64,000 nucleotides of DNA from Acinetobacter pittii (GTDB lineage Bacteria; Pseudomonadota; Gammaproteobacteria; Pseudomonadales; Moraxellaceae), in the NCBI RefSeq assembly GCF_034064985.1, contig NZ_CP139249.1:124001-188000 (forward strand), read 5' to 3'. The position numbers and the translations under genes were made by a program. Below the pieces are notes generated by a model. The model was not told the DNA's origin, searched no databases, and saw only the letters and a program-made list of their open reading frames with translations. Of the stretch, positions 1-64,000 are shown in pieces (position 1 is the first letter of the stretch; each line of letters begins with the position of its first letter).

Positions 1-732
1 CCAAATGGCATTGCATTGACGACACCTGAAAATATCATTTTGCAAGCTTCGCAAGATATTGCAGAAAGTGCTAGTGGCTCAATTAACTTAAGTGCACAGA
101 AAAATATCATTGGGCACGCGCAAGACAAGATCAGTTTGTTTGCCGCGCAAAAGGGTTTGCGTGCTTATGCAGCGAAAGGAAAGCTCGAACTACAAGCACA
201 AGACGATGCTATTGAAGCAATTGCGAAGAAGGTGATTAAGCTTATTTCTACTGAAGAAAAAATCGAGCTTACCAGTCCAAAAGAAATTGTATTAACAGCA
301 GGTGGGTCACAGCTCAAAATTAATGCGGATGGCGTATTTTCAACAACAGGCGGTAAGTTTGAAAGTAAAGCTGGGCAGCATTTATTTACGGGTGGGGCAA
401 AGGTTTCTTATGAGGTACCTGAGTTACCGAATACCCCAACTTTTAGTAACCGTTTAGATATTTATGATCTATTTTGGGAAAGTGATTTTAGCAAACTTAG
501 CTATAAAGCGTTCATACCAGATACAAATTCATTTACTTCAGGAGCTATAGATGAGCATGGACGAACAGGAAAAATCGGTACTCCTGATCCAACAAATGTT
601 CAAGTTTTAATTGGCTCTGATGATGAATGGGGGCTTTTAATTGATAGTTTTGATGAAGATGACATTTTGGAAGATCAGAGCATAAATAGTAATAACTCTG
701 CAATTGATAATAATATTGAAGATAGGGGCTGA
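1..732 (+). CDS. vgrG: Type VI secretion spike protein VgrG, C-terminal part (5' end outside window)
   Basis: The reading frame is open from base 1 (P-N-G-I-A-L then TTPENI), so this is the 3' end of a longer gene and the TTG at 16 is not its start. The visible part begins with alternating polar/hydrophobic repeats (NIILQAS, SINLSAQKNI, KLELQAQ, KIELTSPKEIVLTAGG), the beta-helical DUF2345 needle domain that follows the gp27/gp5-like core of VgrG. After roughly residue 140 of the visible frame comes a non-repetitive extension of about 100 residues ending in an acidic Asp/Glu/Asn-rich tail. VgrG forms the puncturing tip of the T6SS tube, and C-terminal extensions often bind a cognate effector. 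The next gene starts 2 bases after the stop, so the two are surely co-transcribed. Family assignment is firm; effector docking by the extension is inference. Confidence 0.9.
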   Translation, partial: PNGIALTTPENIILQASQDIAESASGSINLSAQKNIIGHAQDKISLFAAQKGLRAYAAKGKLELQAQDDAIEAIAKKVIKLISTEEKIELTSPKEIVLTAGGSQLKINADGVFSTTGGKFESKAGQHLFTGGAKVSYEVPELPNTPTFSNRLDIYDLFWESDFSKLSYKAFIPDTNSFTSGAIDEHGRTGKIGTPDPTNVQVLIGSDDEWGLLIDSFDEDDILEDQSINSNNSAIDNNIEDRG

Positions 733-734
733 AA

Positions 735-2882
735 ATGAATAAAAAATCATTAGTTACAATACAAATCTTAGATTTATTTGGTAGCCCAATTTCAAAAGCA
801 CAATATGAAGTAAAAAATCAGAGAACGGGGCAAGTTATCGCTGCTGGAACAACAAACTCATCTGGATGTATTGTTGAAATCAGCCGAGATAAAGGAACTG
901 CTTTAGATGTATATATTAAAAGTATGTTTAAAGGCTCAATGGTTAAAGTACAAAGTTTTGTAATGTATAAAGACCGAATGGTCGTAAAAATTACAAGTCC
1001 CAAAGTACTTTTAAATTTAAAAACATTAACAAATCAAGGTAATAATGGGCAATATAAAAGAAAAACACATATTGTTAAAAAGGGTGATACGCTATTTGAA
1101 ATAGCACAAAAAAATCACACGACCGTTCGAGCACTAGAACGTTTAAATAAAATAGACGATCCAAATAAGATCAGTATTGGTCAAGTAATTAAACTGCCAG
1201 TTCATATTCCTGCTTCTGGAAACCATTCACATCAAGACAAATCTAAACATAAGCACTCAGCTCAACCTGTAAATAAACCTACTGCTAGCAGTACAAAAAC
1301 TACTCCAGCTCCAGCAGCAAAAAGACCAGCTAATCCTACTTCCCAAACAAAACAAGAAAATGGGCTTCCAGAAAAAGTACATCAACTTTATGAAGATACT
1401 AAAAAAGCACTGAATGAAGCTGCAAGTTCAGCTTCTAAAATTTTGACTGTTGATGATCGTAGTCAAGATGGAGGTACTCCTAAAGCAAATACTACAAATA
1501 TTTGTAAGACCAATCCTCAATGTATTTCCAGTGGTAAAAGTGAGTTAATTAGAGAAGTTAATATTCGCTTAGCAGGTTTCGGTGGAGCATTACCAACAGA
1601 TGAATTTACAGAACTGACTGCAACATGTATTAAACAATTTCAACGGGATTATATGGGGGTTCCAGACACTGGGAAGATTTGTGGTTCTGTTTTAGTTGCT
1701 TTAGATCAATTTTATGATGAATACCCCATTTCTAGCTTCATGGGAAAAGCTGCATGTAATTGTGGTAAGTGTTCTGGTTTTGGAAATGGAAAGATGGGAG
1801 TGCAATCAGGTATAAATACTGCTAATGAATATCCAGGTATTCATAGATCTTTAATTTGGATATTAAAATCCTTAAATTTTTATTTAAAAAATGAATTTAA
1901 AGATAAGAAAATTAATGTGGCATATATAGAATCTGGTTATAGATGCATTGAAAATAATAAGAAACATGAGAGAACATCTGTAAACCATATGGGGCTAGCT
2001 CTGGATATACATTTTCATAAAAATGGAGTTAGAACACGAGAACTAAGTGATATGGAATTTATTCGAAAAAATATTATGGCAAAAAAAATGGGGGCATCTG
2101 AACAAAGAATCAGGGATAAAATTTATTTAGAACCTAAAGTCTTTAGAAGTGGAGAGGCTGGTGCAACTTCTTGGGTGCATTTTGATATTACAATGTTTCT
2201 AGATAAATATTTTAATAATAATATGTTTAAAATAAAAGTAAGTGACTTAAATGGAATTAAACTAGTTGATCTTGCGGCTTCGTCACGTATTTTAAGTTGT
2301 GGGGGCATAGTTGCATTACCAAAATCTCAAAATAATATAACAGATGAACTAGTTTTAAGTAATGAAGATATTATAGACATTATGAAAGTAACCGAAACTG
2401 AAGTTATAAAATTTAAGACAGAAAAATATTTTTTAGAACAAGCGGCTGGCGTTGTCGATACTATTATGAATAGAACTAAATCAGGAGTATGGGGAAATAG
2501 TGTAAGAAAAGTTGTGAATGCTGATAGGCAATTTTCTAAAATTACTGGACCGAAGAGTTTGGACCCATATGGTAGCGTTGAAAATATGCCTATGTCGCAT
2601 GTAAGCAGAAAAGTTAGAAATTTTGTTAATAGTTATCTTTTAGAGCGAGCTAACGGAAAAAAATCAATTATTGGAGAGAATCTAAACTATGCAAATAAAT
2701 ATTACTCAGATGAAAAGAACAGAAAAGCTTGGGTAGATAAATTTCATAATGAGGCGGTGAAAAATGGTATGATACTTGGTACAGGTAAAGCTATACATGC
2801 CCACGGAACGGTTCGAGAGTTAAGAGATAAAATGCCAAAACCGTTTAAAATTGTTCTACCTAAGGATTTCAAAGGAATTTAA
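735..2882 (+). CDS. T6SS peptidoglycan-targeting effector with LysM, PG-binding, M15-like peptidase and SleB-like hydrolase domains (Tse4-like)
   Basis: A 715-residue modular protein directly behind vgrG. Visible order: a beta-rich N-terminal domain (about 5-100); a LysM module (about 112-155, KKGDTLFEIAQ ... ISIGQVIKLPV); an Ala/Pro/Thr/Lys-rich linker (about 155-210); a peptidoglycan-binding-like helical segment (about 268-330); an M15-type metallopeptidase (about 365-490) with the zinc-ligand pattern NHMGLALDIHF and SWVHFDI; and a SleB/cell-wall-hydrolase-like domain (about 560-690, E567 in LEQAAGVVDTIMNR as candidate catalytic acid). There is no signal peptide, as expected for a T6SS cargo. 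A bifunctional lytic transglycosylase/endopeptidase effector named Tse4 is known from A. baumannii; this domain content fits it, but identity with Tse4 is from memory. Likely immunity gene is the next one, 1 base downstream. Confidence 0.8.
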   Translation: MNKKSLVTIQILDLFGSPISKAQYEVKNQRTGQVIAAGTTNSSGCIVEISRDKGTALDVYIKSMFKGSMVKVQSFVMYKDRMVVKITSPKVLLNLKTLTNQGNNGQYKRKTHIVKKGDTLFEIAQKNHTTVRALERLNKIDDPNKISIGQVIKLPVHIPASGNHSHQDKSKHKHSAQPVNKPTASSTKTTPAPAAKRPANPTSQTKQENGLPEKVHQLYEDTKKALNEAASSASKILTVDDRSQDGGTPKANTTNICKTNPQCISSGKSELIREVNIRLAGFGGALPTDEFTELTATCIKQFQRDYMGVPDTGKICGSVLVALDQFYDEYPISSFMGKAACNCGKCSGFGNGKMGVQSGINTANEYPGIHRSLIWILKSLNFYLKNEFKDKKINVAYIESGYRCIENNKKHERTSVNHMGLALDIHFHKNGVRTRELSDMEFIRKNIMAKKMGASEQRIRDKIYLEPKVFRSGEAGATSWVHFDITMFLDKYFNNNMFKIKVSDLNGIKLVDLAASSRILSCGGIVALPKSQNNITDELVLSNEDIIDIMKVTETEVIKFKTEKYFLEQAAGVVDTIMNRTKSGVWGNSVRKVVNADRQFSKITGPKSLDPYGSVENMPMSHVSRKVRNFVNSYLLERANGKKSIIGENLNYANKYYSDEKNRKAWVDKFHNEAVKNGMILGTGKAIHAHGTVRELRDKMPKPFKIVLPKDFKGI

Positions 2883-2883
2883 T

Positions 2884-3612
2884 ATGTTTGGAAAGTATGT
2901 ATTTTATACAGGTTGGTTGTTAGCAACCTTGAGTTTAAGTGTATCGGCATGTGCAGATAATTCAAAAGTGAATTGTAATACAAATAATGTTTATAGAGAT
3001 TTAAAATGCTTAGAGAAAGAAAATAAAAAATTAATTAATCAGCTGGATAATAAAAAAAATAAAGAAAGAAAAGATTATAATCAATGGATAAAAGAAATAA
3101 AAAATAAATGCGAAGGTAAGATAAGCTATGCTTCTGGAGAGGGGGCTGGTTTAATTAAAAATCAGTGTTATCGAGAAGAGTATTTGTCTAGACTCTCTTT
3201 TATTAATACGGGAAAAGTTAAAAAAAGTGACACAAATATTCATGGTTTAGAATTAACGTATTTACCATATAATTCGAATGATCATCTTAAATGTATCATG
3301 AAAAAAGAGGTAAATAGTTGTTCTAAAGTTAATTTAGTTAAATCATCTAATCTAATTAAATATTATCCATTTATTTCACCTGCATATGGCGATAGCATTG
3401 TTCTGCCTGAAACAGATGACAGTAAACAAATAATTGTTTCTCCTTTTGAAGACAATGAAGATGAAGGTCCACAGTTAGAAATTTCTATTATTAATGCTTT
3501 TGGTGTGGTAGAACAAAAAACTATATCTGCAAACAAAAATGTAATAATCGATAAAAACTATAATTTAATTTATAAAGAAGGAAATAAAGAAAAAATATTA
3601 AAATTAAAATAA
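2884..3612 (+). CDS. Putative secreted lipoprotein, candidate immunity protein of the upstream T6SS effector
   Basis: A 242-residue protein starting at ATG 2884, one base after the effector stop, with AAGGA at about 2871-2875 as ribosome binding site. A longer frame from 2851 would overlap the effector gene and is less likely. The N-terminus is a hydrophobic signal (FYTGWLLATLSLSVSAC) ending in a lipobox-like V-S-A-C, suggesting an envelope-anchored lipoprotein. A Lys/Glu-rich, probably helical stretch follows (about 35-75), then a region with several cysteines. I recognise no family. Immunity proteins against peptidoglycan-cleaving T6SS effectors must act in the periplasm, and export plus tight linkage to the effector fit that role. 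Codon use is strikingly A+T-rich, unlike the housekeeping genes. Function is inferred from context only. Confidence 0.6.
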   Translation: MFGKYVFYTGWLLATLSLSVSACADNSKVNCNTNNVYRDLKCLEKENKKLINQLDNKKNKERKDYNQWIKEIKNKCEGKISYASGEGAGLIKNQCYREEYLSRLSFINTGKVKKSDTNIHGLELTYLPYNSNDHLKCIMKKEVNSCSKVNLVKSSNLIKYYPFISPAYGDSIVLPETDDSKQIIVSPFEDNEDEGPQLEISIINAFGVVEQKTISANKNVIIDKNYNLIYKEGNKEKILKLK

Positions 3613-4108
3613 GATAATAGAAATTAATATAGTATATAAATTTTTAAGAATAAGTAATTGATCGAAAGGCAGTCAATATTTGCTGTTTTTTGATCAATTC
3701 TATTTTGTTATTTTATATTATTTTGTATTGAGGTATATTATTGTTTAGTTGGCTCTTAAAATAAGGTTTATTATAGGGAACTATTAAAGTGAATAATTTA
3801 AAAGCTAAAATTTTTAAATCTGAGTTTAAAAAAGATATAATAGTAAATATCTATTATTTATTAAAGGAGTTGCGATATAAATTATCAATTTTAATAATAT
3901 ACTATTAGTCTTTAATTTGATGATCTGCTCAAATACTGTGGAATATAAAATGTAATAGTTAGATGAAAAAATATATAATAAAAGTGAGCATGAGTTGAAT
4001 AGTATAAATTTTGATGTTAAAAGCTATATTAATAGTAATAAAAGCGAAGTTAAGCATCTTTTTGATACTTAGCGTTTTTGGCTGAAAAATAGAAATCCAC
4101 ACTAAAGA
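3613..4108. other. Very A+T-rich intergenic stretch without a convincing gene
   Basis: Apart from the hairpin at 3656-3699, this 496-base stretch holds only short reading frames. The longest sensible one starts at GTG 3789 (VNNLKAKIFKSEFKKDII...) and stops at 3906 after 39 codons, with no clear ribosome binding site. Composition resembles the immunity gene next to it. It may be a decayed gene or simply a spacer between a T6SS module and the following SH3b gene. Confidence 0.5.
3656..3699 (+). terminator. Hairpin downstream of the T6SS effector/immunity genes, probable terminator
   Basis: A 17-bp stem (3656-3672 with 3683-3699; inner arms begin TTGATCGAAAGGCAG and CTGTTTTTTGATCAA) with a 10-base loop. 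All positions pair if three G-U wobbles are allowed on the + strand RNA, and the wobbles favour the + orientation. The following sequence is T-rich (TATTTTGTTATTTTA). It probably ends the vgrG-effector-immunity transcript. Confidence 0.6.
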
Positions 4109-4849
4109 ATGAGTTTATCCCAAATGAAAAAACATTTTCAATTTATCGTTTTTACTGCTTTCATGATTGGATCTGTTGAGGTTTCATATGCTGACTTTGG
4201 TTTTATTCAAGATAAGGATGGGTACGTTAATGTACGAGGAAATTCAAGTTTAAATTCTAAAGTTACGTCCAAATTAAATAATAATGAAATTGTTTCTTGT
4301 GTGATGGATGAGGGGACAAATAATTTTTGTTTAGTTAATGCAAGTAATGGTGTAACTGGATTTGTCTACAAAAATAGAATAAATAATTTTAGTGGTTACA
4401 CTTCTATTAAGCTATCTCAATATTCTAGAGAAAAAGCTGTTTATAATGATAAAAATATAATAGTAGAAGTGTATGCAAAAAAAGCTATATTAGATCCTAA
4501 ACTTTATAAAAATTTTAAAGGTGAATATAAGTATTTTAATGATAAAAAATTCTTTGGTACTGATGGTAGTTTACCTAATAATGATTTTTTACAACTTGAT
4601 AAAATCATAATTAAGGATAAAGATAAGAAAATAGAAATTGGTAAAAGTGATATAGAGCAATACTTTTTTCCTAAAAATGGTATAGATGGTGACAAGAACG
4701 AGCTTGCTGATTTTAAAATATATTATTTAAATAATAATATTTATATTTTAAATACTTTTAATAATAGTGGTGCAGCAGCTTATAATATTGTTTTAAATAT
4801 AAAAAATGGAAAAGTAGTTGCCAATAAAGCTTGGAAGGTTGAAATTTAA
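4109..4849 (+). CDS. Exported SH3b-domain protein of unknown function
   Basis: A 246-residue protein with an N-terminal signal peptide (MKKHFQFIVFTAFMIGSVEVSYA, cleavage likely after SYA). A bacterial SH3 domain follows at about residues 30-90: GYVNVRGNSSLNSKVTSKL ... VSCV ... GVTGFVYKNRI is the usual SH3_3 layout. The rest (about 95-246) is Lys/Asn/Asp-rich and unrecognised. The start may be ATG 4109 or ATG 4124 (MKKHF); the latter gives a more normal signal sequence, and neither has a strong ribosome binding site. SH3b domains bind cell wall peptides, so a periplasmic role next to a peptidoglycan-attacking effector is plausible, for example as a second immunity or accessory factor. That is inference; the 500-base gap upstream suggests its own promoter. 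Confidence 0.6.
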   Translation: MSLSQMKKHFQFIVFTAFMIGSVEVSYADFGFIQDKDGYVNVRGNSSLNSKVTSKLNNNEIVSCVMDEGTNNFCLVNASNGVTGFVYKNRINNFSGYTSIKLSQYSREKAVYNDKNIIVEVYAKKAILDPKLYKNFKGEYKYFNDKKFFGTDGSLPNNDFLQLDKIIIKDKDKKIEIGKSDIEQYFFPKNGIDGDKNELADFKIYYLNNNIYILNTFNNSGAAAYNIVLNIKNGKVVANKAWKVEI

Positions 4850-4889
4850 AATATTTTCGTTCTTCTACAAAGCTAATTAATTAAAAAAA

Positions 4890-4913
4890 CCCAACAAAAG
4901 TTGGGCTTTTTTT
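4890..4913. terminator. Bidirectional rho-independent terminator
   Basis: Stem CCCAAC/GTTGGG with an AAAA loop, preceded by seven A and followed by a T run (after one C). It serves the SH3b gene on the + strand and the hydrolase gene converging from the - strand. Confidence 0.75.
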
Positions 4914-6255
4914 ACGTCTCTACAATTCCTTCTAAATCTTCGAGCGTATAGTTCGGCATATCAATAATATGAGTTTGAATACCCTCTTGAACATAATCAT
5001 TCACATGAGGATATAACCAGCGAGTGATCTGTTCGGCAACACTTGAGTGATACTGAATTTCAAAGTGATTTAAACCATAAAACACGGCTTTATGTGAGTC
5101 TGGAACTTTAAGCTGAAAACGTGGGTTAGGGTGTTCGCCTAGCGCGCTTTTTACACTCACTAAGTAGTCGCCAATGACAGTCAACGCTTTATTGCGGACC
5201 TTTTCAAATTCTAAGGTCCCTGCCACTAAAAAGGTGTTGATATGGGAAGGTAGCGGAGCAGGTGCACGGTTATCATCCATCATACCAATTCGGGCATCCA
5301 TATATTCCCAGTCGTCATCACGAACGCTACCGTGGCGTAAGTCTAAAATGCCATTACTACGAATATTAACCAGTTGACCGAGTAAACCTACGAAAGGGAA
5401 TGCCCCAAGTTTATCTTGTATGGTAAAGCCAAAGCGCTCTAAAACTGCCCCATGATGTGGAGAGCCAATACAGACTAGATTCTCGACCATATGAATCCAT
5501 TGATACATATTTTGTTTGCCATAAAACAAGGCACTGCGAGAGACCAGTCCGCCCATACTATGGCCAATGATATCAATGCTGGTAATTCTTGGATTACGTT
5601 GTACTAAATCTTCTAATAAGTTCGAAAAACTGCGTCCATTGGCTGAAATGCGTCGGCCTGTATTGTAATTTAAATACAACATAGTGTTATGGTCACGCTG
5701 CGCTAACAGGCGCTCACCAATTCCACCATAATGGGCATTCGACCAAGTCAGATGGTTCATACACAAACCATGGACCAAAATTACAATACGGCCCGCAAGT
5801 TCCCCTTGTTGTATTGCACCGTAATGATCGTATAGCACCATGGGTAAGGCGAGAGGGCTGTGCTGTTTCAGTAGATAATCCCCAAAAATCCCATTCAAAA
5901 TGCCGACTAAAAAATGTAGGCTTGGGGTGAGTGGTTTTTCGTGAAGTGTCGGATATTTTTCAATAATGTGACGTAAACTTGGTGCTAAAAAACAGCTACC
6001 GTATTTTTGTAAAGCGCCATAAGAAAGCTGATATGCCTTTTGCACAAATGGTCGTTTTTGAAAGTTTTTAGCATTTTGTGTGCTAATACCAAAAGCATTT
6101 TTTAATACTTCAATATTAATAACTTGAATTAATTCATGTACACCATTTAAGCTGGTACTGAACAGTTGAGCTAAACCTTCTAATACGTCTGCCTGACTCG
6201 GTGGCGTACGATCCCATTTACAATAAGTTTCATGTAGTGGTGTTAAGCTCGGCAT
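4912..6255 (-). CDS. Alpha/beta hydrolase, lipase/PGAP1-like family
   Basis: A 447-residue cytosolic-looking protein starting at ATG 6255 behind GGGGAAAAG. The catalytic half carries VILVHGLCMNHLTWS (oxyanion-hole HG motif, about residue 155) and the nucleophile elbow IDIIGHSMGGLVSRSAL (about residue 235), followed by VCIGSPHHGA, a pattern shared by PGAP1-like and other lipases acting on bulky lipids. A late His in YGLNHFEIQYH is a candidate for the triad. The N-terminal ~150 residues are helical and unrecognised, resembling proteins that couple a granule- or membrane-associated region to a lipase domain. No signal peptide is evident. The substrate cannot be told from sequence. It is monocistronic, between a bidirectional terminator and a divergent gene. 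Confidence 0.75.
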   Translation of the reverse strand: MPSLTPLHETYCKWDRTPPSQADVLEGLAQLFSTSLNGVHELIQVINIEVLKNAFGISTQNAKNFQKRPFVQKAYQLSYGALQKYGSCFLAPSLRHIIEKYPTLHEKPLTPSLHFLVGILNGIFGDYLLKQHSPLALPMVLYDHYGAIQQGELAGRIVILVHGLCMNHLTWSNAHYGGIGERLLAQRDHNTMLYLNYNTGRRISANGRSFSNLLEDLVQRNPRITSIDIIGHSMGGLVSRSALFYGKQNMYQWIHMVENLVCIGSPHHGAVLERFGFTIQDKLGAFPFVGLLGQLVNIRSNGILDLRHGSVRDDDWEYMDARIGMMDDNRAPAPLPSHINTFLVAGTLEFEKVRNKALTVIGDYLVSVKSALGEHPNPRFQLKVPDSHKAVFYGLNHFEIQYHSSVAEQITRWLYPHVNDYVQEGIQTHIIDMPNYTLEDLEGIVET

Positions 6256-6466
6256 ATCTTTTCCCCATATACGTTATAACCGACGTTTTAAGCTGTACTT
6301 TTTATCAACGGCAGCTAACGTTTCCATCTTAGTAGTTTAAATAACACATGTTTTTAAAATACTGATGAATGGTTAGTTGAGTGGTTTTTCTTGTCTGACA
6401 ATAGTGTTTTTATATACAAACTGAGAACAAAAATGTGAGTTTATTCTCAATTTAGAGGGAAAATAT

Positions 6467-7048
6467 ATGAATATTATCTACCTCCATGGCTTTAACAGTA
6501 GCTCTCTTTCAATTAAAGGGCTGAGCCTTAAGCAGTATTGTAGCGAATTGGGCATAAATGTGCATTTGCCAGACTTAAACAGATCTCCCGATCTAGTGGT
6601 AGAGCAAGTTTCAGCGCTGATTAAATCTTTACAAGACGTGGCTTTAGTGGGCAGTAGCCTCGGCGGTTTTTTTGCGACATATTTTGTCGCGAAATATAAT
6701 ATTCCAGCTGTACTGATTAATCCTGCTATGCAACCATGGAAGTTGTTTGATGAGTTATTCCAAGTTGAAAGCATGCCCTACGTGGTGAATGATCAATGGT
6801 CAATTGACCATGTTCAGTTACGGCAGTTAGAACAACTGGAACAGAAACAGCCTGAAAATGCCGACAAAATACTCGTCTTATTGCAACAAGGCGACGAAAT
6901 TTTGGATTATCGTCAAGCACAACGCTATTATAGTGCTGCAACGCCATCCTCATTGATTTTGACGGATGCTCATGGCAATCATGCTATGGAAGATTTTGAA
7001 GAAAAATTACCGTTAGTGATCGAATTCTTTGCGCACACCATCAAATAA
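6467..7048 (+). CDS. yqiA: YqiA-type esterase (UPF0227 alpha/beta hydrolase)
   Basis: A 193-residue hydrolase beginning MNIIYLHGFNSSSLSIKG, the typical YqiA N-terminus with the HGF oxyanion motif. The nucleophile elbow is VGSSLGGFFATYFV (about residue 63) and the C-terminal histidine lies in TDAHGNHAMEDF. E. coli YqiA is an acyl-ester hydrolase of unknown physiological substrate. As in enterobacteria it sits just upstream of parE (14 bases between the stop and the parE start), so this is an old operon arrangement. GAGGG about 7 bases before the ATG is a good ribosome binding site. Confidence 0.9.
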   Translation: MNIIYLHGFNSSSLSIKGLSLKQYCSELGINVHLPDLNRSPDLVVEQVSALIKSLQDVALVGSSLGGFFATYFVAKYNIPAVLINPAMQPWKLFDELFQVESMPYVVNDQWSIDHVQLRQLEQLEQKQPENADKILVLLQQGDEILDYRQAQRYYSAATPSSLILTDAHGNHAMEDFEEKLPLVIEFFAHTIK

Positions 7049-7062
7049 GGAAAACGTACAAC

Positions 7063-8946
7063 GTGACACAATATACGGCTCAATCGCTTGAAGTCCTTTC
7101 TGGTTTAGACCCTGTTCGTCGTCGTCCAGGGATGTATACCGATACGACTCGACCTAACCATTTAGCCCAAGAAGTGATCGATAATGCTGTTGATGAAGCA
7201 TTAGCTGGTCATGCCGACAAAATATGTGTCACGGTTTATAAAGATGGTTCATTGTCGGTTGAAGATAACGGCCGTGGTATGCCGGTCGATATACATCCTG
7301 AATATGGCCAAAGTGGTATCGAAATCATTCTGACCAAGCTGCATGCCGGTGGTAAATTCAGTACCGATAACTACCAATTTTCAGGTGGTTTACATGGTGT
7401 GGGGATTTCGGTTGTAAACGCTTTATCAACACGTGTTGAGGTCGAAGTTCAACGTCAGGGTAACCTATATCAAATGGCTTTTGAGCAAGGTGAACCCGTA
7501 GCACCTTTAGCTGTTCTTGAGGGTAAAGCACCAAAACGTGCGACAGGTACAACTGTACATTTTTGGCCAGAAGCGAAATATTTTGATAGTCCAAAATTTG
7601 CTTTAAAGGCGCTTAAACACAATTTAAAAGCCAAAGCTGTTTTAGCGGCTGGTTTAAAAATTATTTATATTGATCAAATTAACGATGAAAAAATCGAATG
7701 GCAATTTGAAAATGGCCTCGTCGATTATTTGATGGATGAATTGCAAGACCGCGAAATCTTGCCAAACCCTGCTTTTGTGAGCAGTGGTCAGGCAGACCGT
7801 GCGGCGTGTGAATTTGCAATTTGTTGGAATGTAGAAGGCGGCGAGCAGGTTCAAGAAAGTTACGTCAACTTAATTCCAACTGCACAAGGCGGTACTCATG
7901 TGAACGGTTTACGTTCAGGTGTTACCGAGGCATTGCGCGAGTTCTGTGAGTTACGTAATTTGCTACCACGAAACCTCAAGCTTTCGGCAGAAGATGTTTG
8001 GGATGGTGTGAACTATATCTTGTCGCTCAAGTTCCAAGAGCCTCAGTTTTCAGGTCAAACCAAAGAGCGTCTTTCGAGTCGTGAAGCATCAAATATTGTT
8101 TTAAATATTGCTAAAGATGCTTTCGCACTCTGGCTCAACCAACATGCTGAAATTGCCATGCAACTTGCTGAAATGGCAATTTCTAAAGCAGGGCGCCGTT
8201 TAAAAGCTGCGAAAAAAGTTGAGCGTAAAAAGATTGTTTCTGGCCCGGCTTTACCGGGTAAGCTGGCGGACTGCGTGGGCCAAACACGTGAAGAAAGTGA
8301 ACTCTTTATTGTTGAGGGTGACTCTGCGGGCGGTAGTGCCAAGCAGGCGCGCGATAAAAACTTTCAAGCGATCATGCCAATTCGTGGAAAAATCTTAAAT
8401 ACGTGGGAAGTTTCTTCAGATGAAGTATTGGCTTCTCAAGAGGTCCACGACATTGCGATTGCGATTGGTGTAGACCCAGGCAGTGATGATTTATCAGAAC
8501 TGCGTTATGGCAAAATCTGTATTTTGGCCGATGCCGACTCGGACGGTTTACACATTGCGACTTTGCTTTGTGCTTTATTCGTTAAACACTTCCCAGCATT
8601 GGTTGAAGAAGGACATTTGTATGTGGCAATGCCACCATTGTTCCGTATCGATATTGGTAAAGATGTTCATTACGCGCTTGATGATGATGAACTTGAAACT
8701 ATTTTGAAAAATATTAAAGGTAATCGTAATCCGCAAATTACCCGATTCAAAGGATTGGGTGAGATGAACGCGATTCAACTACGTGAAACCACGATGGATC
8801 CTAATACTCGCCGCTTGGTTCAATTAGATCTTGATGATGCCCATTTTACGGCGGGTTTACTCGACAAGTTGCTTGCGAAAAAACGCTCGGCAGATCGTAA
8901 ACAGTGGCTTGAGCAGAAGGGTAACTTAGCTGATATCACTGTCTAA
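7063..8946 (+). CDS. parE: DNA topoisomerase IV subunit B
   Basis: A 627-residue type IIA topoisomerase B subunit that, with ParC, decatenates daughter chromosomes and removes supercoils using ATP. It starts at GTG 7063 and reads MTQYTAQSLEVLSGLDPVRR, matching ParE rather than GyrB; length is also typical of ParE (GyrB is about 800). GHKL ATPase motifs: EVIDNAVDEA, DNGRGMP and GGLHGVGISVVNAL within the first 120 residues. The Toprim domain shows EGDSAGGSAKQARD (about residue 420) and the metal-binding DADSDG (about 490). The C-terminal GLGEMNAIQL motif contacts the A subunit. A strong terminator follows. ParE is a secondary fluoroquinolone target; I did not try to call resistance alleles. Confidence 0.97.
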   Translation: MTQYTAQSLEVLSGLDPVRRRPGMYTDTTRPNHLAQEVIDNAVDEALAGHADKICVTVYKDGSLSVEDNGRGMPVDIHPEYGQSGIEIILTKLHAGGKFSTDNYQFSGGLHGVGISVVNALSTRVEVEVQRQGNLYQMAFEQGEPVAPLAVLEGKAPKRATGTTVHFWPEAKYFDSPKFALKALKHNLKAKAVLAAGLKIIYIDQINDEKIEWQFENGLVDYLMDELQDREILPNPAFVSSGQADRAACEFAICWNVEGGEQVQESYVNLIPTAQGGTHVNGLRSGVTEALREFCELRNLLPRNLKLSAEDVWDGVNYILSLKFQEPQFSGQTKERLSSREASNIVLNIAKDAFALWLNQHAEIAMQLAEMAISKAGRRLKAAKKVERKKIVSGPALPGKLADCVGQTREESELFIVEGDSAGGSAKQARDKNFQAIMPIRGKILNTWEVSSDEVLASQEVHDIAIAIGVDPGSDDLSELRYGKICILADADSDGLHIATLLCALFVKHFPALVEEGHLYVAMPPLFRIDIGKDVHYALDDDELETILKNIKGNRNPQITRFKGLGEMNAIQLRETTMDPNTRRLVQLDLDDAHFTAGLLDKLLAKKRSADRKQWLEQKGNLADITV

Positions 8947-8954
8947 AAAGGCAT

Positions 8955-8987
8955 AAAAAATCCCCGCTCAATTGGCGGGGATTTTTT
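8955..8987. terminator. Rho-independent terminator after parE
   Basis: Stem TCCCCGC/GCGGGGA (8961-8967 with 8975-8981), loop TCAATTG, flanked by six A and six T. It works in either direction. Confidence 0.9.
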
Positions 8988-9070
8988 ATATAAACCTAAA
9001 TTGTTAGAAATCACCACAACGGTTTCTGCCATTCATTAAAGTAAAAATAGACAGATCTGTATATTTTAAT

Positions 9071-9574
9071 TTAGGCGGTAATTTTTATAACCTGTTGAAA
9101 TTGAAAAACATCACAATTTGCTCCACCTCCAATTCGATCTACCACTGCAAAATCACTGGGTGCCTCGAAGGTAAGCAAAGGATGATGCCATGTGCCTGCC
9201 CGATAATTGATACTTTGCTTCCCATTTGAAACAAATGCACATAGCTTTGAAATTTCGGGAGTATTCTCGTCTAAAGCGGGCGCCACAATAATTAAAAACT
9301 TTTGTTGCTGTAATGGAATAAATGCTTGAGAACCTTTCGGATGGCGCTCTAGCATTGAAATTTCCAGAGGCAGCACACTAGCTTTAATATTACGGAAAAT
9401 ACTAATTCCTGCCTTTGCTTCACCTTCAATTTCAGTTTCAACAAGCGCATGGTAGCGCTCGGTATGGGCATCATTAATATGAAAAAAGTCATGCCCGTCA
9501 CAACAGATGACTTCTCCGAAAGGCTGGAAGTTTTCAATAGTTAAGGGCTGAATTTGAATATTACTCATCATCAT
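9071..9574 (-). CDS. allA: Ureidoglycolate lyase
   Basis: A 167-residue AllA-family enzyme that splits ureidoglycolate into glyoxylate and urea, the last step of the allantoin branch here. Family signs are LTIENFQPFGEVI at the start, AGTWHHPLLTF (active-site His pair) and the FAVVDRIGGGANCD strand near the end. Its ATG at 9574 overlaps the TGA of alc (ATGA), showing translational coupling. Two further in-frame ATG codons follow at once (MMM), so the exact start is uncertain by two residues. Confidence 0.92.
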   Translation of the reverse strand: MMMSNIQIQPLTIENFQPFGEVICCDGHDFFHINDAHTERYHALVETEIEGEAKAGISIFRNIKASVLPLEISMLERHPKGSQAFIPLQQQKFLIIVAPALDENTPEISKLCAFVSNGKQSINYRAGTWHHPLLTFEAPSDFAVVDRIGGGANCDVFQFQQVIKITA

Positions 9575-10581
9575 GACTTAGCAATTTTTCCCCATAAACG
9601 AACACGGCTAATACCACCATCCGGAATCATGTTAATACGAATATGCGAGATTTTTTCATGCTGTAAAATCTCATTCACATATTCATGAATATGGTCCATT
9701 TGCATCGGTTGGGCTTCGAGTAAGTAAGACCAAAACATACTTTGAGGAATTAACTGTGCATCGGTTGCATTTTCGAGGTAAACCGCCTGAATAGATACTT
9801 GGGCAGGGAAGTTCCCTTTAAAATGAGCTGTATCAATTTCAAGCTTTTCAATTTTTCCGCTTTTACCCAACGCAAGAATACACCAGTCATAACCCGGTGC
9901 ACGGCGGCGTTTGGTTTCCCATCCATCGCCCATATTGACTCCGCGGCCTGGGTTAATCAAATTACGCGGGTGTCCAAAGTGCGCATCGCTATAGGCAACT
10001 ACACGACCACCATTTTCGAGAGCCAATAAATCGAGAGCTTGTTGGCTGTCAGTTACCTGAATATGAACATCTCCATAGACACGCAAACGGGCAATACCAC
10101 CATCAGGGAAAATGTTGAGACGTATATGAGTGAAAAGTGCATCATTATTGACCATAAAAATATGATGCTGGCTTGGGCCTAGTTCAGTATTTCCTAAAAC
10201 ATCCTCCCATTTTGCCCCTGACAGGTCGCCATTTGGTGCATAACATGCTTCTAATGATGCAGATGCAGGATAATTTCCTGTAAAAAAGCTGGTATCAATA
10301 TCAAGTGCAGTGATTTTTCCACTTACACCTAACTTCACGATACACCAATCATAGCCTGCGTGACGTTTACGTCGCGTTTCCCATCCGTCCATCCATTTGC
10401 CGTTGTCATCAAATTTATCTTCAACAAAAATAGGTGCATCAAATTGCAGCATACGCTTTGCTTCTGCAAAGAAATCATCTGAACACTCAATGACTTGTGC
10501 ACCAATTCGGGCATCTGCCAAATTGGTTTTCGTATTCAAAATCTCAGGAAGTTCAAAAGCTGGAGCGTGCAATGTTGCCAT
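9571..10581 (-). CDS. alc: Allantoicase
   Basis: Hydrolyses allantoate to ureidoglycolate and urea. The protein consists of two similar jelly-roll halves, visible as the repeated motif GWETRRKRHAGYDWCIVKLG (first half) and GWETKRRRAPGYDWCILALG (second), each followed by an hDIDT/EIDTAxFxGNxP motif. I place the start at ATG 10581 (MATLHAPAFELPE, 336 residues) because this matches the family length; an in-frame ATG at 10623 would add 14 residues without a ribosome binding site. It is coupled to allA by a 4-base overlap and sits in the urate degradation cluster. Assignment is secure. Confidence 0.93.
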   Translation of the reverse strand: MATLHAPAFELPEILNTKTNLADARIGAQVIECSDDFFAEAKRMLQFDAPIFVEDKFDDNGKWMDGWETRRKRHAGYDWCIVKLGVSGKITALDIDTSFFTGNYPASASLEACYAPNGDLSGAKWEDVLGNTELGPSQHHIFMVNNDALFTHIRLNIFPDGGIARLRVYGDVHIQVTDSQQALDLLALENGGRVVAYSDAHFGHPRNLINPGRGVNMGDGWETKRRRAPGYDWCILALGKSGKIEKLEIDTAHFKGNFPAQVSIQAVYLENATDAQLIPQSMFWSYLLEAQPMQMDHIHEYVNEILQHEKISHIRINMIPDGGISRVRLWGKIAKS

Positions 10582-10750
10582 AGTGGAGTATCCGTATTTC
10601 TTGTTAAAAACATGATTTTTCATTTAAAACTGCGCTAACACGGAGCGTGCCGAAACGAGTTTTATACATAAATATATAAGCATGGTGCATGCCAGTTTTG
10701 TGGAAAAGCTAAATAAATTTTGAACGATGGCATGTTTTTAGCATAAGCAC

Positions 10751-10772
10751 CCTATAGGTGAATATCTATAGG
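10751..10772 (+). promoter_or_regulatory. Inverted repeat overlapping the ribosome binding site of hpxO
   Basis: Arms CCTATAG (10751-10757) and CTATAGG (10766-10772) with an 8-base spacer. The right arm runs into the AGGAGAG ribosome binding site of the urate hydroxylase gene. It could be an operator for a regulator or an RNA hairpin that masks the site; the sequence cannot decide. Confidence 0.4.
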
Positions 10773-10780
10773 AGAGTGTT

Positions 10781-11938
10781 ATGAATGTGGTGATTATTGG
10801 TGCAGGAATGGGAGGTCTAACCACAGGCATTGCATTAAAGAAATTTGGTCACCAAGTTCGCATTTTTGAGCAAACTGAAAAAATTCTTCCTGTCGGCGCG
10901 GCAATTTCGCTGTGGTCGAATGGTGTGAAATGTCTGAACTATCTGGGATTAACTGACAAAATCGCCAAACTTGGTGGACAAATGGATGATTTGGCCTATG
11001 TGGACGGTCTAACTGGAGATGTGATGACACAATTCAGTTTACTGCCATTAATTGAAGAAGTGGGCCAAAGACCTTATCCAGTTGCACGTGCTGATTTACA
11101 AAATATGTTGATGGATGAATTTGGTCGTGATCAGATTTATCTAGGCAAAAAAATGGTCAGCCTTGAGGACAAAGCTGATTATGTCGAGGTTCATTTTGCA
11201 GATGGTAGCTCGACGCAGGCCGATCTATTAATTGGGGCGGATGGCACTCATTCACTTACACGAACCTATGTGTTGGGGCAGCAAGTACAGCGTCGTTACG
11301 CAGGTTATGTAAATTGGAATGGTTTGGTTGAGATCTCTGAAGATTTGGCTCCGGCACAGCAATGGACGACTTATGTGGGTGAAGGCAAGCGTGCCTCCCT
11401 AATGCCAGTTGCAGATGGAAAGTTCTATTTCTTTTTAGATGTCCCTTTACCAGCAGGGTTAGATAATAATCGAGATGAATATAAAAAACTTTTAAAACAA
11501 TATTTTGTTGATTGGTGCCAACCCGTACAGCAGCTTATTGAACGCTTAGACCCGCAAAAGACCAATCGGGTAGAAATACATGATATTGAACCGTTCACTC
11601 AATTTTATAAAGGTCGCGTGGTGATTTTGGGTGATGCTGCGCACAGCACGACACCTGATATTGGACAAGGCGGTTGCCAAGCGATGGAGGATGCGATTTA
11701 TTTAGCGCGTTCTCTGCAAATTAATACTTTGGGGCTAGAGGATGCTTTACGACGTTATCAAAACAAGCGCAATGAACGTGCCAATGAGTTGGTGCTTCGT
11801 GCACGCAAACGTTGTGATGTGACACATATGAAAGATGAAGCCGTTACACAAGCGTGGTATGCAGAATTACGCCGTGAACAAGGCGGACATATTATGCAGG
11901 GGATTATTAGCAATATTGTAGGTAATCCACTTGATTAA
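10781..11938 (+). CDS. hpxO: FAD-dependent urate hydroxylase
   Basis: A 385-residue flavoprotein monooxygenase that converts urate to 5-hydroxyisourate using NADH and oxygen, replacing the cofactor-free uricase. It shows the Rossmann FAD motif [17 protein letters not shown] at the N-terminus, a RADLQNML segment, the DG motif [12 protein letters not shown] and the late FAD-binding [22 protein letters not shown]. Length and motifs match Klebsiella HpxO. The start ATG 10781 has a strong AGGAGAG site. It is transcribed divergently from alc-allA, and the other urate genes face it from downstream, so three transcripts probably share one inducing signal. Confidence 0.93.
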
Positions 11939-11943
11939 AAACA

Positions 11944-11973
11944 AAAACAGCAAGGAATTTTCCTTGCTGTTTT
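11944..11973. terminator. Rho-independent terminator after hpxO
   Basis: A 12-bp perfect stem AAAACAGCAAGG/CCTTGCTGTTTT (with an extra AA/TT step) and a short loop. It is bidirectional and separates hpxO from the convergent channel gene. Confidence 0.85.
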
Positions 11974-11991
11974 ATCTTCTAAATAAAAATT

Positions 11992-12717
11992 TTAGAAGTG
12001 GTATTTAACCAATGCACTAACGTTATTTTCGTCGGCACCTTTAATACCAAATTTGTTATTCCACACTGAGTGCTCGATACCGAGGTATAAACGCGTATCA
12101 GGAGAAATGTGTTTACCTACATTCCATTTCCATTGAGTTGTCCAGTTCAACTCGCTTGCATGGTCATCTTCAGCGGTTGACCAGTCAAGGAAACCATCTA
12201 CCAAGAAATCTTCAGATCCTAATTTTAATGGAATGCCGTAAACGAATGTCATTTGATAATCGTCGTCAGTTTTCTCATTATTTGCACGGTAGAAGTTTAA
12301 ATTCGCATATTGGAAATATGGGATATCTAAATCAACTGCAAAACCATACAAGAAATTGTCGAAGTTATTGCCGTTTTGAGAGTTACTCTCCCAAGTCGTA
12401 CTAATCAACACATCTTTTACTGGGCCATATGCCAGTTTTTTACCAGACACTTCACCTAAGCTTAAACGTGGTGATAACTCAAAATAAGTACTTTTATAGT
12501 CATCTTCGCCACGCATGCGGTCTAAGAAAAAGAATACATCAGCGTATTTAACTTTCGCTGCATATTCCAAAGTAATCGTGGTTTCTTTGTCATCTACAAC
12601 TTCATAGTTTTCACCATAAAGTCCAGTCACACTAAAATCTTGCCAGATTGGTTTTGCCTGAACCATGGCAGTTGCAGATAACAAGGTACAAGTCGCCGCA
12701 AGTTGCTTTAATTGCAT
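11992..12717 (-). CDS. Outer-membrane channel of the OmpK/Tsx nucleoside-specific family
   Basis: A 241-residue precursor with a signal peptide (MQLKQLAATCTLLSATAMVQA, cleavage after VQA) and a mature part of amphipathic strands ending in the aromatic C-terminal signature VKYHF that BAM recognises. Phrases such as WQDFSVTGLYG and NFDNFLYGFAVDLDIPYFQYANLNFYR are typical of the Tsx/OmpK (nucleoside-specific channel) family. It lies between hpxO and the purine permease gene, so passage of purines, allantoin or related nitrogen compounds across the outer membrane is likely, but the substrate is inferred from context. It is probably transcribed separately from the permease, because a terminator lies between them. 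Confidence 0.85.
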   Translation of the reverse strand: MQLKQLAATCTLLSATAMVQAKPIWQDFSVTGLYGENYEVVDDKETTITLEYAAKVKYADVFFFLDRMRGEDDYKSTYFELSPRLSLGEVSGKKLAYGPVKDVLISTTWESNSQNGNNFDNFLYGFAVDLDIPYFQYANLNFYRANNEKTDDDYQMTFVYGIPLKLGSEDFLVDGFLDWSTAEDDHASELNWTTQWKWNVGKHISPDTRLYLGIEHSVWNNKFGIKGADENNVSALVKYHF

Positions 12718-12797
12718 TTAAATGATCTCCCCCCAAATAAAGCACGCTAAGGATACAGGGTCTTAAGCAAAAATGAAGCCAAATTTGATCAACGGTT

Positions 12798-12822
12798 AAA
12801 AAAAAGCCCACCGAAGTGGGGC
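12798..12822 (-). terminator. Terminator of the permease operon
   Basis: On the minus strand GCCCCAC-TTCG-GTGGGC followed by eight T. The stem has one bulged base and a TTCG tetraloop. It ends the puuE-uraD-uraH-permease transcript. Confidence 0.8.
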
Positions 12823-12838
12823 GCTAAAAAGTAAATCT

Positions 12839-14206
12839 TTAATGAGTATTTCTTGTGTTTATTGTTTGGCTCAAATGCGGGGTACGCGAGCTACGAAATG
12901 AAGGTAAATGATTAAATAATAAATTCAATAAGATAGCAAAGATACAAGTTGAACTAATGCCCGAATGGAACAAAGTTTGTACCCAAACAGGGAAATGAGC
13001 ATAAAACTCATGGTTAATAATTGGGATCATCCCAGCTGATAAAGCGGTTGCGACAATAATTAAATTTTTCTGATCGTTATAATCTATTTTTGCCAAAGTG
13101 CGGATTCCACTCGCTGCAACCGACCCAAACAAGACCAAACCTGCACCACCAAGTACGGGCATTGGAATCGCTGCAATCAAACGACCCATAACAGGTAGTA
13201 GGCCTAAAATAATAAGAATCACACCACCTGCTGCGACTACAAAGCGGCTTTTGATGCCTGTAATCGCAACCAGTCCAACATTTTGGGCAAAAGCACTTTG
13301 CATGAAAGAGCCAAAGATAGGCGCAAAAGCACTCGAAAACATATCGGCACGTACGCCATTGGCGATTCGTTTAGAATCGACTTCAGTTCCTACAATGTCT
13401 CCGACAGCAATAATATCGGCTGTGGTTTCCGTCATAATCACTAAGGTAACGATTAGCATCGATAAAATTGCACTGAGCTCGAAAGTCGGTAAACCAAATG
13501 CAAATAAGTGTGGAAATTGAAGCCATGCGCCTGAACTCACTTGACTAAAATCACCAAAACCCATGAAGTAGGCGAGGGTGGTACCAGCCACAATAGCCAA
13601 CAAAATTGATAAACGACGAATACTTGCTTGCGGCAGCATATTTAGAACGATCACAATGCCTAAGGTCAGTAAGGCCAAAGAGATATTTTCTACGCTACCC
13701 CAGTCGGGCGCTTTGTTGTTGCCACCCATCATCCAGCGAATCGCAACAGGCAACAAAGAAAGACCAATAATCGTGATAACGCATCCTGTCACAACAGGTG
13801 GGAAAAACCGAATAATTTTTGAAAAGTAAGGTGCAAGGCATAGTCCAATTAGAGAGGCTGCAATGACCGCGCCGTAGACAGCAGGCAAACCACCGCCTGT
13901 AGTGATAATGGCAACCATGGTCGCCACACCTGCAAAGGATACCCCCTGAACTAAAGGTAACTTTGCCCCTAGATATTTGGTTCCGATTGTTTGAATCAGT
14001 GTTGCCAATCCACCTACAAATAGGGCTGCTGCGATTAACATTCCGACTTGTGCTGAGCTTAATCCTGCCGCTGTTCCAATAATGAGGGGCGGAGCCACAA
14101 TGCCACCATACATGGTAAGCACATGCTGCAAACCGTAAGCAAAACTTTTGGAAATTCCTAAATATTCATGCTCTGGAGAAATCGCATTTTTTTGCTGATG
14201 ATTCAT
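12839..14206 (-). CDS. NCS2-family nucleobase permease, probable urate/xanthine transporter
   Basis: A 455-residue polytopic membrane protein with about 12-14 hydrophobic segments. NCS2 signs are LQHVLTMYGGIVAPPLIIG at the N-terminus, the conserved QSAFAQNVGLVAITGIKSRFV loop in the middle and PMPVLGGAGLVLFGSVAASG. This family (UacT, XanQ, PucJ/K) moves purines with protons or sodium across the inner membrane. As the last gene behind puuE-uraD-uraH it most likely imports urate or xanthine for the pathway encoded around it; UacT would be a reasonable name, but specificity cannot be proved from sequence. The gap to uraH is only 24 bases. Confidence 0.9.
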   Translation of the reverse strand: MNHQQKNAISPEHEYLGISKSFAYGLQHVLTMYGGIVAPPLIIGTAAGLSSAQVGMLIAAALFVGGLATLIQTIGTKYLGAKLPLVQGVSFAGVATMVAIITTGGGLPAVYGAVIAASLIGLCLAPYFSKIIRFFPPVVTGCVITIIGLSLLPVAIRWMMGGNNKAPDWGSVENISLALLTLGIVIVLNMLPQASIRRLSILLAIVAGTTLAYFMGFGDFSQVSSGAWLQFPHLFAFGLPTFELSAILSMLIVTLVIMTETTADIIAVGDIVGTEVDSKRIANGVRADMFSSAFAPIFGSFMQSAFAQNVGLVAITGIKSRFVVAAGGVILIILGLLPVMGRLIAAIPMPVLGGAGLVLFGSVAASGIRTLAKIDYNDQKNLIIVATALSAGMIPIINHEFYAHFPVWVQTLFHSGISSTCIFAILLNLLFNHLPSFRSSRTPHLSQTINTRNTH

Positions 14207-14230
14207 ATTTTTCTCCTATTTATATTTGAG

Positions 14231-14554
14231 TTAGCTGCCGCGATAAGTGGAGTAAGCAAATGGGCTGATCAGTAATGGAATGTGATAATGCTGATTGGGG
14301 TCTTCTATAAAAAATTGGATACAAACACGCGGGAAAAAAGTTTTGACTTGCTGCGATGAAAAATAAGGCGCAATTTCAAATTCAAGTTGATAAGCACCTT
14401 CTGCAAAGTCTGTTATTCCAAAATCACTCACTCGACCATCTTGATTGGTGGTTGCTGTCGCTATCAGCTCATGGGTTGCTGCATGAAACAACTTCACTTC
14501 TACGTCTGCAGCCGGTTTACCTAAATTCGTATCTAAAATATGAGTGCTGATCAT
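14231..14554 (-). CDS. uraH: 5-hydroxyisourate hydrolase
   Basis: A 107-residue transthyretin-like enzyme that opens 5-hydroxyisourate to OHCU. Diagnostic are the N-terminal ISTHILDTNLGKPA (active-site His) and the C-terminal YRGS tetrapeptide, which distinguishes hydrolases from transthyretin; the HYHIPLLISPFAYSTYRGS end is complete. The ATG overlaps the uraD stop as ATGA, showing coupled translation. Confidence 0.95.
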   Translation of the reverse strand: MISTHILDTNLGKPAADVEVKLFHAATHELIATATTNQDGRVSDFGITDFAEGAYQLEFEIAPYFSSQQVKTFFPRVCIQFFIEDPNQHYHIPLLISPFAYSTYRGS

Positions 14555-15054
14555 GCTTGTATTTCCTGAGATAGACGTAATAGAGCAATCGCTGCGAGTT
14601 GCTCATGTACAATTGTTTTTTCGATAGCCAAGTCGTTTTTTAGTCGTTCATGTAGCTTTTTTAAAATTTCATCGCTACTGAGGCCTGCCGCTTTAATTAA
14701 AAAAATAAAGCCAAACTTTTGTTCATAATCAAGATTACCTTGCAGCAGAGCTTGTTGGGTTTGTTCATCTAAAGAAATGCCAGCTTGTTCCTGATTTGAA
14801 AAATCTTGCTCTTTTGCATTGAGTTGTTTTTTAGCTTGGCGTTCACCAATTTTTGGATGGGTGGCTAATGCCGCTAGTATCTCTTGCCATGACCACATTT
14901 GACTTAACTGTTCTGCATATTCCAAAAGAGATGCTTTTGTTGAATAGGGACGATTTGAGATGATTTTTTCGGCCCATGCTTGAATGTGGACACAGTTTTT
15001 TAACAAAGTCTTGAGCTGTTCTGGTGAGGCTTGATTAAACTCGGCTAAAAACAC
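14551..15054 (-). CDS. uraD: OHCU decarboxylase (2-oxo-4-hydroxy-4-carboxy-5-ureidoimidazoline decarboxylase)
   Basis: Converts OHCU to S-allantoin. The helical family shows AEFNQASPEQLKTLLKNC at the start, RPYSTKASLLEYAEQLS and the conserved THPKIGERQ segment. I choose GTG 15054 (VFLAEFNQ, 167 residues) because TAGGAATAACA precedes it with ideal spacing and the product then has the usual family length; the longer frame to 15108 (MALLLLKLYIKT) lacks such a site. It is coupled to uraH by a 4-base overlap. Confidence 0.92.
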   Translation of the reverse strand: MFLAEFNQASPEQLKTLLKNCVHIQAWAEKIISNRPYSTKASLLEYAEQLSQMWSWQEILAALATHPKIGERQAKKQLNAKEQDFSNQEQAGISLDEQTQQALLQGNLDYEQKFGFIFLIKAAGLSSDEILKKLHERLKNDLAIEKTIVHEQLAAIALLRLSQEIQA

Positions 15055-15153
15055 TGTTATTCCTAAACTCGTTGTCTTGATATAAAGTTTTAGCAATAAC
15101 AGTGCCAATAGCGAGTTTTAATTCGCTTAAGGATTTTGAAAATTAAAAATCAA

Positions 15154-16119
15154 TTATTTAGTTATGTGATTTTTATACCAATGTTCGGCAATATCCTGAC
15201 GACGACATACCCACACTCGATCATGCATTTGGATATAGTCGAGAAACTTTTGTAGTGCTTTAAAACGGCCTGGACGCCCTAAAATACGGCAATGCATTCC
15301 AATTGACATCATTTTTGGTGCAGTTTCTCCTTCGGCATACAACACATCAAAACTATCTTTTAAATATTGAAAAAACTGTTCTGAGCTATTAAATCCACCC
15401 GGTGAGCAGAATTTCATGTCGTTACATTCCAAAGTATAAGGAATAATCAGATGAGGGCGTGATGCACCACCAGCATCGGTGAGCGTTGTCCAAAAAGGCA
15501 GGTCATCACCATAATAATCAGAGTCATATTGAATTTGCGGAAACTCTGCGAGTAACTGACGTGTATTGGGACTGTCACGTCCGGTGTACCAACCTATCAC
15601 TTTATTTTCAAATAAGTTTTCTAAAACAGATAAGGCTTGTTCCATATGCTGTTTTTCGACTTCAATATCGGTATCTTGATAGTGAAGCCAGCGGTAGCCA
15701 TGAGAAACCACGTCATAATCAGCTTGTTTAATCGCTTCTACAATATAAGGGTTGCGGGCAAGCGCCATTGCCACTCCAAAAATGGTCATTGGAAGTTTGC
15801 GCTTTTGGAACTCATTATGAATGCGCCAAAAACCAGCACGTGAACCATATTCGTACATCGAGTCCATCGACATATGTTTGGCTGGGTAACTTGCAGCGCC
15901 AATAATCTCTGATAAAAACTGTTCTGAACCATCATCGCCGTGCTCAATATGTTTTTCGCCACCTTCTTCATAATTAAGAACAAATTGCACAGCAACCTTG
16001 GCATTATTAGGCCATTTAACCTGTGGAGGTTGTCCGTGATAACCGATCAAATCACGTGAATAAGGAGACTTTTGAATTTGCTCAATGAGCTCGGCTCCAG
16101 ATAGATAAGATTTGGACAC
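15154..16119 (-). CDS. puuE: PuuE-type allantoinase (polysaccharide-deacetylase fold)
   Basis: Opens allantoin to allantoate. The 321-residue product belongs to the cofactor-sparing PuuE family rather than the amidohydrolase AllB: GYHGQPPQVKWPNNAKVAVQ, FVLNYEEGGE, MYEYGSRAGFWR, SHGYRWLHYQ and GWYTGRDSPNTRQLL are all typical. The start is taken as GTG 16119 (VSKSYLSGAEL) because AGGAG lies 7 bases upstream; an in-frame ATG at 16173 would add 18 residues with no site. It is first in the puuE-uraD-uraH-permease transcript. Confidence 0.93.
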   Translation of the reverse strand: MSKSYLSGAELIEQIQKSPYSRDLIGYHGQPPQVKWPNNAKVAVQFVLNYEEGGEKHIEHGDDGSEQFLSEIIGAASYPAKHMSMDSMYEYGSRAGFWRIHNEFQKRKLPMTIFGVAMALARNPYIVEAIKQADYDVVSHGYRWLHYQDTDIEVEKQHMEQALSVLENLFENKVIGWYTGRDSPNTRQLLAEFPQIQYDSDYYGDDLPFWTTLTDAGGASRPHLIIPYTLECNDMKFCSPGGFNSSEQFFQYLKDSFDVLYAEGETAPKMMSIGMHCRILGRPGRFKALQKFLDYIQMHDRVWVCRRQDIAEHWYKNHITK

Positions 16120-16371
16120 GATTGCTCTCCTTTTGTTCAATTTTTCATAAAAATTTAAAAAATCAGCTTGCATATTTTTATAGATGGACTGATATTGAAG
16201 ATATGAAGATCTTCAAAATAAATTAAAACCAGTACGTTTAAGTCAGGAGATAACAAACCATTACACCATCAAAATGTACAATTGAAGTCAGTTCATGCAT
16301 GCTTAAAACATGCCAACATAAAAAAGTTTTGCATAGAAAAGATCCACAGTAAGAAAGAGAGGATGGTATTT

Positions 16372-16722
16372 ATGAATATTGAAATCCGCACAGATAAAAA
16401 CATCCATAACAGTGAACGTTTAATTACTTATGTACGTGCAGAACTTACTCAAGAATTCCAACGTCATAGCGAACGTATTACGCATTTTTCGGTTCATTTT
16501 AGTGATGAAAATGGGGACAAAGGTGGTGACAAAGATATCCACTGTATGATTGAAGCGCGTCCTTCAGGTTTGAAACCAGTTGCAGTGCACCATAAAGCAG
16601 GAAATATTGATGCCTCTATTCATGGCGCGATTGAAAAATTAAAACGTAGCCTTGAACATACTTTTGAGAAAAAAGAACACCCGAGAGGTGGACAACCAGA
16701 ATTCATTGATGATGAAGTCTAA
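16372..16722 (+). CDS. HPF/RaiA-family ribosome-associated protein
   Basis: A 116-residue protein with the beta-alpha-beta layout of the HPF/RaiA (sigma-54 modulation) fold: MNIEIRTDKNIHNSERLITYVRAEL, then FSVHFSDENGDKGGDKDIHCMIEARPSG and a C-terminal helix AIEKLKRSLEHTFEKK. The family binds in the decoding region of 30S subunits and promotes dormancy or dimer formation. This is a divergent member, smaller than long-form HPF, and its exact role is not evident. ATG 16372 is preferred over the upstream in-frame starts because of the GAGAGGA site and family alignment. A terminator follows. Confidence 0.8.
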   Translation: MNIEIRTDKNIHNSERLITYVRAELTQEFQRHSERITHFSVHFSDENGDKGGDKDIHCMIEARPSGLKPVAVHHKAGNIDASIHGAIEKLKRSLEHTFEKKEHPRGGQPEFIDDEV

Positions 16723-16733
16723 TTGAAAACGCT

Positions 16734-16757
16734 AAAAAGCCCTTCGGGGCTTTTTTT
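16734..16757 (+). terminator. Terminator after the HPF-like gene
   Basis: AAAAAGCCC-TTCG-GGGC followed by seven T, a stable UUCG tetraloop hairpin. Confidence 0.9.
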
Positions 16758-16875
16758 ATATTTGATAAAAATAAAACTATTCACAACATTAGGTTTGCAA
16801 TGCGATGCAATCAACCTCTAAAATCTTCAGATGAGATTAGGCATAATAGTCCTAATATATTTTTGAGAGATGGTC

Positions 16876-17421
16876 ATGTTAACCACCCAGCAGCAAGCTT
16901 TAATTAAAGCCATAGAAGAATTAGAACTCGCGCAAGTGCAAAAATTACTTGCTGACGGGCTTGATCCGAACTTTATTGATCCAGAACAAGGACCACCTGT
17001 ATCAATCATTTGTGACGGAATTTTCAAATGGTGGGAAGATGTATCAGAAGCTTATGAAGCGGGTACACCGTTATCAAAAGAAGAAAAGCAACAAAGATTA
17101 CAAGTTTATCTCGATATTCTTGAAGCTTTAATTCAAGCCAAAGCCAACGTACACCTTTGGGATGCAGAAGAGTTTTATGGTCCTTTATGGGATGCAGCAA
17201 GCTCGGCATGTGCTCCAGCCGTTCAACGTTTACTCGATGAAAAAGTTGACCCAAACACACGTGATGAAGAGGGTCTCACTATTTTATCTTCAATCAGTCA
17301 GTTATTCTTTGATTGTGACTTTGATGAAATAGATTGGTCAGAAGCGCTTCAAGAAGAGCGTGAAACACTCGAGTTATTGCGCCAACATGGGGCAAAAATG
17401 TCAAAAGAACTAACTACTTGA
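16876..17421 (+). CDS. Ankyrin-repeat protein
   Basis: A 181-residue soluble protein with ankyrin-like repeats: ALIKAIEELELAQVQKLLADGLDPNFIDPEQGPPVSII (about 7-45), LDILEALIQAKANVHLWD (about 75-92), APAVQRLLDEKVDPNTRDEEGLTIL (about 110-135) and ETLELLRQHGAKMS at the end. Such proteins mediate protein contacts; no partner is evident. GAGAG lies 6-7 bases before ATG 16876; ATG 16870 is in frame and possible. The next gene begins within a few bases of the stop, so the two may form an operon. Confidence 0.8.
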   Translation: MLTTQQQALIKAIEELELAQVQKLLADGLDPNFIDPEQGPPVSIICDGIFKWWEDVSEAYEAGTPLSKEEKQQRLQVYLDILEALIQAKANVHLWDAEEFYGPLWDAASSACAPAVQRLLDEKVDPNTRDEEGLTILSSISQLFFDCDFDEIDWSEALQEERETLELLRQHGAKMSKELTT

Positions 17422-17433
17422 ATGGATAATAGA

Positions 17434-18201
17434 ATGAGAACATTTCAAATTTTAACTTTTGCTCTGACCACTGTTGCTGCAGGAAGTACTTTTGCCGCAG
17501 AGTTCTCGTTTGATCGTCCAGGTGCTGGAATGGGAACGGGAATTACTCCTGTAGGTAATTTGGCGTGGGAGCAAGGTTTACCAAGCGTAACCTATACTGA
17601 GTCGACTGTTGACGGTGTTAAAGAAAAGACCGTAACCTTAAATCAGGATATGTTATTCCGTACAGGTTTAGCGCGTGATTTAGAATTACAATTAGGATGG
17701 CAAGGTCCAGCATGGACTCAAACCAAACGTGCTGGTAAAAAACATGACACTTCAGGCTTTGGTGATGTCAGCATCGGTTTGAAAAAAGCAATTGATCTAA
17801 ACGATGAAAATTTATCAATGGCTGTGTTAGCTGAAGCGATCATTGCCACTGGAAATGATGAATTTACTGCGCATGACGATATTTATAGCTTAAGTTCAGC
17901 AGTCGCTTATAAATATAATGACTTAGTCGGCACATCAATTACCATGCGCTACGAAGTACAAAATAGTAACTGGGCAGTAACTGCAATTCCAACGATTGAC
18001 TATAAAATCGCAGGTAAGCTATCAGGTTATTCTGAGTTCATTTACCGTAAAGCTGAAAGCCAGGATTATGAGTATGGTTTAGGTACAGGTTTAGTCTACG
18101 CCGTAAATAATCGTACACAACTCGATGCAAGTATCGGGGTTGATTTGAATGGTCAAGACAAGAGCTACAATGGTGGCTTAGGCGTGGCGTTCTTGTTCTA
18201 A
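17434..18201 (+). CDS. Putative outer-membrane beta-barrel protein (MetA-type phenol-degradation/transporter family)
   Basis: A 255-residue precursor with signal peptide MRTFQILTFALTTVAAGSTFA and a mature part of alternating amphipathic strands ending in GGLGVAFLF with C-terminal Phe. FSFDRPGAGMGTGITPVGNLAWEQGLPSV and SGFGDVSIGLKKAI resemble the family annotated as MetA-pathway phenol degradation or transporter, whose true cargo is unknown. An ATG at 17422, immediately behind the ankyrin gene stop, is in frame, but MRTFQ at 17434 gives a normal signal peptide with GGA upstream. dsbD follows 18 bases later, possibly on the same transcript. Confidence 0.75.
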   Translation: MRTFQILTFALTTVAAGSTFAAEFSFDRPGAGMGTGITPVGNLAWEQGLPSVTYTESTVDGVKEKTVTLNQDMLFRTGLARDLELQLGWQGPAWTQTKRAGKKHDTSGFGDVSIGLKKAIDLNDENLSMAVLAEAIIATGNDEFTAHDDIYSLSSAVAYKYNDLVGTSITMRYEVQNSNWAVTAIPTIDYKIAGKLSGYSEFIYRKAESQDYEYGLGTGLVYAVNNRTQLDASIGVDLNGQDKSYNGGLGVAFLF

Positions 18202-18219
18202 ATAAAGCAATTTAAATTT

Positions 18220-20046
18220 ATGTTAATGAAAAAGCTGATTCATCAGGGAATTCTTTATTTTCTAGCAGTTGCTGTTTGTGTGTTTAGCCAGTTGGTTTCT
18301 GCGCAAGATAAGCTACTTTCACCCGAACAAGCTTTTTCATTTTCGGTTGAATCTTCTGAGCCGCATACTGCGAGTTTGTCTTGGCAGATTCAGCCAAATT
18401 ACTATCTCTATCAGCATAAATTTTCCGTACAACAAGGTACTCAACCTTTAGTTTTGAAGTTACCGAAAGCGATTGCCCAATATGATGAAAATTATGGGCA
18501 AAGCCAAGTTTATTACAATCAAGTCAATTTCCAAATTAAGACTAAGCCTTCAGAGCACTATAGTGTGACTTGGCAGGGCTGTGCCAAAGACCGTATTTGT
18601 TATCCACCCCAGACCATTGAGTTTCAAACCGATGCAGATGGCTTGGTGGGTGTGCAAAACCAAGCAGGAACAGCACCAAAACGATTACTAGATTTAGCGA
18701 ATACACAATCCGACACCTCCTCGGGTTCAGAATCTTTAGAAAAAGAGCAGAGTACAGAGACAGCAGCTGATCCAACTACACCTCAAATTGCGCAAGATCA
18801 GATCTGGTCAGCCAAGTTAATTGAACACTCGCTTTGGTATGGAGTTTTATTATTTTTAGGTTTAGGCATGTTGCTCGCATTTACACCATGCTCTTTACCG
18901 ATGCTGCCTATTTTAACTTCACTAATCATTCGGGATCATAAAGGGCTAAAGGCTTGGACCATTGCGCTTACTTTTGTGTGTAGCATGGCATTGGTTTACG
19001 CAGGCTTAGGTTTAATTGCTTCTTCGGCAGGTTTAAATTTCCAGCGCTGGTTACAACAGCCAGCAACCTTAATTGCTTTTAGTTTGCTGTTTATTGTCTT
19101 TGCTCTGAATTTATTCGGTCTGTTTGAGCTTCATTTACCGCAAACATGGTTAAACCGACTTGATCGTATTCAGTCAATGCAACAAGGCGGCACGTTGGTC
19201 GGTGCTGGGGTTATGGGTGTCGTTTCTGCGCTTTTGGTGGGTCCTTGTATGACCGCACCTCTCGCTGGAACTTTATTATTTATTTCTCAAACGCAAAATC
19301 AGTGGCAAGGTGCTTTGCTTTTATTCTGCCTAGGCTTTGGAATGGGAATTCCGCTATTGCTGGCAAGTATTTTAGGGGCAAAATTCTTGCCTAAAGCGGG
19401 CGACTGGATGCATCAGATTAAAGTAATTTTTGCTTTTCTGATGTTGGGATTAAGTCTTTATTTTATTCGTCCTTTGCTGCCAGATTGGGGCATGCAAGTG
19501 CTTAGCCTTGTATTAGGCCTTGCTTTTATAGCCTATGCTGTTTATCAGTTTTTCTGGAAAAAAGGGCAACTACAATGGCTCTACGCGATTTTATTATTAA
19601 TCGTTACACCTTTTGTGGCCTATAACCAATATCAACATATTCAAAATCGAACTTTGCAAAGTTCTAATCATATGGCCGAGTGGCATATTGCAACTACAGC
19701 AGCGGACTTTGAGAAAATTTTAGCAGCAGCGCCTACAGATCGGGCTATTGTGGTTGATGTCTATGCAGATTGGTGTGTTGCCTGCCAGCCAATTGAGCAC
19801 CGTATTTTAAAAGCACCTGAGGTTCAATCTGCTCTTTCACCTTATTATTTAATTAAGCTTGATTTGAGTCATTATGACCAGTCACATGAAGCACTACTCA
19901 AACAATGGAATATTTTAGGTCCACCGACCTATCTATTTTTAAGCCCAGAACAAAAAGAGATTCGTGCTTTACGTTTAACTGGTGCTTTTAGTCAGCAAGA
20001 ACTTTTGCAACAACTTGCGAGCTTGGCAAAACTAAAACAATCATAA
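18220..20046 (+). CDS. dsbD: Thiol:disulfide interchange protein DsbD
   Basis: A 608-residue inner-membrane reductant conductor that passes electrons from cytoplasmic thioredoxin to periplasmic DsbC/DsbG and cytochrome maturation proteins. All three modules are intact: signal peptide and periplasmic alpha domain with the redox pair in GCAKDRICYPP (about residue 121); the eight-helix beta domain with TPCSLPMLPIL (about 222) and GPCMTAPLAG (about 341); and the C-terminal thioredoxin-like gamma domain with WCVACQP (about 518). A Ser/Glu/Thr-rich linker (about 160-190) joins alpha and beta. ATG 18220 or ATG 18226 (MKKLIHQ) may be the start. Its end overlaps the convergent diguanylate cyclase gene by 6 bases. 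Confidence 0.95.
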   Translation: MLMKKLIHQGILYFLAVAVCVFSQLVSAQDKLLSPEQAFSFSVESSEPHTASLSWQIQPNYYLYQHKFSVQQGTQPLVLKLPKAIAQYDENYGQSQVYYNQVNFQIKTKPSEHYSVTWQGCAKDRICYPPQTIEFQTDADGLVGVQNQAGTAPKRLLDLANTQSDTSSGSESLEKEQSTETAADPTTPQIAQDQIWSAKLIEHSLWYGVLLFLGLGMLLAFTPCSLPMLPILTSLIIRDHKGLKAWTIALTFVCSMALVYAGLGLIASSAGLNFQRWLQQPATLIAFSLLFIVFALNLFGLFELHLPQTWLNRLDRIQSMQQGGTLVGAGVMGVVSALLVGPCMTAPLAGTLLFISQTQNQWQGALLLFCLGFGMGIPLLLASILGAKFLPKAGDWMHQIKVIFAFLMLGLSLYFIRPLLPDWGMQVLSLVLGLAFIAYAVYQFFWKKGQLQWLYAILLLIVTPFVAYNQYQHIQNRTLQSSNHMAEWHIATTAADFEKILAAAPTDRAIVVDVYADWCVACQPIEHRILKAPEVQSALSPYYLIKLDLSHYDQSHEALLKQWNILGPPTYLFLSPEQKEIRALRLTGAFSQQELLQQLASLAKLKQS

Positions 20047-21234
20047 GCTATTAACAGCTTCAGTCTGATGAAATGTACGTACCTGATTACGGCCTGAAGC
20101 TTTCACCGCGTAGAGAGCTTGGTCAGCCTGCCGAATAACGAGATAAGGATCTTGTGCAAAAGCTGAACTGCTAATTCCAAAACTTGCACTAATATGAATA
20201 GGATTGTTTTGAGCGCTACAAACAGGCAGTTCTTGCAAAGCAAGACGACAACGCTCAGCAATTTTCTCTGCTTGAATAATATCGGTGTGAGGGAGTAATA
20301 AAATGAACTCCTCTCCACCAAAACGTCCAATAATATCCTCGTTACGTAAATTCTCAGAAAGACATTGAGCAATTTCAATTAAGACCTGATCACCTTGGTG
20401 GTGGCCGTATATATCATTAATTTTTTTAAAATGATCGATATCAAGAAGTACCACAGCATAATCAAATTGTTGTTGGTGTAGCGACTCCAAATGCATGTTT
20501 AAACTACGTCTATTTAATACATTAGTTAATGGGTCGATTTGGCTTAAACGTTGAATATAAGTTTCTCGCTGACGCCATTGGGTGAGTAATATTTCAAATA
20601 AAATAAAACAAGCCAATAAAATCGGCATAATAAAAAAAGCCATGCTCCCTAACCAAAAGGGGTTAGTTTGAGCATGTTCCATAGCCTTAAAATTAAATAG
20701 AGGGGCATAAGGCACAGTACCGCTCATACTTAAATATGTACATACAGTTAAAATAATCGTGGCAGGTACAAGGGCGCTATAAACAATTTTTCGATCAAAT
20801 AACACCAGACCCACTCCAATCGTACCCACATAACCGACCATAGTGGCTGGGCTGATACTGCCAATTAAATATCCATCATGACATAGCATAAGTGCAAAGA
20901 ACTGCACGCTAATGAAAGGAATAACTTTTTGAGCCCACTCATCATTTTTGTAGTGGTAACATGGAATAATCAAAAGGACTAATAAAAATAGGGTCAATAA
21001 ATTAAGCCAGATTTGTGATTCAACTAAAGGCAGATTTGCCCATTGCCAAACACTTGGTGTAATTAAAATATAGCCCTTCCATAAAATCCAACTGAAATTC
21101 ATTGCGCAAGCAAGTGTGAGCATCAGTGCGCTTTTTTGTAATGGCGTCCAGTTGATGATGTGATTATTGTGGATGAAATCGATTATCACCTGTTTTATAC
21201 TATTTACGAGATAAGTGATTAAACGATTTTTCAT
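20041..21234 (-). CDS. Membrane-bound diguanylate cyclase (GGDEF family)
   Basis: A 397-residue protein whose first ~220 residues form several transmembrane helices, with no recognised sensor motif. The C-terminal GGDEF domain starts at about residue 230 (IDPLTNVLNRRSLNMHLE) and has the catalytic signature GRFGGEEF near residue 305, so it should make c-di-GMP from GTP. DIDHFKKINDIYGHHQGDQVL is the conserved metal/nucleotide segment. No RxxD inhibitory site is seen five residues before GGEEF (sequence there is RNEDIIGRFGGEEF), so feedback control is probably absent. No EAL domain. It is monocistronic. Confidence 0.92.
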   Translation of the reverse strand: MKNRLITYLVNSIKQVIIDFIHNNHIINWTPLQKSALMLTLACAMNFSWILWKGYILITPSVWQWANLPLVESQIWLNLLTLFLLVLLIIPCYHYKNDEWAQKVIPFISVQFFALMLCHDGYLIGSISPATMVGYVGTIGVGLVLFDRKIVYSALVPATIILTVCTYLSMSGTVPYAPLFNFKAMEHAQTNPFWLGSMAFFIMPILLACFILFEILLTQWRQRETYIQRLSQIDPLTNVLNRRSLNMHLESLHQQQFDYAVVLLDIDHFKKINDIYGHHQGDQVLIEIAQCLSENLRNEDIIGRFGGEEFILLLPHTDIIQAEKIAERCRLALQELPVCSAQNNPIHISASFGISSSAFAQDPYLVIRQADQALYAVKASGRNQVRTFHQTEAVNSL

Positions 21235-21408
21235 AATAAATAAGGGCTCCTAAATATAGATGCCTCTTTGTTAGACCATCCTAAAATTGGATTTTTTCAA
21301 TAATTTATATTTTAAACATAACATGATTTTCAATTTATATATGATGACTTTTTATAAAGAAAATGATGTGAAAAGTTTTGAAGCCTATTCACATCATTTA
21401 TAAATAAA

Positions 21409-22320
21409 TTAAGTTTTATCCAGTTCGTGGGCAAATTCAGCAATATCTGCCAATGCTTGTTTTGCTTCATCAAACCACGCATTGAACATCTGGAAGTTAT
21501 GCCACATGCCCGTATAAAGTTTGAATTGAACTTTAACGCCAGCCTCTTCAGCTTTTTCTCTAAAACGCTTGGCATCGTCTAATAAGATTTCTTTAGAACC
21601 TACTTGAACCAAAGTTGGTGGTAGGCCATGCAAGTCCTCGAAAATAGGCGAAACGCGTGGGTCATCGGCTGCGATATGATTGCCTATATAGTACTGAGTG
21701 CCTGTTTGTAGGGCCTCAATTGATAATAAAGCATCATGTTTTTTGTTAAACCGAAGAGACTCACTTGTGAGTGTTAAATCCAAAAATGGAGACAATAAAA
21801 TCAGGCCACTCGGCATGAGTTCAGGTTGTTCTTTTAAACGTAAGCAAAGGGCTAGCGCTAAATTTGCTCCGCATGAATCACCCGATAAAATAATATCTTT
21901 CGGCTGAATGCCTTGCACCACCAAAGATTGATAGATGTCATACAGAGCTTCGGTTGCCTCAGGGTAGGGATGTTCAGGTGCAAGTGGATAGTCCACATGA
22001 ATAATCTGCATTTGAGTACGGGCAGCTAAATCCGTCATAAAAGCATGATGTGTTTTGACACTCCCAAGGAAAAAAGCACCGCCGTGAATGTGAAAAATCA
22101 GTTGAGTCGCAGAATCTTGTGGTTTGATTTCTTCACCTTTAATGCCTGCTAATCGAATCGGGCGCACAGAAACATTTTTTTGTCGTGGAAAAGCACGACA
22201 CATTTTATCTAGTACAGGACGTAAGGCAGTAGCCGGCAAATTTAGCTGGCTTGGCTTGCGAATTGTTGTTTTAAGAAAAGTTTCTGTAAAATAATATTTC
22301 CAAACATTTGATATATTCAT
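21409..22320 (-). CDS. HSL-family (alpha/beta hydrolase fold-3) esterase
   Basis: A 303-residue esterase of the hormone-sensitive lipase group. It has the HGGAFFLGS oxyanion motif (about residue 78), DYPLAPEHPYPEA, the nucleophile elbow GDSCGAN (about 147), DPRVSPIFEDLHGLPPTLVQVGSKEILLDD with the acid, and the terminal His in GMWHNFQMF. These proteins hydrolyse short- to medium-chain acyl esters; the natural substrate is not visible. No signal peptide. The gene stands alone, convergent with nothing and divergent from the DUF2147 gene. Confidence 0.88.
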   Translation of the reverse strand: MNISNVWKYYFTETFLKTTIRKPSQLNLPATALRPVLDKMCRAFPRQKNVSVRPIRLAGIKGEEIKPQDSATQLIFHIHGGAFFLGSVKTHHAFMTDLAARTQMQIIHVDYPLAPEHPYPEATEALYDIYQSLVVQGIQPKDIILSGDSCGANLALALCLRLKEQPELMPSGLILLSPFLDLTLTSESLRFNKKHDALLSIEALQTGTQYYIGNHIAADDPRVSPIFEDLHGLPPTLVQVGSKEILLDDAKRFREKAEEAGVKVQFKLYTGMWHNFQMFNAWFDEAKQALADIAEFAHELDKT

Positions 22321-22472
22321 ATAGCATCCATTTTTATGCTAGTTTCTTGTTTTCTTGTAAATTTTATTTTGCAAGATTACAAGGTTACACGAAACAGTCA
22401 CATTCAAAAATTGCAATATCTTTGCGACTTCTGAATACTAAAAATCTTGAAAGACCCAAGGATATTACAAAA

Positions 22473-22910
22473 ATGAAAAAGATTGCTTTAGCTTTAGGAC
22501 TCATTGGTATGGCTGCATTTGCCAATGCGGCTGATTCACTCAATGGAACGGTATGGAAAACGATTGATGATCAGACCAACAAGCCAAAAGCCGTAGTGAA
22601 ATTTACGGAACAGAAGGACGGAACCTTAACAGCAACCATCCAAAACATTTTGACACCAGGTGAAGAAAACGCTTGTACAAAATGTGAAGGTCCGTACAAA
22701 AACAAACCGCTTAAAGGTGTCACCATTGTACATAATTTAAAAAATGTAGGTGGTAACAGTTATGAAAACGGTACGATTTTAGACCCAAAATCAGGTAAAA
22801 CTTACAAACTGAAAGGTGAGTTAACTGATGGCGGCAAAAAGCTTAAATTACGTGGTTATATTGGCGTTTCTGCACTTGGTCGTAACCAAACATGGATTCG
22901 CGCGAACTAA
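22473..22910 (+). CDS. DUF2147-family periplasmic protein
   Basis: A 145-residue precursor with signal peptide MKKIALALGLIGMAAFANA and a compact beta-rich domain: LNGTVWKTIDDQTNKPKAVVKF, a CTKC pair (PGEENACTKCEGPYKNKPL), GGTILDPKSGKTYKLK-like turns and the final GYIGVSALGRNQTWIR, all hallmarks of DUF2147. The function of the family is unknown. ATG 22473 is preferred over the frame opening at 22308 because it starts a normal signal peptide and has AAGGA upstream. A strong terminator follows. Confidence 0.85.
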   Translation: MKKIALALGLIGMAAFANAADSLNGTVWKTIDDQTNKPKAVVKFTEQKDGTLTATIQNILTPGEENACTKCEGPYKNKPLKGVTIVHNLKNVGGNSYENGTILDPKSGKTYKLKGELTDGGKKLKLRGYIGVSALGRNQTWIRAN

Positions 22911-22920
22911 AAGTTTTAAT

Positions 22921-22946
22921 AAAAAACGAGCCAAATGGCTCGTTTT
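22921..22946. terminator. Bidirectional terminator
   Basis: AAAAAACGAGCC/GGCTCGTTTTTT with an AAAT loop, between the DUF2147 gene and the convergent ArsC-like gene. Confidence 0.9.
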
Positions 22947-22947
22947 T

Positions 22948-23298
22948 TTAGGCTTGAATATTTTGATAGGTGGTTTCATCAAAACCTACAATGAAACCTT
23001 GTGAAGTTTTTAAAACAGGTCTTTTAATCAAACTTGGTTGAGCAATGAGTGCTTCAATCAGGTGATCTTCACTGCTTAGAGCACGATTTTGTTCTTCTTC
23101 TGAAAGCTTGCGCCAAGTCGTTCCTTTTTTGTTGAGAACGGTATCTTTTCCAATTTCTTTTAACCAGATTTTTAAAGTATCTGCATCAATGCCTTGTTTT
23201 TTATAATCATGAAAATCATAGTTAAGCCCTTTAGCCTGTAAGGCATCAAATGCTTTTTTCATTGAGTTACAGTTTTTAATTCCATAAATTTTTAACAT
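22948..23298 (-). CDS. ArsC/Spx-family reductase, YffB type
   Basis: A 116-residue thioredoxin-fold protein: MLKIYGIKNCNSMKKAFDALQAKGLNYDFHDYKKQGID, the WLKEIGKDTVLNKKGTTWRKL segment and LIKRPVLKTSQGFIVGF. The CNSMKKA motif has one cysteine as in YffB/ArsC-like proteins, which may act as glutathione-dependent reductases; true arsenate reduction is not implied. The ATG at 23298 matches the family start; the frame extends to a GTG at 23331 without support. Confidence 0.85.
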   Translation of the reverse strand: MLKIYGIKNCNSMKKAFDALQAKGLNYDFHDYKKQGIDADTLKIWLKEIGKDTVLNKKGTTWRKLSEEEQNRALSSEDHLIEALIAQPSLIKRPVLKTSQGFIVGFDETTYQNIQA

Positions 23299-23504
23299 TT
23301 TATCGGACCATGTCAAAAAGAGAGAGCACACAGCCTAACCCAAAATGCTTTTAATCACTACTTTATACCGATACTTTTAAAACAAATGAAAATTAATGAT
23401 TAATCGAAAGAGAAATGTCATGTTATTGTCATAAGACAAGGTAATAATGAGCTTAATAAGAAGAAGTTAAAACTAAAAGAACTTAGCGCAAAATAAAAGA
23501 CAGA

Positions 23505-23544
23505 AAAGAGAAAACCCGCATTTAATCATCCTGATCATGCGGGT
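23505..23544 (-). terminator. Terminator of the GGA-rich sRNA
   Basis: Arms 23537-23544 and 23514-23521 (ACCCGCAT/ATGCGGGT read on the minus strand), then a T-rich tail at 23505-23513. The loop itself holds the ATCA-GGA-TGAT mini-hairpin. Confidence 0.8.
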
Positions 23545-23655
23545 CTCATTTCAACGTCCATTGTCACATCCTTGCAAATAAACTTATCATAAGTTTATTT
23601 TATCTTCCTACGGCGTCCTATCCTTTTGCGTCATCCTGACTGCTTCCCTGTGCCG
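23505..23655 (-). ncRNA. Probable CsrA/RsmA-titrating small RNA (CsrB/RsmZ type)
   Basis: No protein frame fits this gap, but the minus strand carries eight GGA motifs in about 150 bases: AGGGAAG, CAGGATG, AAGGATAGGACG (two), TAGGAAG, AAGGATG, TGGACG and CAGGATG. At least two sit in the loop of a perfect small hairpin (GTCA-GGA-TGAC and ATCA-GGA-TGAT), exactly the presentation CsrA/RsmA binds. An A+T-rich 10-bp hairpin (AATAAACTTA/TAAGTTTATT) lies in the middle, and a rho-independent terminator (ACCCGCAT/ATGCGGGT then TTTTCTCTTTTCT) closes the RNA. A -10-like TTATAG at 23661-23666 places the 5' end near 23655. Such RNAs are normally activated by GacA/UvrY and sequester CsrA. Ends are estimates; homology to a named family was not tested. 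Confidence 0.72.
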
Positions 23656-23730
23656 TGGGGCTATAATGCCGTTAAAGCTGTGTAAGAAAAATACTCAAAA
23701 ACGACATATGCTGTAAGCGAAAACGACAAT

Positions 23731-23754
23731 GTAAGTGAACGGTTGTTCACTTAC
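23731..23754. promoter_or_regulatory. 24-bp perfect palindromic site between crc and the sRNA
   Basis: Arms GTAAGTGAAC and GTTCACTTAC around GGTT. The TGTAAG...CTTAC halves resemble the GacA/UvrY upstream element (TGTAAG-N6-CTTACA) but with a wider spacing. It lies about 75-100 bases upstream of the estimated sRNA start and overlaps the crc stop codon. It may activate the sRNA, or be a weak crc terminator stem (no T run follows). Confidence 0.45.
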
Positions 23755-24575
23755 TCTTGAATTTTATAGTCGATAATAACGGGCGCATGGTCGCTAAACC
23801 ATTGATCTTTATAAACCCAAGCATTAATTGTACGTGCTTTCCAGTCTGGCGAGCATGCATGGTAGTCAATACGCCACCCTACATTTTTTGCACGAGCTTG
23901 ACCGCGATTTGACCACCATGAATACAGTTCCGCTTCTGTTCTTACAACACGGAAAGTATCGACATAGCCAAGTTCATCATAAATATGGTCAAGCCAAGCA
24001 CGTTCATGTGGTAAACAACCAGATGATTTCTGGTTACCTGACCAGTTTTTGATATCAATACGTTTATGAACAATGTTGTAGTCACCACAAATGATGACTG
24101 ACTTGTTTTCATCACGCCATTGTTTCAGGATTTTTGCGTATTCACCTAAAAATAAATCTTTACGTGCTTGCGCTTCTTCACCACTTGAGCCCGAAGGTAA
24201 GTATAATGATGCAATATGTACCGGATGTGACAAACCTAAATCGAATTCCGCAGAAATAAAGCGGCCTTGACTGTCAGCTAACTCAAACCCTAAACCATCT
24301 TTAACAGAGACAAAGGGTAGGCGGCTATATATTGCAGTCCCCGCATAACCTGCACGCTCTGCTGGAAAGAGATGGGTATGCCATCCTTCGGGTCTAAATT
24401 TTTCAGTCCATTGTTCATGGGTAATGCGGCTTTCCTGCATGCATACGACATCGGCATCTGATTGTTCTAACCATTCAAGTAAGCCTTTCGTTACTGAAGA
24501 ACGTAAGCCATTTACGTTAATGGAAACGACTCGAAGAATTTTTACATCACTTGGATACTGATCCTTTGGTATCAT
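23751..24575 (-). CDS. crc: Exonuclease III-family protein, probable catabolite repression control protein Crc
   Basis: A 274-residue endonuclease/exonuclease/phosphatase-fold protein: [22 protein letters not shown] at the start, [55 protein letters not shown] and VGWRIDYH. Its place next to pyrE is that of crc in Pseudomonas, where Crc works with Hfq in carbon catabolite repression. Unlike Pseudomonas Crc, it keeps the ExoIII catalytic residues (CMQESR with E48, ICGDYN, and SDHAP near the end), so AP-endonuclease/3'-exonuclease activity is possible. The start is taken as ATG 24575; a TTG at 24593 is also in frame. It could equally be annotated as xth/exodeoxyribonuclease III; orthology to crc rests on synteny and overall similarity. 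Confidence 0.82.
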
Positions 24576-24613
24576 GCGAAAATTTAACCTCAATTGTGAA
24601 TTTGGAGCACCTC

Positions 24614-25264
24614 ATGACAACGCCTGTGTCATTTCACCCGCAAGCATTTATCGAACTCGCATTATCACGCGGTGTGCTTAAATTTGGTGAGTTTACTTTA
24701 AAATCTGGACGCGTGAGTCCTTATTTTTTTAATGCAGGCCTACTCAACGATGGTGAAGCTTTATCTCTTTTAGCACAAGGCTATGCCGATAAATTAACAC
24801 AATGTGAAAATGTTGATGTGATTTTTGGACCAGCTTATAAAGGTATTCCATTTGTAGCTGCGACTGCTGTTGCTTTGTCTCAAGTCCATAACAAAAGCGT
24901 GCCATGGGGCTTTAACCGTAAAGAAGCGAAAGATCATGGTGAAGGCGGTGTTCTAGTTGGTGCTGCGGTTGAAGGTAAAAAGGTCTGGATTATTGATGAC
25001 GTAATTACCGCAGGTACAGCGATTCGTGAAGTTGTAACGATTTTGAAAAATGCTGGCGCAACTATTGCAGGTGTTTTGGTGGCATTAGATCGTCAAGAAC
25101 GTGGTCAAGGTGAGCTTTCTGCAATTCAAGAAGTTCAAAAAGAATTAGAAATTCCTGTACACGCACTGATTACCATGAAAGATTTAATGGATTATTTAGA
25201 GGCGAAAGGCGAAAAAGAAGCGCTAGCGAACATGCAAGCTTATCGCGAAAAATATGGTATCTAA
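24614..25264 (+). CDS. pyrE: Orotate phosphoribosyltransferase
   Basis: A 216-residue enzyme making OMP from orotate and PRPP in pyrimidine synthesis. It has [23 protein letters not shown] at the N-terminus, [14 protein letters not shown], the flexible catalytic loop [12 protein letters not shown] and the PRPP-binding [18 protein letters not shown] 24614 follows GGAG with 6-base spacing; the frame upstream to 24551 overlaps divergent crc and is not needed. The last 60 bases of the gene are repeated 622 bases downstream (25827-25886) with two synonymous changes, so this 3' end was probably supplied by an inserted element. Confidence 0.96.
25205..25264 (+). repeat. Direct repeat, copy 1: 3' end of pyrE (attL-like)
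   Basis: Sixty bases from AAAGGCGAAAAAGAAGC to the stop GGTATCTAA, matching 25827-25886 at 58 of 60 positions. The two differences (GAA/GAG, TAT/TAC) do not change the protein. Confidence 0.9.
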
Positions 25265-25273
25265 GAGTTAGGT

Positions 25274-25305
25274 ATGTAAAAGGAAGCTAAGGCTTCCTTT
25301 TACAT
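25274..25305 (+). terminator. Hairpin after pyrE
   Basis: A 14-bp perfect stem ATGTAAAAGGAAGC/GCTTCCTTTTACAT with a TAAG loop. The T run is part of the stem, so it is a terminator-like structure rather than a textbook terminator. Confidence 0.6.
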
Positions 25306-25504
25306 AATTTAATTATTGATTTGATCTAATTAATGACATTGGTTAAATGATAGTTGGGGGCGTTAAAAATTATAAAAAACCGTTCTAATGCGCTGAAACC
25401 TAGAACGGATTAGAATAAGATTATAATGTTAAAATAAAAATTTAAAGTATTTCGTATAACTCGTATTATGTTAATTTTAGAAATATTTAATAGCTGGGAA
25501 TAAT

Positions 25505-25699
25505 ATGACTAAACAGCCAAAGTGGATAATACGGGGCAAAAGCATCAAACAATTAATTAAAGAATTAGAATCTTTTGAAGATCAAAATTTATTAGTTGAG
25601 CTATCTTTTGATGATGGAGAAACATCTAAACCTATAAGCTTAGTTAGTAAAATTGATGGAAAATGTATGTTACTGAACTGTGAAAACTCAACAGAGTAA
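25505..25699 (+). CDS. Small hypothetical protein inside the pyrE-tail insertion
   Basis: A 64-residue reading frame with GGGAAT before ATG 25505. The sequence (MTKQPKWIIRGKSIKQLIKE, SFEDQNLLVELSFDDGETSKPISLVSK) is well folded-looking, with an N-terminal helix and beta strands, and has no signal or membrane segment. I recognise no family. It lies alone between the two copies of the pyrE 3' end, so it is cargo of the insertion. It may be a leftover of a larger element or a small independent gene. Confidence 0.55.
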   Translation: MTKQPKWIIRGKSIKQLIKELESFEDQNLLVELSFDDGETSKPISLVSKIDGKCMLLNCENSTE

Positions 25700-25826
25700 C
25701 TCCTCCATTTAATATAATGGGACATTATGCGAAATCCTCTAATTTTATTTATTTAAAATTTTTTACACCCCACTTCTTACCAATGCCATGCCCAACTTGT
25801 CTTATTGTCCTTGTTCAGTCATCACC

Positions 25827-25886
25827 AAAGGCGAAAAAGAAGCGCTAGCGAACATGCAAGCTTATCGCGAGAAATACGGTATCTAA
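25827..25886 (+). repeat. Direct repeat, copy 2: displaced pyrE 3' end (attR-like)
   Basis: Same 60 bases as the real pyrE end, including the stop, but preceded by unrelated sequence (TTCAGTCATCACC), so it is not part of a gene. It is followed directly by a strong terminator, as expected if this was the original pyrE 3' end before the insertion. Confidence 0.9.
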
Positions 25887-25890
25887 AAAT

Positions 25891-25926
25891 AAAAAGGCAT
25901 ACTTCTAAATAAGGGTATGCCTTTTT
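25891..25926. terminator. Bidirectional terminator, probably the ancestral pyrE terminator
   Basis: AAAAAGGCATAC/GTATGCCTTTTT with a 12-base loop, between the displaced pyrE end and the convergent TonB receptor gene. Confidence 0.88.
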
Positions 25927-25935
25927 AATATTTAC

Positions 25936-28125
25936 TTAGAACTGATAATTCAAACGCAATAATACATTACGTGGTGTGCCTGGCATACTGTCTGAACGCC
26001 AGTACTCTTTATTAGTCAAATTATTCACTGCAAGCGTGACATTCCACGGATCTGCACTATAGCCAATCGCTGCATCGACACGATTAAAGCCTTCCATTTT
26101 TACTTGATTATTAATATTTGGATAATAAGACCCGACATAAGTCACGCCCACCTCGGTATACCACTGTTCGGTTGGTAAATAACGAACAAATAAATTACCA
26201 GTATTCTTAGATGTGTTTGCTAAATAATTACCTTCTTGTTCAGGCTTTTGTTTGTCTTCTTTTACCTTGGCGTCGGTATAACCATAACCACCGCGAACAA
26301 AGACGTTATCAAGTACGCGACCAATAAAACTAAATTCAAGACCACGAGATTGATGCTGACCAGCAGTTGCCCATACATCTGGTTGTTCATTAGGATTTGG
26401 TTTATAGCGGATATTATTTTTACGAATATCAAAAACAGAAAATTGAGTATTTAAACGATTATCTAACCATTCACTTTTTACACCCACTTCATATTGCTCG
26501 TTATATTGAGGCTCTTTATCCATTTTTGTGACATCGGTGTTTCCAGTAACTTGGTTAACACCCATTTGTCCGCCAAATGGAGCAAAGCTTTTAGAGTAAG
26601 ACGTATAAAAGCTATGTTCAGGAAGCGGTTGCCATACCAAACCAACATTTGGGCTAAAGCTGCCATCTTTTACATTACGGTGTTCTTTTGTCAGCTTATT
26701 GGTGGTTGAAAAGTCGAAGTAATCGTAGCGGAGTCCCATCATAAGTTTAAGTTGGTCATTTAGACCAATTAAATCTTGAATAAATACGCCGTAAGTTGTG
26801 CCTTCATTATAGTTATGCTGACTAATCTTTAATGGGCCATTGCCACGACTGTACTCTCGTTCACCAGTGATTGGATTAACGTAACCATAAATGGCCGACC
26901 CATTTTGAGTTTTATTGGCTAGACGTGGCTCTCGTTGTTCATAAGTCCAGTCTGTACCAACCATAATTTGGTGTTCAAGCTGGCCTGTCTTGAACTTTCC
27001 TTTAATATCAAATGTATTGGTTGTGGTCTTATTGCTGGTTTGTTGCCAGTAGTAAATTTGGTCGATGTAACCTTTTTTTGTACAAGCCTCATTCTTTGAG
27101 TTTTTTCCATCTAAACCACAATAATTTCCAAAATAAAAGTGGTCAAAGTTCTGTTCTGCTTGTCGGTAACTTGCCGCCCAGTGGAAGTTCCAATCAGGCG
27201 CATATTCATAATTCACATCGGTACGAACGACTTGCAAAATATCATCAACATAATCACCGTCTTGGGCAAATCCCATTTTAATAGAAGTTCCCGCAGGCAA
27301 GTTGTCACGTGTTGGTCCACGGTCAGGTACACGATTTAATTTGTCATAGGTATATTGTGTGGTCCAGGTCAGCTTTCCATCGTCATTCTTATAGGTAAAG
27401 CTTGGGGAAAACATCTCAATCTTATTTTCAATACCAGAGCGGAAGCTGCCTGCCTCGCCATATTCTCCAGTCAAACGCACTGCTAAATTGTCATTAAGTA
27501 CTTGGTTGATGTCAGCGGTTGTTCCGTAGTTATTGTATGAACCCGCATATGCGCCAACTGAACTTTTAGAGTCAAAATTGGCGAATTTACTCACCATATT
27601 TACAACCCCGCCGCCAGCACTACGGCCATATAAAACCGAAGCAGGGCCTTTTAAAATTTCTATACGTTCGATATTGGCTGTACTGCGGCGTACTTGTCCG
27701 CTTTCGCGTATGCCATCACGGTAAATATCACCTGTGTCAGCACCAAAACCACGAATCGTGATCCCATCGCCGCGCATATCGTAACTGGTTGATACCCCTG
27801 GTGTACCTTGCAGCATGACGCTTAAGTCATTCGATCCATAAATTTTATATTTCTGAACATCAATGGTATCAACGGTTTGAGGGATATCTTTTTTATCTAA
27901 ACCATTACGAGTGACATTGGCCTTGTCATAATCGATATAGCTTTTAATCGGGTCGAGCTCACTCATGGCCTCGATTTTTATGGTTGGCATGGTGGCTGCG
28001 GCTTTTGATGAGGAGCCAATCAATTCCTCGGCGTTAGCACCTTGAATATTTAAAATCATTAAACTGAGTAAGCTGAGCGGGAATGAACCCTTAATTTGGG
28101 GAGATGATATAGAAATTCTTAACAT
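25936..28125 (-). CDS. TonB-dependent siderophore receptor
   Basis: A 729-residue outer-membrane receptor. After a signal region (FPLSLLSLMILNIQGANA) come the plug domain (VTRNGLDKKDIPQTVDTIDVQ, DLSVMLQGTPGVSTSYDMRGDGITIRGF, RIEILKGPASVLYGRSAGGGVVNMVSK) and the 22-strand barrel, ending in aromatic NVLLRLNYQF. It should import an Fe3+-siderophore with TonB/ExbBD energy. The barrel loops include two cysteines (NYCGLDG ... EACTKKG), as in several catecholate receptors; the ligand is not determinable here. The ATG at 28125 is the best start, though without a good ribosome binding site; a TTG at 28146 is in frame. A Fur box lies about 40 bases upstream. Confidence 0.9.
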   Translation of the reverse strand: MLRISISSPQIKGSFPLSLLSLMILNIQGANAEELIGSSSKAAATMPTIKIEAMSELDPIKSYIDYDKANVTRNGLDKKDIPQTVDTIDVQKYKIYGSNDLSVMLQGTPGVSTSYDMRGDGITIRGFGADTGDIYRDGIRESGQVRRSTANIERIEILKGPASVLYGRSAGGGVVNMVSKFANFDSKSSVGAYAGSYNNYGTTADINQVLNDNLAVRLTGEYGEAGSFRSGIENKIEMFSPSFTYKNDDGKLTWTTQYTYDKLNRVPDRGPTRDNLPAGTSIKMGFAQDGDYVDDILQVVRTDVNYEYAPDWNFHWAASYRQAEQNFDHFYFGNYCGLDGKNSKNEACTKKGYIDQIYYWQQTSNKTTTNTFDIKGKFKTGQLEHQIMVGTDWTYEQREPRLANKTQNGSAIYGYVNPITGEREYSRGNGPLKISQHNYNEGTTYGVFIQDLIGLNDQLKLMMGLRYDYFDFSTTNKLTKEHRNVKDGSFSPNVGLVWQPLPEHSFYTSYSKSFAPFGGQMGVNQVTGNTDVTKMDKEPQYNEQYEVGVKSEWLDNRLNTQFSVFDIRKNNIRYKPNPNEQPDVWATAGQHQSRGLEFSFIGRVLDNVFVRGGYGYTDAKVKEDKQKPEQEGNYLANTSKNTGNLFVRYLPTEQWYTEVGVTYVGSYYPNINNQVKMEGFNRVDAAIGYSADPWNVTLAVNNLTNKEYWRSDSMPGTPRNVLLRLNYQF

Positions 28126-28159
28126 AAAAATAAAATCAATTAACAAAAATAAAAGTATA

Positions 28160-28178
28160 AATGATAATTATAATCATT
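28160..28178. promoter_or_regulatory. Fur box upstream of the TonB receptor
   Basis: TGATAAT-T-ATAATCA at 28162-28176, differing at one base from the 7-1-7 Fur consensus TGATAAT-N-ATTATCA, with flanking AA/TT symmetry. It predicts iron repression of the receptor gene. Confidence 0.8.
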
Positions 28179-28311
28179 TAATTGTTTAGAATAAAAGAAC
28201 TATTAACTTAAAAAATGGCATATTTATTTTTTATTAACTGATTTTTAAGAAGTTAATTAGAAAATTAAAGGACTTGTTGGGTTGACTCATTAGTTTTTCT
28301 TGTTAATTAGG

Positions 28312-28353
28312 TTTTAGAGGGGGCTTTTTATTGATAAAAATGCCCCTCTAAAA
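28312..28353. repeat. Long imperfect hairpin at the end of the DUF1737 gene
   Basis: Arms TTTTAGAGGGG/CCCCTCTAAAA (11 bp), then two mismatched bases, then TTTTTAT/ATAAAAA (7 bp) around a TG loop. It abuts the stop codon of the gene at 28354. No T run follows in either direction, so it is either an inefficient terminator or an RNA-stabilising structure. Confidence 0.6.
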
Positions 28354-28566
28354 TCACGCATTATTTTTGAGAACATCTAAAATATCCATTTCTGGATCAT
28401 AATTTTCATCAATTGTTTTGCAAATCGCTTGGCCTACAATAACTTGAGAGCCATTAAAAGTCATAGTAGGTGCTTCATAGAGCTCCCAACCATGATTAAG
28501 TGCTTTAGTCACTCGTGCACAAAAAGCAGAGTCATCAGGTCCGGTTAAATAGCGATAAAGTTTCAT
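28354..28566 (-). CDS. DUF1737-domain small protein
   Basis: A 70-residue protein, MKLYRYLTGPDDSAFCARVTKALNHGWELYEAPTMTFNG then QVIVGQAICK, which is the DUF1737 fold (KLYRYLTGPDD...F..RV..AL..GWELYG.P). The function of the family is unknown. The acidic C-terminus (YDPEMDILDVL) is extra. It is a single gene between the TonB receptor and gshB. Confidence 0.85.
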   Translation of the reverse strand: MKLYRYLTGPDDSAFCARVTKALNHGWELYEAPTMTFNGSQVIVGQAICKTIDENYDPEMDILDVLKNNA

Positions 28567-28726
28567 CTTTAGCCTTTAAAAATAATATTTTATGGGAGTA
28601 GTTTAACTGAATTTACCTTAATTCAAGATAAAGAAATAACCGATAAGGTTTTACTAAAATTAAGAAAAACGAGTGAAAAATCTCAGCTATACTCATGCTA
28701 ATTTAAATTTTAAGAAGAGCTTGAGC

Positions 28727-29671
28727 ATGCGTGTACTTGTCGTCATGGATCCGATTGAAACCGTAAATCTGAAAAAGGATTCAACCATGGCAATGTTGTG
28801 GGCGGCGAGCCGTCGTGGACATGAGTTAGGTTATGCATTACAACAAGATTTATATATCGATCAAGGTAAGGCTTACGGTCTCATCTCTCCGTTAAAAGTT
28901 TTCGAAGATTACAACCATTATTATGAGTTAGGCGAAAAGAAAAAAGAATCTATCGCGGCTTATGATGTTGTCCTTATGCGTAAAGATCCGCCTTTTGACA
29001 TGAACTTTGTCTACACAACTTATGTGCTTGAACAAGCCGAGCGTGAAGGTTCATGGATTATTAATAAGCCCCAATCACTGCGTGACTGCAATGAAAAATT
29101 GTTTGCTACGCAATTTCCTGAATTACAGGTGCCAACACTTGTAACATCGCAGCAGAGTTTGATTCGCGAATTTATTACCGAGCACGGTGATGTGATCGTT
29201 AAGCCACTTGATGGTATGGGTGGTATGGGTATTTTCCGTTTATACCAAGACGGTGTAAATATTGGTTCTACCTTAGAAATGCTTACGGAATTAGGTACCC
29301 GCCCAATTATGGCTCAGCGTTATATTCCTGAAATTGTAGAAGGGGATAAACGAATTTTAATGGTAAATGGCGAGCCTATTCCTTACTGTCTGGCACGTAT
29401 TCCGCAAAATGGTGAAGTACGCGGTAACTTGGCAGCTGGTGGCTTAGGTCAAGCGCGTCCACTCACAGAAAATGACAAACTCATTGCTGCTAAAGTTGGT
29501 CCTTTCTTACGTGAAAAAGGTTTGGTATTTGTAGGTCTTGATGTAATTGGGAATTATGTCACTGAAATTAATGTGACAAGCCCAACTTGTATTCGTGAAA
29601 TTGATGCGCAATTTGGTACATCAATTGCCGATGACCTATTTGATGTATTAGAAGCCGGTCGTCCAGCATAA
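28727..29671 (+). CDS. gshB: Glutathione synthetase
   Basis: A 314-residue ATP-grasp ligase joining gamma-Glu-Cys with glycine. Family signs are MRVLVVMDPIETVNLKKDSTMAMLWAA, LMRKDPPFDMNFVYTTYVLE, the ATP-binding loop KPLDGMGGMGIFRL and the C-terminal EINVTSPTCIREID. The start is at ATG 28727, the usual GshB N-terminus; the frame continues up to a GTG at 28673, which is not needed. It is followed by a 240-base gap with only a mismatched hairpin (29681-29719) before murG. Confidence 0.96.
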   Translation: MRVLVVMDPIETVNLKKDSTMAMLWAASRRGHELGYALQQDLYIDQGKAYGLISPLKVFEDYNHYYELGEKKKESIAAYDVVLMRKDPPFDMNFVYTTYVLEQAEREGSWIINKPQSLRDCNEKLFATQFPELQVPTLVTSQQSLIREFITEHGDVIVKPLDGMGGMGIFRLYQDGVNIGSTLEMLTELGTRPIMAQRYIPEIVEGDKRILMVNGEPIPYCLARIPQNGEVRGNLAAGGLGQARPLTENDKLIAAKVGPFLREKGLVFVGLDVIGNYVTEINVTSPTCIREIDAQFGTSIADDLFDVLEAGRPA

Positions 29672-29908
29672 GGGTCTAGTTCGGGCGGTTTCCTAAGCTT
29701 ATTATTGGAAATCACCCGAAAATATATGAATTAATAAAATCACAATATGAAATACGCTAGCGCTTTGTAGGCATATTTTCAAAAAAGCACATCTTTCTGT
29801 TATAAACGAGTGAAATTCGCTTTTCGTTAATGAAGCTTTAGGATTAAAATAAACGGCTACAAAAATAGATGACAATTTCCATTGTTTTTTGAGTTGAAGA
29901 ATTAGACC

Positions 29909-31006
29909 GTGACCGATTCACAGCAAAGCAAACCTAAACATGTCATGATGATGGCTGCCGGTACTGGTGGACATGTTTTTCCAGCCCTCGCCGTAGCCAA
30001 ACAACTTCAACAACAAGGTTGTCAAGTTTCATGGTTAGCCACGCCAACAGGTATGGAAAATCGTTTATTAAAAGATCAAAATATTCCAATTTATCAAATT
30101 GATATTCAAGGTGTGCGTGGAAACGGAGTGATCCGTAAACTTGCTGCACCTTTTAAAATTTTAAAAGCAACTTTTAGTGCAATGCGCTATATGAAACAGC
30201 TTAAAGTGGATGCTGTTGCAGGCTTTGGGGGATATGTGGCAGGCCCGGGTGGGCTAGCAGCGCGTTTATTAGGTATTCCTGTTCTCATCCATGAGCAAAA
30301 TGCGGTTGCAGGATTTACCAATGCACAGTTATCCCGTGTTGCTAAAGTGGTATGTGAAGCGTTTCCAAATACATTTCCTGCTAGCGAAAAAGTAGTGACA
30401 ACCGGCAATCCGGTACGTCGTGAAATCACTGATATCTTAAGTCCAAAGTGGCGCTATGATGAACGCGAGCAAGCGGGTAAGCCGTTAAATATTTTAATTG
30501 TGGGCGGCTCTTTAGGTGCAAAAGCACTGAATGAACGCTTACCTCCGGCATTAAAACAACTTGAAGTTCCACTGAATATTTTCCATCAATGTGGTCAGCA
30601 ACAGGTTGAAGCAACTCAAGCTTTGTACGCAGACGTACCAGCAAATTTGACCGTACAGGTTTTGCCGTTTATTGAAGATATGGCGAAAGCTTATAGCGAA
30701 GCAGACCTGATTATTTGCCGTGCTGGTGCTTTAACTGTGACAGAAGTAGCAACAGCTGGTGTTGCAGCAGTTTTTGTACCGCTTCCTATTGCGGTGGATG
30801 ACCACCAAACTGCAAATGCCAAATTTCTGGCCGATGTCGGTGCTGCAAAAATTTGCCAGCAATCGACTATGACACCAGAAGTTTTAAATCAATTGTTTAC
30901 TACGCTGATGAATCGCCAATTACTTACAGAAATGGCAGTGAAAGCGCGTCAACATGCCCAACCAAATGCAACTCAGCATGTGGTTGATCTTATCCAAAAA
31001 ATGTAA
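29909..31006 (+). CDS. murG: UDP-N-acetylglucosamine transferase MurG (lipid II synthase)
   Basis: A 365-residue GT28 glycosyltransferase that adds GlcNAc to lipid I on the inner face of the membrane. The N-terminal glycine-rich loop is [15 protein letters not shown], with [11 protein letters not shown] and the C-terminal donor site [23 protein letters not shown] followed by DDHQTANA. It begins with GTG 29909. It heads a tight run murG-murC-ddl-ftsQ-ftsA-ftsZ-lpxC with gaps of 11, 37, 2, 60, 164 and 110 bases. Confidence 0.97.
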
Positions 31007-31017
31007 TCGGATTTACT

Positions 31018-32466
31018 ATGTCTCCATCAACAGCTGCGAACCAAGCAAAAAAACTGATTAAAGTGCCTGAAATGCGCCGTATCAAACACATTCATTTTGT
31101 GGGGATCGGTGGCGCTGGGATGTGTGGCATTGCAGAGGTATTGGGCAACCAAGGCTATAAAATTTCCGGTTCAGACATTAAAGCGTCTAAAACTACAGAA
31201 CAATTAGAGAAAAATGGCATCAAAGTTTATATTGGCCATCAACCGGAAAATATTAAAAATGCCAATGTGCTTGTAGTTTCTACAGCAATTGATCCAGAAA
31301 ATCCGGAAATTAAAGCTGCAATTGAACAGCGTGTTCCAATTGTACGTCGTGCAGAAATGCTAGGTGAGCTTATGCGTTACCGTCACGGTATTGCTGTGGC
31401 TGGTACACATGGTAAAACTACAACCACAAGTCTTTTGACGACAATGTTGGCGGAAGAAAACCTTGATCCAACTTATGTTATTGGCGGCTTACTTAACAGT
31501 ACAGGCGTAAATGCGGCTTTAGGTGAAAGCCGTTTTATCGTAGCTGAAGCTGATGAATCGGATGCATCTTTCCTTTATTTGCAACCAATGGCAGCGATTG
31601 TAACCAATATCGATGCTGACCATATGGACACCTATGAAGGTAGTTTTGATAAATTAAAAGATACGTTTGTACAGTTCCTTCATAACTTACCATTTTATGG
31701 TTTGGCTGTAGTTTGTGGTGATGATGCGAACATTCGTGAAATTTTGCCGCGTGTAGGCCGTCCGGTTATTACTTATGGTTTTAATGAAGATAATGACATT
31801 CGTGCAGTTGATATTGAACAAGATGGTATGCAATCGCACTTCACTGTGTTGCGTAAAGGTCGTGAACCATTGCGTTTAACAATTAATCAACCAGGCTTAC
31901 ATAATGTTTTAAATGCCTTAGCAGCAATTGGTGTTGCAACAGATGAAGGTGTTTCTGATGATGCAATTAGCCGTGCATTAGAAGGATTTAGTGGTGTAGG
32001 TCGCCGCTTCCAAGTGCAAGGTGAATTTGAACTTGCTGATGGCAACGTTAAGTTAGTTGATGACTATGGACATCATCCGAAAGAAGTAGAAGCAACTATT
32101 AAAGCTGCTCGCCAAAGCCATCCGGATCGTCGTTTGGTTATGTTGTTCCAACCACACCGTTACTCTCGTACTCGCGATTGTTTTGATGACTTCATTGAAG
32201 TGCTCTCTCAAGTCGACCAATTATTATTATTGGAAGTTTACCCAGCTGGTGAAAAACCTATTGTGGGTGCAGACAGCCGTACTTTAGCGCGTAGTATTCG
32301 TTTACGTGGACAAGTAGAGCCGATTTTGGTCGATCCGGTTGAAGGTAATTTGCAAAACATCATGCAAAATGTGTTACAACCAAATGACTTGTTATTAACA
32401 CAAGGTGCGGGTAACGTGGGAGCAATTTCAGTAGAACTTGCACAACACCATTTGTATGTGAAATAA
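31018..32466 (+). CDS. murC: UDP-N-acetylmuramate--L-alanine ligase
   Basis: A 482-residue Mur ligase adding the first amino acid (L-Ala) to UDP-MurNAc. Rossmann-type UDP-binding loop [17 protein letters not shown] near residue 25, ATP-binding [12 protein letters not shown] near 130, the [12 protein letters not shown] segment and [13 protein letters not shown] in the C-terminal domain are all present. Gene order murG-murC-ddl is the usual dcw layout. Confidence 0.98.
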
Positions 32467-32503
32467 ACAAAAAGTATTGAATAATCGGGTTAAGGATTTA
32501 AAC

Positions 32504-33430
32504 GTGTCAAATGCTACAAAATTCGGCAAAGTTGCCGTGTTGTTTGGTGGGAAATCGGCTGAGCGTGCTGTGTCTTTGGATAGTGGTCAGGCAGTTTTGG
32601 ACGCTTTGTTACGTTCAGGTGTTCAGGCTGAAGCATTTGATCCACAAGACCGCAGTGTGACTGAACTTGTAAATTATGATCGTGCATTTATTGTATTGCA
32701 TGGTCGCGGCGGTGAAGATGGCCAAATTCAAGGTGTGCTTGAATGGTTAAATCTGCCTTATACAGGAACAGGCGTGCAAGGTTCTGCTATTGGCATGGAT
32801 AAAGTTAAAACCAAGCAAATCTGGCAAGGTAGCGATTTACCTACAGCGCCATATCGTATTATTACTAAAGAAACAGATTTAGATGCGGTGATTGCTGAGT
32901 TAGGTTTACCTGTCATTATTAAACCTGTACATGAAGGCTCAAGTGTCGGCATGAGTAAGGTTGAGAAAGCAGAAGACTTTGCAGCAGCAATTGAAAAAGC
33001 GACTCAGCACGATGCTGTGGTGATGGCAGAAAAATGGATCACTGGTCGTGAATTCACAATTTCATTCCTCAATGGGCAGCCTTTGCCGGTTATTCGTTTG
33101 CAACCACCAGCAGATGTAGCTTTCTACGACTATGAAGCGAAATATCAACGTAATGATGTAGAGTATGGTATTCCTTGTGGTCTCAGTGAGGCTGAAGAGA
33201 AAAACCTACAAGCATTGTGTTTACGTGCTTTTCAGGCGGTGGGTGCAGAAGGCTGGGGTCGTATTGATGCGATGCAGGATGAGCAAGGTAATTTCTGGCT
33301 TTTAGAAGTAAACACTGTTCCAGGTATGACCAGTCACTCTTTAGTTCCAAAAGCTGCTAAAGCGGTTGGTTATAGCTTTGATGAATTGTGTGTTGCGATT
33401 CTTGAGCAAACATTGGAAGGTACGGCTTAA
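32504..33430 (+). CDS. ddl: D-alanine--D-alanine ligase
   Basis: A 308-residue ATP-grasp enzyme supplying D-Ala-D-Ala for peptidoglycan. It has KVAVLFGGKSAERAVSL, LHGRGGEDGQIQG, the EGSSVGMSKV loop and LLEVNTVPGMTSHSL. GTG 32504 (VSNATKFGKV) is chosen because AAGGA lies 8 bases upstream; the frame extends to 32477 without a site. ftsQ begins 2 bases after its stop. By position it corresponds to DdlB. Confidence 0.96.
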   Translation: MSNATKFGKVAVLFGGKSAERAVSLDSGQAVLDALLRSGVQAEAFDPQDRSVTELVNYDRAFIVLHGRGGEDGQIQGVLEWLNLPYTGTGVQGSAIGMDKVKTKQIWQGSDLPTAPYRIITKETDLDAVIAELGLPVIIKPVHEGSSVGMSKVEKAEDFAAAIEKATQHDAVVMAEKWITGREFTISFLNGQPLPVIRLQPPADVAFYDYEAKYQRNDVEYGIPCGLSEAEEKNLQALCLRAFQAVGAEGWGRIDAMQDEQGNFWLLEVNTVPGMTSHSLVPKAAKAVGYSFDELCVAILEQTLEGTA

Positions 33431-33432
33431 AT

Positions 33433-34287
33433 ATGGCACAACTTCCGGCTTCCATGCGCCGTAAACGTGCGGCCATCACCTCTATTCATGATAAACCGCC
33501 TACGCGTAAGCAGAAACTTGCGAATGCTGGTGGATGGGTGCTGTTGGTTATTGCTTTTGTAGTGCTGGCAGTCGGGATTTATGGGTTATATAAAGTTATT
33601 ACAGATGCAACAGTTGCAAAACTAGAAGTTGTAGGTTCAGCATCTTCTGTTGAAACCCAACAAGTGATGCAACATGTTGCTCCAATTATAAAAGCAAATT
33701 ATTTCACATCTGATTTAGAGCAGATTCGTGACAAAACATTAGAAATTTCATGGGTAGACCGAGTTGTTGTATCTCGTGCTTGGCCCAATGGTATTCGTGT
33801 TCGTGTCATGCCTCGACATGCTATCGCCCGTTGGGGAACAGGTCGCTTGTTAAGCGATGGAGGCGATGTATTTAGTGAGGCGGAGCCAACAATTCATCCT
33901 GAACTTCCGTTGCTTCATGGGCCGGTAAGTCAGTCAAAAATGATGATGCGACGCTATAATGAAATTAATCAATTATTCCATCCTGTCAATTTACGCTTAA
34001 AAGAGTTATATCTGACTGAGCGAATGACTTGGTTTATGCAGTTTGACTCTGGTTTACGCATTATTGTTGACCAAGATCAAACAATGAATAAGTTGCAACG
34101 TTTAAGTCATTTGGCACAATCTGACTTAAAACAAGTGTGGCCGAAAATCTCAGCCATTGATTTGCGATATCGTAATGGATTATCTATTCAATGGAAGAAC
34201 GCAACACCACCTAAAATTGTGAATGGTCAGTTTGTTGTAACGATTGATGACACAAGCATTGCAGGTGGAACAAAAGCAAAGCCATAA
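33433..34287 (+). CDS. ftsQ: Cell division protein FtsQ
   Basis: A 284-residue bitopic protein: basic cytoplasmic N-terminus (MRRKRAAITSIHDKPPTRKQK), one transmembrane helix (GGWVLLVIAFVVLAVGIYGLYKV), then the POTRA domain (VAKLEVVGSASSVETQQVMQHVAPII) and the beta domain (WVDRVVVSRAWPNGIRVRVMPRHAIARW). In the divisome it forms the FtsQLB complex that controls septal wall synthesis. Confidence 0.95.
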   Translation: MAQLPASMRRKRAAITSIHDKPPTRKQKLANAGGWVLLVIAFVVLAVGIYGLYKVITDATVAKLEVVGSASSVETQQVMQHVAPIIKANYFTSDLEQIRDKTLEISWVDRVVVSRAWPNGIRVRVMPRHAIARWGTGRLLSDGGDVFSEAEPTIHPELPLLHGPVSQSKMMMRRYNEINQLFHPVNLRLKELYLTERMTWFMQFDSGLRIIVDQDQTMNKLQRLSHLAQSDLKQVWPKISAIDLRYRNGLSIQWKNATPPKIVNGQFVVTIDDTSIAGGTKAKP

Positions 34288-34347
34288 TACGTGGCTTTAA
34301 AATAGGCAATTTGCCTGGTATTAAACAACAAAGAAATGGTATGAGTG

Positions 34348-35610
34348 ATGAGTGAAGCTGTTCCCTCAGTTGTTGCGATTGACATTGGGACGCATAAAGT
34401 TTCAGTTTTGATTGGAAAAATTCATGCGCCGGATAACATTCAAGTTATCGGTATGGCAACTGCTCGCAATCGAGGCATGAATAAAGGAAAAATTGTAAGC
34501 CTCGATAAAGTCATTGCTGCGATTAAAAATGCTGTTGCAGAAGCGGAAAATATGGCCGAATGTCGCATTCATAGCGCCTGGGTATCTATTCCGAGTACCG
34601 AGCTGCAAAGCTTTTATGCCTCTGGTCGCACACCAGTATCTAATCCAGCACATGTGATTACAACAAATGAAGTTGTGCGCGCGTTAGAATTGGCAAAAGC
34701 AAGTCATGTGACTTCGGATTACTATTTAGCAAGTGCAGTGCCGTTAGGTTTTGAATTGGGTGATTCTGCTGAATGGGTGCAGAATCCAATTAATATGACT
34801 GCCCATAGTATGACTGGACATTATCAGTTAATGATGATGCCTATAGCGACTATGCAAAACCTTGATCGTGCCATGAAAGGTGCAAATATCGGGGTTGAAA
34901 AAATGGTGGTGTCTTGTCTGGCAACCGCTGAGGCAAGCTTGCTGAAAGATGAAAAAGAGTACGGTGTTTGTCTGGTTGATATTGGCGCAGGCATTACCAA
35001 TCTTGCAGTTTATCTTGATGGACGTTTAGCTCTGGCGCGTACATTGCAACGTGGTGGTGAGCATGTCACACGTGATATTGCTGCTGTATTGCAAACTACG
35101 ACAGAAGAAGCTGAACGAATTAAAATTCTACATGGTTGCGTCGATTTAAGTGCTGTTAAGCCAGATCACATGATTCAAGTAGAAGGAATTGATGGCCCTC
35201 AAACCATTAGCCGGATTGAGTTGTCAGAAATTATTATTGCCCGTTATGAAGAGATCTTTAGCCAGATTCGCGATGAACTCGAACAAAGCGGTGCAATTCA
35301 TGGTTTATACCATGGGGTAGTATTGACAGGGGATGCTTGTCAAATAGAAGGTATGGTGAGTTTAGCTCGTCGTATGTTGGGTGTATCTGCACATTTGGGT
35401 AATCCGCCGTTACAGGTTTATGCTGATGATCAACATCAAGCAGCCTTACGTCGTTCTATGTATGCAACAGCAGCTGGTTTGCTCATGTTTAGCCAAAGTG
35501 AGTTGCAAGATGCTGTTGAAGAGCCTGAAGAGGCAAATGACCGTTCGGTATGGGAACGAATGGTAAATGGCTGGAATGCGTTTAATAGCAAGTTAAAAGC
35601 CATTTTTTAG
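34348..35610 (+). CDS. ftsA: Cell division protein FtsA
   Basis: A 420-residue actin-like ATPase that tethers FtsZ to the membrane. It shows the phosphate-1 motif VVAIDIGTHKVSVLIG, GKIVSLDKVIAAIKNAV in subdomain 1C, VCLVDIGAGITNLAVYLDGRLA and the C-terminal amphipathic membrane-targeting helix WERMVNGWNAFNSKLKAIF. ATG 34348 gives the family start MSEAVPS; a GTG one codon earlier is in frame. Confidence 0.97.
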   Translation: MSEAVPSVVAIDIGTHKVSVLIGKIHAPDNIQVIGMATARNRGMNKGKIVSLDKVIAAIKNAVAEAENMAECRIHSAWVSIPSTELQSFYASGRTPVSNPAHVITTNEVVRALELAKASHVTSDYYLASAVPLGFELGDSAEWVQNPINMTAHSMTGHYQLMMMPIATMQNLDRAMKGANIGVEKMVVSCLATAEASLLKDEKEYGVCLVDIGAGITNLAVYLDGRLALARTLQRGGEHVTRDIAAVLQTTTEEAERIKILHGCVDLSAVKPDHMIQVEGIDGPQTISRIELSEIIIARYEEIFSQIRDELEQSGAIHGLYHGVVLTGDACQIEGMVSLARRMLGVSAHLGNPPLQVYADDQHQAALRRSMYATAAGLLMFSQSELQDAVEEPEEANDRSVWERMVNGWNAFNSKLKAIF

Positions 35611-35774
35611 GATGTATGTATTTATTGGTAGAATTGTTAGGAAGTTGTAAGAGAAAACCGCTGTACTTGACAAGGTTGGTATTGCACAGCATTCTTAAAA
35701 TTAGTTATTTTTGAAAATCAAGGCAGTATACGGGCTGAAGTGACTGCCATAATGTATTAGGAACCCTAAAGGTC

Positions 35775-36950
35775 ATGGCCTCATTTGAATTTATAGAAGA
35801 TGAACTAAACGATGGCAACGGTCAAGCCCGTTTCACTGTATTTGGTGTAGGTGGTGGTGGCGGTAATGCCGTTCAACATATGGTGCAGTCTGATATTCAA
35901 GGTGTTAAATTCGTTTGTGCCAATACAGACAAACAAGCACTGGACTGTATGAATGCACCTTTCAAAATTCAGTTAGGCGAGCAAAGTACACGTGGTCTAG
36001 GTGCTGGTGCTAACCCTGAAGTAGGGCAAGTTGCAGCAGAAGAAAGCCGTGAAATCATTCGTCACCACCTTGAAGGTACCGATATGGTTTTCGTTACCGC
36101 TGGTATGGGTGGTGGTACAGGTACTGGTGCAGCGCCTGTTGTGGCTGAAGTTGCTAAAGAAATGGGTATTTTGACCGTTGGCGTAGTTACAACTCCATTT
36201 AACTTTGAAGGCCGTCGTCGTTTAAAATCTGCTGAACGCGGTATTGAAGCACTTGAAGCACATGTTGATTCATTGATTATTATCCCTAACCAACGCTTAT
36301 TGAGCGTATATGGTGATATTTCAATGAAAGATGCTTATAAAAAAGCTGATGATGTATTGTTAAACGCTGTACGTAGTATCTTTGACTTGGTTGTTAACCG
36401 TGGTCACATTAACCTTGACTTCGCCGATTTGAAAACTGCAATGAGCACTCGCGGTTACGCAATGATGGGTGCTGGTTTAGGTCGTGGTGAAGATCGTGCA
36501 CGTCAAGCTGCTGAACAAGCGATCCGTAGTCCATTACTTGATAATGTTAATATTATTAATGCCAAAGGTGTGTTAATTAACATTACGGGTGGTGATGATA
36601 TTACGTTACGTGAAACAGAAATCATTACTGATGTTGTGAACCAGATTGTTGACCTTGATGAAGGCGAAATCTTCTACGGGACAGTATTTGATCCAGATGC
36701 ACGTGATGAATTACGTGTAACAGTGATTGCAACTGGTTTAACTCGTAATGCAGCAGACGCTGAACCGAGAAAGCGTAACACGGTAAGCCATGCATCGAGT
36801 CAATCAGCTCAATCTATTGATGAAGATGATGTTCCTGCAATTAATAAGCGTCAAAACGCCGATAATGAAGTCAGTAGCACAGCAAGTTCTACTCCGCGTT
36901 CTTCTCCAATGAGTATTCAAGATTACTTGAAAAATCAGCAACGTAAGTAA
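35775..36950 (+). CDS. ftsZ: Cell division GTPase FtsZ
   Basis: A 391-residue tubulin homologue forming the Z ring. It has [17 protein letters not shown] at the N-terminus, the tubulin signature [22 protein letters not shown] [11 protein letters not shown] and a disordered Ser/Asn/Glu linker (about 330-375). The C-terminal peptide that binds FtsA/ZipA reads [13 protein letters not shown]. The 164-base gap after ftsA may hold its own promoter. A terminator follows it. Confidence 0.98.
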
Positions 36951-36971
36951 ATTATCGTTAGATTTAATGAA

Positions 36972-36998
36972 GGGCAGTGTTTAAACACTGCCTTTTTT
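36972..36998 (+). terminator. Terminator after ftsZ
   Basis: Palindromic stem GGCAGTGTTT/AAACACTGCC followed by seven T. Confidence 0.9.
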
Positions 36999-37060
36999 TA
37001 TTTTTGATCAATGACTAAATATGCTAACGTATAGCGGTTTTAAAAAAGAAGTTACAAAGC

Positions 37061-37963
37061 ATGGTGAAACAGCGTACTCTCAATCGTGTGGTAAAAGCGA
37101 GTGGAATAGGTCTTCATAGCGGTCAAAAAGTGATGATCAATTTCATTCCACATACCGTGGATGGAGGTATTGTATTTCGCCGTATCGATTTGGATCCGCC
37201 AGTCGATATCCCTGCTAATGCATTGCTCATCCAAGAAGCTTTTATGTGCTCCAACTTGGTAACCGGAGATATAAAAGTAGGCACAATTGAGCATGTAATG
37301 AGTGCAATTGCAGGTTTAGGAATTGATAACCTGATTGTTGAAGTATCTGCTTCTGAAGTTCCAATTATGGATGGTAGTGCCGGTCCATTTATTTACCTTT
37401 TAATGCAAGGTGGATTACGTGAACTAGATGCACCGAAAAAATTTATAAGAATATTAAAACCAGTTGAAGCACTGATTGATGATAAGAAAGCAATTTTCAG
37501 TCCTCATAATGGTTTTCAATTAAATTTCACGATTGATTTTGACCATCCGGCGTTTGCCAAAGAATATCAATCCGCGACGATTGACTTTTCGACAGAAACT
37601 TTTGTTTATGAAGTTAGTGAAGCACGTACATTTGGTTTCATGAAAGATCTAGATTATCTGAAAGCAAACAATTTAGCGCTAGGCGCAAGTTTGGATAATG
37701 CGATTGGTGTAGATGATACAGGGGTCGTCAACGAAGAAGGCTTACGTTTCGCCGATGAATTTGTTAGACATAAGATTTTAGATGCAGTTGGTGATTTGTA
37801 TTTGCTTGGTCATCAAATTATTGCCAAGTTTGATGGCTATAAATCAGGACATGCTTTAAATAATCAGTTGTTACGCAATGTTCAAAGTGATCCGAGTAGT
37901 TATGAAATTGTAACATTTGATGACGAGAATCAGTGTCCAATTCCATATGTCAGCGTGACATAA
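37061..37963 (+). CDS. lpxC: UDP-3-O-acyl-N-acetylglucosamine deacetylase
   Basis: A 300-residue zinc enzyme for the committed step of lipid A synthesis. It has [18 protein letters not shown] at the N-terminus, the zinc-binding histidine in [24 protein letters not shown] and the [15 protein letters not shown] motif with two more ligands. The frame is intact, so lipooligosaccharide is presumably made; loss of lpxC is one route to colistin resistance in this genus. The terminator upstream suggests its own promoter. Confidence 0.97.
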
Positions 37964-37983
37964 GTCATTGTCTTTACTTGGCT

Positions 37984-38002
37984 ATGTTATAATGTAACAT
38001 TT
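37984..38002. promoter_or_regulatory. Zur-box-like palindrome between convergent genes
   Basis: ATGTTATAATGTAACATTT differs at one position from the core of the gammaproteobacterial Zur consensus (ATGTTATAATATAACATTT). Arms ATGTTA and TAACAT surround five bases. It includes a TATAAT that could be a -10 element. Both neighbours end here (lpxC + strand, dciA - strand), so no known gene has its promoter at this place. Confidence 0.5.
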
Positions 38003-38007
38003 AAAAG

Positions 38008-38023
38008 TGTGATTATAATCACA
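38008..38023. promoter_or_regulatory. 16-bp perfect palindrome
   Basis: TGTGATTATAATCACA, five bases after the Zur-like site. It could be an operator or the stem of a small transcript end; there is no T run. Confidence 0.4.
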
Positions 38024-38060
38024 TAATAAGAACGATTCTAATTAAGAAATAGAAAGCTGA

Positions 38061-38501
38061 TCATTTTTTATTGCTTGCCAAACGTAGTAAAGCTTGGCTA
38101 AGCTTAGGGTCGCTCACGAAGTCGGCTGCACTACGTAACATTTCTTGTGTTTCCGGGGGGATGGGTTTAGAGGGCTCAGATGAGGGTGTATTGGGAGTGT
38201 TTTTATTTCTCAAGCGAACCTGAATTCTTTGTAAGTCTTTCAACCCTTCAAGTTGAGATAATTTAGATACATATTGGTTCTGTAAGTAACTGAGTTGACT
38301 GATCATCGCTTGATTTTCACCAGTAATGATTAAAGAACCATTTTGATAACACACGACCTGCCATTGTTCCGGTTGGGGTAATAAGGGTTGGATAATTTTC
38401 GTAAGTCTTTGCCATTGCGCGACTTGCGTTGTTAGAAACGTAAGGTTTCCTGTTTTTATGTGTTTTCCGGTTTGTTGAAAAACGTTATCGGGTTTAGACA
38501 T
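38061..38501 (-). CDS. dciA: DUF721/DciA-family replicative helicase loader
   Basis: A 147-residue protein with the DUF721 domain: LTFLTTQVAQWQRLTKIIQPLLPQPEQWQVVCYQNGSLIITGENQAMISQLSYLQNQYVSKL is the KH-like fold that recruits the DnaB helicase in bacteria lacking DnaC. A Pro/Ser/Asn-rich linker and a C-terminal helix (EMLRSAADFVSDPKLSQALLRLA) follow. ATG 38501 (MSKPDN) with GAGAA upstream is preferred over ATG 38507 and 38531. The lpxC-DUF721-M23 order is also found in pseudomonads. Confidence 0.85.
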   Translation of the reverse strand: MSKPDNVFQQTGKHIKTGNLTFLTTQVAQWQRLTKIIQPLLPQPEQWQVVCYQNGSLIITGENQAMISQLSYLQNQYVSKLSQLEGLKDLQRIQVRLRNKNTPNTPSSEPSKPIPPETQEMLRSAADFVSDPKLSQALLRLASNKK

Positions 38502-38607
38502 GTTCATTCTCGGATGGATTATTGTCTTCATCTTAAGCGTTCATTTCAATCGATATCAAGGAAGAGATCATAAGGAACTTGAGTAAGAACAGTTTCAAGA
38601 GGTTTTT

Positions 38608-39300
38608 ATGCACACGCGTCGTATTTTATTAGCGTTTTCACTTGCCGCTTCGGCAGCATCAGTTGCTTTTGCAGATTATCAAACAATTAACCAATCTACT
38701 GACTCAGATCGATTGGAACAGCTATCAAAAACATTATCTCAAGGTTCATATACTCATCCTGACGATTTAGATCTTCCGGCGAGTGCGAAAGTTTCAGTGA
38801 CCTTACGCCAAAAAACAGTTGAACTCAACAATGAGTCGCTTGCAAAGAAGTACGGTAATGCGACTGCAAAGAATTCTTTTAATGCCTCTTCTTCAAATTC
38901 TTACTCTTGGTTAGTTTCTCATCCTCTTCCTGATACTGTACGAGTTTCTTCAAACTTTGGTGGTCGCACCATGGGTGGTCGTGCAGAACATCATGGTGGT
39001 TTAGATATGGCTGCTCCGAGTGGCACACCAATCTATGCTACAGGCCCAGGTATCGTAACTAAATCTGGTTGGGGCACTGGCTATGGTCAATATGTTGAAA
39101 TTAACCACGGCAATGGTTACTTAACGCGTTACGCTCATGCTTCACGTTTAATGGTTCGTGTAGGCGACCAAGTGTCAGCAGGCGAGCATATTGCTAATGT
39201 AGGTTGTACAGGTCGTTGTACTGGCCCACATTTACATTATGAAGTAGTGAAAGATGGTCAACGTAAGAACCCAACGACTTACTTAGCGATGCTTCCATAA
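38608..39300 (+). CDS. M23-family (LytM) peptidoglycan endopeptidase
   Basis: A 230-residue exported protein with signal peptide MHTRRILLAFSLAASAASVAFA and a C-terminal LytM domain. Zinc ligands are complete: H-x3-D in EHHGGLDMAAPSGTPIYATG and HxH in GPHLHYEVV, with YGQYVEINHGNGYLTRYAHAS between them, so it should cut peptide cross-links rather than act only as an amidase activator. The N-terminal ~85 residues are unrecognised and lack LysM. It is divergent from dciA and ends before a terminator. Confidence 0.9.
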   Translation: MHTRRILLAFSLAASAASVAFADYQTINQSTDSDRLEQLSKTLSQGSYTHPDDLDLPASAKVSVTLRQKTVELNNESLAKKYGNATAKNSFNASSSNSYSWLVSHPLPDTVRVSSNFGGRTMGGRAEHHGGLDMAAPSGTPIYATGPGIVTKSGWGTGYGQYVEINHGNGYLTRYAHASRLMVRVGDQVSAGEHIANVGCTGRCTGPHLHYEVVKDGQRKNPTTYLAMLP

Positions 39301-39379
39301 AACATAGTTAAAAAAGTAAGGTTATTAAATTTATGAATCTAAAACTAAGCTAAACCTTTTTTAACGTAAAGATTGTATA

Positions 39380-39407
39380 AAAAAACGCCATTATTGGCGT
39401 TTTTTTG
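39380..39407 (+). terminator. Terminator after the M23 peptidase gene
   Basis: AAAAAACGCCA-TTAT-TGGCGTTTTTTT hairpin with T run. Confidence 0.88.
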
Positions 39408-39548
39408 TTATTTTGTTTAATGCTCGGTCAATGACTATTCATTCAGAAAATAATAGAGCCCCCTCACATTCACCCGAGGCAATAACTTGAAAGGGGTAAA
39501 ACGTGGTAAAAATACAAAGTAGATTAGAGAACAAGGAACAGGTGAATT

Positions 39549-42266
39549 ATGGCGTTTTACGGTGACTCCGACGCACAAGAAACCCAAGAATGGCAAGATG
39601 CATTCGATTCAGTTTTACAACATATGGGAACTGAACGAGCGGCATTCTTGTTGGAAAAACTTTACCAACAAGCAATTGCTAAGCATGTTCCAATTCAACG
39701 TCTCAATACACCTTACTTAAATACAATTTCTGTTGAAGAACAACCTGCAATGCCAGGCGACCAAGATATGGAACGCCGTATTCGTGCATTGATTCGTTGG
39801 AATGCCTTAGCAATGGTACTTCGTGCGAATAAAACAGGTGATGATTTAGGTGGACACTTGGCGAGCTTCGCATCAAGTGCAACATTATATGACGTAGGTT
39901 TTAACCATTTCTTCCGCGCAAACAGCAATAATTTTGGCGGAGATATGATTTATTACCAAGGACACTGTGCTCCTGGTATTTATGCACGTTCATTCCTTGA
40001 AGGACGTTTAACTGAAGAACAGTTAAGTAATTTCCGCCGTGAAGTTGGCGGTAACGGTTTACCAAGCTATCCACATCCATATTTAATGCCTGACTATTGG
40101 CAATTCCCAACCGTATCAATGGGTCTTGGTCCAATCATGTCAATTTATCAAGCGCACATTCAAAAATATTTGATGAACCGCGGCTTGATCAAAGAAGAAG
40201 ATCGTAAAGTTTGGGCTTATCTTGGCGACGGTGAGATGGATGAGCCAGAAAGTACTGGTGCAATTTCACTTGCTGGTCGTGAAAAGCTTGATAACCTTAT
40301 CTGGGTTGTTAACTGTAACTTACAGCGTCTAGATGGTCCGGTACGTGGTAACGGTAAAATCATTCAAGAGTTAGAATCTTTATTCCGTGGCGCAGGCTGG
40401 CGTGTAATTAAAGTTGTATGGGGCCGTCATTGGGACCCACTTCTTGCAAAAGACACCTCAGGCGCTTTGAAAGCGGTAATGGAAGAAACAGTTGATGGTG
40501 AGTACCAACGCTATCAAGTGAAAGGTGGTGCATATACACGTGAGAAATTCTTTGGCAAGTACCCAGAAGCTGCGGAACTTGTAAAAGATTTAAGCGATGA
40601 AGACATCGATAATCTCAACCGTGGTGGTCACGACCCTTACAAAGTGTTTGCTGCATATGCAGAAGCAATGAAAGCCAAAGGTCAACCAACAGTTATTCTT
40701 GCGAAAACTGTTAAAGGTTACGGTTTGTCCGAAGAAATTGAAGCGGTGAACAAAACTCACCAAATCAAAAAAATGCAGATCGACTCTTTAAAATATGTAC
40801 GTGACCGTTTCAACCTTCCATTTACAGACGATAAGTTAGAAGAGCTTCCATTCTACCGCCCAAGTGAAAACTCTCCAGAAATGAAGTATATGAAGGCGCG
40901 TCGTGAAGCATTAGGTGGTTACCTACCTGCACGTCGTCGTGAGAGTGAAACTTTAGCGATTCCTGAATTATCTGTATTTGATGCTGTATTAAATGGTTCA
41001 GGTGGTAAAGAACAGTCTACCACTATGGTCATGGTTCGTTTAATTGCTTCTTTACTCAAAGAAAAAGCGATTAAAGACCGCGTAGTACCAATCGTTCCAG
41101 ATGAAGCACGTACTTTTGGTCTAGAAGGTATGTTCCGTCAGCTCGGTATCTATGCCGCTCATGGTCAAAAATATACGCCAGAAGACCAAGAACAGTTAAT
41201 GCATTACCGTGAAGCAAGTGACGGTCACATGCTTCAAGAAGGGATTAACGAAGCTGGTGCGATGAGTGCATGGGCTGCGTTGGCAACAAGTTATTCAACG
41301 AATAACTTGCCAATGATTCCAATGTATATGTACTACTCAATGTTCGGTTTCCAACGTATTGGTGACATTGCGTGGGCAGCTGGTGATGCGCAAGCTCAAG
41401 GTTTCTTGTTAGGTGCAACTGCTGGTCGTACAACGTTGAACGGTGAAGGTCTACAGCACCAAGATGGTCATTCGCATATCTTGGCGAACACGATTCCAAA
41501 CTGTGTATCTTATGATCCATGTTTTGGTTATGAGTTAGCTGTAATCGTACATGACGGTTTAAAACGTATGTATGTGAACCAAGAGCGTGTGTTCTACTAC
41601 TTAACTGTAATGAACGAAAACTACGAGCATCCTGCAATGCCTGAAGGCGCTGAGGAAGGCATTAAACGTGGTATGTACTTGTTCGAAAAAGATGAAAAAG
41701 CAACTGTCCAATTACTTGGTTCAGGTGTGATTCTTCGTGAAGTGATCAAAGCTGCGAAAATCTTACGTGATGAATACCAAATCCATTCAAACGTTTGGAG
41801 TGTAACAAGCTTCAATGAGTTGTCACGTGATGGTATGGCATGTGAAGAATATAACCGTTTACACCCACTTTCTGAAGAAGTGAAAGAATCATGGGTATCT
41901 AAACAGTTACGTGGTACAGAAGGTATCGTTGTTTCAGCAACTGACCATATGCGTGCTTATAGCGAACAAATCCGTGCTTATCTTCCAGATGGCCGTCCAT
42001 TTGTTGCATTAGGTACAGATGGATACGGTCGTTCAGATACACGTGCTAACTTACGTAGTTTCTTTGGTGTTGACGCTGCACATATCGTTGTTGCTACTTT
42101 GAAAAAATTAGCTGACGAAGGTGAAGTAGATGCACGTTTGGTTAAAGACGCAATTTCTAACTTTGAGTTAGATACTGACCGTCCGGTGGCATGGGCTCCT
42201 CAAGCGCATCCAGAAGTTCAAGCAGTTGCTGAATATAATGAAACGCAAACAGGTGAGGGGAACTAA
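39549..42266 (+). CDS. aceE: Pyruvate dehydrogenase E1 component (homodimeric type)
   Basis: A 905-residue thiamine-diphosphate enzyme that decarboxylates pyruvate and passes the acetyl group to AceF. It shows PGDQDMERRIRALIRWNA, DMIYYQGHCAPGIYARSFLEGRL, the ThDP motif GDGEMDEPESTGAISLA with VNCNLQRLDGPVRGNGK and, in the C-terminal half, the DGYGRSDTRANLRSFFGVD end. AGGTGA precedes ATG. aceF begins 2 bases after its stop. No pdhR regulator is seen upstream; the 250-base leader after the terminator must hold the promoter. Confidence 0.98.
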   Translation: MAFYGDSDAQETQEWQDAFDSVLQHMGTERAAFLLEKLYQQAIAKHVPIQRLNTPYLNTISVEEQPAMPGDQDMERRIRALIRWNALAMVLRANKTGDDLGGHLASFASSATLYDVGFNHFFRANSNNFGGDMIYYQGHCAPGIYARSFLEGRLTEEQLSNFRREVGGNGLPSYPHPYLMPDYWQFPTVSMGLGPIMSIYQAHIQKYLMNRGLIKEEDRKVWAYLGDGEMDEPESTGAISLAGREKLDNLIWVVNCNLQRLDGPVRGNGKIIQELESLFRGAGWRVIKVVWGRHWDPLLAKDTSGALKAVMEETVDGEYQRYQVKGGAYTREKFFGKYPEAAELVKDLSDEDIDNLNRGGHDPYKVFAAYAEAMKAKGQPTVILAKTVKGYGLSEEIEAVNKTHQIKKMQIDSLKYVRDRFNLPFTDDKLEELPFYRPSENSPEMKYMKARREALGGYLPARRRESETLAIPELSVFDAVLNGSGGKEQSTTMVMVRLIASLLKEKAIKDRVVPIVPDEARTFGLEGMFRQLGIYAAHGQKYTPEDQEQLMHYREASDGHMLQEGINEAGAMSAWAALATSYSTNNLPMIPMYMYYSMFGFQRIGDIAWAAGDAQAQGFLLGATAGRTTLNGEGLQHQDGHSHILANTIPNCVSYDPCFGYELAVIVHDGLKRMYVNQERVFYYLTVMNENYEHPAMPEGAEEGIKRGMYLFEKDEKATVQLLGSGVILREVIKAAKILRDEYQIHSNVWSVTSFNELSRDGMACEEYNRLHPLSEEVKESWVSKQLRGTEGIVVSATDHMRAYSEQIRAYLPDGRPFVALGTDGYGRSDTRANLRSFFGVDAAHIVVATLKKLADEGEVDARLVKDAISNFELDTDRPVAWAPQAHPEVQAVAEYNETQTGEGN

Positions 42267-42268
42267 GC

Positions 42269-44260
42269 ATGCAAATTAAGACCCCTGATATTGGTGTAGA
42301 TAAAGCAGTTGTTGCTGAAATTTTAGTAAAAGTTGGCGACAGCATTGCAGAAAATGACAGCCTTGTTTTGCTTGAGTCAGATAAAGCCTCTGTTGAAGTG
42401 CCTAGCACTTCAGCAGGTGTAGTAAAAAGCATCCTAATCAAAGAAGGTGATAGCGTAACTGAAGGTACGGTATTGCTTGAACTTGAAGCTGAAGGAGCTG
42501 CACCTGCAGCTCAAGCAGAAGAGGCTCCAAAGACTGCACCAGCAGCTGAACAAACTGCAGCGCCAGCAGCGGCACAACAGTCTACAACGGCAGCTCAACC
42601 AGCAACTGCAACAACTAGTCAAGTGGTTGAAGTTCAAGTTCCCGATATTGGTGTTGAAAAAGCACTTGTTGGTGAAATTTTAGTAAAAGTTGGCGAGCAA
42701 ATCGATGTTGAACAAAGCATCGTTGTGGTTGAGTCTGACAAAGCAACTGTAGAAGTACCAAGCAGTGTTGCAGGTACTGTAGAAAGCATTCAAGTTAAAG
42801 AAGGCGATACAGTTAAAGAAGGTGTTGTTCTTATTCAAGTGAAAACAGCAGCTGCATCTAATGCGCAAGCAGAAGCTCCTGGTACTACACCAGCTCCAGC
42901 TGCGGTAGCAGAACCGATTGCTGCAAAGCAAGAAACTGTGGCAGCGGCTCCAGCTCAGTCTGGTTCAGTTGATATCAATGTTCCTGATTTGGGTGTAGAT
43001 AAAGCTGTTGTTGCTGAAATCTTGGTTCAAGTTGGTGATAAAGTTGATGTAGACCAAAGCCTTGTTGTTGTTGAGTCAGATAAAGCAACTGTGGAAGTTC
43101 CAAGTACTGTTGCTGGTGTTGTGAAAGCAATTCACTTGCAAGCAGGCCAACAAGTTTCACAAGGTGTATTGCTGGCAACAATTGAAGCTGAAGGCCAAGC
43201 GCCTGCTGCTGCACCAGCGGCGAAAGCAGAATCAGCTCCAGCTCCACAGGCAGCAGCGCCTAAAGCGGCAACTCCTACTCCGACTCAAGCAGTGTCTGCT
43301 CCAGCCTCTTCTGGTAATGATAAATTAACCAAAGAACAAGAAGCCGAAAACGCTAAAGTTTATGCAGGCCCTGCTGTGCGTAAGCTTGCTCGTGAGCTTG
43401 GTGTAGTTTTATCTCAAGTTAAGACTTCTGGTGAACATGGTCGTGTTGTTAAAGAAGATATCTTTGCATATGTGAAGACTCGTTTAACTGCACCACAAGC
43501 AGCACCTGTTGCTCAAGCTGCTGCAGCGCCAGCTGGATTACCATCATTACCTGACTTTACTGCTTTTGGTGGCGGTGAAGTGAAGCCGATGACTCGTTTA
43601 CAGCAAGTCTCTGTGCCACAGTTGTCTTTAAACAACTATATTCCACAGGTAACTCAGTTTGATCTTGCTGATATTACTGAGTTAGAAGCTTGGCGTGGTG
43701 AGTTAAAAGACGGCTTTAAGAAACAAGGTATTAGCTTAACAATCTTAGCATTCATTGCAAAAGCGTTAGCGCACTTGTTGAAAGAAGAGCCTTATTTTGC
43801 AGGCCACTTAGCAGATGATCAGAAATCTGTATTGCTCCGTAATGAAATCCATATGGGTATTGCTGTTGCAACACCAGATGGTTTGACAGTACCAGTACTA
43901 CGTAATCCTGACCAAAAATCAATTAAGCAAATCGCTATTGAGTTAGGTGAGTTGAGTAAAAAAGCACGTGATAAGAAATTAACACCGAAAGACTTACAAG
44001 GTGCGAACTTCACGATCACAAGCTTGGGTTCAATTGGTGGCACATCATTTACACCACTTGTGAACTGGCCACAGGTTGCAATTTTAGGTATTTCACCTGC
44101 AACAATGCAGCCTGTTTGGAATGGTAAAGACTTTGATCCACGCTTAATGTTGCCATTGTCGTTGTCTTATGACCACCGTGTAATTAATGGTGCAGATGCT
44201 GCTCGCTTTACTAATAAACTTACGAAACTGCTTAAAGATATTCGTACTTTATTAATCTAA
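42269..44260 (+). CDS. aceF: Dihydrolipoamide acetyltransferase, E2 of pyruvate dehydrogenase
   Basis: A 663-residue protein with three lipoyl domains joined by Ala/Pro/Gln-rich linkers: lipoylated lysines in ESDKAS (K39), ESDKAT (K158) and ESDKAT (K272). A peripheral-subunit-binding domain follows (VYAGPAVRKLARELGVVLSQVKTSGEHGRVVKEDIF, about 367-402) and then the catalytic core with LSYDHRVINGADAARF (active His about 636). The domain order equals E. coli AceF. The third lipoyl repeats parts of the first (GVDKAVVAEILV), pointing to recent internal duplication or homogenisation. No lpd gene follows; E3 must be encoded elsewhere. Confidence 0.97.
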   Translation: MQIKTPDIGVDKAVVAEILVKVGDSIAENDSLVLLESDKASVEVPSTSAGVVKSILIKEGDSVTEGTVLLELEAEGAAPAAQAEEAPKTAPAAEQTAAPAAAQQSTTAAQPATATTSQVVEVQVPDIGVEKALVGEILVKVGEQIDVEQSIVVVESDKATVEVPSSVAGTVESIQVKEGDTVKEGVVLIQVKTAAASNAQAEAPGTTPAPAAVAEPIAAKQETVAAAPAQSGSVDINVPDLGVDKAVVAEILVQVGDKVDVDQSLVVVESDKATVEVPSTVAGVVKAIHLQAGQQVSQGVLLATIEAEGQAPAAAPAAKAESAPAPQAAAPKAATPTPTQAVSAPASSGNDKLTKEQEAENAKVYAGPAVRKLARELGVVLSQVKTSGEHGRVVKEDIFAYVKTRLTAPQAAPVAQAAAAPAGLPSLPDFTAFGGGEVKPMTRLQQVSVPQLSLNNYIPQVTQFDLADITELEAWRGELKDGFKKQGISLTILAFIAKALAHLLKEEPYFAGHLADDQKSVLLRNEIHMGIAVATPDGLTVPVLRNPDQKSIKQIAIELGELSKKARDKKLTPKDLQGANFTITSLGSIGGTSFTPLVNWPQVAILGISPATMQPVWNGKDFDPRLMLPLSLSYDHRVINGADAARFTNKLTKLLKDIRTLLI

Positions 44261-44280
44261 TATTTTTAAATGAATCATTA

Positions 44281-44305
44281 AAAACCTCGCTTCGGCGGGG
44301 TTTTA
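44281..44305 (+). terminator. Terminator after aceF
   Basis: AAAACCTCGC-TTCG-GCGGGGTTTT, one T-G wobble, TTCG loop and T-rich tail. Confidence 0.85.
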
Positions 44306-44407
44306 TTTTGATATTTAATTTAATTGGTTTTAAGTTAATCTAAAGACGAAAAATGAAGTGTCGAGAGAGGAGAAGTTTCTCGTTAGTCGGTAAAGGAGAA
44401 AGAATAA

Positions 44408-44686
44408 ATGGTAGGATTTTTAAAAATCATGGTGCCGATTCTATTAATTGTATTTTTATTAATGGGATTGTGGGTGAGTATTTTACACTTTCCTTGGGAA
44501 TGGATGACTTACGTTGCAATGGGCTTGGAAATATTTGTAGCTATGCTTATTTTGCCATTTGAATTTCAGTCTCAGCACGTAACTGGTATTAATAATTTTG
44601 GATTTATTAACTTAAGTATTTGTTTAGCTTTATTATTGGGTTTAGGTCGACTGTTGGTTTGGGCATGGATAAAATTTTTTATTTGA
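44408..44686 (+). CDS. Small integral membrane protein of unknown function
   Basis: A 92-residue protein made almost wholly of hydrophobic segments: MVPILLIVFLLMGLWVSIL (about 8-26), WMTYVAMGLEIFVAMLILPF (about 32-51) and INLSICLALLLGLGRLLVWAWIKF (about 66-90), so three transmembrane helices. AAAGGAG sits well placed before ATG 44408, which favours this frame over an overlapping one at 44353. No family recognised. The promoter of the downstream riboswitch transcript overlaps its last codons. Confidence 0.65.
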   Translation: MVGFLKIMVPILLIVFLLMGLWVSILHFPWEWMTYVAMGLEIFVAMLILPFEFQSQHVTGINNFGFINLSICLALLLGLGRLLVWAWIKFFI

Positions 44687-44710
44687 AAAATAGAATTGCT
44701 CGAATATAAT
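44683..44710 (+). promoter_or_regulatory. Promoter of the riboswitch/GDT1 transcript
   Basis: TTGAAA (44683-44688), 16-base spacer, TATAAT (44705-44710). Transcription would begin near 44717, just before the riboswitch. Confidence 0.65.
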
Positions 44711-44721
44711 GAGCACATACT

Positions 44722-44880
44722 TCATTGGGGAGTAGCCGCTATTCATTTCTAAATGAATAGGTGATGATCAACATAATTGTTCAACAGAACATGGTCATCA
44801 TAGCTTAAACGTCTCATCGTTTCCGAGTTGGCAAGACCTTTGATTTACCACTCTGCAGATATTTGGCTAGCAGGAGAGGT
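44722..44880 (+). ncRNA. yybP-ykoY-type manganese riboswitch
   Basis: The leader carries the hallmark TTGGGGAGTAGCC at its 5' side and the GAGTTGGCAAGACC element at its 3' side, with a perfect hairpin CTATTCATTT/AAATGAATAG and a second paired region (GATGATCA ... TGGTCATC) between. This is the pattern of the yybP-ykoY class, which senses Mn2+ and often precedes GDT1/UPF0016 or MntP exporters. GGCTAGCAGGAGAGG downstream can pair with the GTAGCC of the leader, which may gate the ribosome binding site. Exact ends are approximate. Confidence 0.85.
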
Positions 44881-44885
44881 AGGTC

Positions 44886-45491
44886 ATGGGCATTTATGCT
44901 AGCCAGAGAAACGACATGCAAGAATTTCTGATTTCTACTTCAATTGTTGCCCTCGCTGAAATGGGCGATAAAACCCAATTATTGGCCCTTTTACTGTCTG
45001 CACGTTTCCGTAAGCCAATCCCTATTCTTATTGCGATTCTTTTAGCGACTCTAATTAATCATGGTATTTCTGCTGTACTTGGACAGTGGATTACGACCGT
45101 GTTGAGCCCCGAAATCTTAGTCTGGGTTCTTGCAGCTGGTTTCATTGGTATGGCGTTCTGGATGCTTATTCCAGATAAGCTCGATGATGAAACAGATAGT
45201 ATTAATAGATGGCAAAAGTTTGGTGTTTTTGGCGCAACCTTTATTCTATTTTTCTTGGCTGAAATTGGCGATAAAACCCAAATAGCAACAGTCGCTTTAG
45301 CTGCACGTTACGACAGCATCTTTTGGGTGATGTTAGGTACAACCTTAGGAATGATGATTGCTAATGCACCTGCTGTATTTATTGGTAATAAATTGGCTGA
45401 ACGTTTATCTATCTCGCTCATTCATAAAATTGGTGCTGCTATTTTCTTAATTGTAGGTATCTCTACTTTAGTACAGCATTATTTCTTTTAA
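44886..45491 (+). CDS. TMEM165/GDT1 (UPF0016) family cation exporter, probable Mn2+ efflux
   Basis: A 201-residue, six-helix membrane protein with two copies of the family motif: ALAEMGDKTQLLALLL and FLAEIGDKTQIATVALAARY, arising from an internal duplication. Members such as MneA export manganese; the Mn2+-type riboswitch in the leader strongly supports that function here. The ATG at 44886 has AGGAG and AGAGG upstream; ATG 44916 (MQEFLIS) is an alternative that fits the family start better. A bidirectional terminator follows. Confidence 0.9.
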   Translation: MGIYASQRNDMQEFLISTSIVALAEMGDKTQLLALLLSARFRKPIPILIAILLATLINHGISAVLGQWITTVLSPEILVWVLAAGFIGMAFWMLIPDKLDDETDSINRWQKFGVFGATFILFFLAEIGDKTQIATVALAARYDSIFWVMLGTTLGMMIANAPAVFIGNKLAERLSISLIHKIGAAIFLIVGISTLVQHYFF

Positions 45492-45507
45492 CACATTTTA
45501 AGCCGCC

Positions 45508-45539
45508 AAAAAAACGCACTCGAATCGAGTGCGTTTTTT
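45508..45539. terminator. Bidirectional terminator
   Basis: AAAAAACGCACTCG-AAT-CGAGTGCGTTTTTT, serving the exporter gene and the convergent TonB receptor gene. Confidence 0.92.
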
Positions 45540-45549
45540 ATAGTTAATT

Positions 45550-47706
45550 TTAATAGTTAAATTTCACAGTAAAGTTAATTTGACGTGGATTACCTAAAGT
45601 CACCAAATTTTCATTTAAGGCGCCTGCATAGTAATCTTTATCGAATAGATTACGGATCGCAAGTTGAGCACCCCAATGTCCTGCATCATAGCCAGCTTCT
45701 GTATCAAATACGGTATAGCCTGGAATATGGACATCTAATTTATCCATAGTTTTATAGGTTTCACCTCGGAATCCACCGCCGACATACCAACCAAGTTTTG
45801 AGGCAGGGTCAAATTTATAACGCACTGATAAGCTATAAGCATGCTCAGGAATATTGTCGAGTGCTTTTCCTACATTGCTCACGTTTGCATCTTTACTAAT
45901 TTCAGCATCAATTGTGTAGGTATAAGCAGCTGTTAATTTTAAACCTTCTAAAATTTCTGCGCTGAGCTCAGTCTCGATACCACGAGTTAACTGTTCACCA
46001 CGTTGTACTTTTTCATTTGGATTTACTGAATCATTAACTACTACGTTCTGACGTTTTAAATCATACCAAGCGATAGCACCTTGAACTCGTTGATCTGGGC
46101 TTTGTAATTTCATTCCGACTTCAACCTGTTTCCCTTCTTCAGGTTTGAATGGATTATTATTTACATCAGTACCGCTATTTGGGGTAAATGAAGTGGCATA
46201 GCTGACATAAGGAGCCACAATGTCATTAAGGGTATACATGACAGAGGCACTGCCCGTAAATGCATTGTCTGATTGTTTACTCGTATTGCTATTAACCAAA
46301 CTTGTAGTTTGAGTTTGAGCCCAGTCTTGACGACCAGATAAGCTTAAAAGTAATTGGTCATTAAGCTGAATGCGGTCACGTAAATAAAGCCCTAAATATT
46401 TGAGACGGTTGATATCACGAACATTTTGAGTCAATTTTACATTTTGACCGTAAACGGGGTCATAGATATTTAAATCGCCAATATCGTATTTATCATTGGT
46501 GTAATCACTTTTTTCCTGAAAACCATCTACCCCAATATTAAGGTCGTGTTGCATGCCATATAAATCAAACTGTTTATTTAAACGGTTATCGATGGCAAAG
46601 CTTAAATTATCAATAATTTGGTGGCGGCTATTATTTTTACGGCTAATGGTTGTGTAGTCAATTTCACCTTGTTTGTTTTTTGCCCAAAAGTTGCTGCCCG
46701 TGCGAGCAAAGACAGCAGTACCATCCATTTCAGTTTTTTGTACGGCAAAGTTCTGATTAAAGTTCCAACCATTATCAAAAGCGTGTTTAAAGGTATAACC
46801 TGTGCGGTAAACATCTGCTTCATATTTACCAAAATTAGGATCGCCAATATATAAACTTCGGTCTATAGCGCCGTTAGGGTTATCTTTTAATGTACCAATG
46901 ACAGGTAAGCCTTGTTGACGAATGTATTCGCGATGCTGATAGCTTGCGATGACAGATAGATCAGTGTTATCCCCTAAGTCAAAGTTATAAGAGGGGGAAA
47001 TGTAGTAATTTTTAAAATATACATAATCTGTTGGGTCATCTTGATCCGAGATACGACCATTTAAACGGAAAGCACCTTTTTCACTATTATTAGGGCTATA
47101 GTTTAAATCGAACGTTCCTTCTTTAAGGTTGTAGCTGCCATAAGTCATACTGGCCCGAGCAAAGCTTTCAGCTTGAGGGCGTTTAGTCACTAAGTTGACC
47201 ATGCCTCCTGGAGCAACCAAACCAAAATTAATAGATGCAGGCCCTTTTAAAACTTGTACCTGATCCATGCCTGATAACTCAGTAGCAACATACGTATTTT
47301 GGCCTACTCTTAAGCCATCTACATAAACTGAATCAGAAGAAGTTTGTCCTCGAATAACAAAATCATCCCAACCACGACGACCAAGTTTCCCAGCTTCTAC
47401 GCCTGCGACACCTTCAAGTGCATCTGCTAAAGTTCTTGCTTGTTTCTGGTCAAGCTGTTCGCGGGTTACTACCGAAACCGACTGAGCAGTTTTAAATAAG
47501 GGTGCATCTGATTTTAAGGCAGAGTTTGCTTTCGTTGCGACATAAGGTGAAGTGCTTTCTTTTTGCGCTTGAACAGAAATTGTGGGTAGGACATTGGTTG
47601 AATTTCCTTGTTCTGTTATTTCTTCAGCGTGACTTGCTGTCATCGAAGTAAAAATAGCAACTGCTAACAATGTTTTTGAAGTCGAAAAACGGAAGGGTTG
47701 AGTCAT
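45550..47706 (-). CDS. TonB-dependent siderophore receptor (FhuA/FhuE-like)
   Basis: A 718-residue outer-membrane receptor with signal peptide (KTLLAVAIFTSMTASHA), a TonB-box region (NVLPTISVQAQ), plug domain (APLFKTAQSVSVVTREQLDQKQARTLADALEGVAGVEAG, GWDDFVIRGQ, MDQVQVLKGPASINFGLVAPGGMVNLVTKRP) and barrel ending in RQINFTVKFNY. The plug wording is that of the hydroxamate/ferrichrome-type group, so an Fe3+-hydroxamate is the likeliest ligand, not proved. ATG 47706 (MTQPFRF) is chosen; a GTG at 47724 is in frame. A Fur box lies about 30-50 bases upstream. Confidence 0.9.
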   Translation of the reverse strand: MTQPFRFSTSKTLLAVAIFTSMTASHAEEITEQGNSTNVLPTISVQAQKESTSPYVATKANSALKSDAPLFKTAQSVSVVTREQLDQKQARTLADALEGVAGVEAGKLGRRGWDDFVIRGQTSSDSVYVDGLRVGQNTYVATELSGMDQVQVLKGPASINFGLVAPGGMVNLVTKRPQAESFARASMTYGSYNLKEGTFDLNYSPNNSEKGAFRLNGRISDQDDPTDYVYFKNYYISPSYNFDLGDNTDLSVIASYQHREYIRQQGLPVIGTLKDNPNGAIDRSLYIGDPNFGKYEADVYRTGYTFKHAFDNGWNFNQNFAVQKTEMDGTAVFARTGSNFWAKNKQGEIDYTTISRKNNSRHQIIDNLSFAIDNRLNKQFDLYGMQHDLNIGVDGFQEKSDYTNDKYDIGDLNIYDPVYGQNVKLTQNVRDINRLKYLGLYLRDRIQLNDQLLLSLSGRQDWAQTQTTSLVNSNTSKQSDNAFTGSASVMYTLNDIVAPYVSYATSFTPNSGTDVNNNPFKPEEGKQVEVGMKLQSPDQRVQGAIAWYDLKRQNVVVNDSVNPNEKVQRGEQLTRGIETELSAEILEGLKLTAAYTYTIDAEISKDANVSNVGKALDNIPEHAYSLSVRYKFDPASKLGWYVGGGFRGETYKTMDKLDVHIPGYTVFDTEAGYDAGHWGAQLAIRNLFDKDYYAGALNENLVTLGNPRQINFTVKFNY

Positions 47707-47737
47707 GGGAGGCCTAAGCAGCACAAAAAGTAAATTT

Positions 47738-47756
47738 GATAATGAGAATTATTTTA
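47738..47756. promoter_or_regulatory. Fur box upstream of the second TonB receptor
   Basis: GATAATGAGAATTATTTTA matches the 19-base Fur consensus at about 15 positions. It predicts iron-repressed expression of the receptor. Confidence 0.7.
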
Positions 47757-47933
47757 ATTTATTGCGAATTAATTTTAAATAACATTATGATTCATTTCTA
47801 AAATAAGAAAATCCAAATCCATTTTAAAATATTATGAGAAAAATCAAACAATTCATTGCAAGAGTTGTTGAATCCCTTTATTTTATCATGGATATAAAAA
47901 TATTTAATATTCAAAGCTTTTTTGGGGAATTTT

Positions 47934-48731
47934 ATGGGGGTTGAAAAAACAACGTCGCAGATATTATTTGATAATGGCGTACATAAATGTATTAGTTTTA
48001 CCAGTTTGGTCAAAGGGGAAGGTATCCAAGCCAATCAATTTTTAATTATTGACCATGAACGTGCTGCTGTAATCGACCCAGGTGGCGATTTGACCTATGT
48101 TCCATTAACAATGGAATTAAATAAATATACTCGATTAAAAAATTTGGACTATGTGATGGCTTCGCATCAGGATCCGGACATTATTACCTCAATGCCACGC
48201 TGGTTAGTCTATACCGACGCTAAAGTCGTGGCGTCAAAATTATGGGCACGATTCTTACCGCACCTAAATTCCTCATTTATGAGTGATCGTATGAAAGGTA
48301 ATTGGGAAGACCGCCTTATTGAATTGCCTGACCGTGGCCAAGTGATTCAATTGGGCGAGTCAAAGCTTGTGGTGATTCCTGCACATTTTCTACATTCGGT
48401 GGGTAATTTCCAGTTTTATGATCCAGTCGCTAAAATTTTATTTTCGGGTGATATGGGCGCCTCGATTGTTGAAGATGCTAATCAGCCTTTAAAAGATTTC
48501 GATACGCACGTCATGAAAATGAAAGCCTTTCATCAACGTTATATGTGCTCTAATAAGGTTATCCGTTTGTGGGTCAATATGGTGCGCCAGATGGATATCG
48601 AAATGATTGTGCCTCAGCACGGTAGTCCATTTATGGGTAAAGAAATGGTCAATCAGTTTTTAGACTGGATTGAAACGTTAGCTTGTGGTGTTGATTTGAT
48701 GACAGAACAGGTTTTTAGTTGTCCAACCTAA
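47934..48731 (+). CDS. Metallo-beta-lactamase-fold protein of the ODP (flavodiiron-like) type
   Basis: A 265-residue protein with the MBL fold but the ligand pattern of oxygen-binding diiron proteins: ASHQDPDI in place of HxHxDH, then PAHFLHSVGNFQFYDPVAKILFSGDMGAS and VPQHGSPFMG near the end. This resembles the diiron domain of flavodiiron O2/NO reductases without the flavodoxin part. Whether it binds iron and reduces oxygen or NO, or is a sensor, is unknown. TTGGGGA precedes ATG 47934; a TTG at 47922 is in frame but unlikely. The YkgJ-family gene follows at once and may be co-transcribed. Confidence 0.82.
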   Translation: MGVEKTTSQILFDNGVHKCISFTSLVKGEGIQANQFLIIDHERAAVIDPGGDLTYVPLTMELNKYTRLKNLDYVMASHQDPDIITSMPRWLVYTDAKVVASKLWARFLPHLNSSFMSDRMKGNWEDRLIELPDRGQVIQLGESKLVVIPAHFLHSVGNFQFYDPVAKILFSGDMGASIVEDANQPLKDFDTHVMKMKAFHQRYMCSNKVIRLWVNMVRQMDIEMIVPQHGSPFMGKEMVNQFLDWIETLACGVDLMTEQVFSCPT

Positions 48732-48820
48732 AAAATGCGATTCATTATCTTGAGTCCAATTTGAATTTTTTTAGTATTTTCCGTCGCAGAAAAATTTTTG
48801 ATGACGAGAATTTGAATAAA

Positions 48821-49186
48821 ATGTTATCTCAAGTTGCGACTCCAGATGAGTGCCTACGCTGTGGGGCATGTTGTGCACATTTTCGGGTTTCATTTTACTG
48901 GGCCGAGGCCGAGGTAATAGATGAACATCTAGTTGAACCTTTGACACCTGTTTATTCTTGTATGCGTGGAACCAATCAGCCTGAGCCGCGGTGTCAGGCT
49001 TTGACGGGTGAAATTGGTAAAGAGGTGGGTTGTACCATCTATGCTGCACGTAGTTCTACCTGTAGAGAGGTGCAGATTGCTGATGAGCAATGTAATAAGG
49101 CTCGTTTAGCGCATCAGCTTATTCCTCTTATTCAAGTTAGCCTAGCAGATTCAGAGAATGATCACGACTATGATCAGGTGAGTTAA
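48821..49186 (+). CDS. YkgJ-family cysteine-cluster protein
   Basis: A 121-residue protein with the CxxCxACC motif (ECLRCGACCAHFRVSFYWAEAEV), YSCMRGTNQPEPRCQAL, GCTIYAARSSTC and EQCNKAR. These eight or more cysteines form the conserved metal-binding cluster (UPF0153), and the text is close to that of E. coli YkgJ. The family is predicted to bind iron-sulphur or zinc. ATG 48821 matches the family start; a TTG at 48719 overlapping the previous gene is also in frame. Function unknown. Confidence 0.8.
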   Translation: MLSQVATPDECLRCGACCAHFRVSFYWAEAEVIDEHLVEPLTPVYSCMRGTNQPEPRCQALTGEIGKEVGCTIYAARSSTCREVQIADEQCNKARLAHQLIPLIQVSLADSENDHDYDQVS

Positions 49187-49294
49187 ATATCAGCTAACAT
49201 GATAATAAGTGGGAAATATTTAGAGTAGCTGGACATCTATTGCTGAAAAAGGCAAAGATTATATGAAAATTGCATCGAAATTTGTTTATAATAG

Positions 49295-50788
<1,494 letters not shown>

Positions 50789-50812
50789 ATTTTGGTAACC
50801 AAAACAATCAAG

Positions 50813-50840
50813 AAAGCCGTCATTACACTGACGGCTTTTT
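50813..50840 (+). terminator. Terminator after guaB
   Basis: AAAGCCGTCA/TGACGGCTTT with TTACAC loop and T tail. Confidence 0.9.
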
Positions 50841-50937
50841 GTTTTTGGTGTAAAGTAAATTTGACGAAAAGAAATATGGCGGAATTGCCATATATGAAGT
50901 AAGCCACGGTTGAAGTGGCGTAAGAATGAGATAAGCT

Positions 50938-52275
50938 ATGAGTTATTTTGGAACGGATGGTATTCGTGGAAAATTTGGGCAAATGCCTATTACTCCAGAG
51001 TTTGCTTTAAAACTCGGTTTTGCTGCAGGGAAGGTATTAAAACGAACGAGTCCGAAAAATAAGCCACTTGTTGTATTAGGAAAAGACACTCGTTTATCTG
51101 GTTATATTTTAGAGTCTGCTTTGCAGGCAGGTTTGAACGCTGCTGGCGTGTATGTTCATTTACTTGGTCCATTACCAACACCAGCAATTGCACACCTTAC
51201 TCGTGCTTTACATGCCCATGCAGGTATTGTTATCTCTGCTTCGCATAATCCATATTTTGATAATGGTATTAAATTCTTCTCAAGCGAAGGCAAAAAATTA
51301 CCAGATTCGTTGCAAGAAGAAATTAACCTTGAATTAGAAAAAGATTTATTAATTGAGGATACTGCAAACTTAGGTAAAAGTGTTCGCGTAACTGATGCAA
51401 ACGGTCGCTATATTGAATTTTGTAAATCTACTTTCCCTTACCATTTCGACTTAAATAATTTAAAGATCGTATTGGACTGTGCTCATGGCGCTGCATATAG
51501 CGTTGGGCCTTCAGTTTTTCGTGAGTTAGGGGCAAAAGTTGTTGCTTTATATAATGAGCCAGATGGCCTAAATATTAATGAAGGCTGTGGCTCAACTCAC
51601 CCTGAAAACCTACAAAAAGCAGTAGTTGAGCACGAAGCAGATTTAGGGATTGCCTTTGATGGCGATGCTGACCGTGTAGTGATGGTCGATAAGTTTGGTA
51701 ACTTAATTGATGGCGACCATATTTTATATATTTTAGCGACTCAAGCTCAGAAAAAACCAGCAGGTGTTGTTGGTACTGTCATGAGTAATATGGCACTTGA
51801 AGTTGCACTTGAAAAAGCGAATGTTGGTTTTGTACGTGCTAAGGTTGGCGACCGATATGTATTACAAGCTTTAGAAGAAAACGGCTGGGTAACAGGTGGT
51901 GAGCCTTCTGGTCATATTCTAACTTTAGACAAGAGCACAACTGGTGATGCGATTATTGCAGCGCTTCAAGTTTTAACCGTGATGGTCGAGCAAAATAAGG
52001 CTCTTCATGAACTGGTTCAAGACTTTAAACTATTCCCGCAAATTCTTGTGAATGTACGTTTAGAACAAATGCTTGACCCGTATTCAATTCCGGCATTGGT
52101 TACTGAATTTGATAAAGCAGAAGAGCAGCTTAAAGGCCGTGGTCGTATCTTGATTCGTAAATCAGGAACTGAGCCTGTGATTCGTGTCATGGTTGAAGGT
52201 GATAACGAGCAAGAAGTAAATGCTTTGGCTGAGCACTTGGCAAATGCGGTACGTTCACAAGCACAAGTTGCGTAA
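50938..52275 (+). CDS. glmM: Phosphoglucosamine mutase
   Basis: A 445-residue phosphohexomutase converting glucosamine-6-P to glucosamine-1-P for UDP-GlcNAc. It has [12 protein letters not shown] at the start, the active serine in [18 protein letters not shown], the metal loop [21 protein letters not shown] and [15 protein letters not shown]. It is close to pdxH (9 bases), and recJ follows, giving a three-gene run. Confidence 0.98.
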
Positions 52276-52284
52276 GGTGATGAC

Positions 52285-52941
52285 ATGAGTGATGTCATTA
52301 AAGATTTAAGTGAGTTGCGCTTAAGTTATGAGCAAGGAGAATTGCATGAGGGGCAGGTTGAATCTAATCCTCATCAGCAGTTTTTGGGTTGGTTTAACCA
52401 TGCTCTAGCAGCGAATTTACATGAACCGTATGCAATGTCATTAGCAACAGCAGGTGCGAATGGCAGACCCCATGTTCGAACAGTTTTGTTACGTGGGGCC
52501 ACAGAATCTGGGTATGATTTTTATACTAACTATGACAGTCAAAAAGGTATAGATTTGGCAGAAAACCCATATGCCGAATTATTATTTTACTGGCCAAGTT
52601 TAGAGCGTCAGGTGAGAGTTGGTGGTCATGTAGTTAAAATTGCTGAGCAAGAATCTACAGATTATTATCTTAAACGACCACGTGATAGCCAGATTGCAGC
52701 ACATATCAGTACTCCACAAAGTGGTAAAATTGAAAGTCGCGAGTTGTTACAACAGCGTTTTCAAGACTTGCAACAACAAGTTCAAAGCCGTGAAGTGCTT
52801 GATAAGCCAGAGTTCTGGGGAGGCTATCGTCTGCAACCAGATTATTATGAATTCTGGCAGGGAAGACCAAATCGTTTACATGACCGCTTAAGTTATGAAA
52901 AAATCGATGGTCAATGGACGCTGCACCGACTGATGCCTTAA
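52285..52941 (+). CDS. pdxH: Pyridoxamine 5'-phosphate oxidase
   Basis: A 218-residue FMN enzyme making pyridoxal 5'-phosphate. Family signs are AMSLATAGANGRPHVRTVLLRG, YDFYTNYDSQKGIDLAENP, FYWPSLERQVRVGGHV, the PRDSQIAAHISTPQS loop and the C-terminal FWQGRPNRLHDR and WTLHRLMP. AAGGTGA precedes ATG. Its TAA directly touches the ATG of recJ. Confidence 0.97.
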   Translation: MSDVIKDLSELRLSYEQGELHEGQVESNPHQQFLGWFNHALAANLHEPYAMSLATAGANGRPHVRTVLLRGATESGYDFYTNYDSQKGIDLAENPYAELLFYWPSLERQVRVGGHVVKIAEQESTDYYLKRPRDSQIAAHISTPQSGKIESRELLQQRFQDLQQQVQSREVLDKPEFWGGYRLQPDYYEFWQGRPNRLHDRLSYEKIDGQWTLHRLMP

Positions 52942-54642
52942 ATGACAAAAATACAAATCAAACAAAGACCTTTATTAACACGCCCTGAACAGTTTCAGGG
53001 CGTGCCTCCGTTTATTGCTGAAATTTTGGCAAGGCGTGGAGTACAATCTGAACAGGAATTAGAGCTAAAGCTTAAGAATTTATTAGCCCCACAGCTCAAG
53101 GGGCTAGAAACTGCTGTGGCATTAATAGATCAAGCTATTGATGAGCAGAAAAAAATTGTTATTGTCGGTGATTACGATGCCGATGGAGCAACCAGTACAG
53201 CGTTAATGGTATTGGTGCTTCGCGATATGGGAGCACAAGTCGACTATTTGGTTCCAGACCGATTTAAATATGGTTATGGACTTACCCCAGCAATTGCAGA
53301 GCTTGCACATCAAACTTATCAACCCGATTTATTAATTACTGTTGATAATGGGATTTCCAGCCATGCTGGTGTTGATGCGGCACAGGCACTGGGCATGCAA
53401 GTAGTTATTACAGATCACCATTTAACTACTAAAGAAACACCGCTTGCAGAAGCAGTTGTAAACCCAAATCAGTTAGGCTGTGATTTTCCGAGTAAAGCAC
53501 TTGCAGGTGTTGGCGTTGCATTTTATGTGCTGGCCAATTTAGCAAGTTTACGTAGTAAGCAAGGTAAAAGTACGAGTAAAGTCACTCAATATCTAGACTT
53601 GGTTGCTTTGGGAACGTATGCCGATGTTGCTGTCCTAGATTATAACAACCGTATTTTGGTTGATGCAGGCGTGAAGCGTATTCAGCAACATCAATGTCGA
53701 ATCGGAATATTGGCGTTGCTAGATATTGCTGGCCGTGAGGCTTCATCTTTGCGTGCACAAGATTTAGGTTTTGTTTTAGGCCCGCGTATTAACGCTGCTG
53801 GACGCATGGAGAGCATGCGTATAGGCATTGAATGTTTGTTAGCTGACACTATGGAATCTGCCTATCCGATCGCGAGACAATTAAATCAATTAAATATAGA
53901 GCGCCGTCAAATCGAAGGGGAAATGAAGCAACAAGCCTTATCTGCTTTAGATAGCTTGCAGCTCTCAAAAGAAGACATTCCTCCAGCTCTTGTACTCTTC
54001 GAAGAAAACTGGCATCAAGGTGTGATTGGGATTGTTGCAGGGCGTTTAAAAGAACAATTTCATCGCCCCACTATTGTGTTTGCACCTGATGAAGATGGTA
54101 TTCATATAAAAGGATCTGCACGTTCAATTGATGGAGTGCATATTCGAGATACGATTGAACAGGTTGCTGAACAACATCCAGAATTGGTGAGCCATTTCGG
54201 TGGTCATGCAGCAGCAGCGGGTTTAACTATACGTAAAGAAAACTTCGAAGCTTTTAAAACTGCATTTACCAATTGCATTGCAGCAATGGAAGAATCTTTA
54301 TTTCAAGCAACGCTATGGACGGATGGAGAACTCCCTGCTTCGGCTTTGCAACTAAATACATTAGATTGGATAGAACAGTTGGGGCCTTGGGGACAAAAAT
54401 TCCCTTTTCCTCAGTTTGAGGGGCATTTTAAAGTTATTGATTATCGCTGGCTTAAAGAAACGCATTTGAAGCTTAAATTAGCACTCGACCAATACAGTTT
54501 TGATGCAATTGCTTTTAATGCAGCAGGCCGTTTTGAATTTGACCCAATGCGGGATTATGTACATTTAGTCTATGAAATAGATCGTAATGCATTTAATGGC
54601 AATGTGAATTTACAATTACGCATCGTACATTTAAACCAATAA
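52942..54642 (+). CDS. recJ: Single-stranded-DNA-specific exonuclease RecJ
   Basis: A 566-residue 5'-3' exonuclease of the DHH family used in recombination and repair. Motifs: VIVGDYDADGATSTALMVL (motif I), LLITVDNGISSH, VVITDHHLTT (DHH), NPNQLGCDFPSKALAGVGVAF, FVLGPRINAAGRM, and in the DHHA1 domain ENWHQGVIGIVAGRLKEQF, KGSARSIDG and SHFGGHAAAAGLTI. The C-terminal OB-like domain is present. No intergenic base separates it from pdxH. Confidence 0.97.
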   Translation: MTKIQIKQRPLLTRPEQFQGVPPFIAEILARRGVQSEQELELKLKNLLAPQLKGLETAVALIDQAIDEQKKIVIVGDYDADGATSTALMVLVLRDMGAQVDYLVPDRFKYGYGLTPAIAELAHQTYQPDLLITVDNGISSHAGVDAAQALGMQVVITDHHLTTKETPLAEAVVNPNQLGCDFPSKALAGVGVAFYVLANLASLRSKQGKSTSKVTQYLDLVALGTYADVAVLDYNNRILVDAGVKRIQQHQCRIGILALLDIAGREASSLRAQDLGFVLGPRINAAGRMESMRIGIECLLADTMESAYPIARQLNQLNIERRQIEGEMKQQALSALDSLQLSKEDIPPALVLFEENWHQGVIGIVAGRLKEQFHRPTIVFAPDEDGIHIKGSARSIDGVHIRDTIEQVAEQHPELVSHFGGHAAAAGLTIRKENFEAFKTAFTNCIAAMEESLFQATLWTDGELPASALQLNTLDWIEQLGPWGQKFPFPQFEGHFKVIDYRWLKETHLKLKLALDQYSFDAIAFNAAGRFEFDPMRDYVHLVYEIDRNAFNGNVNLQLRIVHLNQ

Positions 54643-54671
54643 AAAAATCCGCTCAATTGAGCGGATTTTTT
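54641..54671. terminator. Bidirectional terminator between recJ and the porin gene
   Basis: AATCCGCTC-AATT-GAGCGGATT with A and T runs on the outside. Confidence 0.9.
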
Positions 54672-54687
54672 ATGACTTTAGGCTTGA

Positions 54688-55455
54688 TTAGAAGCGGTAT
54701 GCTGCACGAACACCATAAGTGTTGTCGTTATCACCAAATCCAACACGGCCTTCAACACTTACTTGCTGATTTAAGAATTTTTTAGCATTGATACCAAATT
54801 CATCTTTATCAGTTAAGTCGTTGTTGTAGTAATCAGCACCAACACTTAAAGTTTTGTCGATGTAGTAGTCACCACGAACTTTATATTCGTCTAGATCACC
54901 AAATGCACCGAACGCTTCAAGGTTTACGTCATGTTGGCCTACTTGAGTTACGTATTTAGCACGAACTGTTGGATCAGCGCCGTCTTTACCGTCTTTTTCG
55001 TCGTAGCCTTTAACACCTAAAGCAAGTAATAAACCTGGAGCTGGTAAATAACCTACTTCAGCTGCATAAGTCGTTACTTTGCTATCAATATTGGTGTTGT
55101 CGACTTCACGCTCATTTCGACCTACATCACCGCTAAGGTAGAAATCTGAGTTAGGAACGTAATATTCAACACCTACGCCATATTGAGTATCTTTTGTACC
55201 GCTGTTATCGCCATAGTTGATAAGGGCGTTAACGTTACTTGCACGGCTTAAGAAAGCTGCTTCAGCAAGTGGAGCGTTACGAGTTTGAACAGGATTAAAG
55301 TAATAAGTCCCGTCAACACCGAATTTACTTACGCTGCTACCGTTGTCTGGATCAAGATAATTGTAAGAACCACCAACTTCAGCTTGGTAAGCGTTTGCTG
55401 CGCCACTCACTGCGAGTGCAGATAAAAGAGCTGATGCAATTGCTAGTTTTTTCAT
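54688..55455 (-). CDS. Putative porin, Omp33-36-like family (copy 1)
   Basis: A 255-residue precursor with signal peptide MKKLAIASALLSALAVSGAANA and a beta-barrel ending in NTYGVRAAYRF. YQAEVGGSYNYLD, GTYYFNPVQTRNAPLAEAAFLSRASNVNALINY, AEVGYLPAPGLLLALGVKGYDEKDG and VRAKYVTQVGQHDVNLEAFGAF resemble the Acinetobacter Omp33-36 type of water/solute channel. It is a diverged tandem paralogue of the protein at 55790-56650. Both run on the minus strand with a terminator between them, so each has its own promoter. Confidence 0.8.
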   Translation of the reverse strand: MKKLAIASALLSALAVSGAANAYQAEVGGSYNYLDPDNGSSVSKFGVDGTYYFNPVQTRNAPLAEAAFLSRASNVNALINYGDNSGTKDTQYGVGVEYYVPNSDFYLSGDVGRNEREVDNTNIDSKVTTYAAEVGYLPAPGLLLALGVKGYDEKDGKDGADPTVRAKYVTQVGQHDVNLEAFGAFGDLDEYKVRGDYYIDKTLSVGADYYNNDLTDKDEFGINAKKFLNQQVSVEGRVGFGDNDNTYGVRAAYRF

Positions 55456-55789
55456 GGAATCTCTCCCCTCTAAAAAGCGATTTTATAAATGTTTTGTTAC
55501 AACTTTTAGTCTAGACGAAAAAGCTTTGTCGTCAATCTTGCGCAAGTAACCGTACTGTAACCGTGTGATATTTATGTAAACTAATTTAATTTAAGATATT
55601 GATTTTAAAATATAAAAACATAATGTTTTATTTTATTAAAATTGAGGATATTTTGTGTAGATCATAAAGAATGCTGTAAAAGTACCCAATTTTGTATGAG
55701 GATGTTACCAATTAAACTTAAAATAAAATGAAAAATGCCCAAGGGAAATCCCTTGAGCATTCATATTTTTAATAATAAGTAATTATAAA
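55456..55789. other. Intergenic region between the tandem porins
   Basis: A 334-base A+T-rich gap. Near 55734-55761 is a minus-strand terminator for the upstream porin. The rest must hold the promoter and leader of the 54688-55455 porin; a short potential hairpin GACGA...TCGTC lies near 55514-55533. No reading frame of interest seen. Confidence 0.6.
55734..55761 (-). terminator. Terminator of the upstream porin gene
   Basis: On the minus strand AATGCTCAAGGG/CCCTTGGGCATT (one T-G wobble) followed by TTTCATTTT. Confidence 0.8.
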
Positions 55790-56650
55790 TTAGAAACGGA
55801 ATGTTCCATTAATACCAAAAGAGTCAGCATCATCAACAGTTGTGTAAGTTAAGCCTACTGCTACTTGAGGCGTAAAGAATTTCTGTGCGCGAACACTAAA
55901 AATTGTATCTGAATCTTCTGCTGTTGAATCTGCAAAAGATGCTCCAACACTTAAAGTAGGATCAAGATAAAGATCTGCACCTAAACGATAAGTGGTTTCA
56001 TCCCCAATATAGGTTTGTCCTTCAAAATTAGTATAAAAACCTGAAATTTGAGTAACATACTTGGCGCGTAAAGTTATGGCAGTATCATCATCATCTTCAC
56101 CAGTTACGGCTACGGTATTTGAAAGCGAAGTAATGAAGCCATATTTAGCTGCTTGTAGTGGATCAAAACTTTCAGACAAGTCTGTTACACCAGCAGCCAA
56201 TAACAAGCCATCGGTTGGTAAGAAACCGACTTCTACAGCATAGCCGTTACCACTATCATCAACCGAACCAAAACCACTTGCAGTGACTTCAGTTTTTGTA
56301 CGGTTAAATGCTCCTGATAAATAGAATGAGGTACTTGGAATAAAGTATTCTCCTGTAACCCCTAACGAACTAAATTCGAGTTTTCCAGAGTCTTCATCAT
56401 CTTCTAACTTGCTATAGGCATATCCAAGACCAATATTAGAAGCTTTATTTAAAAAAGCAGCTTCAGCTAAAGGGAAAGTTTTTGCTTCTACCGGATTAAA
56501 ATAATATTTGCCATTAATTCCGAAGCTATTATTTTCTCCCTCATCCATATCTGTAAATTCATACATTGTACCAACTTCAGTTTGATAGGCATTCGCATTG
56601 AAAGCACATACAGCTGTTACGAGTGCAAACAAAAATTTTGATTTTTTCAT
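55790..56650 (-). CDS. Putative porin, Omp33-36-like family (copy 2)
   Basis: A 286-residue precursor with signal peptide MKKSKFLFALVTAVCAFNANA. It shares with its neighbour YQTEVG, GKYYFNPVEAKTFPLAEAAFLNKASNIGLGY, FYLSGAFNRTKTEV, VEVGFLPTDGLLLAAGV and LRAKYVTQISGFYTNFEGQ, and it ends in SFGINGTFRF with aromatic C-terminus. About 30 extra residues (SFDPLQAAKYGFITSLSNTVAVTGEDDDD) lie in one loop. Acidic surface loops suggest a cation preference, which is inference. Confidence 0.8.
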   Translation of the reverse strand: MKKSKFLFALVTAVCAFNANAYQTEVGTMYEFTDMDEGENNSFGINGKYYFNPVEAKTFPLAEAAFLNKASNIGLGYAYSKLEDDEDSGKLEFSSLGVTGEYFIPSTSFYLSGAFNRTKTEVTASGFGSVDDSGNGYAVEVGFLPTDGLLLAAGVTDLSESFDPLQAAKYGFITSLSNTVAVTGEDDDDTAITLRAKYVTQISGFYTNFEGQTYIGDETTYRLGADLYLDPTLSVGASFADSTAEDSDTIFSVRAQKFFTPQVAVGLTYTTVDDADSFGINGTFRF

Positions 56651-56792
56651 GGGTAAAACTCTAGAGTAATATATGTTATAAAGTTATTAAGATTTAAGTT
56701 GTTAATTTTAATGTATTTTTAATAAATAAATCAATAATATTATATTTGTTTTTCATCAATAAGATAATAAAAATCAACATGTTTGAGCCTTT

Positions 56793-56822
56793 TTGTTTGA
56801 GTATGGCAAGCTATGCTAAAAT
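56793..56822 (+). promoter_or_regulatory. Probable prfB promoter
   Basis: TTGTTT (56793-56798), 18-base spacer, TAAAAT (56817-56822) preceded by TGC, an extended -10. The transcript would start near 56829, 30 bases before the GTG of prfB. Confidence 0.5.
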
Positions 56823-56858
56823 AATTGACTGTTTATCTGCTCTTATGGGAACACTCGC

Positions 56859-57954
56859 GTGGAAATTAATCCTTATCTAAACCAATTGAAAGACTTAACT
56901 GATCGTAGCCAAACACTACGGGGGTATCTTTGACTACGATCTGAAAAAAGAACGTTTAGAAGAAGTTTTACGTGAGTTAGAAGATCCTGCGATCTGGAAT
57001 GATCAAAGTCGCGCTCAGGCGATGGCGAAAGAAAAGGGCGAACTAGAAAACGTTATTAATGTATTGGATGGCTTATCTACACAGCTTGAAGATGCAAAAG
57101 CGATGTTGGATTTGGCTGTAGAAGCCGACGATGAAAGCCTGCTTGAAGATGTTCAGTCTGAGCTTGGTGCTGCCGAAGATGAACTGGCTAAACTTGAATT
57201 CCGTCGTATGTTTAGTAACCCGATGGACCCGAATCCTTGCTATGTCGAGATTCAATCAGGTTCAGGTGGTACGGAAGCACAAGATTGGGCGTCTATGCTT
57301 TTACGTATGTATATGCGCTGGATTGAACGTCATGGTTTTAAAGCAGAACTTATGGAAGTGTCTGACGGTGACGTAGCTGGTATTAAATCAGCAACGATAC
57401 GTGTTGAAGGTGAATATGCCTACGGTTGGTTACGCACAGAGTCAGGTGTACACCGTTTAGTTCGTAAATCCCCATTTGACAGTGGCAACCGTCGTCACAC
57501 TTCATTCTCTGCGGTATTTATTTCACCAGAAGTTGATGACAATATTGAAATTGATATTAACCCTTCTGATGTTCGTACTGATACTTACCGTGCATCTGGT
57601 GCAGGTGGTCAGCATATTAACAAAACCGACTCGGCTGTGCGTTTGACTCACATCCCAACAGGTATTGTAGTAGCGTGTCAGAACCAACGTTCGCAACATG
57701 CTAACCGTGACCACGCATGGAAACAGTTACGTGCGCGTTTGTATGAATTAGAAATGCAAAAACGTAATGAAGCGGCTCAAGCTCTAGAAGACTCGAAGTC
57801 TGATATTGGTTGGGGAAGCCAAATTCGTTCATATGTATTAGATGATTCTCGTATTAAAGATTTACGCACAGGTGTAGAAAACTCTAATACAGGTGCTGTT
57901 CTTGATGGTGACCTTGATCGTTTTATCGAAGCGAGTTTAAAGCAAGGTTTATAA
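56859..57954 (+). CDS. prfB: Peptide chain release factor 2, made by programmed +1 frameshift
   Basis: Translation starts at GTG 56859 ([20 protein letters not shown]) and runs 24 codons to CTT 56928-56930, followed by an in-frame TGA at 56931-56933. A +1 shift at CTTTGA continues at GAC 56932 in the frame that ends at 57954, giving a 364-residue protein, the normal RF2 length (E. coli 365). RF2 recognises UGA/UAA; its own level decides whether the UGA is read as stop or shifted. The main part contains the recognition motif RKSPFD and the catalytic GGQ ([16 protein letters not shown]). Annotation as a shorter gene starting at 57022 would miss the first ~54 residues. Confidence 0.96.
56919..56933 (+). 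promoter_or_regulatory. RF2 programmed frameshift site
   Basis: CGGGGGTATCTTTGA: a Shine-Dalgarno-like GGGGG three bases before CTT, then TGA and C. It is nearly identical to the E. coli prfB element (AGGGGGTATCTTTGAC). Confidence 0.95.
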
Positions 57955-58057
57955 GAGTCTGCTGAACTTTTAGTTTAAATACATTTCATTTATGAATATG
58001 TAGAACTCTTGGATTTTTAGCGATTAAAACGGCAAAGTAGTTCAGCCTTCGAATGTT

Positions 58058-58120
58058 AATCGAAAAAATACGATATGAATATCGAAAAAAATAGATATGA
58101 ATATCGAAAAAATGCGATAT
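58058..58120. promoter_or_regulatory. Three tandem operator-like repeats upstream of the ArsR gene
   Basis: Three adjacent ~22-bp units of the form ATCG-A(6-7)-T-CGATATGA (58058-58077, 58078-58099, 58100-58120). Each is an imperfect inverted repeat with ATATCG/CGATAT halves around an A tract; the third is the most perfect (ATATCG-N8-CGATAT). They lie in the leader of the ArsR-type regulator gene, 56 bases before its start, and are likely its autoregulatory binding sites. Confidence 0.6.
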
Positions 58121-58175
58121 TATGTTTTCGAAATGCTGAACAAAGCTTTGTTCGTTTAAAAGACGTGTTGAGCCT

Positions 58176-58478
58176 ATGGATATTGATGCAATTAGCAAAG
58201 CCCTTTCCAACCCTCTACGTCGGCAAATTTTGCAATGGTTAAAAGAACCTGCACATTATTTACCGATTGAAGAATGTGGTGGTAGTTTTGAGAAGGGTGT
58301 TTGTGCAGGTCATATTGAACGTTTGGGTAAAGTAGCTCAGTCTACGATGTCTAATCATTTGTCTGTGTTACAACAGGCGGGGCTTATTCAAGTCCAAAAA
58401 TATGGTCAATGGTCTTATTTTTCACGTAACGAAGCTTTGATTCAGCAATATATCGAACATTTAAAACAAACACTTTAA
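58176..58478 (+). CDS. ArsR-family transcriptional regulator
   Basis: A 100-residue winged-helix repressor: ISKALSNPLRRQILQWL at the start and the recognition helix region VAQSTMSNHLSVLQQAGLIQVQKYGQWSYFSRN. Two cysteines (C34 in EECGG, C43 in GVCAG) lie in the loop before the HTH rather than in the classic ELCVCDL metal site, so a thiol- or electrophile-sensing mechanism is possible. The Old Yellow Enzyme gene follows after 28 bases, probably its target. Tandem operator-like repeats lie upstream. Confidence 0.88.
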   Translation: MDIDAISKALSNPLRRQILQWLKEPAHYLPIEECGGSFEKGVCAGHIERLGKVAQSTMSNHLSVLQQAGLIQVQKYGQWSYFSRNEALIQQYIEHLKQTL

Positions 58479-58506
58479 ATTATTAAAAGTGTAAGTCGAG
58501 GCGATT

Positions 58507-59565
58507 ATGGCTGAACTCAATACTCCTTTAACGGTTGGTGATTTTGAAATCAAAAATCGATTGGTCATGGCTCCATTAACGCGTGCGCGTAGTGGTGAAA
58601 GCCGAGTGCCTAATGATTTAATGGTTGAATACTATCAACAACGTGCAAATGCTGGTCTAATTTTGACTGAAGCAACAGTAATTGGTTCAAAAACTGTGGG
58701 TTATGCAGATACCCCGGGTTTATGGTCAGAAGAGCAAGCACAAGCTTGGAATAAAATTATTGAGGCGGTTCATGCTCAAGGTTCAAAAATTGTAGTTCAA
58801 CTTTGGCATGTAGGTCGTATTTCGCATCCTGAGCTTTTAGATGGCGATATTCCTGTTGCACCAAGTGCGATTCAACCTGCGGGTGAAGTGAGCCTATTAC
58901 GCCCTAAACGCCCGTATGTAAAACCGCGTGCGCTTTCCTTAGAAGAAGTGAAAGAGGTGGTCGCTCAATATAAACATTCAGCAGAATTAGCTAAAGCAGC
59001 AGGTTTTGATGGTGTTGAGTTACACGCTGCAAATGGTTATTTAATTGACCAGTTCCTTCAAAGCAATACCAACCAACGTGATGATGAGTATGGTGGTCCG
59101 GTTGAAAACCGCGCTCGCTTGTTATTAGAAGTGGTTGATGCCTTTATTGAAGTGTGGGGCGCTGGTCGAGTAGGTGTACATATTGCACCGCGTGGTGATT
59201 CACACGATATGGGTGATGAAAACCCATTAGCAACTTTTGGTTATGTAGTGGAACAACTTAACCAACGTAATGTTGCTTTCATTTTCTCTCGTGAATATGA
59301 AGCTGCTGACAGCATTAGTCCTAAACTTCGCGAAAAATTTAATGGTGTATGGATTGCCAATGAGAACCTAACACCAGAATCAGCAAAACGTATCTTGCGT
59401 GAAGGTCAGGCAGATGCTGTATCTTTTGGTAAGGCATATATTGCTAACCCAGATCTTTTACAGCGTTTAGAAAAAGACTTGCCATTAAATGAACTTCAAC
59501 CAACGACTTTATATGCGAAAGGTGCTGAAGGTTATACAGACTATCCAACGCTGGAAGCTTCGTAA
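58507..59565 (+). CDS. Old Yellow Enzyme family alkene reductase (NemA-like)
   Basis: A 352-residue FMN-dependent reductase of activated C=C bonds and nitro compounds. It shows LNTPLTVGDFEIKNRLVMAPLTRARSGE, GLILTEATVIGSKTVGYADTPGLWSEEQ, QLWHVGRISHPEL, and the substrate-binding His-Asn pair in ELHAANGYLIDQFLQSNTNQRDDEYGG (H173, N176). Linkage with an ArsR-type regulator suggests induction by electrophiles such as N-ethylmaleimide, quinones or methylglyoxal, in analogy to E. coli NemR-NemA; this is inference. Confidence 0.9.
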   Translation: MAELNTPLTVGDFEIKNRLVMAPLTRARSGESRVPNDLMVEYYQQRANAGLILTEATVIGSKTVGYADTPGLWSEEQAQAWNKIIEAVHAQGSKIVVQLWHVGRISHPELLDGDIPVAPSAIQPAGEVSLLRPKRPYVKPRALSLEEVKEVVAQYKHSAELAKAAGFDGVELHAANGYLIDQFLQSNTNQRDDEYGGPVENRARLLLEVVDAFIEVWGAGRVGVHIAPRGDSHDMGDENPLATFGYVVEQLNQRNVAFIFSREYEAADSISPKLREKFNGVWIANENLTPESAKRILREGQADAVSFGKAYIANPDLLQRLEKDLPLNELQPTTLYAKGAEGYTDYPTLEAS

Positions 59566-59579
59566 TTTTTTGAACAGAT

Positions 59580-59617
59580 GATTTACTGACCTCTTTAATT
59601 TATGGGCTCAGTAAATC
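59580..59617 (+). terminator. Hairpin after the alkene reductase gene
   Basis: Perfect 10-bp arms GATTTACTGA/TCAGTAAATC with an 18-base loop, followed by GCTTTTCTTG. Weaker than the next one. Confidence 0.55.
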
Positions 59618-59630
59618 GCTTTTCTTGTAA

Positions 59631-59666
59631 TGGTAGAGTTTAGGTATCGAAACTCTGCCATTTTTT
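59631..59666 (+). terminator. Rho-independent terminator upstream of waaA
   Basis: TGGTAGAGTTT/AAACTCTGCCA (one T-G wobble), 8-base loop, six T. It ends the ArsR-reductase transcript. Confidence 0.85.
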
Positions 59667-59721
59667 CTATCTATGTTATATTTTCCCCAGTTTTAAACTT
59701 TGACTATTTGAGGCAAACCGC

Positions 59722-61014
59722 TTGGCGACCCCATTTTGGTACAACACCGCACTCCATTTATTAAAACCTTTTTACCACTGGCGGATAAAAAAACGTGCAG
59801 AAAGCCAGGAATTATATCATCAGGAATGTCTTGAAAGATTTGGGCCGTTTGAATCTCCGAAAAATGTGAGAGCAATTTGGTTCCATGCTGTTTCGGTTGG
59901 AGAAACCAATGCTGCGCAGCCTTTAATCGAGCATTATCTTAAACTCGGTCAGCCTGTGCTAGTGACTAATACCACTAAAACTGGGCAAGCGCGTGCCAAA
60001 TCATTATTTTTAAAAGCGCCTTATTTAGATTTATTTCAAGCAGTTTATTTGCCTGTTGATCAAAAACATCTTTTAAAACAATTTTTTGAGTTGTACCAGC
60101 CAAAACTTTTAGCATTGGTGGAAACTGAACTTTGGCCAAATTTAATTGATCAAGCCAAACTACAACAGGTTCCTTGTTTATTATTAAATGCGCGATTATC
60201 AGAAAAATCAGCGAAAGGTTATAGCCGTGTTTCAGGTCTAACAGCAGGAATGCTGAAACAAATTGACTGGGTGCTGGCACAAGATAATGCGACTCGACAA
60301 CGTTATGTAGAACTTGGTTTAGATCAACAAAAAAGTCAGGTGGTTGGAAATATTAAATTTGATATTCACGCACCAGAAGCTTTTATAAATCAGGCTGAGC
60401 AATTACAACAACAATGGTATTTGGGACAGCGTAAAGTTCTGACAATTGCCAGTACGCATGCACCGGAAGAACAACAAATTTTAGAAGTGCTTGGGCCTTA
60501 TTTAAAGTCAGATCCAGAGTTAGTTTGTATGGTTGTGCCTCGACATCCTGAACGTTTCGATGAAGTATTTGAAATTTGTCAGAACTTAGATCTGGTCACT
60601 CATCGTAGAAGTATGAATCATAGTATTCATGCTAGTACACAGGTTTATCTGGCGGATAGTATGGGTGAGCTTTGGTTATGGTATGCCTTAAGTCAGGTGT
60701 GTTTTGTGGGTGGATCACTTAATGAACCGGGCGGTGGGCATAATATTTTAGAGCCTATGGTCTTAAATGTGCCGACTGTAATTGGACCTCGTTACTTTAA
60801 TTTTCAAACTATTGTTGATGAATTCATTGATGAAAATGGTGTGCTCATTGCCCAAGACGCTGAGCAAGTTGTGGCAATCTGGATGGCATGTTTAGCTGAA
60901 CCTGACCAGGCTCAACAAGTGGTTGAGCAGGCGCATAAAGTCTTGCAGCGTAACCAAGGTTCGTTACAGAAACATATTGGCGTAATTAACCGGTATTTGG
61001 CCGAAAAACCATGA
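59722..61014 (+). CDS. waaA: 3-deoxy-D-manno-octulosonic acid (Kdo) transferase
   Basis: A 430-residue GT30 glycosyltransferase adding Kdo to lipid IVA. It starts at TTG 59722 with GAGG 8-9 bases upstream; no ATG gives a complete N-terminus. Motifs: WFHAVSVGETNAAQPLI (nucleotide-sugar loop), VTNTTKTGQ, LVETELWPNLI, NARLSEKSAKGYSR, IASTHAPEEQQIL and FVGGSLNEPGGGHNILEP. The N-terminal membrane anchor is short (NTALHLLKPFYHW). Its TGA overlaps the ATG of rsmE. Confidence 0.95.
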   Translation: MATPFWYNTALHLLKPFYHWRIKKRAESQELYHQECLERFGPFESPKNVRAIWFHAVSVGETNAAQPLIEHYLKLGQPVLVTNTTKTGQARAKSLFLKAPYLDLFQAVYLPVDQKHLLKQFFELYQPKLLALVETELWPNLIDQAKLQQVPCLLLNARLSEKSAKGYSRVSGLTAGMLKQIDWVLAQDNATRQRYVELGLDQQKSQVVGNIKFDIHAPEAFINQAEQLQQQWYLGQRKVLTIASTHAPEEQQILEVLGPYLKSDPELVCMVVPRHPERFDEVFEICQNLDLVTHRRSMNHSIHASTQVYLADSMGELWLWYALSQVCFVGGSLNEPGGGHNILEPMVLNVPTVIGPRYFNFQTIVDEFIDENGVLIAQDAEQVVAIWMACLAEPDQAQQVVEQAHKVLQRNQGSLQKHIGVINRYLAEKP

Positions 61015-61718
61015 ATATCGTTTTGCTAGAACCTGAAGATGTTCAGTCAGAATTATGGTCAATTCGTTCAAAGCGTCAATTACAGCATTTAGATGAACAT
61101 CTTGATATTAGGGTTGGCCAAAATCTAAAAGTTGGTATTCGTAACGGGGCACGTTATATCACTGAAATTGTTTCGATTAACGAGCATGAGGTTTGTATAC
61201 GGCCTATCACTGAGGAAGTTGTACCTGCAAAACTTCCAGTACATTTAATTGTAGCTTTACCAAGGCCCAAAGTTTTACGCCGTTTAATTATGGACAGTGT
61301 GACTTTGGGGGTTGAAAGAATTAGTTTGATTCATAGTTATCGTGTAGATAAAAGCTATTGGCAAACTCCATTTTTGCAACAACTTGATAACTATGTGACT
61401 TTAGGGCTTGAGCAAGCAGGCGATACAATTGTTCCTGAAATTCAATTATATAAACGCTTTAAACCTTTTGTTGAAGATGTTCTACCAAACTTAATTTCAA
61501 AGGAAAGTCCCGCCTATGTGGCTCATCCGTATGTAGAGCAGAGCATGCCCGTTAATATTCCGCATGCGTGCAGTGTAGTCGTTGGACCCGAAGGCGGCTT
61601 TATTCCCTATGAAGTTGATTTGCTCACAAAAAACGGCTGCCAAGCTGTGAGCTTAGGCAACCGTATTTTAAGAACTGAAACGTCTATTTCTTATATTTTA
61701 GGTCGTCTGTTTAGTTGA
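61011..61718 (+). CDS. rsmE: 16S rRNA (uracil1498-N3)-methyltransferase
   Basis: A 235-residue SPOUT methyltransferase with an N-terminal PUA-like domain (SKRQLQHLDEHLDIRVGQNLKVGI) and the C-terminal knot: VVGPEGGFIPYEVDLLTKNGCQAVSLGNRILRTETS. It methylates U1498 in the 30S subunit. The ATG overlaps the waaA stop (ATGA). Its 3' end overlaps the convergent mscS-type gene by 21 bases. Confidence 0.93.
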   Translation: MNIVLLEPEDVQSELWSIRSKRQLQHLDEHLDIRVGQNLKVGIRNGARYITEIVSINEHEVCIRPITEEVVPAKLPVHLIVALPRPKVLRRLIMDSVTLGVERISLIHSYRVDKSYWQTPFLQQLDNYVTLGLEQAGDTIVPEIQLYKRFKPFVEDVLPNLISKESPAYVAHPYVEQSMPVNIPHACSVVVGPEGGFIPYEVDLLTKNGCQAVSLGNRILRTETSISYILGRLFS

Positions 61719-62678
61719 TGCTTCAGGGTTTAAAAGCGGCTGGTTTGAAGCCATTTTTAATTCCTGAATTGGGTAAGGAATATTAATTCCGTTCTCATTG
61801 AAAGCTTGTTTTACTTGAGCTTGAATTGTGCTTGTAGATGAGGACATATCAGTTTCAGTAGTATCAACCCACCAACGTACAGTCAGGTTAACCGAGAAAT
61901 CTGCTAAAGCTGTAACGTTAACCGAGAAAGCCGGCTGACTGAGTACATTTCGGTCATTATTAAGAATATCTAAAATAATCTGTTTAGCTTTTTGTTCATC
62001 GTCGTCATAGCCAATGCCGACTACAAACTCACAGCGTCGTTGCTGATAAGCCGTATTTACAGTTAAAGCACTCGTATAAACAGTGGCATTTGGAATAACA
62101 ATACGGCGTCCATCTGGTGAACGTAAAAATGTTGCACGAATTTGAATATCTTCAACAGTTCCTTCAAGTGAATTGACTACGATTGAATCACCAATACGGA
62201 ATGGTTCGCTCAATAAAATCAAAATACCTGACAGCAGGTTCTGAAAAATATCTTTAAATGCGAAACCAATTGCGACCGAACCGATCCCTAACGCGCTCAT
62301 AAGTTGTCCTGGTGTAAAACCTGGGATCATGATGACAAGTGCAATTAAGAATCCAAAAAATAAAATTGTCGTACTTCCTACACGGTTTAGAACCAAGACT
62401 AGGTTTTGGCGCGTGTAAGAACGATTTTCTAAGGTTTTACGAACAAAGAATTTAAATAATTTGGTGAGTAGCCAAAAAATAACGAAGACGATAATCGCAA
62501 TACAAATATAAGGCACGCGTTCCCAGAAGCTATCCACGATTTTATCAATGGTGGTATAGGCATCATGATACTTTTCGGTATGGGCTAAAACCGTTTGAGT
62601 GGTTTTAGTACCTGCTTCTTGCAAAAGTTCGCCTGTATTTTTTGCAACATCCGTTAAGGATTTTTGTTCATCAGCCAC
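61698..62678 (-). CDS. MscS-family small-conductance mechanosensitive channel
   Basis: A 326-residue inner-membrane channel with three predicted helices (VPYICIAIIVFVIFWLLTKLFKF, VLNRVGSTTILFFGFLIALVIMI and the pore helix LMSALGIGSVAIGFAFKDIFQNLLSGILIL). The pore helix is followed by the MscS beta domain (PFRIGDSIVVNSLEGTVEDIQIRATFLRSPDGRRIVIPNATVY). It should open on membrane tension and release solutes on hypo-osmotic shock. An N-terminal soluble part of ~45 residues precedes the first helix. The last 21 bases overlap rsmE on the opposite strand, so the transcripts are antisense there. Confidence 0.92.
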   Translation of the reverse strand: MADEQKSLTDVAKNTGELLQEAGTKTTQTVLAHTEKYHDAYTTIDKIVDSFWERVPYICIAIIVFVIFWLLTKLFKFFVRKTLENRSYTRQNLVLVLNRVGSTTILFFGFLIALVIMIPGFTPGQLMSALGIGSVAIGFAFKDIFQNLLSGILILLSEPFRIGDSIVVNSLEGTVEDIQIRATFLRSPDGRRIVIPNATVYTSALTVNTAYQQRRCEFVVGIGYDDDEQKAKQIILDILNNDRNVLSQPAFSVNVTALADFSVNLTVRWWVDTTETDMSSSTSTIQAQVKQAFNENGINIPYPIQELKMASNQPLLNPEASTKQTT

Positions 62679-62791
62679 AACAAGTCTCTATTTAAAAAAA
62701 TTATGAAAGCGATGATCGGCCTTCATTATAGTAGGAGATAAAATGTGCGCCTACTATAATGAGTTCATCTAAATAATAAAGTGTTTTTTAA

Positions 62792-63367
62792 TTAAAAGTA
62801 TTCCGTTCCTTTTTGTAAGATTTGTGACGGAGTTTCTATAGTATCGGTACCAGAGAAGTAGTAGAAAAAGCCTGCGGTAGAAATAAGGCTAATTAAAATG
62901 GCCAATAAAATAAACCAAGCCATGAGTTTTTCTATGAACGTTGATGGTCGAGATGGACCATATTGATTTGGACCTGCTGTACCTGAGGCAAGCAGTAAAT
63001 AAATCATAAAAAAGAATTGAACAACTGGAATGAATAACAGCAATCCCATCCAACCACTTTTATTTAGATCATGCAAACGTCGCACGACGAGAACAACATT
63101 TAAGTAAATCAGGAATAGCCAAAAAGCCCAGACGATCCAAGCACTAGCCCCAGAAAGAGAGCTATAAAACTCAAAATTAAATAAATTGCTTGAAAGCTGA
63201 AAACTTCCAAGAAATGAGGCCAAAATGAAATAGCCCACAAGGGTGACTAAATAAATCAACCCATAACCGCCTAAATAGCTCATGCGATTAAAGCGCCCAT
63301 GAATTGAAAACGGATTATCTTTAAAAGGGAGTTGGGGGGGGCGTGAGGAGCTAGTTTGGGCAAACAT
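62792..63367 (-). CDS. DUF805 membrane protein
   Basis: A 191-residue protein with the DUF805 layout: IHGRFNRMSYLGGYGLIYLV, four hydrophobic helices, the RRLHDLNKSGWMGLLLFIPVVQ motif and a GTAGPNQYGPSRPS turn, then an extra C-terminal helix (WFILLAILISLISTAGFFYYF). The function of the family is unknown. It begins with ATG 63367 and is a single gene. Confidence 0.88.
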   Translation of the reverse strand: MFAQTSSSRPPQLPFKDNPFSIHGRFNRMSYLGGYGLIYLVTLVGYFILASFLGSFQLSSNLFNFEFYSSLSGASAWIVWAFWLFLIYLNVVLVVRRLHDLNKSGWMGLLLFIPVVQFFFMIYLLLASGTAGPNQYGPSRPSTFIEKLMAWFILLAILISLISTAGFFYYFSGTDTIETPSQILQKGTEYF

Positions 63368-63661
63368 ATTATTTTATTCCTAGGTTGCATATGAGAGACA
63401 AAATAATCTTTGTTGATGATCAAAACCATCAAATCTTGAAAAAATTATAAAAGTAAAAGCTATAGACAAATGTTTTAAATCAACTTAATTTTATAAAAAT
63501 GTTCATAATTTCGTATGCTTGAGTAAGTGGTTAATATATGACCAAAGTCGCATTGTCTAGGCTTTGAAAGAGTCATCATACTGAAAAGGCATACAAATAA
63601 GATCCAGTAAAATAATAGCCACAGTCTCGAGATGGGATGCACAAGATCAAGGAAGTTGCGT

Positions 63662-64000
63662 ATGAATGAGATCTATCCAGTACCAGAGGAATTTAAAAAG
63701 ACAGCTCGTACTGTTGAAGCAGACTACTTTAAACGTTATCAACACTCTATCGAGAACCCAGATGAATTCTGGGCAGAGCAAGCTAAAATTGTCGATTGGA
63801 TAAAGCCATTTACCCAAGTTAAAAATACAAGTTTTGACAAAGACAATTTCAAAATTGAATGGTTTGCTGATGGCGAGTTGAACGTATCAGCAAACTGCCT
63901 AGACAGGCATCTTAAAGAACATCCACATAAACCTGCAATTATTTGGGAAGGTGACCATCCTTCTCGTCATAAAATTGTCTCTTATAAAGAGTTACACGAC
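63662..64000 (+). CDS. acs: Acetyl-CoA synthetase, N-terminal part (3' end outside window)
   Basis: The first 113 codons of an AMP-forming acetate--CoA ligase: MNEIYPVPEEFKKTARTVEA, YQHSIENPDEFWAEQAKIVDW, WFADGELNVSANCLDRH, AIIWEGDHP and KIVSYKEL are the normal Acs start. AAGGAAG lies about 8 bases before ATG 63662. The 294-base leader after the DUF805 gene holds no other gene. The adenylation motifs lie beyond the window. Confidence 0.92.
   Translation, partial: MNEIYPVPEEFKKTARTVEADYFKRYQHSIENPDEFWAEQAKIVDWIKPFTQVKNTSFDKDNFKIEWFADGELNVSANCLDRHLKEHPHKPAIIWEGDHPSRHKIVSYKELHD

Follow-up and report, generated by a model that had tools for sequence, protein, structure and literature searches.

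An independent small RNA gene of about 148 nt lies on the minus strand, at approximately 23656 to 23509, of the window, the whole 64-kb stretch of Acinetobacter pittii DNA that we analyzed. It occupies the gap between an ExoIII-family gene, which we take to be the gene called crc in Acinetobacter, and a gene encoding an ArsC/Spx-like reductase. Both ends of the RNA are predictions from sequence. Read along the minus strand, the locus contains the following features.

23751 to 24593, minus strand: ExoIII-family gene, the upstream neighbor of the RNA (TIGR00633, 226 bits; cut-off 99)
23731 to 23754, no strand assigned: inverted repeat GTAAGTGAAC..GTTCACTTAC, overlapping the stop codon of the crc-called gene
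23509 to 23656, minus strand: small RNA, with a predicted 5' end at 23656 (an invariant A) and a 3' end in the T-rich tail near 23509 to 23505
23610 to 23656, minus strand: 5' closing stem, ACGGC (23656 to 23652) with GCCGU (23614 to 23610), surrounding GGA motifs 1 to 4
23630 to 23640, minus strand: hairpin GUCA-GGA-UGAC with GGA in the loop, from folding and column-pair counts
23576 to 23600, minus strand: A/U-rich spacer hairpin that has no GGA; its structure is conserved, its sequence little
23505 to 23544, minus strand: rho-independent terminator with a CsrA-type site, comprising a stem (23544 to 23514) and then the T-rich tail
22948 to 23298, minus strand: ArsC/Spx-like reductase gene, the downstream neighbor (PF03960, 64.9 bits; TIGR01617, 91.1 bits)

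A preliminary description had assigned the whole interval from 23505 to 23760 to a CsrB/RsmZ-like RNA. The RNA does lie within this interval, but the upper end, 23754 to 23731, is the inverted repeat of the neighboring gene and falls outside it. This repeat is probably the terminator of the crc-called gene. A 31-nt near-copy (91%) of the inverted-repeat region is present elsewhere in one genome (G044). At a distance from the locus, the plus strand of the window carries a yybP-ykoY manganese riboswitch (44715 to 44900; RF00080, 60.6 bits against a gathering score of 45).

Folded from its predicted start at 23656, the RNA reaches -36.6 kcal/mol (z -4.0), and none of 200 shuffled sequences folded equally well. 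The predicted structure consists of the ACGGC/GCCGU stem closing around a GGA-loop hairpin, the A/U spacer hairpin, a weak hairpin at GGA 7 and a terminator tipped with GGA. The preliminary description had noticed at least two hairpins that display GGA in their loops, and folding likewise predicts two, at 23640 to 23630 and, as AUCA-GGA-UGAU, at the terminator tip (23535 to 23525). Its rho-independent terminator is also borne out: although a simple terminator scan did not list it, folding makes it evident and its stem is conserved.

The same description had pointed to eight GGA motifs on the minus strand in about 150 bases, a number that we recover between 23647 and 23529. Across both strands of the window, 23491 to 23685 on the minus strand is the sole stretch with eight GGA per 157 nt, against a mean of 1.26. 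Measured against shuffles of the same 148 nt, eight compares with a mean of 5.0 when dinucleotides are kept (P = 0.043) and of 4.1 when single bases are shuffled (P = 0.023). Because the count is only mildly unusual for the composition of the RNA, motif density alone is weak evidence, and it is conservation that decides.

Conservation in Acinetobacter and diverged homologues

Searched as DNA, the stretch 23500 to 23760 matches 140 of the 149 Acinetobacter genomes. In the fetched flanks, the same-strand upstream gene accompanies the RNA at 139 of these 140 loci, the downstream gene at 138 and both at 137; these numbers derive from 141 rows that include a duplicate of the window's own locus, taken to be one of the complete rows. 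Among 46 named loci, the closest to the window is that of A. pittii CIP 70.29, with 95.3% identity over 8 kb. Motif conservation was counted on the alignment of the 140 loci, which comprise 139 unique sequences; a duplicate of the window's own locus (L002) and a 31-nt match elsewhere (L142) were removed before the GGA and column counts. On the minus strand, each motif starting at its higher coordinate, the counts are as follows.

23645 to 23647, minus strand: GGA 1, kept in 139 of 139 sequences
23634 to 23636, minus strand: GGA 2, in a hairpin loop, 139 of 139; mean predicted probability of being unpaired 0.88
23621 to 23623, minus strand: GGA 3, 138 of 139
23616 to 23618, minus strand: GGA 4, 139 of 139
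23606 to 23608, minus strand: GGA 5, 139 of 139
23569 to 23571, minus strand: GGA 6, within GCAAGGAUGU, 138 of 139
23557 to 23559, minus strand: GGA 7, in a weak hairpin, 138 of 139
23529 to 23531, minus strand: GGA 8, in the apical loop of the terminator hairpin, 139 of 139; mean probability of being unpaired 0.99

Conservation of the motifs across Acinetobacter had been proposed as a test of the idea, and each of them is kept in 138 or 139 of the 139 sequences. Every one of the 122 unique Acinetobacter cores carries 8 to 10 GGA, and the mean predicted probability of being unpaired lies between 0.65 and 0.99 at each site. The sequence GCAAGGAUGU around GGA 6 resembles what we take to be the CsrA selection consensus.

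Over 3000 pairs sampled from the 140 loci, the two parts of the RNA body show mean pairwise identities of 0.87 and 0.92, and the -10 box one of 0.88. The value is 0.67 in an upstream element, 0.52 between that element and the -10 box, and 0.41 both just upstream of the element and past the terminator. By this measure, the RNA body is strongly constrained as a unit of about 148 nt.

Alignments were made of 99 of the 122 unique Acinetobacter cores (A1, with MAFFT), of 32 cores (A2) and of 39 matches (A4). In A1, the five helices are 93.6% paired and contain 31 cells with two-sided changes against 7.0 in shuffles, a value reached in none of 500; further pair types were not above shuffles (11 against 10.6; 248 of 500). 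With the diverged homologues included (39 sequences), two-sided changes occur at 14 of the 24 pairs and fill 65 cells, against 13.4 in shuffles, and none of 500 shuffles was as high on any of five measures, on an alignment that had been fitted to the structure.

Individual helices differ in how they are supported. The terminator stem is paired in 99.9% of cells across the 99 sequences, with two-sided changes in five of its seven pairs across genera, and the closing stem shows a two-sided change from G-C to A-U in 4 of the 99 and 7 of the 39 sequences. The outer column pair of the 23630 to 23640 hairpin (22/34) is UA in 57 of the 99 sequences and carries two-sided changes in 26, a one-sided change in 1, unpaired bases in 9 and gaps in 6; the window's own sequence lacks this outer pair. 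Genus g12 has a GCA/UGC-type stem at the equivalent position. The spacer hairpin forms at least five pairs in all 99 sequences (mean z -3.4 against single-base shuffles), with a mean pairwise identity of just 0.57: its structure is kept and its sequence is free. Support is weakest for the stem at GGA 7, which is 72.9% paired in the 99 sequences.

Homologues were sought with a covariance model built from 32 Acinetobacter sequences (R1) and a wider model (R2). Among the candidates scored, which for R1 were the best 150 of 2026, the A. pittii genome itself yields one copy at E <= 1 by R1 and one by R2. R1 matches at least 99 of 249 genomes of the family at E <= 0.1, in five of its 16 genera. One of these is g9, whose match (G211: L268, L304) was rejected as a homologue because it contains a single GGA. 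R2 adds genera g5 (E 1.5e-7) and g7 (E 0.025); the g7 match was accepted because it has 12 GGA and a palindrome matching 12 of 12 positions of TGTAAG-N6-CTTACA, which we take to be the GacA box motif. Diverged homologues are present in five other genera of the family, and they keep their GGA motifs, seven columns being occupied in 34 to 39 of 39 rows and the eighth split over two neighboring columns (12 and 25).

Copy number and genomic position vary among these relatives. At least four copies are present in a g8 genome (G155), at least two, in tandem, in a g12 genome (G159) and at least three in G032. One g8 genome and four g10 genomes share the Acinetobacter arrangement, with a same-strand copy directly behind the crc relative. 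In four g12 genomes (L284, L285, L286, L287), the position behind crc holds a diverged, GGA-poor sequence with a GacA-like box (10 to 11 of 12), and fuller copies lie elsewhere; decay after duplication is a possible origin of the poorer sequence. Linkage of the RNA to crc is conserved, extending to two other genera, and copies away from crc exist as well. A g5 genome (G152; L302, 1378 to 1629) carries a 252-nt relative with 16 GGA, convergent with csrA, whose GacA-like box (10 of 12, at -73) is seen once the real start is used.

Applied with stricter filters to 293 genomes of the order, R2 gave three matches at E <= 0.01. Two of them are Acinetobacter, and the third (G425) was rejected as a weak 25.5-bit match without a GacA-like box; under these filters, a reach of the RNA beyond the family is not supported. 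Among nine weaker R2 candidates, a box of at least 10 matches is present in five (L303, L305, L307, L308, L309), as well as in L302 from its real start, and is absent in three (L300, L304, L311).

Nine genomes of the genus gave no DNA match, and three of them (G030, G032, G076) carry diverged copies. For the other six (G014, G031, G097, G131, G143, G144), no credible copy was present among the candidates scored, the model matches in G144 (E 0.385) and G031 (E 0.52) not being counted as copies. G030, an incomplete and divergent genome, contains further GGA-bearing candidates in L303 and L308, with GacA-like boxes of 11 and 12 of 12.

Promoter, GacA box and regulatory proteins

Two conserved elements precede the predicted start of the RNA.

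23663 to 23668, minus strand: -10 box, CATTAT in 120 of the 140 loci; the G before it, at 23669, is invariant (140 of 140)
23701 to 23717, minus strand: upstream element CTTACA-N5-TGTCGT, a right GacA-box-like half-site with a second conserved box

The -10-like box TTATAG of the preliminary description is present, but the conserved form is CATTAT at 23668 to 23663, which overlaps it. A scan for sigma-70-type promoters listed none at the 23656 start. In the upstream element, CTTACA is exact in 72 and TGTCGT in 60 of the 140 loci, whereas the A and C of CTTAC and both G of TG-T/A-CG are invariant (140 of 140).

Relatives outside this set of loci have a fuller promoter element. A palindrome resembling TGTAAG-N6-CTTACA precedes all 16 diverged copies examined, with 10 to 11 of 12 matches, at -73 or -74 from the RNA start; L224, which has no upstream DNA, L268 and L284 were excluded from this count. 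Among 800 single-base shuffles scored at spacings of 5 to 7, none reached 11 matches and 19 reached 10. In the 140 Acinetobacter promoters, by contrast, the N6 palindrome scores as shuffles do (mean 7.46 against 7.43). With spacings of 5 to 7 allowed, 22 of the 140 score at least 10, against 2.6% of shuffles; 16 of these boxes lie at -41 or -43 and five at the ancestral place.

Taken separately, the two halves of the palindrome have fared differently. The right half-site, at -61 or -62, keeps 4 to 6 of 6 matches in all 140 Acinetobacter loci, and the left half-site at N6 averages 1.0 of 6, below the control spacings (1.59). At a spacing of 7, the left half-site has 4 to 5 of 6 matches in 18 of the 140 loci, and some Acinetobacter species may keep a stretched GacA box of this form. 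A second GacA-like match, TTTGAG..CTTACA with a spacing of 7, is located at about 23699 to 23681 in the window's own locus (at -43, 10 of 12) and recurs with a score of 10 in 13 of the 140 loci. Their promoters strongly suggest that GacA controls the RNA in the related genera. Since mainly the right half-site survives in Acinetobacter, the case for GacA control there is drawn from these relatives, by analogy with which such control is likely.

The genome encodes one CsrA, which scores above two NCBIfam CsrA cut-offs and is nearly identical over 57 residues to a solved CsrA. Its GacA relative, the best of 19 matches, has UvrY/SirA/GacA as its best NCBIfam family and scores 267.8 bits against an equivalog cut-off of 280; a BarA/GacS-type kinase, the best of 36 matches, scores 564 bits against an NCBIfam equivalog cut-off of 890. 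csrA is present in all 31 genomes checked, including the six without a credible copy of the RNA. In the literature, csrA of A. baumannii is described as essential on rich media, and CsrA as needed for desiccation resistance and for growth on amino acids. According to PMC8567240, csrA has been deleted in A. baumannii ATCC 19606, so "essential" here is strain- or medium-dependent. Adaptive evolution of A. baylyi recurrently produced mutations in csrA, hfq and rnd, and the mutated sRNAs named in the accessible text of that study are AbsR28 and one at recD/ACIAD0400 (PMC11426457).

A candidate CsrA-sequestering RNA and its alternatives

It is very probable that this RNA is a CsrA-sequestering sRNA of the CsrB/RsmX/Y/Z functional class. 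It has many GGA motifs in hairpin loops or single strands, a conserved secondary structure in which the helix around GGA 7 is weakly supported and, judged by sequence alone, its own promoter and terminator in an intergenic region, with -10 box and terminator conserved. Its host has CsrA and relatives of GacS and GacA, the latter two below equivalog cut-offs. The CsrA/RsmA-titrating architecture that the preliminary description recognized is thereby strengthened: GGA motifs, stems and locus are conserved through Acinetobacter, and relatives have GacA-box-like promoters.

In the mechanism that we propose, a non-coding RNA would be transcribed independently, its start lying close to 23656 and its promoter having a good -10 box and no clear -35. 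The element 45 to 61 nt before the start would be a descendant of the GacA box, and phosphorylated GacA, signaled by GacS, the likely activator. Two of the GGA sites sit in tight hairpin loops and most of the others in accessible stretches; they would bind CsrA dimers, so that the RNA would draw the cell's single CsrA away from the mRNAs that it targets. We infer that the RNA is transcribed, where exactly its ends lie, that it binds and sequesters CsrA, and that GacA activates it in Acinetobacter.

The alternative that survives best also describes a real CsrA sponge, one that in Acinetobacter answers to another regulator than GacA, its palindrome having decayed to a half-site. The poor left half-site (1.0 of 6 against 1.59 in controls) beside a right half with 4 to 6 of 6 matches in all 140 loci speaks for it, as does the conserved TG-T/A-CG box. 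On the other hand, relatives of GacA and GacS are retained, the right half-site still stands at its ancestral distance, and the left half at spacing 7 (4 to 5 of 6 in 18 of 140 loci) may preserve a stretched box in some species. We regard this reading as unlikely, though of some weight; it differs from the preferred explanation in the promoter step alone, and therefore our confidences in the two overlap. A more elaborate form of rewired control strikes us as speculative and quite improbable: the ancestral palindrome would have decayed to a half-site plus the TGTCGT box and would take a different input, and the CsrA site at the terminator tip would influence termination or decay of CsrA's own antagonist. 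If it were true, a different input would drive the genome's sole RNA of its family.

A base-pairing, Hfq-type trans-acting sRNA, in which GGA would be anti-Shine-Dalgarno-like or incidental, is very unlikely. Purine-rich single-stranded stretches beside a good terminator would fit sRNAs in general, but every GGA is conserved within a covarying frame of stems, the longest variable part keeps its structure alone, and relatives carry GacA-box-like promoters. Two RNA interactome studies of A. baumannii mention neither CsrB, RsmZ nor GacA in their main texts, a result that is neutral for this reading.

We give scarcely any credence to the view that CsrA acts on this RNA in cis, the RNA being either the leader or attenuator at the 5' side of the arsC-like gene or a product of the upstream gene's 3' UTR. 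It would account for the order of all three features on one strand at 137 of 140 loci. However, the RNA has its own conserved -10 box and strong terminator, about 210 nt separate that terminator from the arsC-like start, and there are homologues at sites not linked to crc, one genome having several and another a tandem pair; the g5 homologue adjoins csrA.

The weakest alternative is tied to the identity of the upstream neighbor. Compared with its nearest solved structures, the crc-called protein scores 256 bits against a Neisseria exodeoxyribonuclease and 211 bits against P. aeruginosa Crc. Its GDYN and SDHAP correspond to GDWN and SDHAP in the Neisseria enzyme and to GSLY and SQHAP in P. aeruginosa Crc. 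Residues of the GDYN/SDHAP type are, we assume, catalytic in nucleases, and the crc-called protein may be an active AP endonuclease. Repeats of AANAANAA, the Hfq/Crc motif, characterize CrcZ-type decoys. That the RNA is such a decoy for Hfq/Crc is close to negligible as a possibility, even though the crc-called gene adjoins it on the same strand at 139 of 140 loci: AANAANAA occurs 0 times in this RNA, is absent from 123 of 140 cores and occurs once in 15 and twice in 2, the conserved motif is GGA rather than A-rich repeats, the crc neighbor keeps its nuclease-type residues, and the g7 genome G154 has a related RNA though its best crc match is only 30% identical. For A. baylyi Crc, a role in catabolite repression is reported in PMC10269061, and we leave the name crc undisputed. 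The preliminary description had attached significance to the position beside Crc, as bringing two global post-transcriptional systems together. This significance is weakened: because the neighbor has nuclease-type residues that P. aeruginosa Crc lacks, being "beside Crc" carries little weight, and the RNA is also found away from crc. At the level of sequence, two linked global post-transcriptional systems are without support.

If the preferred reading, a CsrA-sequestering RNA, is right, a single defined gene that nearly all sampled species retain provides a candidate CsrA antagonist that can be deleted and assayed. The family model reaches five other genera and displays changes of promoter and of copy number within one sRNA family.

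Comparison with known systems

The search with Rfam models that the preliminary description had proposed did not place the RNA in a known family, the locus having no match at gathering to CsrB, RsmX, RsmY or PrrB_RsmZ. For RsmX (RF02144), the locus scores 19.2 bits against a gathering score of 56. It is 15th of the 27 rsmX matches at E <= 10 in the genome, and weak matches occur in 11 of 14 control genomes; we reject membership, as its score is that of the genome background. CsrB, CsrC, RsmY and PrrB_RsmZ have no match at gathering in the window and none among the matches listed for 23350 to 23800 at E up to 10, where there is one weaker overlapping match of the same clan besides. Of five diverged loci, only that of g7 had an Rfam match with E <= 0.1; the family was RsmY and the score 28.2 bits, half of the 57 that gathering requires.

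Predictions of Csr RNAs in Acinetobacter exist. In the available text, PMC5568370 (Table 2) lists Csr sRNAs predicted in strain ADP1 at ACIAD0018/0019 and ACIAD2750/2751 and mentions earlier predictions in ADP1 by Kulkarni 2006, PMC7366521 (Table 1) has a row [RsmX, RsmY, RsmZ] for A. baumannii that cites Kulkarni 2006, and a figure legend of PMC12442408 names "a CsrB-like small RNA" for A. baylyi. The RNAs predicted in ADP1 and A. baumannii share genus and class with the RNA described here, and the two ADP1 loci of 2017 bear other gene numbers. As far as the available text extends, none of the published Acinetobacter Csr/Rsm predictions is placed at this gap, and the literature searched neither locates or tests a CsrA-binding RNA in Acinetobacter nor names one at this locus. 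Our RNA may be a rediscovery of an unvalidated prediction of 2006. The terms csrA, csrB, rsmZ and crc are absent from the main texts, as available, of PMC5320573 (Weiss 2016) and PMC11472050 (Hamrock 2024), and the sRNA tables of these studies may already include the transcript as a numbered entry.

To CrcZ, the sRNA tied to the Crc system of Pseudomonas, the RNA is linked by the name crc alone; motif and partner differ. CsrB and CsrC of enterobacteria titrate CsrA through repeated GGA at about 18 to 22 sites. The Acinetobacter RNA has the same repeated-GGA, CsrA-titrating design, but it is much shorter and has eight GGA. RsmX, RsmY and RsmZ of Pseudomonas are short RNAs with a GacA-type promoter, several GGA in loops and a rho-independent terminator. 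A palindrome upstream of rsmX/Y/Z is mentioned as a potential GacA site in the available text of PMC2375449. It is these RNAs (Rfam clan CL00106) that ours resembles in its short length, hairpin-loop GGA and terminator; of a GacA-type promoter, the Acinetobacter loci have mainly the right half-site and the relatives a full box. It differs from them in lacking sequence membership, in having one copy by both R1 and R2 among the candidates scored, and in bearing a GGA site in the loop of its terminator.
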